Source of the DNA: Nymphaea colorata | Taxonomy: Eukaryota; Streptophyta; Magnoliopsida; Nymphaeales; Nymphaeaceae | DNA: 64,000 nucleotides | NCBI RefSeq assembly: GCF_008831285.2 | Contig: NC_045138.2 | Span: forward strand, 15,781,934 to 15,845,933 | Reading direction: 5' to 3' | Shown here: positions 1 to 64,000 of the stretch, one piece after another | How positions within the stretch are numbered: the first letter of the stretch is position 1 | Layout: every line of letters starts with the position of its first letter | Translations under genes and position numbers: made by a program | The notes under the pieces: model-generated | What the model was told of the DNA's origin: nothing | The model's input: the letters and a program-made list of their open reading frames with translations, nothing else | Database searches by the model: none

Positions 1-1066
<1,066 letters not shown>

Positions 1067-1132
1067 TCCTACAACTATACAGCCAAGCTAGCTAGGACTC
1101 AGTTGTGCCCAGGAAGCCCCAAACTTTCAACC

Positions 1133-1142
1133 CTACTTATAG
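1133..1142 (-). promoter_or_regulatory. TATA-like box of the cysteine protease gene
   Basis: On the minus strand the sequence CTATAAGTAG lies about 70 bases upstream of the ATG at 1066. The spacing fits a plant TATA box with a short 5' UTR. Assigned from sequence and position only. Confidence 0.45.
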
Positions 1143-2300
1143 CCTTCTCTTGGTCTCGTTTATTCTTAAATGAATTCAAGATTTGATTAATGTAATTGAA
1201 GCTCAGAGCAATTCACTTTCTACACGTACGTTATTACTTGCCTTTTTGGACTATTAGCAATCAAGGCAATGGTTTGAATAATTCATCTTCCATTTGTTGG
1301 TCGTCTTTATCTGCAAGTAGGGTTTTCACTAGCCGAATGTAAAAAGTCATTAATGGAGGCCTTTGCAAATGCACTGTAACGGCTCTTCCATTGCGAGATT
1401 TACAAACCAGATAAAATGAGAAATGGAGCATTTTTTGGCACTGTCTACAGGCTCTATGCTTTAAAAGCTTGCGGACTAGCTGTTACATTCATGGTAAAGA
1501 GACAAGTGGAGTTTAAAATTGAAGTCATATAGGAGCACAGCTACTAATTGGCTGGCAGCCGAATCTCAAAATTTGAAAGGTTGATGTAATATAATTACTA
1601 TGGTTTTTCCTCAATGGGCATGGATCTATATTATTCAAATGTTAAGGTTGACATTTAAGGAGTCGTTTGGCAGGAAGAATACTCTGTGAGTGTTTCATGC
1701 ATCTATTCAAAGATTGAGGCAGATTCATGAAACACTAATTTATGAGACAACACTCAAAGAGTGCCCTTGCAACCGAAGAACCCCTAAACTTGTGATGCTA
1801 AAGTCAGGTCCTAGGCTAGAGTGTCAAGGTTTAGGACTGGGTCATGTCATGTGCAAGCTCAGTCCTCTTGTATCGTGCATGTTTTGTTTGACTTGGTCCT
1901 AGACCATTATGTTATTTCAAACGGAATAGACCACCCAGATGAACTCAGTGGAACAACAGATGCCAGTAATTTCTTTGAAGGTAGACGGTGAATGACGTTT
2001 TTGATTAGCAGATGCAACTGAAAAACAGTTTCACATCAAGGAAATGGATCTTCGTGAAGCTCGTTTATGCAGTTCAGCTTCACGCAGACTAGGGGTGTGG
2101 GTGGCCGGAGCCTACTTGAAATTTTGAGCAGTTAAGGTACAGATCCACCCCGCTGTAATTCTCCAGTAATCGTCCCCACGCTACTAGTCTTCTGCGTCAC
2201 CTCAGCTTGCTACCAAAGAAGAGAAGAAAGAAGATGAAGGTGGGTAAGCATCTTGTTTGGGTCAAATTAACCATCGCCGTAGTCGACCACTTCGGTGATT
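1143..2300. other. Intergenic, no gene seen
   Basis: Upstream of the protease gene. Only short, stop-rich frames occur and no recognisable domain or RNA gene was found. Distal promoter elements may lie here. Confidence 0.5.
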
Positions 2301-2484
2301 TCTCCTTTGTAGAAATAGAACAGAACTGCTGCTTAGGACTATTCCACTTTGCCTCATTTTCTTAGTTCAACTGTTTGTTCTCTAATATTTCTTTTCTCCT
2401 TCGTAGAAATAGAACTGAACTGCTGCTTAGGTTATTCCACTTTGAGTCAATTTCGTAGTTCTATTTGTTCTCGAATATTTCTTG
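2301..2484. repeat. Tandem duplication, unit about 94 bp
   Basis: Two adjacent imperfect copies start at 2301 and 2395. Both run from TCTCCTT.GTAGAAATAGAAC to TCT.GAATATTTCTT-like sequence. The second copy has small deletions. It lies just left of the hAT-like element and has no coding sense. Confidence 0.8.
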
Positions 2485-2580
2485 TCCTTCAAACATGGCG
2501 TGGATTGGCACAACAGAAAAATTCCTCCCACCATGGTTATAAGGTGCGGGAAAATTCCTGGAGCTTCAACGGAGTAAACC

Positions 2581-3321
2581 TAAGCCTGGGCATCCGGTCC
2601 GGGCCTTGAAAAATGGTTTAAGGGGCTTTTCTTATTGGGCTCCTGCCTGGACCGGGCATTAACGGGTCGGACTCGGGTTTAAATACATGTTGTCGGGGCC
2701 CAAAAAACCCGGTTACTTAATTTTTTTTTTTTTTAATTATGTTAGGGTTTCTTCAACGTCCATTCTTTCTCTCCCGTTCGAGACTTCGACCATCGTTCAT
2801 TCAGCTCTGCAACTGCCGGAGCCTCCTCCGCCTTCGGTTCTCCAAGTCCCTGTCGCCCGTCGCCCATCGAGGCTAGAAAGATTCTGCATAGTATCCTCAA
2901 TCCACTGCCCTCTGACCGTCCCCACCACCCTTCTATGTGTGAAGGTGAGAGAGGGAGAGGGATTGATTCAAGCGGAAGCCGCGCTGCCACCTCAAACAAC
3001 CTCCATTCTGTTCGGAGAAGTTGCCGCCGTCGTCGTCTGCTTGAAGCTTGTATCCGGGCAATTGAAAGGGAGGGGGAAGGGAAAAGAGGGAAGGCGCAGA
3101 GCAACGAAAGGAGGGAGGCACACCCTTCCCTGCCTCTCCTTCCCTTGGGCATTGGATCTGTTCATCACCGTTCCGCTGTTGTGATACTTCTTCTCCCTTC
3201 ATTCTCCTCCGTTTCTCTTCAGCTTTAACGGGCTTGCATTTGAACATTTTTTCTCTTCAGCTTTAACGGGCTTGCATTTTAACATTTTTTTGGGGCTAGG
3301 CCGGCCCGATGCCCAGCCCTA
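2581..3321. mobile_element. Non-autonomous hAT-like DNA transposon, 741 bp
   Basis: The 8-base direct repeat AGTAAACC lies on both sides (2573-2580 and 3322-3329), as expected for a hAT target-site duplication. The ends are imperfect inverted repeats: the left begins TAAGCCTGGGCATCCGG and the right, read inward, begins TAGGGCTGGGCATCGGG. The interior holds T- and G/A-rich low-complexity frames on both strands but no transposase, so mobility would need an enzyme supplied elsewhere. A 27-base segment near the right end (TTTTTTCTCTTCAGCTTTAA and neighbours) is duplicated at about 3208-3285. Superfamily assignment rests on TSD length and terminus; similar GC-rich ends occur at other sites in the window. 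Confidence 0.75.
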
Positions 3322-3329
3322 AGTAAACC

Positions 3330-4107
3330 TAAGTTTTACCATGTCAAATGAGCAAAGTCCACACCGACAGTCATTTAACCGCAATGTAAATGAAAATGAT
3401 TCTGTTTGTGCCGCTCCCAATTAGCTAAAAGATGAAATTTGCACTTTTATATCGTCGCAACTGGCGTCTAAAGAGGGGAGAGGGGGGTTTATTTCATGTC
3501 ATGAGAAAATGGCACTTTCGGAAAGATAAAATGACATCTAGATAGTACTTATTTAAAACTGAATCATTTTTCAAGACAGCACGGTTGAAAACTTGGAAGA
3601 GATTCCCTGGAGAAAATGCGGGAGTAAACACCACCCAAATTGAGTTCGGAACTGGGGAACTTTAGTTCAGCTCAGATAACTCAATTAGAGGCTTGAGTTC
3701 AGCTTGACCAATATGTTTGAACCCTACCTTCAGTTAAGTCAGGTTCAACCCTAATATAAGGGAAGAAAGGAAAAACAATGCTCATGAACTGATCGCGCTA
3801 GCGCGAGATAGTAGCACGATTTAGGCCACATTAAAGGAAAATCATAGACCATTTGGTTCACAATTCATATCCAAGGCCGAGAAGCTTCCAAAAGTTAAAA
3901 CGCATGAGATGAGGAAAACAGGGACCAATAAGGTAGCAATAACAGCACATGAAAGAGTTCCTTTTCAATTCAAATTGCCTAATGTCTAGAAACAAAGAAA
4001 ATTACGGTCACTGTTCACCAAAAACTTGAATGAAAAACAAAAGACGCAAAAACTCCTCAAAAAAAATAAGTGAAGCCAACTAGGAGAGGACCATTTGCTG
4101 GGATACA
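3330..4107. other. Intergenic, includes RPS25 3' UTR
   Basis: Lies downstream of the minus-strand RPS25 stop at 4108. It should contain that gene's 3' UTR and polyadenylation region. No other gene is visible. Confidence 0.5.
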
Positions 4108-6560
<2,453 letters not shown>

Positions 6561-6630
6561 TGTCTTCTTCGAAGGATCCGAACACGAAGGTCTCTGCCTC
6601 TGGCTCGCTAGAGCTCCCCGCGGCCGCTCT

Positions 6631-6690
6631 CTAGGGTTTTGGAGGTAGACGTAAGGGAAGCAAAAATTTGCCCTAGCGGCTTTATATAGA
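6631..6690 (-). promoter_or_regulatory. RPS25 core promoter: telo-box and TATA box
   Basis: On the minus strand the motif AAACCCTAG (6639-6631) lies about 70 bases upstream of the ATG. A TATA box, TCTATATAAAGCC, lies at about 6690-6678. The AAACCCTA telo-box is a known promoter element of plant ribosomal-protein and translation genes, which supports co-regulation with that class. Positions are seen; function is inferred. Confidence 0.65.
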
Positions 6691-8992
6691 CAATTTTTCT
6701 CATTGCACCCTCGCGCTTTCCTGGTTTTGTGATACCCGCCAAAAGAAAACGAAATTTGTGGAAACGGGTTTCATTAGTGGAAATGGAGCTGTGGTATTTG
6801 ATCCGGCCAACTTTAGAAGTAGACATTGATTGAAAAACATAATCGTCCCCAAATTCCAATTTAAATCAATAAATAATCAATTTAATGACAATTAGATATC
6901 CAATTTTTCAGTCCAATTTAGCTTCAAACCTGAACAAATATTCAACGACTTAAGGTACATTATGACAACTTGCAAGATACACAAGATCAATAGTTGTATT
7001 GCTACTAAGTAGTATTGCAATATTCATTCTTTTAATCTTACTTCATTGATCATGTAGGTATCAGATCATCCTTCTAATTTTCCAGATCTTGGTAATTTCC
7101 AATTCCTTTATCTTGTGAAAACTGAACTACTTCATGGCATTTAATGCTGCTAGAAGATCATTTACGAGAAAAACTTTCGAGCCAATAAGTTAGCGACTTT
7201 AAAATTTGGAGCAACACATGAATTCCTGGACCCAAATCATCTTTTTATACGATTATAGATGCTTTTGTATACAGTTATACTTATTTAAAACATGTGGGCG
7301 GAGATATTTTTTTTATCATGCTTATGAACAAGTGCTTAGCAACTTCTTCCATGTTTATGACTAAATCCCCTTTAGACATACAATAAATAAGTGAACATAT
7401 TGATCTAATCCTAATCCAATCACGAATATCCCTAACTTTGCTTACAAGACAAGTTCCATTGCAAGAATTCAAATCGAATCATCCTATTGCACCATCATTT
7501 AATTTTTCGCCCTCGCATGATAAGTAAACGAGTTAATGTAAACCTCAAGTAAGCCTCGACTATGGTGCCATTAACTCACGAAACCAGTCTCCTCCCCAAG
7601 TCAACTAGGGCCATTAGCTCAAGGGTAGGGTAGAGCAGACGTGGGCATCGTGCGGGCAATTGCTTACACATACCAACAAAAAATACTTATTTTTATATTG
7701 ATGACACGCGATATTTTTTTTCGGCCTCTTAAAAATTTAAAGTTTTATAACTAGTTACACTGTTCGGTTAAAAATTTAAAGTTTTATAACTAGTTACACT
7801 GTTCGGTGCAACGTGACAGCCCTTTTAACCGCTGAAAATCTAAAAAAGGTAAGCAAGTGCGTAGAAAACTTGAAAGCAAAGAGTGTATAAATGGAGACAA
7901 TGAGAAGGAAAAACTGCAATGCATTGTTTCGTTCATTTAAAAAGACAGTATATGGACTCAATTGTACTTAGAAAGGTGTCTCAAATAAAAAGGTACTTCC
8001 TTACAAGTAAACAAACATAAATAAATGGTTCATGTAAAGCAAGAGAAAACTACACGAACAGGAAAACACCCACTATCCTCTTACTTGACCTCTGTTTATG
8101 CTTAATACTCTTCATGATCCGCGATCAACCGAAATTGGACTCATCTGATTTCATATTATTCGGAACCATCTCTTGGGCCATTTATGCTTTCAAACATAAG
8201 CTTGACACGAGAAAGGGAGAAGATAGAGACGATGAGAAAAGGGTGAGGATGAAAAAGAAGATAAGCTTGGAGCGAGTTCCTTACTTGTCGGCACACAGTC
8301 TGGGCAGAATACAATGTGTTTGTTGAGCGTGACCAAGTTCGCGAACCCGGGCACAAGATCCCGAAAACTCCATCACTGCAACTGCGGCGATCGGCGGCCG
8401 AGAACCTGCATCTCCCGGCTTTCCTGGAGCCGGGAAAGTTCAAACGGCGGCGAAGTCCGACCGGCCTTCCCCGTGGGTAGGTGGGCCCCATTTCATATGG
8501 CCCCACCGCACCACTCCCGGTTCCCAATAACCGCGATACGTTTGGCATGCGGCGTGTTGGAAACGGGCTTTTGGATGATGGATCTGGATCTGGGTCCAAA
8601 TTATGCTATTCAATAAATGATCCAGATGAACCCCGGACCAGAGCCCCAGGCTATTCTTGCTATGGCCTGGTTGACCAAGCCCAGTCTCGTGGCTCCGTGA
8701 CCCGACTCAGTCGGATCCCATTGCATTGACGGAATTTTGGATTTGAATCTAGATCTGAATCTAAACCGGCCCGATAAAGGACCAAAATCCACCCTCCGCT
8801 TAAACCCAGCTGCCTTACCAGGGTTGGGGAGTCATCGCTATCCGATAGATGAAAACCACGTCCGAATCCGGTTTCCGGTTTTGATGGAGACCATATAAGC
8901 AGCCGGATAGGCTCTGTCACTGCTGATACGCGCGATCAGGAAGGGTGAGAGATAGAGGGAGAGCGAGAGAAAGAGGGGCAGTGTGAGTGGTG
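6691..8992. other. Divergent intergenic region between RPS25 and IF1-like gene
   Basis: Upstream of both genes. AT-rich to about 8300, then a GC-rich block (8330-8540) with overlapping short frames on both strands but no recognisable domain. Around 7610-7810 lies a degraded repeat resembling those near 16.88 and 18.36 kb (shared GTGGGCAATTGC-type stretch). The IF1-like 5' UTR is probably the GA-rich stretch at 8945-8992. Confidence 0.5.
7730..7807. repeat. Perfect 39-bp tandem duplication
   Basis: A 39-base unit starting TAAAAATTTAAAGTTTTATA and ending CACTGTTCGGT occurs twice in direct succession (7730-7768 and 7769-7807) without a mismatch. The same wording, degenerate, appears near 18.45 kb, so the unit belongs to a dispersed repeat. 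Confidence 0.9.
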
Positions 8993-11991
8993 ATGGCCAT
9001 GAGAGTTGCTTCTTCCGGTGGCAGATTAGGATTCCGGCCGATGATGGAGAGGGCAGCGAGAGGCGGGCGTTACTTCAGCGAGATGAAGGGCAAAGTCCTC
9101 AGCGACGAAGAACGGGCGGCTGAGAACGTTTATATTCAGGTAAATTGGTTCGCAAAATTAGCGTCTTATCGCCGTTATCTAGTTCGTTTTGGTTTCTCTA
9201 GCCTTCTTCGATGTCGATCGTTGGTTATTGAAGGATCTTCGTGTTGTTTTTGCTTTTGGGGTGAGAAGAAAATGGAGAGGGAGAGGATGGAGAAGCTGAA
9301 GCAGAAGGCTGAGAAAGAGAAGCACTCGGAGCAGGAGAAGAAGGTATGATTTCTTTTATCGGGATTATTACATTGTCTGTGAACCGTATGCTTTGTTATG
9401 TGGAATTTCTGATCGGATTCCATTTTCCGGGCATCGAATTTTGCTTGTGGTGCCGTCATTGTATCTTTGTTGTTCCTCATCTTCTTGTGAGGGGATGGAT
9501 TCATTTGCGAAGTTTGGGATTGGGTCATGTATTTTCTTTTGGATTTGCTATACCTGTTCATTGTTTTGTTTGTTGACGTTGCATTTCTGAGGCTGTCTTT
9601 CTCCTGGGTCTACTCTTAGTTTTTCTTTAGCAACTCAGTCTTGCCTCACTGCACAATTCCACTGCCTTCACCTATCTTGTCCTGGGGTTACTCTGATGAT
9701 CAAATGAGATTATTAATTCTAAGCTGGCCAACCTTTTTATTAAGGGTATACAATATGTTTTCAATGTTTAGCTGATTTCATATAGCAATTTAGAGAAAAA
9801 AATCGCTTGTCTCATCAGGGAGGCTGTGTGGAAGATGATCAACGGTCATTTTTGAATGCTGAATTCGAAGTTAATAATGATAAAAACCTTTTGGATAATA
9901 TTGGAGACCGATTGAGAACCGGAGGGGCCAGGGGGGACCTGATGATGCACCAGATGAATCAGGGGATTTCTCAAGAGCTGGAATGGGGGCTTAGTTAAAC
10001 AGGAATGAAATCATAATTATCATCTAAGTCGAAAGTTCATTTGGCATGTTGGAAATCATAATTACGGACTTTTCTTTGTATGAATTTCATTTTGTGCTTT
10101 GAAGCTTTATGTTTGTCATGATTTTGTTAGAGACCAAGTTTACACATGCTCTGCAATTATATAATTGCTAATGCCTTTACATGATCTAGCATGCTAAGTC
10201 AATACCATGCGATGCAGAGTTGCAACTAAACCCAGAGCCAGAAAGACAGAATTTGGTAACACTTAGTTTGATTTCAAAGTAGTAAACAAAAGGAAAATAT
10301 TTGGTTTGAAACCTGACTCCACATCATCTTCACGTAATATCCCCTAGTGGGGCATTATTAATCATACCGCCAATGTCATATTTTAGAACGAATGCATCTG
10401 AATCCTTGTTCCTTGCTCGCCTGTTTCAAAAGTATCAGAAGTCGACTTAATTTAATGCATCCTCACAAATATCATTCTCGGGATTTGTCAGTGAGGTTTT
10501 TCTTAGTTATAAGTTTAGAAAGTTTTTTTTTTTTTTGAAAAAAACTGAGGAATTAAAATTTTAAAAATATAAAGAGTAAGAACAAATTATGAAATTTTGA
10601 GGTTTTTACTATTTTTTTACAAAAACATTGTTAAGATTCAGAAATAGTTATTAAAATGTTAGAAAAAAACCAACAAATTTGAAATAGCTCTATGGACAAA
10701 AATATTGCAATAAAAACACTACGTTTTCATTTTTGGTGATATTTCCAAATTCTCGGGATTTGTCAGTGAGGTTTTTCTTAGTTATTAGTTTAGAAAGTTT
10801 TTCTTTTTTTTAAAAAAAAACTGAGGAATTAAAATTTTAAAAATATAAAGAGTAATAACAAATTATGAAATTTTGAGGTTTTTACTATTTTTTTACAAAA
10901 AATTGTCAAGATTCAGAAATAGTTATTAAAATGTTAGAAAAAAACCAACAAATTTGAAATAGCTCTATGGACAAAAATATTGCAATAAAAACACTACGTT
11001 TTCATTTTTGGTGATATTTCCAAAGTATCGTAATTTTCTTCAAAATAGTTTGCCCTTACAAAAACCGAATGAAAGTCGTTTAGAAAGTATTAGGTGGTTT
11101 TGAACCTTCTATTAGGTCACTTGATTTTTGGCTTGTGAGGTTCTTGGTTGTGAGCTTCCAAACAATCATAGGAGGTAACGAGGGGATTGGACAACAGAAC
11201 GCTTTGAAGGATGGGCAAACAGACGATTAAAAGAATGCTGTCACTGACATATTATGATAATGAAAATGGAGTATAAAATTGAAATAAATTAAATTTGCCA
11301 TGAAAAGGGAGGCAGTCAGGGTGTAGGAGGCAGACACTTGTGGGCAACCGAAGTGCTACACTGAGAACCATTAGAAACTCGGAGGGCTTTCATGAATGGC
11401 TAACTGGTGCTGTGTAATCAACTAAAAACTGGAAGCAAATGATGGACGGAATCATGGAAGTTGAGGAGAGAATAACAAATAAGAAGAGATTGACAAAAGC
11501 AAGCAATTGTTGGGTTTCATACAGTCAAATCAATGACGAAGTGGAAAGGTAGCTGGATCTGTTTGCTATCGGACTGGTGTGCTTCCTGGCAGTTGATGAA
11601 CTTAACATCTTAAGCATATGCAAATGGTCTTCCATTCCTTGCTGGTATTTTTATTGCTCATGGCTGTGGAGATATGAAAACAATGTCAACTTTTTAATTA
11701 TATGCACATGGTCTTCCATTTAGTGCAAGCGCTTTTGATTTCCTCTTGACCTCATGCATCATTTCATTGCCATTGTTTAAAATTTAATGTGAATACAAGG
11801 TTAAATGATCTATCATCTCAAAAGCATATATAGCATATCATTCCTGAATTACTTAGATGATGCTTAACAGATGAATCATCTAACATATTTAATTAATTTT
11901 CCTGCTGGAAGTTTACAGTTTTAATCTGAACAATGCACTTACTTTTTCTTATCTTTGCCAGAAGCCTGCTGAAGAAGGTCACAAAGGCTAA
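8993..11991 (+). CDS. IF1: Mitochondrial F1Fo-ATPase inhibitor, IF1-like
   Basis: Three exons, 8993-9139, 9269-9343 and 11962-11991, give an 83-aa protein; borders are GT/AG and all introns are phase 0. Residues 1-30 are Arg- and Ser-rich, fitting a mitochondrial presequence. The conserved inhibitory helix follows (KGKVLSDEERAAENVYIQ, then KMERERMEKLK) and then a Lys/Glu coiled coil ending KPAEEGHKG. IF1 binds the F1 catalytic interface and blocks ATP hydrolysis when the matrix acidifies. The exon 2 acceptor could be one codon earlier (9266, adding one Lys); 9269 matches the family better. I chose the first ATG at 8993; a second one (8999) is two codons on. Intron 2 (9344-11961) is 2.6 kb and holds a 275-bp tandem duplication. 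Confidence 0.9.
10474..11024. repeat. 275-bp tandem duplication inside IF1-like intron 2
   Basis: Unit 1 spans 10474-10748 and unit 2 spans 10749-11024. Both begin ATTCTCGGGATTTGTCAGTG and end GGTGATATTTCCAAA. They differ at only a few positions, mostly in homopolymer runs, so the duplication is recent. Very AT-rich, not coding. Confidence 0.92.
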
Positions 11992-12490
11992 TTTGTCCGA
12001 TGAAGGCAATGCTCTGGGCAGGAGTTTGATCTTCCTATAAGCTCTATGAATGATTTTGTACATGATCTTTCTAGTGTTTTATGAATAAACTGTACATGAT
12101 GTACGCAGTGTTGGTTGGCTTCTTTTGCCATATCCAACACTGTTGACTTGTAGCACTCAATTTTAAGTTTGTTTTCTCTGAATTGTGGGTTAAAATCCCT
12201 TTTCCATGGATACTTCTTCATTTGATAAAAACGGACATCAGGGGCTTTACCAGCAGGTAGTTCCTTTTGTGGAGGTGAAGCTCGTGTTAGAAACATAATA
12301 AAATGGCCTTGCGGTCAAAGTGGTGCCTAGTTTTACCAAGTTTTGCTAAAATTATACTTTTAGCTTTACTCTGAGAGGTTAACGAGATTGAACCATCGCC
12401 ATTATTTGTGAATGTGGTCGGTTTAGCTATTACTTGCAATCATGAGCCGAAAGAGCAAATGTAGATGTCCCCTTGTTGATCAGCGCTATG
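11992..12490. other. IF1-like 3' UTR and flank
   Basis: The sequence after the stop includes AATAAA-type signals (for example near 12082, ATGAATAAACTG) that could end the transcript. No further gene seen. Confidence 0.45.
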
Positions 12491-13690
12491 AAGCTTTAGT
12501 GAAACTTCACGAACGTAATATATGTTTGAAAAGGCTGGTGACTAGTTGCACACGAATCTTCTCTTATGCAGACAGAGATTAGCGGCCTGGAGAAGATGGC
12601 TCTGGCTGCTCTGGAGAGGAGGAAAAAGCTCTGGAGAGGTCTCACCCTTACATGTAGATATGCAAATCTTTTCTTGGTTTACTTCAGCAGAAGTGGTCGA
12701 GGTGCTTCTGTCGTAATTCTCTTGCTGTTTCTTTATAGCTTTTATTCTTTCGTTCATTCATTAACAAATAGTAGGTAGGAGACATGACGTCCAGCAGGAT
12801 GTTTTTGATTAGCGGTAATCCGGTTCTTTGTCAGCCAGAGTTTTCGGCATGGATGCTGCTGTACTGTGAACATATTAAGATGACAAAACTTATCGTGGAG
12901 TTTGGAAAGGACCTCATTTTACTGCTGCTTGTCTGATCATTTATTGAGTTGCGGAGAGAACCTATTAATTTTCATTTCCTTGAACACAGTAATGTAAGAA
13001 ACACCAATTAGGGTTGATTCAAAAGCCGTCCGATACCTGTTGGTTCTCTGTATTGATCTTGATTGGAGGATGTAAAGCATCTTTAGGAGAAAACGGTTGC
13101 ATCAAGTGGAATTACGGAGGAAAATATGATTCAAGTCACCTCCACTCCCCTGTGTAATCTAACAAGTGAGGTCGCACTTCTGAACAAAGTGCACAGTCAA
13201 CCAACTACAATAAGATCTTTTCTAGTTTGAAGACAAGAGAAGAAAAAAGAGAAAGAAAGAGTGAAATGAATGCTTACTTGATTTTGGTCCTTGCTGTGAG
13301 GCCACTCGCATACAAATCCAAGATTCTCAACCTCCAGGAACATATTGTGAGGCAGTTTACATTCAAATGGTGGTAGCGTAACATCTGCGCTAAAAGATGT
13401 ATACTGAAGCCCAAGAACAAACCAAACCAAACCTTGAAGGGAGGTATGACCATAAAAGTTTAAAGCTTTTGTCTATAAAATCGTGATACATACACATTCC
13501 CTCTCCCACCTTCATTTTTTGGAGTTGGATCCAGTTGTAGTCCAGCATTGGATCAATGAAGGTGGTAACTGGATTGAGTACTGAATATTTGGATCCAAAT
13601 CACGTTGTGGACGCCCAGATGCGTGGCGTGGTGGACGGAGAAAGAACCCCACCCAATGTGGACCCGGAACCGAGGGGAGAGCACAAGTCG
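12491..13690. repeat. Dispersed repeat, copy 1 (partner at 41246-42313)
   Basis: About 1.2 kb aligns in the same orientation with 41246-42313. Shared stretches include TAGTGAAACTTCACGAACGT at the start, GCTCTGGAGAGGAGGAAAAA (12610s), ACTTATCGTGGAGTTTGG (12890s) and AATCACGTTGTGGAC near the end. Copies differ by indels of tens of bases and scattered substitutions. No intact frame and no terminal structure were found, so its nature (old transposon or segmental copy) is open. A short frame with MALAALERRKKL occurs in copy 1 but is not supported by homology I recognise. Confidence 0.8.
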
Positions 13691-13902
13691 CTAGGGCTGC
13701 ACAGAGCCAATTTGGACTCACTTATTCAAAATTACTCCACTCAAACTCTTATTGGTTTATAAATGGCTGGAGCTTGAGTTTAAATGTATATTCGAAACAT
13801 TAGACGAGTTGAGTTTCGTGGTATAAAAACTAGACTTGTTTAAATTTGGTTGGGTTCAACTACATAAAAGTGGTTCAATCGTAGTTGAATTGGTAAATTG
13901 AG

Positions 13903-14580
13903 TTTACACTTAAAAAAAAAAACCTCATAAAAGTGAGACTTAGCCTAAAATGAACATAATACATAACCTTTATAAAAATAAGACACCTCTCTTTTCTTCA
14001 AAAATGTTATTTGTTAGGCCTTAACAGTCAAATCATCATCTCTTCTTCTTCTTTTCATTGTTTTTTTTTATCACTGTTCTTCCTCCATGTTTGATTACTG
14101 TGACTATAAGATCTGTGGTGATCTCAGATCAAGATCCGCGGTTTTCAAATCAGACCTTCCGTTTCAAATCCATGCTTTTTACGTGTGGATTTGAAATTCA
14201 AAGTAAAGATGGATGTACAAATCCACATTTTGATACAAGTGTGGATTTCAACTATTATAAATTTGAGATTCAATGTTTTTGTGATCCATGAGAAATCAAA
14301 CGTGCCTTGCGAATATGACTCTTTGGTAAAACAAACACATGCAGGAACAGGAAAAAACCCCCAAAAAAAAATTGACGGCACCTGAAGCAAAGGCCAATCC
14401 GCGGCAACAGGGAGTTGCTGACGTGCTGTCAACGGTGGAGCCACATGTCCTTGTAGAATCTCGACATGAACATTGTTTTCGTTTGGTAAATGCTAATAGC
14501 ATTGAAAATATATAAATGGGAAAAAGATTGTGTTGTTGCTGTTAATAATAACCTAGTTGTGCAAATACTTACAAAACAAG
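13903..14580 (+). repeat. Dispersed repeat, copy 1 (inverted partner at 39013-39651)
   Basis: This stretch is the reverse complement of 39013-39651. Shared blocks are the AAACCTCATAAAAGTGAGAC edge, the GATCTCAGATC-rich middle (14125-14160), AACACATGCAGGAACAGG, and the far edge around AATAACCTAGTTGTGCAA. Copy 1 holds about 80 extra bases at 14380-14455. Related GTTTGATTAC.GTGGATCTGAGATC wording recurs near 33925, suggesting a family of short elements. No coding capacity. Confidence 0.8.
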
Positions 14581-15908
14581 AATATTTTAGATATATTATC
14601 ATTTTCTTTACTTTGTTGGTTTTTGAAAATATCATAATTCACAATAAATTTACGGTACTTTGCCAATATTTATTATATTATCGTGAGATGGGTAGCCGTT
14701 GGATTCTAAATGCATTAAAAAAATTATTCCACAAAAAAAATGCAGTCAACAACATCATGTCAAGGGTGAGTAGGAGGTTTATAACCCACCATTGGTGTCA
14801 TTAATTAAAAAATGTTCCAAATAATCGTGTGTGTCATATTGGCGATGTTTTAGGGTGTGTTTGATTACGGGGTAAAATGCAGTAGAGGAGGAGAAATAGT
14901 ACAATTTTTTTCTTTTTTCTTTCATCATCAAATGCAGGAAATCTTTTCCCCAGGAAAAAGGCTCATCTCATTGAAACCTAAATACCAACGGGTCTAAACT
15001 TTTACCCGCACCTCCCTCCGCTCCGCTTAGATGACCAATGTTGATGAAGAAGAGCATGGAGTAGGAATTGGAGAAGTGAGTGTGGGAGGTTGAGAATCTT
15101 GGTAATGGGGTCGATTTATCTTTGTATATATCAGTGTGAATAGAAGCATTAGTCTGGATGAAGTAGATCAAGCAAACACATGTTACCAAATAGTAGAACC
15201 ATAAATTTTTTATGAGGTTGAATTATAGTTTCAAAATTTTAGTAGGTGCTGAAATATAATTTTTAAAATTTTTATATAAGATGAATATATATATATATTA
15301 GTTTACATGTATTTTTTTTTTAAAGTAAGGGGTACGAACGGATCCGGATCGTAAGAATTAAAATAGAGCTAACACAACTATACTAGTGTACAACTTGCCG
15401 TTGACACGTGTGAAGGAGTCAACTTGTTGAGTTGGATATGGATCTAATTGATATCTGACCTGGATCAACTTCAGATCGATCGATTGTAAAAAAAAACCGT
15501 GTTTTATTTGAAAAAAAAAAAGCATATAAACGCAAAAAACAAGTCAGCCGTATAAAACGTAAAAAAAAAAATGTGTTTTAAAAAAAAACACTAAAAAAAG
15601 CATATAATAGCCACATTATACATTTTTCCCTTTTTTTTGTTTTTTATTAATTTTTATTTTTTATAATTTTTAAGATTTATTAAATGTTTTAAATTTTTTA
15701 AAAGTTTGCCGAGATTTTTCCGTTTTGTTTCCGAGATATAAAACTTTATATGCCCGTCTTTTTTCTTGCCGTATAATACCCATTCATATTTGACGAAGGA
15801 AACTGAAAGGCCCATGAAACCAACCTCTCCTTGCTACTTATAATATCCTTCCATTGCTTCCCTAAATTTTTTTCCTGATCTTCCATTGTCTTCTATTTCT
15901 CTGTCCCC
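14581..15908. other. Intergenic, very AT-rich
   Basis: Long A and T runs at 15300-15720. A GTTTGATTACGGGG motif at about 14857 resembles the edge of nearby repeats. No gene seen. Confidence 0.45.
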
Positions 15909-16094
15909 GTGGTCATCAGGTGGCGGCGGGCAGAAGACAAGCAACAACATGAAGACAAGCAACAACATGTGGAGGCCGGAGTGGCACCACCACTGTACCC
16001 GGGGATGATGGGGAACCTGAAGCTTCGTTGGGAATTCATTCGGAAGATCTATTCCATCCTCACCGTGCAATGCATATTGTCCTCACATGATTGA
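15909..16094 (+). pseudogene. LIFEGUARD / BAX-inhibitor-like first exon, orphan fragment
   Basis: The plus-strand frame contains LYPGMMGNLKLRWEFIRKIY followed by SILTVQ (15993-16070). This matches the N-terminal signature of plant LIFEGUARD (LFG, TMBIM) proteins, just before the first membrane helix. Upstream the frame is Gln/His-rich owing to a local duplication (GACAAGCAACAACAT twice). After VQ the frame should enter a hydrophobic helix but instead ends at a stop (16094). I find no exons for the seven membrane segments downstream. LFG proteins are endomembrane regulators of cell death and stress. I call this a truncated copy; an unseen splice to distant exons is possible but not supported. 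Confidence 0.65.
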
Positions 16095-16485
16095 TGATTG
16101 GATGCATCATACACATGATAATGCAAAACAAAAAAGTGCTTTGATGTGCAGCGTCCAAACTCAATTATAAGCTAAACTCTTTTCAGATCACGAAGAACAT
16201 TATAGTGAATGAGTGCCAATATTGTAAACCATAAGGTTCATTGCTGCCCATGATTCGTTAAAATGCTTTGCTTATATGAAGGTAGCAACGGATTTCTTCT
16301 CCATGCATGTGCTTTCTTTATCATTTTATTCCTTTATTTCCCTTGGTCACAGATTTGGTTCCCTCTCTACAGGTTGGTGTGTTATGATAATGGATCATAT
16401 ATTGGTGTTATTTTATAATTTAATTGGAGTTTAGTGCGTGTGTTTGAGCAAGTCTTCAGTAACCAAATGAAACAGCTGATTTCTC

Positions 16486-16516
<31 letters not shown>

Positions 16517-17640
16517 CACGCACGGGCGAATGGTAATGGTTGTATAACTGCATTCGAATCATTGGTGTTGCTGGCAGCTGATTTCCTCCTTCAAGGTAGC
16601 ATTTGATTAGTTGATGAAAGAAATGTTTGGCATTAAAATCTCTGGTATTTAATACTGGTTCATTTGTGGGGTGGAACAAAAAGTTCCAGGTTCCATAACC
16701 CCAACGTCTGCAAAATACTTGACATTTTTCATCCAGACATTATATTTTCATGTTCATTCAATGAGGTATAAAAATTCGTTGTTGTGTCTTAACTGTTGAA
16801 AAAATTACTGTTCGAGCTAGCATTCCATCCATGCAATTTTGTAGGAACTTTCCATGATCAGTGGTAGAGCCACATGGTGACAGGTGTGGGCAACTGCCCA
16901 CACCAGTCTCATAAAGTTTTTTTTATTTTTAAATAGACATCTTTAGGCCCCACGAGATATAAGTAATTTTAAACGAATCCCTCTCCAACCAATCACTGCC
17001 GACAACAATATTGTAACTTTTGCACATGAACACCATATTTAATTACCTTAATTATAAAACAGAACCAATCCCACCCCGCCACAAACTAGAAATTATCAAT
17101 GGGAGAAAATTTTCACAATCAATTTAGCATAAATAATTACAAACTTTTCCATGCCATGCGAAAAGAATTTCCAAGAAAGATTAAACAACAATAATAAGCC
17201 CGAATGATAAAACAGGAAGAATGTTTTATATCAAAATAGTTTTTGTAAGTATCTTAACATGTTTCTATTTTATTCGAAATAATTTTTTGCGAAAAAAATT
17301 AAAGGGTCTAGTTTTTTTAGGAGCCAGACCAATAAGCCAGGGACAAAAACCAAGCGCATTAAATATGATATTTAAAGTGATTAATGCAAAATATATATTA
17401 AGTTGATCATTTTTGTGTTTTTAATATGCAGATACAATTCTATATGATTTTAATTTGATTTCATCATTTTGGTTTAACACATCCTGCATGTATAGATATA
17501 TGCAATGTGCCCAAGTTTCAAACCTGAAAACAACCAAAATAAAGTGAAGTGAAGAAATATATATCTATGTAGCTTCTTAACAAATAAAATTATCATGTTA
17601 TTTGAAAGGGAAAAAAAAGGAGATTAAGGTAATGATGTCA
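16095..17640. other. Intergenic with degraded transposon ends
   Basis: Near 16862-16905 the sequence AGTGGTAGAGCCACATGG followed by GGTGTGGGCAACTGCCCACA resembles the repeat at 18340-18510 and at 7610-7800. No gene seen. Confidence 0.4.
16484..16518. repeat. (AT)n(GT)n microsatellite
   Basis: A run of TA dinucleotides passes directly into a run of GT dinucleotides. Confidence 0.95.
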
Positions 17641-18010
17641 ACATATCCGATTTGGATTGGGGATATCCGACCAAACTGTTCAAAAAAAAAAAAAAGGATA
17701 TGGAAAAAAATTTAATATTTGATTCAAAAATCGAATCAGATTCGGATTTGAGAAATGACATCCGATTAAATTCGGATACACATAAATGTCTGATGGGATT
17801 TAGATATGGATTTGGATTGGATTTATGTTTAAACAAATACCTTATATCTAATTCTCTTACATTTCGAATGTAGGCCAAATTTGGTTAAAAATTTTGGATT
17901 TGGATGTTTACATAAAAAATTTGATTATGATTGTAAAATCGGGTTTGGAATTCAGATATGATTTTTCCTTGTTCGTACTTGAACCTGAATTTGAATTTGA
18001 TTGCATAACC
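17641..18010. repeat. Degenerate GGATTTGGAT-type simple repeat
   Basis: Irregular repetition of GGATTTGGAT, TCGGAT and TTTGAATTTGA words across about 370 bases. The same word family occurs inside the 4.6-kb repeats (22.85-23.10 and 32.15-32.40 kb). It yields repetitive short frames that are not genes. Confidence 0.6.
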
Positions 18011-18339
18011 AAATGGCGTGATGTGTTTAATTTATTTAACAAATGAAGTTTTTAAAATACACCACTTAGGACACAAGAATGAACAGCTCACAATAGGGAT
18101 CCCAAGAACAAGGGGAAGGAAGGAGGCTTTTGGCCTCTCACTCCAGTGGTAGAATTCTCTCCCACTCACCCAAACGACTCAGAAAAGACATTTTTATTTT
18201 CAACAGAACATGGTTTCAAACATTATTTTTAAGAAGAAATTTAGTTGATTTTTGTTTATGCTATCAAATTAAGTGATGCCGTTGACTAGGGTTCCAAATG
18301 AAATAGATCTAGTTTTGATGGCTTTGTCATTTTATATCG

Positions 18340-18512
18340 TACCATAGGGTGAAGTTTGGTGTGGGCAATTGCCTACATGGAATAAAAAAGATACTTATTT
18401 TTATGTTGACATTTTAGGGTAATTTTTGTTATTTACAAGTTGATGCCCCTTAAAATTTAAGCATTATTACTAGTGCTTCATTAACCAGAAATTTCTAGCT
18501 CCACCCCTGATT
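18340..18512. mobile_element. Small hAT-like non-autonomous element, degraded
   Basis: Starts around CATAGGGTGAAGTTTGGTGT and ends CTAGCTCCACCCCTG, which is an imperfect inverted match of the start (read inward CAGGGGTGGAGCTAG). The GTGTGGGCAATTGCCTACA and CTTATTTTTATGTTGA blocks recur at 7650-7700. No clear target duplication was found, so the limits are approximate. Confidence 0.4.
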
Positions 18513-18728
18513 ACATCCAATTCCAATCCAACCTCTACCATATTTAGCTAATTACTCGAAAAAATCAAACCCAATTTTAAACCCTTGTGGAGACCCCAGT
18601 TTCAAGGTTGATGAGATCAAGTGCCCCTTTCTCACGTATTTATGGGTTTTGTGTTAGGTTATTTGATATTCAAATTTTCTGTATTAACATGAATCTATCT
18701 TGATTTGGATTCGTACATTTGGACTGGG
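18513..18728. other. Short spacer before the foldback
   Basis: No gene or repeat structure recognised. Confidence 0.4.
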
Positions 18729-20205
18729 AACTCTATCGAAGCACTCTCGTTCTTGGCCAACTTCTTTTTATTGGTGCAAATTCTAGATAATTGTAGAGGT
18801 AACCGTAGCTGGTGGGCTTGAGTTTGTGTTTCCATAGACAATCTTAGATACAGTTTGGTATATTATTCTTTGCAAACCTATGGCAGATATTGTACCAATT
18901 ACTGAAAATTTGAGAAATTCTTTTGATCATGAAATAAGTGCCTAGTTTTGAAGAAGGATTATGGATTCAAACAAAAAATGTGGTTAGACCAGTTTTTTTG
19001 TGATTTTTGATTTGGGTCGTGCATGCCTAGTCAATACCGTTTGATGTAAATCGTGTCCTGAATCATGAATATCATGACGATCGTGATTTAGGGCCTTCTA
19101 TTCGAAAGGTGCATTATATCTATAAGTATTGGCCTTGCTGTCTTTCCAGTTTTTCTGTTTGTTACATGAAAGAACCCATGCACATGATTCAATCGCTTGT
19201 GGATTTTGGTAACTTTGATTTGTTTCTTCTTCTCCTATGTCTCCCTCTCTCTAAAGTTTCAGAGATGGTCCTGAAATATCCCATTTTCGGCACCTTCCCT
19301 TTTAACTTTGCCATGAAAACAACTATTAGTATTAGGTTATGATTTTGAATATGGCGATCGATTGAGCAATTTTACCGGCGATAGAACGACCAATCGATTT
19401 GTTTGATGACGACTCCTTAGACCTTACAATGGGCAAAACAAGTGCCAACATGGTTGTATGTATGTTCCTTGACCCGCTGGACTAAGACATCTTGATCTTA
19501 GAGTGTGACGCTTGATAGGCTAAAGAAAAAGAAAGTTCTTCTTCTTGCGTCTGCCGACACAAATAATTCATCAGGAAAAATCATAATCTAATAGTTGTTT
19601 TCATGGCAAAGTTAAAAGGGAAGGTGCCGAAAATGGGATATTTCAGGACCATCTCTGAAACTTTAGAGAGAGGGAGACATAGGAGAAGAAGAAACAAATC
19701 AAAGTTACCAAAATCCACAAGCGATTGAATCATGTGCATGGGTTCTTTCATGTAACAAACAGAAAAACTGGAAAGACAGCAAGGCCAATACTTATAGATA
19801 TAATACACTTTTCGAATAGAAGGCCCTAAATCACGATCGTCATGATATTCATGATTCAGGACACGATTTACATCAAACGGTATTGACTAGGCATGCACGA
19901 CCCAAATCAAAAATCACAAAAAAACTGGTCTAACCACATTTTTTGTTTGAATCCATAATCCTTCTTCAAAACTAGGCACTTATTTCATGATCAAAAGAAT
20001 TTCTCAAATTTTCAGTAATTGGTACAATATCTGCCATAGGTTTGCAAAGAATAATATACCAAACTGTAAGTAGCAGAAAAAAAGTCTAAGATTGTCTATG
20101 GAAACACAAACTCAAGTCCACCAGCTACGGTTACCTCTACAATTATCTAGAATTTGCACCAATAAAAAGAAGTTGGCCAAGAACGAGAGAGCTTCGGTAG
20201 AGTTA
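18729..20205. repeat. Foldback: inverted repeat with arms of about 620 bp and 230-bp loop
   Basis: The left arm (18729-19346) is the near-perfect reverse complement of the right arm (19576-20205); the loop is 19347-19575. Identical short frames appear on opposite strands (MHYIYKYWPCC... at 19109+ and MYYIYKYWPCC... at 19808-), which shows how similar the arms are. The outer 270 bases of each arm equal the inverted ends of the 4.6-kb elements, so the foldback joins two element ends head to head plus 350 bases unique to it. The right arm overlaps the left end of the first 4.6-kb element. A transcript through it would form a long hairpin. Confidence 0.92.
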
Positions 20206-21379
20206 TATCCGAATTCGACTTTTAAGTTATATCCAAATACATCCGAATCCAATTTATGACTTTTAAGCCATATGTAAATCTGATCCAAATCTGATTTATG
20301 TACGAAAAATATATAGTAAACATTAAATGAACTATGAAACCTAATCTTAACATCACACTAGCTCAAACTTGATTGTCAAACTTCATTCTCTAATTCTGTT
20401 TTAAAACATTGAATCAATGCAAAGAGCTCCTGCTTTGGCTAATTATGTTGAGAATAAAAGCAAAACAGCAACTAGTAGTTCTGCAGGAGTTGTTGTGGAG
20501 AGAAAGCCCTTTCGGATCATTGCCAAACCTAAAAACATAGATAAGAAAATGTATGCTGTTATTACTATGGCTACTACAAAAGACTGACCACAGAAATGCA
20601 GCAGATTAGAGGACGCAACCTAAGTCAAAGATCCTGTACATCGATGAAATGGTTACTGAAATCATGCAAGTCCCCCACCAAAGAATAAATAGTTCATGCA
20701 AGCAACACAGACGCGATGCATTTGCAAACAAATTTAAGGACACCCACAACTATCATCTTATGCAAAAGCATCTCACATGGCTTTTGCAGAAAACACAACT
20801 GTCAATGAGATGAGAGGCGAGTGAAACAGAATATTCTGGTGCAAGTCAATAATAAAAGGCCACATCTGAAAAACAATTGAATAAACACTACTAGTACGTG
20901 TTTATTTGCTTTAGCATGAGAAAAATCAATACTTCACATAATGCAAAAATGTTTAAAAGCCTCTTGGTATCAAGCAAATTGAGGACAACATAACTGGAAC
21001 TCGTAAGTCTGAAGGAGAAATCTAACGTGAAAAAGAAGGGAATTCTTTGAATTTTTTTATAAACTAATGGTGAAATTTTTCCCTGTAAACCAGCTCCCTT
21101 GATGTTGAAGCATGCGAAGTATAGTAAGAGAATTCCACAATATCCACGTCACACCAAATGCCTCCAGGACCCTAGACAAGAAAACTGGAAAAGAATCACT
21201 CTCAGGGGAAAAACTAAGACACACTAGTCATCATATAAGAACTATCATTCATGTTGACAGACACAAAAAGCCAAAAAGAAAGCCATTACGTTGTCTGCAT
21301 GTTATACAACAGGAGGAAAAATCTGCCGAAGAACAGAGTTTCTATATCTAGGCCATGATGTGATTCAATCATTCATTGG

Positions 21380-21990
21380 CCCTTCGATGATTAACGCTAA
21401 GGTTTTTAGACTTGCATAGCATCTTTAGCCGGTGATGCACTTGAGAAGTAGAATCCCCACCTGGGCATTAACCAAATCAAATAACTACAGCTCCCAAAAC
21501 GGCACCAACAAAAGCAAATGAATGCATAACCCAGGCGTCTTCCTGTATAAAACACACAATCAACAATGAAAACTCCATACAATATTTATGGCATACGAAT
21601 CTAAAAAACACAACATGGTACCATAAATTTAATACCTAAAACCCTTACATGTTATTATCCAAATCCAACAACCTAAAACCCCAACATTGGCATGAATCGT
21701 ATTCAATAATTAGAAACACCCAACTTGGCACTAAAAAAGTACGACGGCAAACCAATACTACAAGCTTTGTTGGCAAGACTTGCAATCCAACAACCATCGC
21801 CTGTTAACCCTTCCAGGAGATGAAAACTAATATGGCAGGTATGTCTCTGAGAGCGCCCTTCCTTATAAGAAACCTGACGGCGGTGCAACGCTGTATCGCC
21901 TTAATATCTTGCTGTGAGAGGCCCTGAAGGAGGGCGAAACAAGACAGGAGGATGCATATGGAGGCACAGTACACTAAAAAAAACCAGACT
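21380..21990 (-). pseudogene. Captured gene-like segments, membrane-protein character, in copy A
   Basis: On the minus strand two stretches read like exons. One (about 21990-21830) contains VYCASICILLSCFALLQGLS then QQDIKAIQRCTAVRFLIRKG. The other (about 21543-21475) reads EDAWVMHSFAFVGAVLGAVV and then meets a stop. Both are hydrophobic with sensible composition. Copy B carries the same stretches with different frameshifts. I do not recognise the family. Conservation of sequence but not of frame between copies says these are non-functional captured pieces. Confidence 0.4.
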
Positions 21991-23862
21991 TGATTGAACT
22001 GGATGGCCGCCTCAGCATAGACATGAGTACTATTTTGCTAAAAAATTATTTTAAATAAAAGATAAACATCCTAATATATTTATGAAAATTATTTTGATAT
22101 AAAACAAGTTTTGAATCTGGTTGTTTTTATGAAAAATATTGATTTCTTTTACCAAAATGTTGATGCTTTGAGAGCAATTCATTTTTGCTTATTATAAAAC
22201 ACAATTACAAAAAAAAAAAAAATTCGACATACAATATATTGTACATCAGCCTAAGATCACATTGGTAAGATTAGATTTCAAAAAAACACTTTAAATATAA
22301 TATTTAAAGGGATAATGAAGTAGGTCTATGGATGAATGCCCAATGAAGCTTGGATTCTCTATCATCCTTGTGAATAGTGGTGGTGCCTGGGGTGGATTTT
22401 CCATTTTATATACGTATCACCAGCTTGTTGAATTCCAATTGTCGATAAGATTTGTTTCTTTAATTAAAGACTAATAAATTATTTTTAATCCTATATTTTT
22501 TATTTCCAAGTTCTAATAAGATTTCTTTCCTAAATGAACAGATTCATAAATTATGTTCTATTCTTACCATTCCATTCCCATTTTTAACAAGATTTCGTTC
22601 TTAAATGAAAATATTCATAAATTAACTTTTAGTTTTACCTTTATTTACTGTTCTAAAGGGCTTAATATGGTTGTTTAAGCTTTTGGTGAATAAGGTCTTC
22701 CTTTATTAGCCAGCATTATATCTCTGTGGTGTATGAGTAGAGACGTCAACCGACAGGATTCAACACATATATACCCTTAACCGTATCTGCTTTTGCATAT
22801 ATTTACAAACTCTCATTCTAATACGAACTAAGAAAAGTCACATCTGAATTCGAACCCGAAACCCAATTTCGTAATCTGAATCTGAATTTTACATTTATAA
22901 CCAAATCGGAATACCGAATTTGAGCAACTTTAAAAATGTAAGAGTATCAGATACAAGATGTATGTTTAAAAATAAATAATTCGATTTGAATCTGTATCTA
23001 ACAGGATATTCATTTATATCTGAATCTGTATTTGAATCCAAGCAGATGTCATTTCTTAAATCCAAATATGATCTATTTTTTTAATTAGATAGTAAATTTT
23101 CCTTCATATCCAATTTTTTTGGAATGGTTCTGTTGGACATCTGATCCAAATCAAATACACTGACATCCCTACATATGAGGAGTCGCGAGGTACCTAATTG
23201 ACAATGTTTTCGCTACGTCAAACCCAGATGTAATTCTTTGCCTTATTGACGATGGAAAAGAGGGAGTTTTTAGTTCTCAAACAATTAGATTTGTGAATAT
23301 AAGCACAAGCTGTGCTTGGGAGTTGGATGACCTAGCTAGGTCAGATAAAAGTGAATCACATTAAAGTTTAATTACACACACACCCACAAATATATAACTA
23401 ATTAATTGAAAATGTTTTTCTCCACTTATATGTTAAGAAGGCGTTAATTATCCACCAGAAGAAATTATCACAAATTATGATGTGGCGATTGCTCAGAAGA
23501 AATTATAAAAAATTATGATGCGGTGATTGCATTAGACATGACCTTCTCTAATGCAAACGCACCATTCTAAGCCTGTTACCATACATATATCAAGTCAGCC
23601 CAGCTTGGCCTAGCTAGATAAGAGCCGATCCATCATCGTGTGGCTAATTCACACATTAACAAAGACGGGAATAGCAAGAGATAATGATGGAGACATGAGA
23701 CACCAAATGCCTTGCCAAGTAGGTGCTGCAAAGGTGACATGTCATCTCGAGTGAATAGAAAGCTCAATGACCCCCTTTCCCAACTTTTGAAGTTGTGGGT
23801 TGCACCGGGGATTTGAGTGGGGTACGGGCTCTCTCGTTCTTGGCCAATTTCTTTTTATTGGG

Positions 23863-24105
23863 ATATTTGGCATTTAGTTGAAAGTGGATTCACCAAATTC
23901 AGAAATCCAAACATCATTCACAGACAGCCCTGTGCATATAAAAAATGGCGACTCTGGGTATGCAATCCACGTTATATATGGAGATATTTCAATTATTTTT
24001 GCATGGACTTGTTTTAAGGATTGGATCTACTAAAGATTTGATTTAGTTTTAACGACTCTTTTTTAGTATAAGTAAACTTCGTTGGAATTCAACATGCGAA
24101 TTCGG
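23863..24105. repeat. About 245-bp insertion splitting the right inverted end of copy A
   Basis: The left arm reads CGTTCTTGGCC.A.TTCTTTTTATTGG directly into TGCAAATTCTAG (reverse complement of 20150-20190). In the right arm the same words are separated by about 245 bases; copy B has the same interruption (about 33090-33345). The insertion therefore predates duplication of the element. Confidence 0.6.
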
Positions 24106-24533
24106 TGCAAATTCTAGATAATTGTAGAGGTAACCGTAGCTGGTGGACTTGAGTTTGTGTTTCCATAGACAATCTTAGATTTTTTTTTTTTTCTGAAAAA
24201 TTTCTGCTAATTACAGTTTGGTATATTATTCTTTGCAAATCTATGGCAGATATTGCACCAATTACTGAAAATTTGAGAAATTCTTTTGATCATGCAACAA
24301 GTGCCTAGTTTTGAAGAACGATTATGGATTCAAACAAAAAATGCGGTTCGTCAGCTGGATCAGCGGCTCCGCCGATTGGGTGAATTGGGCGATTCACCCA
24401 TTCAGCTGAATCAGTTAATTAAAAATATTAAAAAAAATTTGTTCATAACTATAAACCATTTACATCCATGATAATTTGTTTGCTTAATCAACTGAGGTGG
24501 TGTTGGCACTCATCTTTTGTAGATAGTTATTAA

Positions 24534-26313
24534 CATGAGGTACTAGTTGCATGCTTTTTTCAATTCCTGATTTTGGAAGGTACTCGGACTTATTTCGACT
24601 GGTTTTTTTTGTTTGAAGATGTGGGGAAGAAGAAATGCGATATATTTATTCAGGACAGGACATGCAAGATTTACTGAAGAATATTGAACCGTGAACCATA
24701 CCTAAAGAACAAACGACTGACATGATCCACCTAGATGATTTAAGACTTTAAGTTGCTTGCCACGGGGTCCATCTTTTGTTGTATATCTCATCTCGGGGAG
24801 TTGCGTGAAGAAGTAATGCCGCGACACAGGTTCACACAAAGGGATACTTTTCAAAAACAGGTTGTTCCTTCCACAGATTTGATTTGCAATCTGGGTGGGT
24901 TGAAGTTGTGTTAAGGAAAGAGTTTGTTTTTAGTAGCCATTCCAGCTCCTACCCTAACGTATATGCATATATAGAGGCCAACTTGAACAGCTTCCGCGTA
25001 GTCATCCCAGAGATACCATTTTCTCCTTTAGATCTGATCGTAAAGTTTTCCAAATCAGTTTATTATTTTTTCCATCTCTCGACACATTCAATTTTTAGTC
25101 TCTTTATGCCCATCCAATAACGTAAAAGCTGGAGGTTGGCTTGGGTTGATGAGTGGCAGGATAAAAGAGAAAGACGATCGACGTTCTGGTTTCAAGAACA
25201 CCTTAACCGAAGAAAGTAAAAAATCTTTCTTCGAATGCATAAATGATTTTCAGTGAAACTAACGGTACAAATGTGACAATGAAGGTACAGCCTCTATTTC
25301 CACCAAACGTCTGAATCAAGTTGTTTTACAGGCCTATATGTGCCGGTGCAGCTTATTTCACTATAAATAGAAGTTTTCTATACTGCTAGGAGCTCTGCCT
25401 CGATCGACCTGGGCTTTCGGGGCAACCTTAGAAGACTCAAGCCCAGCTCCGTACAGTCTTCTCCTCGACCATTAGCAATTGTTGATTGCTACAACCAGAT
25501 CATACTATCTATTTCTGTATCTGACAAACTTTTCAAGTGGACGACGACGTCATTAATATATGATGTTTTTATGTAAATTACTTGTTTATTTAAATATTGC
25601 TTTTGACTTTTTGTATGTATATATATATATATACGCACACCTTTTTGTATCCCGGTACCCATATGACGGAAGCCGGTGATTTACTTAAAATATATTTGAA
25701 ATAAGTTAAAATGTTTCTTTTTTCTGAAAATTTTATTTAATTAGGTGCATTTTTTCAGTGGGGAACTTACTGCAGTTTTTCTTTTAAATTTCACATTTTC
25801 AGATCATAACAATTATATTGTCTTCAAGTCATGTACTTTCGAAAACACGATAATAATAAATGTCTTACAACAAGAGTTTGTTATTGTCCTATGAATCTAT
25901 TAAAAGGAGTAAAACAGATTCTTGAATTAATACGACATAATGTTTGTAAATACTGTGCACAATATTAACCTCAAAGAAGGCCTCTGTCCTGTTCTTACTG
26001 TCTCATTAAGACTACAAAAGGAGCTTAATAACAGTAAACGATATTGATTTTAGACAAGAAAATCGAATATCATGTAAGCATGCAATTATTGCAAAACTTA
26101 GTAAATTATATTTATAAATGCTAAGTTGAAACTACCATCTTGGCCGCACAACATTGTTCAGGTTTAGAAATTAAGCTTTCATTATTTTTCCTTTTGGTGT
26201 AAGAATTATTTGGATTTACTTGTTCTTTTTATAAATATTGTTCATGGCTTTCATGGCTTAAGACAAAGATGTGAAGTAAAAAACGAGTTAGGTGAGAGGA
26301 TTACGTACACTAC
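24534..26313. other. Intergenic, no gene seen
   Basis: A stretch at about 24855-24900 is the reverse complement of 29134-29185 beside copy B, so more rearranged repeat lies here. An (AT)n run is at 25617-25633. No coding signature. Confidence 0.45.
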
Positions 26314-27664
26314 GTATCTTATTAATATCCCTGAAAAGAAAAGAAGGCCCAACAAAGAAAAAAATAAATAAAATGGAGATTGGAGAAAGGAACAGAACGT
26401 GGTTCCGAAGAGAGAGTGAAGGCAAGAGATGCAGTTAGAGAGAGAAAAGGGTATAGAAGATTGAGACTTGAAGTAGGTCTAAAGTCTTCTTCTTCCTCTC
26501 CCTCTCGGTTTCTTAATTTTCCTCCGCCTCCTGACAGTGGGGATCGAGGAAGATCACCTGTAGTTGTTGGTAGGAGGCAAAAGAGATCGCTGGAAGAGCT
26601 GAAACTCCACACTGAACCAGCTTGCATGGAAGCTGAAGGATCTGTTACCGAGACGGAGAAGCCGATAGAGGGTGGAATCAAGCTGAAGATCAAGATGAAA
26701 GCTCAAGGCTCTGCAAGAAGGAATTTCCGTCCTTGAAGTCACTGTTCGGTCATATGAGGTGCCATCCAGGCAGGGACTGGAGGGGAATTCAGCCGCATGA
26801 GAGGTTCCAGAGCTCTATAACAGACCATGGGGCTCGGAATAAGAACGACAATCGGTGTCGTGGTGGTGCTACGAGATGGGATAGCTTTTCGTATAGAAGA
26901 TTCGATCCCCGGACCTATTGATTGACCATAGATGCGAACCGATCTACCGCTATCTTAGAGAAGAGAATTAGTTCTTCTATCGGGAGAGAACATGCAGCGG
27001 CTTACCTAGAGAAAAAACAAACCAATTCTCAAAGCAAAGGTAAGGTTGAGAGAGATCTTTTTCCGTCTCGGGGCAGGGCGAAAACGAACATATAGGACTG
27101 ATCTTCCTTATGCTACTGGTCTCAAGCTGCTCAGTACTCCCCTTCCTTAAAGGCCCTCTCTTCTTGTTTCTTTTGTGTCCGGCGGCTGAATTCCCCTCCA
27201 GTCCCTGCCTGGATGGCACCTCATATGACCGAACAGTGACTTCAAGGACGGAAATTCCTTCTTGCAGAGCCTTGAGCTTTCATCTTGATCTTCAGCTTGA
27301 TTCCACCCTCTATCGGCTTCTCCGTCTCGGTAACAGATCCTTCAGCTTCCATGCAAGCTGGTTCAGTGTGGAGTTTCAGCTCTTCCGGCGATCTCTTTTG
27401 CCTCCTACCAACAACTACAGGTGATCTTCCTCGATCCCCACTGTCAGGAGGCGGAGGAAAATTAAGAAACCGAGAGGGAGAGGAAGAAGAAGACTTTAGA
27501 CCTACTTCAAGTCTCAATCTTCTATACCCCTTTCTCTCTCTAACTGCATCTCTTGCCTTCTCTCTCTCTCTTCGGAACCACGTTCTGTTCCTTTCTCCAA
27601 TCTCCATTTTATTTTTTTTCTTTGTTGGGCCTTTTTTTTTTTTCCAGGGATATTAATAAGATAC
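26314..27664. repeat. Foldback with 483-bp arms carrying a C2H2 zinc-finger gene fragment
   Basis: The left arm 26314-26796 and right arm 27182-27664 are near-identical reverse complements; the loop is 26797-27181. Within each arm the frame CKKEFPSLKSLFGHMRCHPG followed by RDWRGIQP (26712-26795 plus; 27266-27183 minus) matches the plant ZAT-type C2H2 finger, where SLFGHMRCHP and W-R-G-I are diagnostic. The first zinc Cys is replaced by Ser and the upstream Ser/Pro/Glu-rich reading frame is in another phase with a stop before the finger, so the fragment is not functional protein. In the right arm the coding sense may continue a short way into the loop. No terminal motif or target duplication was seen. 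Confidence 0.9.
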
Positions 27665-27706
27665 TTAAAGTGGATCATTGTTTGTTTAAAATTTAAATAG
27701 CGGATC

Positions 27707-27790
27707 ATGGCGAGAAGATGCACCCTCTACCTGAAGGTTGTGAAAGAAGCCACTGGGGAGAAATGGAGTGAGGAGATGTCTTCAAACTAG
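27707..27790 (+). pseudogene. Phytoglobin exon 4 fragment
   Basis: The plus-strand frame reads LYLKVVKEATGEKWSEEM and then stops three codons later. It matches the H-helix start of plant globins and the exon 4 piece at 34.2-34.3 kb (GFLKVVKEAVGGKWREEM), but on the opposite strand and cut after EEM. No other globin exon lies nearby. It sits 43 bases from the foldback's right arm. Confidence 0.6.
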
Positions 27791-29018
27791 TGTAAGTTTC
27801 CAACATTTATATCTAATCTGTAGGAATGCAAATTGATCAAATCTGAATAGGCTAAATACACAGGAAACCGGATCCGGTACATCCATATAAATGGAAGAAG
27901 GCCCCCTCTACAAAGCCGATCAGCCTCCTTATTGTTAAGGACATTTTAGCCATTGACTTGGTACCTCAATGTCATACACGTAGGTGCCAACTCCGCCTAC
28001 TTAAGACAATGATAATATTTGACTCGTCCAAGGGCATTCTCGGCATTGTGAAAGTAGAAAATTTTTTGCCTGATTTTTTTAAAATAAAACAAACCTATAT
28101 ATATATATATGTGTGTGTGTGTGTGAGAGAGACGGGGAAGCTGAGAACCGGATCTAACTGCATCCTCTCCTCAATGTAAAAACCATTATTACAAAATTAA
28201 ATGTTTATTTACACAGTAGTGAATCTTTCTTGACACTTATTTAAAATCGAGGTTATCAAACACAGTATCATGCATGAAATGAAATTACGGACAATGGCAT
28301 AAGTGGGGCAAGTAACTTAAAGTTATTGTTCTCACAACTATTTTTTCAGAAATATATTTTAAATTTTTATCCAGTTCTACTGACTGTATGTCTAGTTTTT
28401 TTGTTTTCTAGGTTCCTTATGAGGTTCATCACTGTATTATATAAGAGTGCTGGGTTTTCTAAAATCAATTCTATATTAGTTCTGATATTTTCGGTTGGTT
28501 CTTTTATTGTTTTGCTACTTTCTATTGTCATCCTTTTATCTGGCACGTTTGCTTGTTGTGGATGTTCTAGAATTTTTCCGATTATCCTCCCTAAGGTTTC
28601 TTGCTGCTGCTTTTCTAAATTCTTGTTTGTTCCTACTTAGAATCTTGGGTATCGTTCTAATGTACACTTTTTATGCTTGAAAAAGTAGTCTTTCTTCTTG
28701 ATTTCGCAATCACTTAGTCATCTTATTAACCTCACCATATGACATCATTTCCCCGTGCAGACCTTTTGCCTTAATGGGTACTCTCTGGCCTCAGTCTCTT
28801 GGTTTCTAAGAGTTCGCATTCTACTATTACTACCAATATAAAAGATACAATTCTCAACATGCAAGTTCGTGCATACAAACAAACCAACTACCTAAGCATG
28901 AACATACTGAAATGAGAAAAATATCAACAAGTTTGCCTTGGGGAAGATACTAGTTTATTCCATAGAACTGAAAGCAAAGTACATAAGGACATTTTTACAT
29001 ACCATTACTTCAGACTCT
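27791..29018. other. Intergenic, microsatellite and T-rich sequence
   Basis: A (TA)n(TG)n(AG)n compound microsatellite lies at about 28098-28131. The T-rich stretch 28320-28680 produces a long hydrophobic frame from composition alone. No gene seen. Confidence 0.5.
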
Positions 29019-29081
29019 ACTCTTCTTCAGAAGCAATCATGCTCCTTACATCTACATCAGAGGGAGTATCCTCCATATCTG
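29019..29081 (-). pseudogene. Possible last exon of an unidentified gene
   Basis: On the minus strand a CCCAG acceptor is followed by a frame reading DMEDTPSDVDVRSMIASEEE and a stop. Acidic composition and the splice-like border make it look like a C-terminal exon. The upstream sequence is repeat copy B, so any parent gene is interrupted or absent. Family unknown; this could be chance. Confidence 0.2.
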
Positions 29082-29207
29082 GGATTTACAATATATATGT
29101 GATACTAGCATTGCAACTTTAAGCAAAAATAGCCACCCAGATTGCAAATCAAATCTGTGGAACAACCTGTTTTAGAAAAGTAGCATTGGAAAGCCTTTGT
29201 CAATGTA

Positions 29208-32200
29208 ACCACATTTTTTGTTTGAATCCATAATCGTTCTTCAAAACTAGGCACTTATTCCATGATCAAAGGAATTTCTCAAATTTTCAGTAATTGGTAC
29301 AATATCTGCCATAGATTTGCAAAAAATAATATGCCAAATTGTAATTAGCAGAAATTTTTCATAAAAAAATCTAAGATTGTCTATGGAAACACAAACTCAA
29401 GTCCACCAGCAATGGTTACCTCTAAGATTATCTAGAATTTGCACCAATAAAAAGAAGTTGCCCAAGAACGAGAGTGCTTTGATAGAGTTATATCCGAATC
29501 CGACTTTTAAGTTATATCCGAATCAAATTTATGACTTAAGACATATGTAAATCTGATTCAAATCTGATTTATGTACGAAAGATATATAGCAAACAATAAA
29601 TGAACTATGGAACCCAATTTTAACATTACACTAGCTCAAACTTGACTGTCAAACTTCAATCTTTGGTTTTGTTTTACAAAACCGAATCAATGCAAAGAGC
29701 TCTTGGTTAAGCTAATTATGTTGAGAATCAAAGCAAAACATCAACTAGTAGTTCTGCAAAACCTACCATTAATGCAGGAGTTGGAGAGAAAGCCCTTTCT
29801 GATCATTGCAAAACCAAAAAACGGAGATAAGAAAATGTATGCTGCTATTACTATGGCCAGTACATAAGACTCACCACAGAAATGCAACCGATTAGAGGAC
29901 GCAACCTAAGTCAAAGATCTTGCACATCGATGAAATGGTTACTGAAATCATGCAAGTCCCCCACCAAAGAATAAACAGTTTGTGCAAGCAACACAGACGC
30001 GACGCATTTGCGAACAAATTTAAGGACGCGAGTGAAACAAAATATTCTGGTGCAAGTCAACAATAACATGCCACATCAAAAAACAATTGAATAAACACTA
30101 CTAGTAATGGTGTTTATTTGTTTTAGCAAGAGAAAAATTAATACTTCACATAATGCAAAAATGTTTAAAAGCCTCTTGGTATCAAGCAAATTGAGGGCAA
30201 CATAACTGGAATTGGTAAGTCTGAAGGAGAAATCTAACATGAAAAAGAAGAGAATTCTTTGATTTTTTTTATAAACTAAAGGTGAAATTTGGCAGCGAAA
30301 GAGTTGGGATGTATTATGGAGCAACAGTAGTGACACCTGAGAACCAATTTGGCAGGACCAATTTGTGGATCACTTCCTCTTAAGCCCGCTACAAGCTCTG
30401 TGAAAACTTGTTACATTGATGTTGAAGCATGCAAAGTATAGTAACAGAATTCCACAACGTCCACATCACACCAAGTGCCTCCAGGACCCTAGACAAGAAA
30501 ACTAGAAAAGAATCACTCTCAGGGGAAAAACTAAGACACACTAATCATCATATAAGAACGATCATTCACGTTGACAGATACAAAAAACGAAAAAAAAAAA
30601 CCATTACGTTGTCGACATGATATACAGCAGGAGGAAAAATCTGCTGAAGAACAGAGTTTCTATATCTTGGCCATGACGTGATTCAATTATTCATCGGCCC
30701 TTCAATGATTAACGCTAAGGTTTTTAGACTTGCATAGCATCTTTGGCCTGTGATGCACTTGAGAAGTAGAATTCCCACGAGGACATTAACCAAATCAAAT
30801 AATTAATGCTCCCAAAAGGGCACCAACAAAAGCAAATGAATGCATAACCTAGGTGTCTTCCTGTATAAAACACACAATTAACAATGAAAACTCCATACAA
30901 TATTATGGCATACGAATCCAAAAAGCACAACATGGTCCCATAAATTTAATACCTAAAACCCTTACATGTTATTACCCAAATCCAACAACCTAAAACCCCA
31001 ACATTGGCATGAATCTTATTCAATAATTAGAAACACCCAACTTGGCACTAAAAAAGTCCGACGGCAAAACCAATGCCACAAGCTTTGTTGGCAAAACTTG
31101 CAATGCAACAACCATCGCCTATCAACCCTTCAAGGAGATGAAAACCAATATGGCAGGTACGCTTGTGAGAGCACCCTTCCTCATTACGGCGGTGCCAATG
31201 CTGTAGTGCCTCAATATCTTGCTGTGAGCGGCCCTGAAGGAGGGTGGAACAAGACAGGAAGGCACATAAGGAAGCGTAGTACACTAAAAGAAACTAGACT
31301 TAATTAAACTCGACGGCCACCTCAACATAGACATGAGTACTGTTTTGCTAAAAAGTTATCTTAAATAAAAGATAAACATCCTAATATATTTATGAAAATT
31401 ATTTTGATATAAAACATGTTTTGAATCTGGTTTTTTTTTATGAAAACTATCGATTTCTTTTACCAAAATGTTGATGCTTTGAGAGCAATTCATTTTTGCT
31501 TATTATAAAACATTATTACAACAAAAAAAAAAATAATCAACATACAATATATTGTGCATCAACCTAAGATCATATTGGTAAGGTTATATTTCAAAAAAAC
31601 ACTTTAAATATAATATTTAAAAGGAGAATGAAGTAGACCTATGGATGAATGCCCAAAGAAGCTTGGGATTCTCCATCATCCCCGTGAATGGTGGCGGTGC
31701 TTGGGGTGGATTTTCCATTTTATATACGTATCACCAACTTGTTGAATTCCAATTGTTGATAAGATTTCTTTCTTAAATGAAAGATTAATAAATTATTTTT
31801 AATCCTATATTTTTTCTTTCCAAGTTCTAATAAGATTTCTTTCTTAAATGAACAAATTCATAAATTATGTTCTACTCTTACCATTTTATTTCCAATTTTA
31901 ATAAGATTTTGTTTCTAAATGAAAATATTCATAAATTATCTTTTAGTTTTACCTTTATTTACTGTTCTAGAGGGCTTAATATGATTGCCTAAGCTTTTGG
32001 TGAATAAGGTCTTCCATTATTAGCTAGCATTATATCTCTGTGGTGTAAGAATAGGGACACCAACTGATCGGTTTCAACTCAAATATACCCTTAATCGTTT
32101 ATTCTTTTGCAGATATTCACAAACTCACAATTCGAACCCAAAACCCAATTTCGTAATAATCTGAATTTTACATTTATAACCAAATCAGAAAACCGAATTT

Positions 32201-33780
32201 TACCAACCTTAAAAATGTAAGAGCATCGGATATGGGATGCGTGTTTAAAATAAATAATTCGATTTGAATATGTATCTAATTGGATATTCATTTATATCTG
32301 AATCTGTATTTGAATTCAATCAGATGTCATTTCTTAAATCCAAATATGAAATGTTTTTTTAATCAAATAGTAAATTTTCCTTCATACCCAATTTTTTTGG
32401 AATGGTTCTGTTAGACATCTGATCCAAACCAAATACACGGACAACCCTACATATGAGGTGACGCGAGGTACCTAATTGAGAGTGTTTTCGCTACGTCAAA
32501 CACAGTTGCAACTATGTGCCTTATTGGCGAGGGAAAAGAAGAGGTTTTTAGTTCTCAAGCAATTAGATTTGTGAACAGCAGCACAAGCTGTGCTTGGGAG
32601 TTGGATGGCATAGTTAGGTCAGATAAAAGTGAATCTCATTAAATTTTAATCACACACACAAATATATAACTAATTAATTGAAAATGTTTTTCCCCACTTA
32701 TATGCTAAGGAGACATTAATTTATCCACCAGAAGAAATTATCACAAATTATGATGCGGCGATTGCATTAGACATGACCTTCTCTAACGCAAACGCACCAT
32801 TCTAGGCCTGTTACCACACATATATCAAGTCGGCCCGGCCAGATAAGAGCCCATCCATCATCGTGTGGCTGATTCACATTAATAAGGACCCGAATAGCAA
32901 CGGATAATGATGGAGACATGAGACACCAAATGCCTTACCAAGTACGAGCTGCAAAGGTGACATATCATCTCGAGTGAATAGAAAGCTCAATGACCCCCTT
33001 TCCCGACTTCTGAAGTTGTGGGTTGCATCGGGGATTTGAGTGGGGTACGGGCTCTCTCGTTCTTGGCCAATTTCCTTTTATTGGGATATTTGGCATTTAG
33101 TTGAAATTGGATTCTAAATCCACCAAATTCAGAAATCCAAACACAATTCACAGACAGCCCTGTGCATATAAAAATGGCGACTCTGGGTACGCAATCCACA
33201 TTATAATTGGAGAGATTTCATTTATTTTTGCATGGATTTGTTTTAAGGATTAGATCTACTCAAGATTTGATTTAGTTTTAACGACTCTTTTTTAGTATAG
33301 GTACACTTCGTTGCCAGTCAACATGTGAATTCCAGATATTGGTGTAAAATCTAGATAATTGTAGAGGTAACCGTAGCTGGTGGACTTGAGTTTGTGTTTC
33401 CATAGACAATATTAGAATTTTTTCTGAAAAAATTCTGCTAATTACAGTTTGGTATATTATTCTTTGCAAATCCATGGCAGATACTGTTCCAATTACTGAA
33501 AATTTGAGAAATTCTTTTGATCATGAAATAAGTGCCAAGTTTTGAAGAATGATTATGGATTCAAACAAAAAATGTGGTTTCACATCCGGATCAGCGGCTC
33601 CACCGATTGGGTGAATCGGCCGATTCACCCATTCAGCTGAATCAGTTAATTAAAGATATTAAAAAATTTGTTCATAACTATAAACCATTTACATCCTTAA
33701 TAATTTGTTTGCTTAGTAAACTGAGGTGGTGTTGGCACTCATCATTTGTAGATAAGATGATAGTTATTAACATTTTTATT
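29208..33780. mobile_element. 4.6-kb long-TIR element, copy B
   Basis: Same orientation and order as copy A, with inverted ends at 29208-29450 and 33345-33585. The left edge is sharp: homology to copy A begins at the TAACCACATTTTTTG word and the outside sequence differs. Copy B has about 130 bases absent from A (about 30290-30420) and lacks an A segment (about 20745-20835) that is kept in the fragment at 38340-38508. Homology to A runs about 190 bases past the right inverted end, through a palindrome at 33609-33630. No transposase seen. Confidence 0.7.
30724..31290 (-). pseudogene. Captured gene-like segments in copy B
   Basis: Counterpart of the segments in copy A. The first stretch (about 31290-31200) reads VYYASLCAFLSCSTLLQGRS then QQDIEALQHW; the second (about 30870-30800) reads VMHSFAFVGALLGALII before a stop. 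Frames differ from copy A by small indels. Family not recognised. Confidence 0.4.
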
Positions 33781-34189
33781 GCCTAAAAAAAAGGATGGGA
33801 ATTAGAAAAGCTGCATCTCTACTGATTCACCGATTTGGTTGAATCAGCTGGGAATCATTAAAAAAGGAAAGTATTTTAAAATAGTAAACCAAAATTTTAA
33901 AATTCAAAAATAATTAAGTTTGCGTTTGATTACCGTGGATCTGAGATCCGTAGTTTTCACTTCTTGATTTCCAAAATGAGTTTTTCCGCTTCTTAATTTC
34001 AAGATGGTTCAGATCCGAATTAGTCCTTGCAGTTAAGCGAATTAAAACCGCAATAGAAATGAGATCAATTCAACTAAAACAAATTCAAAAAGCTTTTTAA
34101 TTTTACACACACTCCCTAATACAACATCGGAAATGGGTCGTCAAGCGTACTGGACGGGATCAGATGGATCTAATTAGCAGATCGGATCT
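33781..34189. other. Intergenic with a short repeat edge
   Basis: GTTTGATTACCGTGGATCTG at about 33924 resembles the edge word of the 13.9/39.0-kb repeat pair. No gene seen. Confidence 0.4.
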
Positions 34190-35605
34190 TCATCTCAGCG
34201 ATAATGGCAGCAGCTGAGTTGGTTGTGGGCATCCGCCCATGCAGCGCCCATCTCCTCCCTCCATTTCCCCCCCACTGCTTCCTTCACCACCTTCAGAAAC
34301 CCCACATTGATCGCCTTTTAAATCGAAGAAAAAGAAAGAATAGATGTTACAAATTCAAAATCTCAGTTACAAGCGCAGCTGATGATTAATGAAGCAATTA
34401 TGTGTAGCGTTTAGTTGTTGAATTTCTGCTTCCTGTAACCTTCACTGCAACCTGATCAACGTAAAAATCTCGCCACTTGGTACTGATGATGCAGCTGTGT
34501 ATCTGATTATGCTGCTTACCCCGAATTTAAGAACCGTATCCATAATCACGCCATCTTTCTTAGAACAACATAATATTAGTTGTTTGTAAAATGAATTTAA
34601 ATAAAAAATGTTCTTGAACCTGATCAGGAAACGAAAAATATCGGGGAAAAAGTTGATATTCCGTATATCAGATTTATGACGTTCAGTAATACAAAAGAGC
34701 AGGGTAGATATACCTCAAAGTGAGACTCTTGGACACCCTTCTTAAGGTGAATGACGCCCATCTTCTTCAGCGTGCTTCCCACGGCAACAATCTTACCGCT
34801 CTGACGCAGCTGAGCAGCCGACTCACAGCTCTACTTGTTCACCAAATCGAAACAAAAAATACCAACATGATCCGATATCAGACTCGCGGGAGAGATACAG
34901 AGAGAGTGAGATCAGGAGCAGATAGATGCTAACCATGGTTAACACTTTGACAACATGAGATGTTGGTGTATGGAATTTGATCTATACTGGACACTCATCT
35001 GCAATACCGCGGATCCAACATGAGATGTTGGTGTATGAATTTTTTCTTATATAAGGACATTTATGTCATTTTATACAAATACAGGTTTGCCCTAATCTTT
35101 ATGTTGTGAGGGGAGCCGCAGTTTTTTTTTGTGTTCTCTCTAAGAGTGTCTGTGTTCATCTGAGAGTGAATAGTGAAAGATCTGTGCGACCGTGGACGTA
35201 AGAGATTATTGTTCCGAACCACATAAATCTTTGTCTTCTTCCTTTTGCTTCTATTTTCCTTTTGAGAGTGTAAGAGGAGAGTTGTGTGTGTTGTTCCTAA
35301 CTGAGGTGAGGGTTGTTCTGGTGGGTTTGGTTCGAGTCCTTAAGGAAAAGGGAATAGAACATTCCGGCCACCTCCGGCAACATCTGCCCACCTCTGGCCC
35401 CCACATTGCAGCAAAAGCGGCCGAGCCAAGCGAGTGGGTTACTTCCAATAGAAAGAAGAAGGTAGGTGGAGGAAACTGTAGGTAGCAGTAGGACTACTTA
35501 CAGGGAGATCATCTTCAGCCCAAGCTCCTGCACGTTGGGCTTCATCAACTCCCACCCCTCCTTCACCAACGCCTCCTGCTCTGCGCTGAAGCTTACCGAT
35601 CCCAT
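34190..35605 (-). pseudogene. Class-1-type phytoglobin (non-symbiotic haemoglobin), disrupted
   Basis: Minus strand. Exon 1 (35605-35502) reads MGSVSFSAEQEALVKEGWEL then MKPNVQELGLKMIS, with a GTAAGT donor. Exon 2 survives only as its 3' end (about 34957-34934, HVVKVLTM before a GTTAGC donor); the heme-pocket part with the CD-loop Phe and distal His is missing. Exon 3 (34830-34714) is exactly 117 bp, reads CESAAQLRQSGKIVAVGSTL then KKMGVIHLKKGVQESHFE, and has good borders. Exon 4 (about 34314-34190) reads GFLKVVKEAVGGKWREEMGA then AWADAHNQL, after which a 1-base shift precedes AAAIIAEM. A copia-type LTR occupies the gap between exon 1 and the exon 2 remnant. Phytoglobins scavenge nitric oxide in hypoxia; this copy cannot make a globin. 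Confidence 0.85.
34958..35490 (+). mobile_element. Copia-type LTR fragment in phytoglobin exon 2
   Basis: Begins at TGAGATGTTGGTGTATGG, repeated at about 35020, and continues through a TATATAAGG promoter-like box, a T-run and CCGTGGACGTAAGAG, wording typical of plant copia LTR R/U5 regions (compare CCGTGGACGTAGGC in the 50-kb element). It extends to GC-richer sequence before exon 1. The 5' half of phytoglobin exon 2 is absent, so insertion was accompanied by deletion. No internal coding region remains. Confidence 0.6.
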
Positions 35606-37780
35606 CGCTCCTCCTGGTTAAGTACTCTCGACTGACAAACTAAACGCTAGTGAGAAAAAGAAGGAAAAAAGTTTCGGTGCAAGAGGAAGAGGAAGAAGAG
35701 ATGATGCACAACTCTGTGGTGCGTGCTCCCGAGCTACTTATTAATATAAGATGACGGATGACTGCATCTCCTTTTACGGCATTCTTTTATTTCTATGTAG
35801 TCTTGGGCACCAAGACATATTTAGGTGGTTTCACCAGAGAGGCTCGAATTATGGTTTAAAATTTTGGTAGGGTCAAAATTTCATTTTTTCAAATTTTTTA
35901 TACAAAATACATGAAATTTTTTAAAATTTGTATATAATTTTTTAATTTTTTTTTTTTTGGAAAGGGGGCTGGCAGCCCCCCTTGACTCAGACTGGATGGT
36001 AGTGTTCTCATGACATTTTGTTTGATTATATCCAAAGGCTCAATAAATTAAGATTTTTCCTATTGGGTGAAGTCATGTTAAAGATAAAAGTTGATCATTT
36101 GTCATAAAGAAGATAGCTTCATGAGAATGATTCATAGTTCTTGTAGAATCAAATTTCCAAAAAATAGATAGGTTAGAATTGACGATTTTGGTTGTAGCCG
36201 TCGATCAGGAAAAAAGTGGGTTTTTATTGAAAATGGGTTCCAACAAACCCAATTTTAGTGTCACCCAAACACGAGTTAAACAATGCTTCAAAGGCATACA
36301 AACCGACATTCTTCTTGTGAAATGCTTTGATGACACACCCTCATTAAGTTTTCTCCTAAACCAAAATTTCGGCAAGTCAAATTTGTCCAAGAACTTGATT
36401 TTCTGGTTATGTCATCAGCCTTTACCTATGATATTTAAGGCATATCTACAATTAGGTTAACATTGAATCAGGTTCTTGGCAAATCAAGTTTTCGTAAGAA
36501 CTTGGTTTTTCCTGTTCTTGGTTCAGCCTCTACTTGTGACGTCCAAAGGCCTGTTTACATTCAAATCAAAAAGACTTGGTTGGAAGCAGTAGGTTTTATT
36601 CTCAAAACGGTTCTGGCCAACCAAGATTTCCAAATAACTTGGTTTTCTTAAAAATAAACAGGTTTCAAATTTTCATCCATCCATGAGCCATATAGCACGT
36701 TGGACAGTCACTTGTCGGTGACTCGTATTATTAACATGTGTATCGGTTGGTTTGAGTTGGACAAAGTTTGGCGTTATGAACACCGTGTGAATGTTCAATT
36801 CATCAAACTCGTAAACAAGTGTTTCATGAATCTACCTCAATTTTGAGATACATGATATACACTTATGGTGTTTTTAATATCAAACAACTTTTTATGGGCT
36901 GTTTAGTAGCTAGAACAATTGCAAATTATTGCATGAATTTAACTATAAAAATAATGTGGTGTTTGATGACTAGAATTATTACAAACTGTTTTATGAATCT
37001 AACTATAACAATGGACAGATTCATCAAAAAGTGTGTTTGTTGTTTGATGACTTTGTCTATTAATAGAGTTAGAATTATGGCACAATATGTAACTATTACA
37101 ACTACCAAACAACATCTTAGGGTTCATCTTGTGATGAGAATAATAATAAAGTGTTCCATGAATCTGCTACAAAAAATTAAAGCATATTCATAAAACACAA
37201 CATCATTTCAGAAATGTGCTTTAAAATTTGTTATTATTGCCATTGCCAAACAACCCTTTAAAACTAGCCGATAAAAGAGGTGATTCCACTCAAAGTATTT
37301 TTGAGATGAGAAATGATCTTCGCCAACAAATGTGTGATAAGGAAACCCGGCTCTTGCTTTCTAGATAGTTCTTCCGGTAAATCTGAAGCTGATCTAAAAT
37401 CCATATATTGTCGGACTCACTATTTAAATCAACACTACATTTTGGCAACATAGATTTGCAAAAACTTCGGATCTGAGATGCCACAAAGAAAGAGAGAGAG
37501 AAAGAGGCCAGACCTCAAATCTGAGATAAACAAAGGCAGCTTACATTTTCCTTTGGTTATTATTTTCTTATCATATATATGATAAAAAAATCACAAAATA
37601 CTGATCGAAACCCCTAGATCAGCACTCTTTGCTACCTGAGAACAGAACAAAATTCATATCATATTTATTGCCGCTTGGAAAGCATTTTCTAGTGGAGTCC
37701 CTCAGTTGTCTCCTCTTCCATTTCGCCTTACAGAAAAGTAAGGCATGGCTTTATTCGAAACAAATACCAGGAGTTGTGCG
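35606..37780. other. Intergenic, repeat debris
   Basis: Includes the promoter side of the disrupted phytoglobin, an AT-rich repeat remnant ending CTGGCAGCCCCCCTTGACTC (about 35970), repeated ACCAAG/CTTGGTTTT words (36360-36660), and a stretch with recurrent ATGAATCTAACTATAA and GTTTGATGACT words (36900-37150). No gene seen. Confidence 0.45.
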
Positions 37781-37849
37781 ATCAAGAGGCGGCTTCCATG
37801 ACTCTTTTACCAATGCCTCATGCTGTGCACTGAACTTGATCGATCCCAT
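37781..37849 (-). pseudogene. Second phytoglobin exon 1 fragment
   Basis: On the minus strand MGSIKFSAQHEALVKESWKP aligns with exon 1 of the copy at 35.6 kb (MGSVSFSAEQEALVKEGWEL) and then diverges. No exons 2-4 follow. A TATAAA box remains on the same strand at about 37963-37958, roughly 110 bases upstream of the ATG. It lies 2.2 kb from the first copy in the same orientation, consistent with an old tandem duplication. Confidence 0.75.
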
Positions 37850-38339
37850 GGTGATCCTCCTAAACAAAACTTGGAACTGAAAGGAAGAGGGCAAAGAGGT
37901 GAGCGAAAGCCAAAGGAAAGAAGGCACTGGATCTGTCTGGTCACTTCTTGGCCCTCTTTATAGGATCAAGCTCTCCGCTCTTCCCTTGGCTTCTCATGCC
38001 ACGAGGGCTACGTGTGTACAAAACCATGTCCCTCCAGAGAAAAGAAAATTCAATCAGTTTACGCAATCTAACCTTCTTCTCTCTATAGAAAATTACGCCA
38101 TTGTCATTTTCTGCTTTGATTTGAAGCGAGATGAAAAAGCTAGGTATGTATCTTGGTATTGAGCATAGTTAAGCAATGACAAGGCAACCATTAATTGTCG
38201 AATATATCAGATATATCTTTCAGGACCTATATCGATCGAGCTACCATAAATAGTGTAATGCTTACATAGTCCTGAAGAGGGACATGGTTAAAAATTTTCA
38301 TTATGGAGGGTCAATCTATACTTTCAAAATTTTTACCAC
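37850..38339. other. Former promoter of the phytoglobin fragment, otherwise empty
   Basis: Contains the TATA box noted for the fragment. No gene seen. Confidence 0.4.
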
Positions 38340-38508
38340 AGTTCGTGCAAGCAACACAGACCCAAAACATTTGCAAACAGATTTAAGGACACCCGCAACT
38401 ATCATCTTATGCAAAAGCATCTTACATGGCTTTTACAGAAAACACAACTGTCAATGAGATGAGAGGCGAATATAACAGGCCACATCTAAAAACAATTGAA
38501 TAAACACT
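38340..38508 (+). repeat. Fragment of the 4.6-kb long-TIR element
   Basis: Aligns with 20695-20890 of copy A, including the ATCATCTTATGCAAAAGCAT and ACAACTGTCAATGAGATGAG blocks that copy B has lost. Internal differences from copy A are small. Confidence 0.8.
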
Positions 38509-38893
38509 ATTGGCCGGGCAGCCCGATTCGACCCGTTGAGGATTAAAAATTATTTTTTTAAAATTTTTTTGTTTTAATAATATATATTTATTATTAACAA
38601 ATATATTTTATATTTAAAAAAATTATTTTATAATTTAAAAATTATTTTTATTTTTAAACGAGCTGGGCTGACCGGCCCGATCGGGCCGGACCAACTCTGA
38701 GTGCCTGTGGACGACTGGCCAGAAAGAGACTCCGGGTCGAGGTGGCACCCGATCGCAGCAAGAATATGGTAGAACTCTTTCTGCAAGGGCGAAACTTCAT
38801 GCCCAGTAAGAGTAATGACATTACCTGGTTGCTCAACATGCTTCTTGCACCTGCGACGACGGGGACTCCTTCTCGAAATGAGAGACTCAGGGA
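38509..38893. other. AT-rich segment with GC-rich edges
   Basis: A TA/T-rich core (38540-38660) is flanked by GGCCGGGCAGCCCGA and GGGCTGACCGGCCCGA words, resembling the GC-rich ends of the hAT-like element at 2581-3321. Possibly a related degraded element. No gene seen. Confidence 0.35.
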
Positions 38894-38979
38894 GGGAGAC
38901 GCCGGTGGGTGGTGAGGAGGGAGACGCCGGTCATGTAATGCTTAGGGAGACGCCGGTGGGTGGTGAGGGGGGAGACGCA
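38894..38979. repeat. Minisatellite, GGGAGACGCCGGTGGGTGGT type, period about 51
   Basis: GGGAGACGCCGGTGGGTGGT followed by GAGG occurs at 38894 and 38945, with partial units GGGAGACGCCGG and GGAGACGC between and after. Confidence 0.8.
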
Positions 38980-39012
38980 TATAAATGTATTGCATGTAAT
39001 GCTTTTTGCTTT

Positions 39013-39651
39013 TTCCGGTTTTGTAAGTATTTGCACAACTAGGTTATTATTAACAGCAACAACACAATCTTTTTCCCATTTATATATTTTTAATGCTTTT
39101 AGCATTTACCCAAACGAAAAAAATGTTCATCTCGAGATTACCAAACGTCAATTTTTTTTTGGGTTTTTTCCTGTTCCTGCATGTGTTTGTTTTACCAAAG
39201 AGTCATATTCGCAAGGCACGTTTGATTTCTCATAGATCACAAAAAATTGAATCTCAAATTTATAACAGTTGAAATCCACACTTGTATGAAAATTGGATTT
39301 TTACATTCATCTTTAATTTGAATTTCAAATTCACACGTAAAAGCATGGATTTGAAATGGAAGGTCTGATTTGAAACCGTGGATCTTGATCTGAGATCACC
39401 ATGGATCTCAGATCCTTGGTGATCTGAGATCACCACAGCTCTTAGTAATCAAACATGGAGGAAGAACAGTGATAAAAAAACAATGAAAAAAAAAAAAAAG
39501 AGGAGAAGAGATGATGACTTGACTGTTAAGACGTTCTACCTAACAAATAACATAATAACATGCTTGAAGAAAAGAGAGGTGTCTTATAGTTATGTATTAT
39601 GTTCATTTTAGGCTAAGTCTCACTTTTATGAGGTTTTTTTTTTTTAAGTGT
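39013..39651 (-). repeat. Dispersed repeat, copy 2 (inverted partner at 13903-14580)
   Basis: Reverse complement of copy 1. It lacks about 80 bases present in copy 1 at 14380-14455 and has an extra GATCTGAGATCACC duplication at 39400-39430. Not coding. Confidence 0.8.
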
Positions 39652-41223
39652 AAGGGTATTTGTGTAATTTATTATTTAACGAATTTTCTTGTCATTCAAT
39701 GTTTTTCAGGCTTCAATGCCGCTCAAACAGGTACCCGGTACTCTGGTTCGAAAAAACGGGTTCAGAACTGACCTGCCTAGGTCAGCACCATAGGGTTCTA
39801 TTGGGCATGATTTTTTTTTTATATATTATTTTTCAATGAAATGTATATTATTATTAAAAATATATTATATATTCAAAAATTAAATTTATATTTAAAAATT
39901 ATAAACAAGGGTTGTAGGCTTTGTAGTTCGCCAATACTGCAACCATATAGATATCCCCCCTACCCATATAGATATACATACTTTTTTCACTTTAATGAAA
40001 ACATTTTACACATAACCAACTTTTAGACAACCAACGTTTGAGTAGCATTAGGAAAAAAAACCTTTTTTTCCTTATACCCATTTGGGAAAAAGAAATTGTC
40101 AAAAAGGTGCTTAAGAAACATTAAAATTTTTTATATAAAAAAAAACTTTTTTTCCTTATACCCATTTTGGGGAAAAGAAATTGTCAAAAAGTGCTCAAGA
40201 AACATTAAATTTTTTTTTTATATAAAATGATAAAATGCTCCTCTTAAAACCCACTCTTCCTTGATTGAATAAAAATGTGTGCATCTATGATTTGAAGTCA
40301 GGGGTAGAGCAAACGTAGAGCTAGATTTGGCCTTGGCCTCTTCTCAATTTTTTTGTAAAAAAAAAATATATATATAAAATTTAAAAATAATGACTTGTTT
40401 TATATAAAAATTTTGAAAAATAATATTTTAGTTATTTTAAAAAAAATTGACTTGTTTTATATAAAAATTTTGAAAAATAATATTTCAATTCTAGTGAAAA
40501 TTTAGAAACTTTAATTCAACCCCCTCATAAAAAATTTTTAGCTCAATATTTTTTTGTGGTCTTACACCAAAACATTTTGAGAATTTCTCTATGCTTGTTT
40601 AATAACTTCAAAAGTAGAGTGTTTTTATTTACCTCAAACATTAGATCCGTCTTTGTACTTTTCAAAAAAAAAAAAAAAAAGGAAGGCAGCAAAAAGCTAA
40701 AGTTAAAAATTCAGTAAAAAAAAATAGGTTGCTTTTACATTTGAGAATGGATCCGAGTTCAAAATTCACATAGTGCACCTTAGGCATGGAGATGATGCGA
40801 TGGAGCTGATGCAACACCCGAAACCCAAGCTCGGGCTTGGCCTGCCCAAAACTCCAGCTTGAGCCCAATCGGTGAAAAAAAAAAATTTGAATATAAAATA
40901 TAATATTAAAATACATATTATTAATAAAACAAAAATAATATTAAATAACTTACCAGATCAAAATGGGCTGACTCGGGCGGCCCAATATATTACCATCTCC
41001 GTCCAGCCCTAATTGCAATCCGTGTCTTTTACGTGATCAGTACTTCAATAAGTTTTTGCTTTTCTTTAATTTCAGAATTTAGGACAACTGGAGTTTAGGC
41101 CTGATTACCACTTGAACTTAAAACGCAAATAGGGATGTCAGATTGGTGGGTTCAGAATTGGTTTGAAAATGACTCACAATGGCAATTATCATATTTGAAT
41201 ATGTAATCCAGAATCTAGAGCAT
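39652..41223. other. Intergenic, AT-rich repeat debris
   Basis: Includes a local duplication of ACTTTTTTTCCTTATACCCA (about 40060 and 40145) and GACTTGTTTTATATAAAAAT (40392, 40450). An element-like end CAGGGGTAGAGC lies at about 40299, and GC-rich TIR-like words at 40850 and 40975-41010. No gene seen. Confidence 0.45.
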
Positions 41224-41247
41224 ATATATATATATATATATATATGC
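41224..41247. repeat. (TA)n microsatellite
   Basis: Uninterrupted TA run immediately before the second copy of the 12.5-kb repeat. Confidence 0.95.
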
Positions 41248-42313
41248 TCTAGTGAAACTTCACGAACGTAATATATGTTTGAAAAGGCTGGTGACTAGTT
41301 GCACACGAATCTTCTTTTATGCAGACAGAGATAAGATGGCTGTGGCTGCTCTGGAGAGGAGGAAAAAGCTCATGTAGATATGCAAATCTTTTCTTGGTTT
41401 ATCATGATCTGTCCTAATTCTTTTGCTGTTTCTTTGTAGTTTTTATTCTTTCATTCATTCGTTAATAAAAAGTAGGTGACGTGACCTCCAGCAGGATGCT
41501 TTTGATTAGCGGTAACCCGTTGGTTGCTGCTCTTCTGTTCTGTGAACGTATTAAGATGACAAAACTTATCGTGGAGTTTGGAAAGGACCTCATTTTACTG
41601 TTGCTTGTCTGATCATTTATCTATTAATTTTCATTTCCTTGATACCTGTTGGTTCTCTGTATTGTATTGATCTTGATTTGATTGGAGGATGCAAAGATAA
41701 AACGGTTGCATCAAGTGGAACATATTTAGTGTTTACGGATGAAAATTATTCAAGTCATTAAAAAAATAAAAAAAAAAAATATTTTGGCTCGACCGGTCGC
41801 TCCTCTTGGCTCGACCTGCAAATTGTTTGACCAGCCCCTGAAAAAAAATTTACTTCACCTGTTTAATCTATCAAGCGGGGTCGCGTTTATGATCAAAGTG
41901 CATTGTGGACCAACAAGAAGAAGATCTTTTCTAGTTTGAAGACAAGAGAAGAAAGAAAAAGTGAAATGAATGCTTACTTGATTTTTGGTCTTTGCAGTGA
42001 GGCCACTCACTCGCATACAAATCCAAGATTCGCAGCCTCCAGGAACATATTGAACCGGCCAGTTCACATTCAAATGGCTCCATGTTCATATGGTGGTAAG
42101 CGTTATATCTACGCTAAAAGATGTAAAATACTCGAGCCCATGTAAATGGTTTTTTTCATATGATACATACATTTCCCTCTCCCACCTTCATTTTTTGGAG
42201 TTGGATCCAGTTGTAGTCCAGCGTTGGACCAATGAAGGTGGTAACCGGATTGAGTACTCAATATTTAGATCCAAATCACGTTGTGGACCCGGACCCGAGG
42301 GAAGAGCACAGGT
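41248..42313. repeat. Dispersed repeat, copy 2 (partner at 12491-13690)
   Basis: Same orientation as copy 1. It starts right after the TA run, which may mark an insertion target or slippage at the edge, and ends where copy 1 homology stops near GAAGAGCACAGGTCGC. Carries different indels from copy 1, including an insertion near 41750-41860. Confidence 0.8.
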
Positions 42314-42321
42314 CGCCCCAT

Positions 42322-42405
42322 CATCATCACCATTGTGATGATGATGATGATGATGACATCACCACCATAATCACCCATCACGCCATCATCATCCATCACC
42401 ATGGA
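42322..42405. repeat. CAT/GAT trinucleotide-rich stretch
   Basis: Imperfect CAT, GAT and CAC triplets that read as poly-His/poly-Asp in one frame. Simple-sequence DNA, not a gene. Confidence 0.85.
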
Positions 42406-43897
42406 CGGGAAAAGGGAACAGATTCCCACCTCCCAACGCTAACGCTACCTTCTTCTCTGCAACTTTTTCCGCCATCGCCTGCCTCCCTTGCCCGTTCTGC
42501 CCCTCCCATCTCCCCCAATGTCTATATTGCCCCCCTACACCATTATCAGGCTTGTTATCGTCGATTATGCTCTCGTTCCTGTTTCTTAAAAATAAAGCTG
42601 CAAATATTTTCGACTCCAATTTAAAGTTGATTCTTTATTATATTTAAAGCTTTTTGGTGGTTGTTAAATAAGTACTGTGCATCACATGCCATGCATCAAA
42701 TTTGTTTTGGCCAATGGGTGGCTTCGCTGGATGATTTTGAATCAGGAAATGTAAAAATATGTAAAACTTAAGTTTGTTACCATTTCGTAATGAGAATACT
42801 TTGATTGATCTCAAAGATGTGTTAATAATATTTCATAAATCTGTTTTAATTTTTTAAGTATATTTATAAAATAGTAACAAACTGTTACTGTTGCTAAACA
42901 ATCTCGAGAACTACTTGAGTGGATAAGTTTGGACTCCTCCACTGAACAAAGTTCAAAGGAGCATTACATAACAAGAACATTGTGTTAGTGTTACATGAAT
43001 TTATTTTAAAGATTAAGACATATTTACATAACAGTAACGTAATATTCATGGTACCAAATGTTTCCTAAGAAGTCCAACGGGTTTTTGGCGGGGCTCAATC
43101 CTGGTTTAGTTCATGGACTTGAACCAATGATCTTAAATTTGAGAATATTATGTCCTGCCAAATTTATAGTTTGACAAGGTAAAAATTCTTCCCAAAACAT
43201 TAAACATGCTTGATTTCTTTTGCAAAAAAGGTCATATCTAGTACAGATATTTACAAATTTGTGAACCCACTTATCATACCAGGCAAATTTGCACGAACTT
43301 GTGAGTTTCATTTTTCTTTTCTTAACTTCTATTTTCAATTAATAATACATTTTGGATCCTTCGTTGAACCAAACTTTTTTTTTTTTTAATTAATGTCTTG
43401 ATTGTGTAAAGCTTCTTGCCTGATCACAGCGTCCACATGTTGGTAATCATGATTTTGCAGATTCAGAATCCACAAACTCGGATGAACCCGATCCATAATA
43501 AACGTGATCAGAAACGAACCCCCCAAATGTCCAATCAGAGTAAATAACCCGGCGGTCATTTGTCAAATGATTAGGGCCAAGGCGGGAATTTCCGTAGTTT
43601 CGGGCCCCAATAATTGGAGCGGGAGACGCTTCCTTGAGCTCCAAACCACTGGGGCGTCTTCTGCAACCCCGTTTGCCCTCCTCAGTTGCAGAACTCGTCC
43701 TCCCCAAACAGACGATCTCTCTCTCTATGTCTCTCTCTTTCTCTCCTGCTTTATTTCTTCCCTCCGAAGTCTGATTGTTTTCTGTTTCTTTGGGCATTCA
43801 ATCTTTCCCATCCTTATTTCCTGGTTTTTCTCAATTTTTTTCTTCTTTCCCGAAATTCCCATTGATTTTAAAACTATATAAATAATCTGGTGGAGGG
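42406..43897. other. Intergenic and 5' region of the AMMECR1-family gene
   Basis: The last 250 bases carry a CT-rich leader (43700-43780), probably 5' UTR. No other gene seen. Confidence 0.45.
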
Positions 43898-48596
<4,699 letters not shown>

Positions 48597-50474
48597 TACG
48601 CGATCTTCTCTTCGCAATGAACTTGCGAACCTCTGTTTACCAAACATTTGATTTATGTGGGGAGTGTCTTATTTCGTGCTCCTCCTACCTGTCTCTGCTC
48701 ATGCCTTCAATTGTTGTGAAGAACTTCTCCGTGTGATGAAGGCATGGAAAAAATCTGACGTTTAGACTTTTAAAAGTATTTATTTAGAGCCCCATTCTGT
48801 GGGTTCTAAACAAAATTATCGATGCTAATTGTTTGTCATATTCCATGATTAGTCTTTGCAACTTTGTCATCTGCTATGATAGCACACCAAATCTGCTGCA
48901 TGGTTGTGAAAGTTCTATCTTCCATGAGATTAATTTTAACCTATTTTCCAACTTGAATGTTTTAGAAAACCAATGGGTGCATATTGCTTTGTTTCACCAA
49001 AACCGTTGGTCTAGGCAAAGGAGCTTGAGGGCTTTCTTTGGGTAAATTTGAGCATAATTGTTTCGCTATGAATGGTCACCTTATAGGTTGTGTAATCTGT
49101 ATTCTGGTTGCAGCGAAACCGTCTCATGTGTTCTTTATCGAATTACATATCCACAATAATTTACCAAATTGAATGTCTTTGAGAGCGTTTTGAGTATGGT
49201 TCCCTTAAGTCATAAAAGTGAAAAGAAAAACCATGTTCATGTTCTAGGAAATATGCTAAGAGGCATAGAAGAATGATGTGCGGCAATTGTTTGCTAGATA
49301 TAGATAATATATCTATAAGCACATCATGTATTTTGAAACAGAAGACATGGTTATTTCAAAATTATCTACTTCAAAAGAACACCTGTTTCATGAATGTAAT
49401 GTTCTTGTTAAACACACTAAACAAAAGTGTTTAGGCCTTCTTTTAAGCCTGATTTTTGGGCTTATAGCTAGAAGTTGGACTTCTAATTTTCCAATTATAA
49501 AACGAATTGTAGCCGGCAAATCTATTTTATTTCTCAGTCAACATCTGAGTAAGCTTTGTTGTCTCCCGTGGTGTCAATTGGAGAACACATGAATGTGAAC
49601 AACTATTGACAGTGAATGGATGCATAAGTGCCGCCAGAACATGAGGAATTGAGCAATAAGCCTGCAAATCGAGGTGTTCGAAATGGAACAAAGAGTTTCA
49701 TGTGAGTGTTATTGAGCTGGATCACTCATCAAATGACAGTTAGGATCGCAACCCTTGTGCCGATGGGGTGGAACTGGTGTATTAGCTGACTCAACCCTGA
49801 GTCAGGACCTTGACTAGGTCAATTGACCTATTTGTCTGTTCAAGCCACCTTTGACCATACCTACAAGCTGTTCAATGTTCCATAATATGCAATCTTAATG
49901 CTAATATCCATGGCCAGGCACTAACCAGCATACTAGCTGACTCTCCATCTTAAGGTTGATCATGTTCAACAGTACCGCTAGTATAAGAGTCCCTGAGAGG
50001 TTGGCACATCGGCTCGGGCCAGTGGCTTGGTAGGCAGCTGTTCCTGATTGGAGTGGTATGGATCATACATTTTGGATTCTGTACCAAGTACTGTACATTA
50101 CAACCCATATCACATAATAGATGTTTGAACGAAAAATTTTGGAGACCTGATCTTGTTTTTTTAACTCTTGCCTATAGAAGCCCCGACAGTTTGAGCAAGT
50201 TCTTATCGTTTGAGGATAAAATGTTTGTGTATGATTTACAATGAAGAAAGAGAAAATGCACTCATTTTGTGGAAAGCCGTTGAGATTTTTGCAATTAAAA
50301 AATGCCAATTGATGTTTAGTTGGAGTGTCATTCAACAAGTTCAAACTAAGAGAGATAGACTGGACCAAGTTAACAAGTTGAATGACTTTATCTTTGTTCG
50401 TTAGCGAGAGAGATAATAAATTAATGTACATGTGGATACTTGTTTAATAAGTTAACTTAATATATATGATAAAA
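48597..50474. other. AMMECR1 3' UTR and intergenic region
   Basis: Transcript end probably within the first 300-500 bases. The rest shows short frames only. No gene recognised. Confidence 0.45.
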
Positions 50475-50745
50475 TGCCGTTGAGAGATCAATTGCCTTAT
50501 TCTTTAATTAAATGAATAAGGAAGGCATGTCAATCAATTTTTTGAACGTTGAACTAACGTTCCTTTTTATTTCAGGCAATTGCTGAAACGTTCTCAACTT
50601 TTGTTGTATAAAAGGAGGACGATTGTAATTCAAATTATCAAGAAAGATTGATCTCTCTCCCGTGGACGTAGGCAACACTAGCCAAACCACGTAAAAATGC
50701 TTTCTCTTCTTCTCTCCTAGCTCTGTCCAAACTCTGTTTATCGCA
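50475..50745 (+). repeat. 5' LTR of the copia element
   Basis: Contains a TATAAAAGG promoter box (50607-50615) and the R/U5 wording CCGTGGACGTAGGCAACACT. The sequence from 50494 on is repeated at 54985. The start at TGCCGTTGAGAG is inferred from the usual TG start; the end at ATCGCA fits the CA rule and sits 8 bases before the primer-binding site. Confidence 0.7.
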
Positions 50746-50753
50746 ATTCTTTA

Positions 50754-50765
50754 TGGTATCAGAGC
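50754..50765 (+). promoter_or_regulatory. tRNA primer-binding site
   Basis: TGGTATCAGAGC, complementary to the 3' end of plant initiator methionine tRNA, lies directly after the 5' LTR. This is the standard copia primer site. Confidence 0.92.
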
Positions 50766-50815
50766 GATAAATCTTCATCATGAGGTAGAAAATCATCTCC
50801 AAGCAGCAAGAATCT

Positions 50816-51735
50816 ATGGAGCAGGAAAGGGGAGCAAGGCACGATAATGAACAACACACTATCTTGCAAGGCAGTGATGGATCTTTGCACAGACTTGTCG
50901 TGCACGAGCAAGGTAATCCCAATCTCAAGATTACTAATACCTTGCTTGATGGTCTCAATTATTTACCTTGGTCTAAGGCAGTCACTCGATTCCTTAGTGG
51001 AAAATCTAAACTCTGATACATTCATGGTACCTCAAAGAGACCACCACTCAATGATCCGAAATATGGCGAGTAGCGATCAACCAATGACACTGTTGCGTCT
51101 TGGCTCATCAATTCGATGGAGCCAAAGATAGCAGCCTGTTTGAATTTTCTAGACACGCTGAGGAGGTGTGGCAAGCTACCAAAGATCTTTACGGTGAACA
51201 ATATAATATTGCTCGCATGCACCAACTGTCTCAAACAAAAGGAAGTCTAAAGAAAGGGACGACCCCTATTAACGAATATATTGGCACCTTTAAAGAAATT
51301 TGGGATGAGATAGATGTCCATTCTCCATTGACTACCGATCTTTCTATAGCTAAGAAGCAACGTGAACAAGAGCACATATTTGAAATTCTTGTTGGGCTTC
51401 CAAATGACTACGAGAATCTTCGTAGTCAAATTCTCATGGCACATGAGCTACCTTCGCTAAGTTCAGTTTGTGCCCTTCTTATACGAGAAGAGTCAAGAAG
51501 AAAGGCTATGGGCACCTTAAACTACAACGATCAAGATGTGTCAAACGATGAAAAGGCAGCTTTTGTTGTAAACGGTATAGATAACAGAAATTTCAAAGGT
51601 AAACGTGATAATGACAGAAAACTTAAATGCTCATACTGTAAAAGAATTGGCCATTCTCATGACACATGCTGGTTTATCCATGGAAACCCTGACAGAGGTA
51701 TAAGTCATACCTCCAAGACCACCTCAAATGGGTAA
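50816..51735 (+). pseudogene. copia gag, frameshifted
   Basis: Opens with MEQERGARHDNEQ, then a UBN2-type gag region (LLDGLNYLPWSKAV), breaks near 51016, and resumes in another frame to 51735. The zinc knuckle is CSYCKRIGHSHDTC followed by WFIHG, of the C-x2-C-x4-H-x4-C kind. A stop at 51733-51735 separates it from pol. Confidence 0.85.
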
Positions 51736-54700
51736 TCTAAGAAAGAAAACAATTTCAGTGGGATAATCAAGAAGGAGAACAATCAGACCAGTCTTATAAC
51801 TTCTTCATCAGACAAGCCTATCACATTGGAGACTCTTGCTGAAATGATAAAGGAACTCCAAGCAGAAAAGACCGCAGGTATCACCATCAACTCTTCCGAT
51901 TACACTAAAGGTATGGCCTACGTCTCTTGTCTTGATTCTAGCTGTCATTGGATAGTCGACTCAGGAGCCACAGATCACATTGCTAACCAATTTACTCACC
52001 TCTATACCTCTCACCCTATTGACGGCATTGGACCAGTTGCTGCAGCCAACGGAATGCCTATTGCCGTCAAAGGAAAAGGAGGAATAGACTTTTTTAACAA
52101 AAATTACACTAGTGAGATTCTTGTCATGTCTTAACTTAAGTTTAATCTACTGTCTTTAGCAAAAATTACCAAAGAATTAGATTGCAATGTGGTTTTTTCC
52201 GCTACTAACATTGGATTTCAGGATCGAAAGACTCAGACGATGATTGGTGAGGGGCACCAAGTGAATGGACTCCACCAAATCAAAGTTCCTCATCAAGCTT
52301 TGAATGTGGCTTCCACAAATGAGGGAGAGATCTGGCATCAACGGATGGGTCGTCCATCCACTCGAACGTTAAATTATCTTTTTTCCAAGCATTATTTTGA
52401 CAATCACACATGTGATATTTGTAAGTTTGCTAGAATGACTAGACCAAAGTTCTCTTTATCTGATTCTATTAGTGAACAACCATTTGATCTTATTCACTTT
52501 GATGTTTGGGGTCCTGCGCCTGTAGATTCTTTGGATGGATTTAAATATTATGTTATGTTTATTGACGATTTTTCCAGATCCACTTGGGTTTATTTTATGA
52601 AAAACAAATCTGAAGCACTCTTTCATTTTCAAAATTTTTATAAGATGATTGAAGTTCAATACAACTGTAAAATAAAATGCTTCAAGTCTGATAACGGTAC
52701 TGAGTTCAAAAATTCTGGTTTCAAAACCTTCTTGGACGAGCATTGCATACTACATCAAACACCGTGTATTGACACACTTCAACAAAATGGCATTTCTGAA
52801 AGAAAAAATAGACATATTTAAGAAGTTGCTAGAAGGATGTTATTTCAAATGCATGTGCCTAAAAACTATTGGAAATATGCTATCTCCTCGGCTTGCTATG
52901 CGATCAATAGAACTCCTAATAAGCATCTTAATTATGCTAGTCTTATTGGCAAACTTACGGGTCATGAACCAAAACTTGATCATTTGCGTGTGCTTGGTTG
53001 TATGGTTTATGTGTGGCTACACTATGCAAAAAGAGACAAACTTAGTCATCGCCCAACCAAATGCATTTTTGTCGCCACAACTCACAAGGCAACGAGTATG
53101 TATGTTTTGATCCTATTACTAAGAAAACCTTTATATCTCGTGAAGTTCATTTCAATGAGAAACAACCCTACTTTGGAGTCAATAATTGTGATATAGGACA
53201 TGGGGAGTCTAATTCTCCTAACTTGCATGATTTTGATGATTTATTTTTTACCATAAGTGATGAATGGGTTACTAGAGAAACTCTTTTAGAAACTGAAAGT
53301 CACTCAGAAAATCAAGAACCTGTTATTACTACGGATGGTGATGAACCCTTACGGATGGTGATGAACCCTCTAACCAAGAACTTAGAAGATCTGAGAGAAT
53401 TTGAAGATCGCCCTCTCATCTAACAGAATATGAGACTTATTCCTGCAGTCATTATCTCATCAGCAATTTTGTTTCTTATGATAAGATTTCTACTTAACAC
53501 ATCAACTTCATCAAAAGTCTTGATAAAATTAGTGAGCCTCAAACTTTTCAAGAAGCTAAGAAGGACTCAAATTGGAGAAAGACAATGGAAGAATAATTAG
53601 AGACCCTAAATCGCAACAAGACTTGAGAGATTGTTACAAAACCAAAGAATTCTAACGTTGTTGGTTACAAATGGCACTACAGAGTCAAATACAAGAGTGA
53701 CAGCTCACTAGAAAGATACAAAGCATGTGTAGTAGCCAAGGGATTTACTCAAACAAAAGGACTGGACTATGATGAAACTTTTGCTCTTGTGGCAAAAATG
53801 ATACATTAAGGATTCTCTTATCTTTGGCCAGTAACCTGAACTGGGGACTCCATCAACTAGACATGAAAAATGTCTTCTTGCAAGGTGAATTGAGTGAAGA
53901 AATTTACAAGGCACTTCCTCCAGGGCATCCAGATGAAGGGAAAAATTATGTGTGCAGGCTCAACAAAGCTATCTATGGTCTGAAACAGTCTCCTAGAGCG
54001 TGGTACCTGAAATGAAGCATGACCTTAAAAAACTTTGGATATCACCGATGTCACTCTGACAATACGCTCTTCATAAGGAAAGGCAAAGAACACATCATTG
54101 TTGTGTTAATTTATGTGGATGATATAGTAGTGACAGGTGACAATGTTGAAGGCATACATAATCTCAAACAATACTTGAGAACCACATTTGATATAAAAGA
54201 CCTAGGGAAACTCAAGTATTTTCTCGAAATTGAGATAGCCCAATCACACAAAGGCATCTTCATTTGTCAAATAAAATATGCACTTGATATATCAAAGGAA
54301 ACTGGAAAGATGGATGCACGTCCTGCCGACACTCCGTTTGAAACAAATCTCAAATTGGGATCATGTGAGGATGAACCAGAGGTCAACAAGGAAGTATATC
54401 AACGTTTAGTTGGTAAACTTATTTACTTATATGTCACTAGACCTGATATTTCGTTTGCAGTGAATATGAGTAGCAGGTACATGCAAAGCCCAAGAGAGTC
54501 ACATATGAGAGCTGCATATCGCATTCTTCGATACATCAAAGGCACTCTTGGACAAGGACTCTGGTACAAAAGGAATCAAAACTTAGATACAGTTGCATTC
54601 ACATATGCAGATTAGGCTGGAGACATCGGTGATAGAAAATCAACTACAAGATATTGTATCTTTGTCGGATGTAATCTTGTGGCATGGAAATGCAAGAAAT

Positions 54701-55002
54701 AGAAGACAGTAGCTAGATCCATTACTAAAGCAGAATATCGAGTCATGGCCGCAGGAACCAGTGAACTCATATGGACTAAAAATATAATTGAAGAACTGAG
54801 CCTTGAAGTTTCAAAACCTATGCACATGTTCTGTGATAATCAAGTAGCTATATATATTTCAACCAATCCAGCCTTTCATGAAAGGACAAAGCACATCGAA
54901 ATTGATTGCCACTATGTCACAGAAAAGATTGAATCTCGAGATATCAGAACTCTTCACATAAATGGAGTGGAACAAGTTGCTGACGCCTTATTCTTTAATT
55001 AA
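51736..55002 (+). pseudogene. copia pol, multiply broken
   Basis: Aspartic protease has WIVDSGATDHI (about 51950). Integrase has an HHCC zinc region (IWHQRMGRPS to CDICKFARM) and catalytic residues in FDVWGP, FKSDNGTEF and SERKNRH. Reverse transcriptase has LKQSPRAWY and YVDD at 54112-54123. RNase H reads YAD then a stop (54613-54615, where Trp is expected), then AEYRVMAAGTSELIW. Further stops lie at about 52132 and 52819, and a shift near 53800 falls in the N-terminal reverse transcriptase. The frame ends GVEQVADAL where it runs into the truncated 3' LTR. Confidence 0.88.
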
Positions 55003-55236
55003 ATGAATAAGAAAGGTGCGTCAATCAATTTTTTGAACGTTGAACTAACGGTCCTTTTTATTTCAGGCAATTGCTGAAACGTTCTCAACTTTTGTAGTAT
55101 AAAAGGAGAACGATTGTAATTAAAATTATTAAGAAAGATTGATCTCTCTTCCGTGGACGTAGGCAACACTAGTCGAACCACGTAAACATGCCTTCTCTTC
55201 TTCTCTCCTAGCTCTGTCCAAACTCTGTTTATCGCA
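54985..55236 (+). repeat. 3' LTR of the copia element, 5'-truncated
   Basis: Aligns with 50494-50745. It lacks the first 19 bases or so of the 5' LTR, and the polypurine tract and end of RNase H are missing. Differences between the two LTRs over the shared 250 bases are about a dozen, indicating an old insertion. Confidence 0.85.
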
Positions 55237-57288
55237 ATTCTTCAATATACCTAAGTACTGTTCTAAAATGTGTTAAGCTTTGTTTGCTGGTCTATGCAAT
55301 TAGAAGAAGAAACAATTAGAAAAAAACTTTAGAAAACATAGAAAGCAAGTTGATGCTATTAATTTGGAGCACTTTGATACATTAAAATCACAAATTGAAA
55401 ATAAAAAATTGCAACATATATCAGGAAGAACCTTAAATGGTTTAAGAGTGAAAGAGAAGCCACTCATGATGAAGACCATTCATATATTGGTAAGAACGTT
55501 GAATTTACACGAGGACGTGAAGAAAAATCATTATTTTATTTTATTTTGCCCTTTGTATTTGATACGTGCCTAATTTTGGCACCATCGAGGACGGCCGAAG
55601 GCCTAGTCCAGAGCGCTAGAGCGGAGCAGACCAGCGGCGTGAGTAGCAGTTGGGCACCCCGATTACAACCCGACAGGCTTATGTCCTTGTTGCCTTGTGA
55701 GGTTAGCCTCGCCGGGGAGCGTCGAGAGAAGCAGGCCGCAGCATTGCATGCGGCCGAGGATGAGCGCAAGCCCAAGGAGCAGCCTGCAAGGTCTGACACT
55801 AGCACCTATGTGCATAGGGCCAAGTGCACACGAGTGAGACATGACACCTTGGCATGGTTCAGGGTTTGACACTTATAGAACCCTTGGACATTACTTATAT
55901 GGCTGCAGTGAGAGGAACAGGCAGAGCAGCTGAGGTCGAAAAAGGTGAGATAGGGTCCGGATTCATAGAGAGAGCGGGTGCAACCAGATCCATTCTAGGT
56001 GCCCTTTTTTACTTATGTTTATTTACTCTTTTGTACTGTCTCGATTTGAGACGTGTTAGAATCGTTTTAGTTTAAGTTTTTTGTATTGTCTCGGGTTAGG
56101 AGCTAAGTGAACCGAGATGTTTATCATGTATATAACCTTGTAATTAGGTTTTTTTGGATTACGCTTGAATGAAGATTTGATTTTATTTGGGCGTCCCTTT
56201 CTCTCTTCCCCTTTACCTCTTGAGCTTTGTCAGTGGTGGTGGCCGGATTCTAGTATGACCTCAACCGGCGTAGCCGGAGTTCTACCTACAGCCAGTGGCC
56301 TCCTCTATTTCTGATTTCTCTTCTCCTAAAGTCACCCCTTCCATGGCCGATTGGATGACGATTTGAAGATGACGAACGTTGCTGCCGACAACCTCTCCAT
56401 CTTTTCCAAGTCACGACGTTTCCCCGACCAGTAAGCTAGGTGATCCACGGTGCAACTTTCCTTAACCACAAAGGGAGGTTAGAGGCCGGTTTCATCTCAC
56501 GGGAAGGCTGCCGTGCAGGAGTATGCTAGTAGATCTGGTGTTATACTTCTAAAGTAGCAGCACGACCATCTACCGACCAACGAACATCCGCCTCCTATGT
56601 TCCTGCGATAGAAGGAGAAGTGGTGGCAGACCACAAAGTTGAAATCGATTCTTCTTGTTGAGTGTGATCTTGGGTAGCGATAGCGCCTCGGCAATGAGGT
56701 TCTATCAGTATTGCTCAATTTTATTTCATTTCACGAATTATAAGGCCAAGTTTGTTCCTTTTTTTTTTGTGGGTTATAGTACTTGCGCATGCTGAATCGA
56801 CGAAGGTTCATATTTAAGTATGCCATTTTTTTTATATAAAAAAGAATACTCTTCTTTATTTACTCTGGTTTTGAATGTTTTTATATATTTCTTGTTTCTA
56901 ATAAAAAAAACTACGGTTATTTAAAGGTTACATCACGTTAACTACGATTGGCCCGATCAATATAACGTTGAGCTGAGTTAATTTAACACCTGAAAACCTG
57001 CATGTTGCTAATGAAGTGCGAGTTTTAAGCTGAATTTGGAAGTTAGAGATTGAGATGAGATTAATGATGAGGACATGAGAGGGTTTGTCAATCTTCTTTC
57101 TGAAAAAAGGTGGCTGAAAATGACTCCTCTCCATCTGATCATCGATTCTCTTCGGCCTTTTTTATTAACAAAAAATGGTAAAAAATCACTTTGAGTGGGA
57201 ACTAAGCCCGTAATTGTCAGCCAAAAACATTTAAATAAAATTTAAATAAAAAATTTTAAAACAAAGACGGCATGTTTGTTCAGAAATC
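55237..57288. other. Intergenic, with LTR-like segment
   Basis: Between about 55560 and 56300 the base composition rises and the wording (TATATAACCTTGTAATTAGG, a GAATGAAG stretch, then CCGGCGTAGCCGGAGTTCTAC) resembles a plant LTR downstream half. No partner LTR or coding region was found. The frames at 55536-55872 have no recognised domain. Confidence 0.35.
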
Positions 57289-57765
57289 AAAATGCCACCC
57301 AAGAGTTTCTGCATGCTAGTTGTGAAGACGGACCTCTGAAGCTTCTTTTCTTTCAGAGAGATGATGAACTTGAAACAGGCTAGAAAGAAGAAGAAGAAGA
57401 AAAAGAAGAAAACAATGATGATGGCAACGACGACCCAGAAATGGGTGATGCCCCACAATCACGTAAGGAAGAAGATGGTGATGGTGGTGGTCATGAAGGT
57501 GAAAAAACACGCCAGTGCAGATGAATAAATAAAAAAGACAAACTTCCATGGAAGCAAAATTTTGAATCTGTTGTATCTACTGCTTTTCCTTTTGTTTTTC
57601 CTTCTATTTTTTTAGTAGTTGAGAGCAGAAAAACAAAGAAATTTCCACAAAGACATTTCCATCTATTTTTTCTACTTATTTTTCTCTTGTCCGCCATGAA
57701 AAAGGTTCATCTGCTCCGTAGTAACTGGCGGTTTGGATTGCCACAGCCGAGAGTACAACATTGCT
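57289..57765 (+). pseudogene. Inverted broken copy of the FAF-like gene 3' end
   Basis: On the plus strand the sequence aligns with the C-terminus and 3' UTR of the minus-strand FAF-like gene at 59.1-59.7 kb. After a 1-base deletion near 57293 the frame gives EFLHASCEDGPLKLLFFQ then RDDELETG and a stop where the intact gene continues into its acidic tail; the tail frame NDDGNDDPEMGDAPQ follows to 57524. The 3' UTR homology continues to about 57765, including TAACTGGCGGTTTGGATTGC. The N-terminal two thirds are absent. Confidence 0.85.
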
Positions 57766-59438
57766 TTCCAAATCCGACCACCCTCGCCTCCTTTCTCATG
57801 TTCCTCAAAAGATTCTTATTTAGAGCCATTTGTGCTTGTATACATGTGTATAATATCATGGAAAATATTCAATTCCCATGTTTCCGAAGAGTTTCTAATT
57901 TAGAGCAATTTGTGCGACTTTATGTACTGTATGTGTGCAGTCTCACCCATATAGGTCTTTCTTTCGATCAAGTGACCCATGTTGTATTATGCAAATATAA
58001 AATGCCATCATCGGCCACACTCTGTTTTTTTCTAAATATTGGACACATTGACAAGCTCATTGTGTAATTATTGTGCATGTTGTATTGTATATTCAAGTAT
58101 CAATAAAATTTTAACACCCAAAAACCAGGTTTTGCCTTCAAAACCAAGTTTTTCAAGTGTTTGAGCGACATCAAAACTGGGTTTGAGAAATCTCAAACTC
58201 TTTTTTGACACTGCAAAAATCTGGTTTTAAAGGCAAAACAAGATTTCTCAAGTTAGAGGTGTCGTCTAAACACCCCCTTAGTTTTGACAAAACTTGGTTA
58301 TGTAAAAGAAAACGAAAACCTACTCCCCTCAAGTTATTCATGAACCAAATGATCCAAAATTTCAAAATTCATTAAAACTAAGTTTTTACAAAATTAGATT
58401 AGATGAGAGCATCATCCAAACTCCCTCTTAAGATAAATAAAGATTTTGGGTGTGAGGTATACTTTTACTTTTCAAGTGCACCTAATTTAAGACACCTATA
58501 ATCTTTGCCTCTACACACACCAAATTTTGCAGAACGCTATCTTCAACAATTATCAGGTATCTTGCACCCTCTTTGTCAACAGGACGCCACCTTCACCAAA
58601 AAATAAGGCATATAGTATAGAACTCACTCTTATTTAAGGTTGTTCACGCCGATTACCATACCAAATTCTTCACTTCCTCACTCGATTGAGTTATCATATT
58701 GCAAATATGTTTATAAAGATTGTACTCTCTCTCTCATCTCCCTTTTGAATAGGACTACAAAGAATCTTACTTTTGAATGCTTCTGTTGCATATGGTCGTT
58801 GGCTTCCATGAATAGTTTGATGATAGATAATAATCTTACAGAGAGTTGACCTTCCATTACTTGGCATCAAGTTTTCTATAGATACCTGCTTTTTGTGGTC
58901 TGTAGTTTTTAGTGAGGACGAAGAACTGTGTTCTTTATGCCATTCTGCAGGAACCGAATCTTCTTCGAAATAGCATATTCTTCAAAGTACCCCTGAACCG
59001 TCTCACTGGAAAATCTGAAAGACTGCTGTTAACAGAAATATAAAAAGAACACGAAGAAGAAGGCTCTCATTATTAAGGCCCAGGAAGATCAATGGCAGAA
59101 TCTCAATTTATGTACTCATCTGCGGCAATCCAAACCTCCAGTTACTTCGGTGCAGAAGGACCTTTCCAATGGCGAAAGAGAAAAAAATAAACACAAAAAA
59201 CAGATGGAAATTTCTATATTGTTCTGCTCTCAACATTTAAAAATATAAAAATAGCGAAGAAATCCTCAGGTACAAGTTCTTTTCCCGACTCCTAGAAGAA
59301 CAAAAAAGCGGGACCCAGCTCTCGAAAGTACGTCGTACCACTGTCCAACCTTTTCAAAGAAAAAAGAGGAAAACAGTAGAGACAGAGATTCAAGCCCTTG
59401 ATCTATGGAAGGTTTTTCTTATTTATCTATTTATTTAT
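57766..59438. other. Spacer between FAF-like copies; FAF-like 3' UTR
   Basis: The right end (about 59090-59438) is the intact gene's 3' UTR. Around 58110-58280 the words CAAAACC.GGTTTT repeat in both directions and end in TGTCGTCTAAACACCCCC, resembling a small degraded element. No gene seen. Confidence 0.45.
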
Positions 59439-60284
59439 CTACATAGGCGCTCGCTTTTCACCTTCATCGCCGCCACCATCGTCTTCCTCTTGTAGTTGTG
59501 CTTGTTGGGCACCACCCATTTCCGGGTCGTCGCCATCATCATTCGTTTCTTCTTCTTCTTCCACTGCGTCTGTTTCAAGGTCGTCATCTCTCTGAATGAA
59601 ACGAAGCTTCAGGCGACCGTCTTCACGGCTAGCATGCAGAAACTCTTGGTTGGGCATTCTGATTTCTCTGAGAACAAACCTTCCGTCTTCTCTATAAGAT
59701 CTAAAGGAGACCCACGGCTGCCCGTTCCTTCCTATGCTGGAAATGGGCGGAGGAAACCCTTCGTACTTACTCCTCCGATTGATATCCTTCATCCTCTGCC
59801 CGTTTCCCGATTGATTCCCCAATGGCTCTGACGAACCCTCCGCCGAACTATGCGGCGATTCATCCACATCCCCGCCGCTCTCGGACCCCAGCCCCTCCGT
59901 ACACATCTGCAGATTTTTCGTGTTCTTCAGGAAAGACTCCCCAGTCTTGGGCACCACGTCACGAGCTTCGTCATCAACAAGCGCGACGCTGGACGCCTGA
60001 GAAGAATCGTCATCAGAAGAAAAGTACGCCGTCGTAGAAGACGACGACGATGGTGCTCCGTCATCGAGGACGACCGATTGAGGGGAGTCCTCCAAAGGAT
60101 TGTTTTCTTTGAAATGAAGCTCGCCGAAGATCTCCGTGAAGCTGGCGAGGTCGACGGGGTTGATCGTCTTCATCCGTCTGAGAGCAGTCAGGGCATCGAG
60201 AAGGCTCTTCTCCTGCGTGGGGCTGTCAAAGTAATGGCGCAAAGCCTCGAGCGTCGCCATTTTCTTGGAAGCCCTTCTCCACAA
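59439..60284 (-). CDS. FAF-like protein (FANTASTIC FOUR family)
   Basis: Single-exon minus-strand frame of 281 aa, or 272 aa if translation starts at the second Met (60260, MATLEALRHYFDSP), which I find slightly more natural. The FAF domain is at residues about 177-231: FPPPISSIGRNGQPWVSFRS, then YREDGRFVLREIRM and EFLHASREDGRLKLRFIQ. It is preceded by a Ser/Asp-rich region and followed by a Glu/Asp/Gly-rich acidic tail (residues 232-277). FAF proteins modulate shoot meristem size in Arabidopsis; this one resembles the divergent FAF-like subgroup sometimes annotated as chloroplastic, though I see no clear transit peptide. A broken inverted copy of its 3' end lies 1.7 kb downstream. Confidence 0.92.
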   Translation of the reverse strand: MWRRASKKMATLEALRHYFDSPTQEKSLLDALTALRRMKTINPVDLASFTEIFGELHFKENNPLEDSPQSVVLDDGAPSSSSSTTAYFSSDDDSSQASSVALVDDEARDVVPKTGESFLKNTKNLQMCTEGLGSESGGDVDESPHSSAEGSSEPLGNQSGNGQRMKDINRRSKYEGFPPPISSIGRNGQPWVSFRSYREDGRFVLREIRMPNQEFLHASREDGRLKLRFIQRDDDLETDAVEEEEETNDDGDDPEMGGAQQAQLQEEDDGGGDEGEKRAPM

Positions 60285-63200
60285 TCCCGATCAAAAGAAT
60301 AGTGATAATGTCGGTACAGAACAAAGACAAAAACTAAAAAGATTGCAAACAAACAAGAACGAAGAACAAGAACAAGAAGAAGGTAATTTAATGTCGGAGG
60401 AGAGACAAAGAGGGGGAAAGAAAAGGAAAAATGATGATGGTAGTGGAAAGAAGGCGGTGGCAAGCGTTTCCCGGGGAATTCATCGCGAGAGAAGGAGTCT
60501 TTTCTGCGTGGGGAGGAGAGGGAAACCATGGAGGAGGATATATCTCGTGAACGATGCCAAAATAAACTGCCTGCTTTTTTGAGTGGTGCCCCTTTTCGGG
60601 CGTCATCTCTGATTCAATTGTGAGGCTTTTTCTCTTGGGGGAACCCTGATTTATTGGGATGTGAGGGTTGAAATTTCTGGAGCCTCTCTCTCATCATCTG
60701 CTCTCTTCTTCTTCCACGTACTCTGTATCCGCGTGAACAGATTGGATGTGGGGCTGGCACAGATCAGCCGAGCTGCTCCTAATTTCGACTTGGCTCGGCT
60801 CCCCAAGATCCTCGATCGCCGCGGTTCATCCTGAATTTTCGCTCTCCCTGTTTCCGGCATCTGGATATGGATAACTGATCATGCTTGGCTTATGCAGATT
60901 CTTCAATATGTTCAGGACTCAGTATGCTTTGTATAAACTGATTTTTATTTTCTTGTTCGTTATATACAGACATGCATTCATTTTGTAAGAATCAAAACCT
61001 GTTTTGCTAGTTGGTGATGAATATGTATATGTTTAATATGTTTCAATGGATTGTTTATGTCCTCTTTTGTGCAGTTGATGTGATTTAGTAGAAAACACGC
61101 ATTAAGACAACCACTTTTTAGGTTTTCTATATGTTACTTTGATAATTAACAGCTCATGGAACACTAAACTTTGGCAACAGAAAAATCATTTTCTTTATGT
61201 GAATAAGATCTTGTACTAAATTAGTAATCACAAACATGTTTCCGAGTTAATCTTTTATTCGAAATGCTTTCAACAAAAAAAAATAAGTGGTTTGTTTTTT
61301 CTATCTATCTTTTTTTATATATATATAACCTTTTGAGTTTCATCCAAACACACTACTTAGTGCATTGCATGGGATGGACCTAATTAAATACACCGCCCAA
61401 TACAATCCATCGGATGGTTTGCTACGAGAATCAGAAGATTTCTCTCTGGCCTTTAAAAACTTCAACTGAATGAGTGAAATTGTTGCCATCAATTTTGAGG
61501 ACATCGATGAGTGAGCTTTTTCTAATTTTATGGCCGTCATGGGATGATGAGTTGTCATTGAATGCCGCCCTTAGGATCCAGATCCAACTAACTGATTATG
61601 GGTATTGCTTTTGGAAGCTTTTTAGATCCCGATCTACTGCGTCTTGGTTGTGTTTCTATTTTTGTTTTTTATTTCTTGAAGTTTTTCTACTCCCTATATG
61701 GGCAGAATAAATCTCTAGCTCCATTTATTTTAGCAAGACTTACTTGAACTTATCAGCCCAATTGGAATAATCATCCCAAAATGATCTGTAATGATCGACA
61801 GATTGATAAGCAATGAAAAAAAAAATTGGGAAAGACTTATGCCCAAGAATCTTGAGTGCCAGGCATTCTTCAGCAGCAGAAAATGTGTAGTTGTTTGAAA
61901 GTCTGATTTTTGTTATATTGGTTCCATTCTATCAGCCATATTAGCATACTTCTAATCTTAAAATGAAGAATTAATGACTTTTTCTTCACTTATTTCAAAT
62001 AAGTTTCAGAAGTTAATAGAAGCTGTTTTTCATTTACGAAATGACACAAGTACTCTGTATTTTTTCTTTTTTCAGTAGGCAAATTGTTTAAGGGAGACAA
62101 ACAGTTGTGAGATTATACCAGTTTTTAAGAATGACTCGATTATAGTAGATCCAGGAAAAAGATTACCAACTTCTCCTTGCTTAAGCCAATACATGCTAGG
62201 GCTTGACAGCAGGGTAAAGTTTTGAGGATAAAGGCCGAGTGAACGGCAAGTTAACAACCCATTGCTCGAAAAAGAGACCTGAAGGCCCCTTCCGAAAATT
62301 CTTCCTGCTTCCGAATACCTCCCATGTTACTTTCTAAAATAATTGAAAAGGAAAATGTTGAAATTTCATAGATTATATATAAAAAAAAAACTATGAAATA
62401 GAGATGATTAACAAAGTTGGGCTACAAGCTGTCACTAAGTACAAAACCAAATTATATAAAGAAAAAAGACAAGCAAATTTCACTTTTTGCTTGCAGGGCT
62501 TTAGTTGGAAAAACCCTAACTTTCCCTGTTGGCCACGGAATTACGTGCAGACGGGGCCAATGAGGGACAAGGTGGTGATATCTCTGCATGCTTTCGGCTC
62601 GCGGAAAATGCGAGTTCTAAAATGAGCTTCATAACATTAGAATGATGCTAAGCAAAGGTCCACTAGTTGGGACCCTTCAAGTAATGTGGTAGGGCCTGCT
62701 GACTTGTTATACCACTAAATCCATGCAAACAAGAGAGTGGGATGGAGAGAAGGTTGGTCCCATATTGAAAAGTTCATGGAAAGGGAAAGTTTTGGGGCAA
62801 TGCAGATGGTCTGGGTCTCTTGAGAGGTCACTCTCATGCACAAACAAGAATATTCTTGCTGGGTACAACCACAGTTTTGAGCATTTTTATTGCTTGTGTG
62901 GTGTCTCTTCTCTCTCCCTTTGCAGCAGCGGAGCCAGAAAACTAAACTGTGTTTGCGAGCACAGGCGCTCCATCTAAGCAAAAGCGAAGATTAGTGATTG
63001 TAAATCAAGGTAAAAGTTTCTGTTTCCATGAGTGGCATAATCTAATATATCGGTCTCGTCTTGTAGGAGACATTAAATCCAAATTTCGGGTTTAGATTAA
63101 GCAAATGAATAGTTAATTCAATTAAATACATATATGAAATGAATAGTAATATGCATTGACCGATTAGAGCCCGAGCTCGGTCTGGTTCTGTGACAGGCCA

Positions 63201-63896
63201 AACTTGGTCAAACCCCCGGCGATGCCCAGCCCTACCCATATGACGTGGCTTAGCCACCGTGGGTCCCACCTCCGCATCGTATTATGTGTCTTTTCTTTTT
63301 GTGTGTTTGCTCCATGACAGCAGAGGTCCAGGCGGATGAGTGGTAGATGGGCTGGAAGGAATCAAGTATATAGAGAAGAAGGATGAAGAGGTCCTACCAT
63401 TATAGATGTAAGGTGGTGGCTTCAGCCTCATTCAGTCATTCTGAACCACCAAAATCTTTGAACATGGGAAGGATGCATTGGTTGGTTGACTCCTCAAAGT
63501 GGGGCTTTGGATCTACTTCACTTTCTTTTTCCAATTTTAGTTTTCACATTGAAAGAATCCACAATCGTTTTTACCGATACATTCTTCACCAACGATGATA
63601 TCATGAAACATCAGTCAAATCATTATCAATGAGATTTTGTTACATTTTTCTGACCATTCATAATAATCAGATTTTTCTTTTTTGTAGTGTATCCTTAATA
63701 AATAAGCAAGTTAAAAATCAACTTTTGTCATAAAAGTACAAATAATTGATAGTGCCAACTTGGACGGAGAATCTTTGGCATAAAATCTCTGGTCCTTTCT
63801 TCCCCAGCAGTACACACCACCGTCTTCTTCTGACCTCATAAAAGAACCCCCACAGACTCCAAGCTCACGATGCTCCCCGTCAATCAACTTGGAACA
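60285..63896. other. Intergenic, no gene seen
   Basis: Includes the FAF-like 5' region, with a purine-rich leader at 60300-60430. GC-richer stretches at 60650-60840 and 62500-62640 have short frames without recognised domains. At about 63215-63233 the words CGGCGATGCCCAGCCCTA match the right end of the hAT-like element at 3300-3321. Confidence 0.45.
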
Positions 63897-64000
63897 TTAA
63901 TGGCCTCGATCTCGGTAAACGGAGGACTGTCCATGGAGGATTTTCTCTAGCTTCCTCACCGCAGCTATCTCTTCTGCTAATTTCTTAGATGGAAATATTT
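63897..64000 (-). CDS. Possible C-terminal exon of a gene beyond the right edge
   Basis: A minus-strand frame open from the window edge reads KKLAEEIAAVRKLEKILHGQ, then SSVYRDRGH, and stops at 63897-63899. Composition is protein-like, but 33 residues are too few to identify and no splice border is visible. The plus strand of the same stretch also has a short ATG frame. Confidence 0.25.
   Translation of the reverse strand, partial: IFPSKKLAEEIAAVRKLEKILHGQSSVYRDRGH

Follow-up and report, generated by a model that had tools for sequence, protein, structure and literature searches.

How does a plant genome assemble an inverted duplication of a gene fragment, and does the product become a silencer of the gene from which it was copied? 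This question is raised by a foldback in the water lily Nymphaea colorata, found on contig C1 within a stretch of 64,000 nucleotides (C1:15781934-15845933, hereafter the window), which was compared with the whole genome (783 contigs, 407,766,735 bases), its contigs being designated here by the letter C and a number. The inverted-duplication model explains how a gene becomes its own silencer, and rarely how the duplication was built. At this locus nearly every piece has a nameable source (C14, C8 and the mitochondria), the original arm can apparently be distinguished from the copied one, and the loop serves as a clock. We favour, with a probability of about 0.7, an origin of the patchwork in the repair of a break, in which filler DNA was taken up and the copying strand switched template, followed by fold-back copying.

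The sequence-only reading of this stretch had described a foldback with two near-identical arms of 483 nt separated by 385 nt, and its coordinates proved to be exact to the base (Table 1); on the contig it occupies C1:15808247-15809597. Gapped alignment of the arms (26311-26796 against 27667-27182) gives 97.5% identity over 489 columns and 99% over the inner 388 nt, the differences amounting to five substitutions and three small indels. The long duplex foreseen for a transcript across the locus is borne out by RNA fold prediction, in which, for the native sequence alone, 478 of the 483 bases of the left arm find a partner no more than 6 nt from the mirror position, at a predicted minimum free energy of -1069.6 kcal/mol for 1351 nt. 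As far as fold prediction goes, the locus has the stem-loop of an inverted-duplication MIRNA or hairpin-siRNA locus. Fourteen control pieces of 10 kb, each from a different contig, contain no inverted pair with arms of at least 150 nt lying within 3 kb, whereas the window contains two by the same criterion. A foldback of such arm length is not attributable to chance, and two in 64 kb against none in this small control hint at a hot region. Inverted arms can also arise as long-read artefacts. A false palindrome of assembly or library is scarcely credible here, where the arms differ from each other as given above, a diverged piece of mitochondrial DNA lies between them, the two flanks differ from each other, and the window contains no N.

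Table 1. Window positions of the features of the patchwork and of the neighbouring second foldback.
Feature	Position	Strand	Description
Second foldback	18729-20204		arms 18729-19334 (606 nt) and 19584-20204 (621 nt); 6 kb from the first foldback
C14 fragment	25815-26334	+	C14:1824940-1825679, minus strand; 87.7% over 309 columns, 95.2% over 230
Left arm	26314-26796	+	first about 18-20 nt from the C14 block, remainder from the C8 block
C8-captured block	26332-26815	+	C8:17408816-17409636 (approximate), minus strand; 91.3% over 379 columns, 98.1% over 108
Seam patch AGCTCAAG, 8 nt	26700-26707	+	at the 339-bp skip
13-nt junction between the C8 and mitochondrial matches	26816-26828		no source assigned; last few nt may be mitochondrial
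Loop	26829-27182	+	mitochondrial, C782:159468-159828, minus strand; 90% over 369 columns
Right arm	27182-27664	-	26314-26796 copied inverted

The left arm has six matches in the genome, namely the two arms themselves, two pieces of a gene on C8, at 91% and 99%, and two pieces of its paralogue on C3, at 88% and 80%. The C8 gene is the related intact C2H2 zinc-finger gene, with enough identity to be targeted, that had been anticipated as donor. It has an open frame of 489 codons (about 455 from the first ATG, counted by eye) with four zf-C2H2_6 stretches (Pfam, E 2.9e-31), and both arms resemble this protein-coding gene along their length. The captured block contains the donor leader and the start of the coding region (donor-locus positions 1565-1938, reverse complement), skips 339 bp (1939-2277) and resumes with part of the second finger (2278-2385). 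The finger motif seen by eye in each arm is recognised by Pfam in both as zf-C2H2_6 (E 6.4e-8 and 4.6e-8), over positions 7-25 of the 27 in the profile, though the finger is broken: the donor sequence AVCVLCKKEF reads SSRLCKKEF in the arms, and the first cysteine of the pair is therefore lost. A protein-coding role of the arms was considered and rejected on account of this cysteine and of the longest ATG frame (121 codons, 27242-27607, minus strand), which follows the donor leader frame at its start and ends before the finger frame. The paralogue (C3:26664322-26664867) has an open frame of 527 codons and a conserved leader stretch, beginning GACTTGAAGTAGGT, in common with the C8 gene. The gene capture originally proposed is upheld, the arms being captured pieces of a C2H2 gene; the locus is, however, not a simple inverted gene duplication but a patchwork of C14, C8 and mitochondrial sequence in which the C8 block occurs a second time in inverted orientation.

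The internal structure of the C8 block bears on how it was copied. The seam patch AGCTCAAG together with the next letters GCTCTG copies a 14-mer which occurs once in the 5.4-kb donor locus, at position 1870, the template of the patch lying about 70 nt upstream in the donor region, and the patch may be regarded as the mark of a template switch. At first sight the 339-bp skip resembles a missing intron, as would be left by a processed mRNA copy (retroposed cDNA). In the 489-codon donor frame, however, the skipped stretch is coding; it does not end in AG, and the patch is templated. For these reasons the skip is not splicing, and its reading as intron loss is rejected. The captured block moreover ends in the middle of the coding region, and neither introns removed at splice sites nor a poly(A) tail, the features of a processed pseudogene, were found at the locus, which makes a processed copy highly improbable. 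The captured fragment might still conceivably have come from a cDNA, no intron being recognised in the donor sequence that it covers.

Upstream of the C8 sequence lies the C14 block, which differs from its source by 28 substitutions at 517 aligned sites and lacks 202 bp of C14 at about window position 26104. It has no other copy among the matches listed (40 of 150 candidates), and no gene was recognised in the open frames listed at its source. About 80 nt upstream of the foldback the block contains the TATA-like stretch TATAAATA (26230-26237), also present in C14, for which a promoter role is conceivable. The C14 similarity runs unbroken from upstream of 26314 into the left arm, and the outermost 18-20 nt of either arm come from C14. 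The border of the foldback is therefore an arbitrary point inside a captured block and not the end of an element; it may mark where a copy run, after reading in reverse through the C8/C14 joint, came to a stop. The 20-mer at the edge has exact matches at the two arm ends and nowhere else; with two mismatches allowed it also occurs at C14, C6 and C11 (one match for the reversed control pattern).

These edges are of importance for the possibility that the arms are the terminal inverted repeats of a transposon, i.e. a MITE, a foldback element or a Pack-MULE, which captured a gene fragment. A long repeat with 245-nt inverted ends is present on both sides of the patchwork (19931-24536 and 29206-33773), the second foldback includes one end of this repeat, and Pack-TIRs are known to capture unlinked fragments with microhomology (PMC8277862). 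Against a transposon, the foldback edge falls within the C14-derived block, no target-site duplication is visible by eye (the left end is preceded by ...CACTAC and the right end followed by TTAAAG...), the end 20-mer has no further exact copy in the genome, and the arms occur elsewhere only at the C8 donor and its paralogue. Terminal inverted repeats were rejected on the grounds of the C14 block crossing the arm edge and of the unique end 20-mer, and a transposon origin is on the whole very unlikely. The patchwork does not lie inside an element formed by the flanking repeats either, since the repeat ends facing it are outward-facing.

The two copies of the flanking repeat, about 4.5 kb long, match each other at 88-93% and contain the 245-nt inverted repeats inside, the similarity extending about 190 nt beyond the right inverted repeat. 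A target-site duplication is not clearly visible by eye, and the first copy has no long open frame (five of at least 70 codons, none above 85). Elsewhere in the window, at 51100-54615, open frames resemble by eye a broken Copia-type retrotransposon polyprotein. The arms of the second foldback are 96.5% identical over 622 columns, the inner 481 nt being identical at about 100% with two mismatches. They contain the first 273 nt of the long repeat (copy at 19931-24536) and a fragment of C5 (88.5%), and the loop comes from C9 (81%). About 40 nt are skipped inside the C5 fragment as well, and at one joint the matches to C5 and C9 have 11 nt in common. With its skip, its overlap and its arms and loop from different chromosomes, the second foldback is counted in favour of the repair and fold-back explanation.

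The loop of the first foldback derives from C782, a contig of 617,195 bases, which is the size of the Nymphaea colorata mitogenome given in PMC6092842, and which we take to be the mitochondrial DNA of this species. The loop differs from this source by 15 substitutions at 347 aligned sites and has shorter matches (33-73 nt) to seven further loci in the nucleus and to one more in the mitochondrial DNA. Homology to the plant's own mitochondrial genome, as in a NUMT, is thus present in the loop. The joints are of the kind found in filler DNA, with unlinked pieces connected through apparent microhomology or a short templated patch: the C14/C8 joint has 2-3 nt of apparent microhomology, and the right arm joins the mitochondrial piece via a GG shared by mitochondrial DNA and the reverse strand of the donor. 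The shortness of these microhomologies counts against the repair explanation.

The relative age of the pieces can be read from their substitutions. The three sources give similar ages, with 4.3% for the loop, 5.4% for the C14 block and about 4% for the C8 block, and with the C3 paralogue as outgroup seven of the eight positions readable by eye had changed in the arms and one in the donor. The left arm runs 19 nt (26797-26815) further along the donor than the right arm, for which reason the left is taken as the original and the right as the copy. Against the sources, 17 substitutions are common to both arms and five are present in one arm only. Were the arms as old as the loop, about 41 differences between them would be expected (P of five or fewer 1.4e-12), on the assumption that all loop changes occurred on the nuclear side, mitochondrial DNA being little changed. 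From the shared and unshared substitutions it follows that most changes predate the second arm, or that the arms were homogenised later.

Later homogenisation, in which the arms were made together with the insertion and then kept alike by gene conversion between them, is quite possible, if doubtful. It would account for the excess of shared changes, for an inner part almost without differences (one in 348 nt) and for the clustering of four of the five differences within the outermost 135 nt (P 0.024 by a binomial test; by Fisher's test 0.039 for substitutions and 0.0025 when indels are included; the 135-nt cut was chosen after the data were seen), as conversion of the inner part would produce. 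The shared changes are, however, about equally dense in both parts, with four in the outer 135 nt and 13 in the inner 348, and conversion would need to span nearly the whole arm. The outer part is rich in simple A and GA runs. Late copying of the second arm, as suggested by these counts, is preferred over conversion; it must assume that the end of the mitochondrial piece was set by the same event.

Break repair followed by fold-back copying would then have proceeded in two steps. In the first, fragments of C14, of the C8 C2H2 gene and of mitochondrial DNA, for all of which the homology is evident, would have been joined on C1 as filler at a break, in an order that we infer; the copying strand may have skipped and switched template, leaving the 202-bp and 339-bp skips and the templated patch of 8 nt. 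In the second, to which the arm comparison points, a break at the mitochondrial piece would have allowed the end to fold back and prime on the C8 block through the GG shared at the joint, to copy in reverse the C8 block together with about 18 nt of the adjoining C14 sequence, and to be joined to the right flank. The outcome would be the 483-bp inverted duplication with its mitochondrial loop. The insertion and its order are deduced from homology and were not seen directly, since no pre-insertion copy was found: the matches of the flanks and the C1, C13 and C6 loci share no common place, and the left flank (24924-25785) and the right flank (27731-28089) have 73-92% matches to other loci only, for the left flank among the matches listed. 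Part of the left flank (24924-25534) resembles, at 69-87% among the matches listed, a sequence that recurs many times within C6:6.62-6.83 Mb. The locus would be explained by the known processes of filler DNA, template switching and fold-back copying, with source pieces that appear unusually complete.

The remaining question is whether the foldback could act on its donor. Of the 482 21-mers of the left arm, when the arm is extended to 26815, 163 match the C8 donor region perfectly, as do 183 of the 463 of the right arm, in which perfect donor matches reach lengths of up to 101 nt; to the C3 gene there are few, seven per arm. If transcribed, the long near-perfect hairpin would be expected to yield, on dicing, a mixture of siRNAs that match the C8 gene and not a single miRNA, as in the accepted model a young perfect stem with a nearby promoter gives mixed siRNAs and not a miRNA (PMC1790633 and PMC10004981). 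The sequence-only reading had also suggested a MIRNA-like locus, which could not be upheld, since the duplex is long and close to perfect and the gathering score was reached for none of the Rfam families. Rfam gave four matches at E up to 1 in window positions 24000-29500, the best being MIR2118 with 24.8 bits against a gathering score of 85, and no known MIRNA family is thereby matched, new families being absent from Rfam. Among the literature matches listed for Nymphaea colorata small RNA and miRNA no small-RNA map was recognised, although one may exist.

An active hairpin-siRNA locus or MIRNA founder, in which a promoter from C14 drives a transcript that folds and is cut by DCL into siRNAs silencing the C8 gene, is unlikely. 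The near-perfect 483-bp stem, the perfect donor matches in the right arm, the TATA-like stretch shared with C14 and the accepted origin of such loci by inverted duplication of the target gene (PMC1790633 and PMC10004981) are all consistent with it; on the other side, the open frames listed next to the source on C14 include no recognisable gene, and the near-identity of the arms is accounted for by recent copying or conversion. Since silencing would need a nearby promoter, and the open frames listed where the C14 piece originates show no recognisable gene, an inert scar without transcription is the more likely state of the locus. Less probable still is a wider reading, by which the region repeatedly makes foldbacks with arms and loop from different sources and a recent copy, and the hairpin with its promoter-like C14 piece yields siRNAs that tune the C8 gene; this would represent a two-step birth of a silencing locus with every source piece readable.

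Should small RNAs arise from the foldback, it would be a readable early stage of a silencing locus; should there be none, it would be a clear example of filler-DNA repair and fold-back copying in an early-branching flowering plant. Comparable systems are known on both sides. In Arabidopsis, the origin of young MIRNA loci from inverted duplication of a protein-coding gene was reportedly described by Allen et al. in 2004. Natural inverted repeats with demonstrated silencing include maize Mu killer, rice Lgc1 and the soybean CHS cluster. Like these three, the water-lily foldback is an inverted duplication of part of an expressed gene; unlike them, whose silencing is demonstrated, it is known from sequence alone. 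With the young MIRNA and hairpin-siRNA loci of Arabidopsis (PMC1790633 and PMC10004981) it shares arms that copy the coding gene which would be the target and a long near-perfect stem of the early stage, here predicted; it differs in that flank and loop are of other origin, the loop being mitochondrial. Pack-TIR and Pack-MULE elements, for which PMC8277862 describes gap filling with template switching, likewise capture unlinked fragments with microhomology, whereas the patchwork is not bounded by element ends or a target-site duplication. The NUMT filler DNA at double-strand breaks of plants (PMC7037861) and primates (PMC2567098) resembles the locus in that a few hundred bp of mitochondrial DNA lie at a repair seam with short microhomologies; in the water lily, two fragments of nuclear chromosomes are joined to it and an inverted copy follows.
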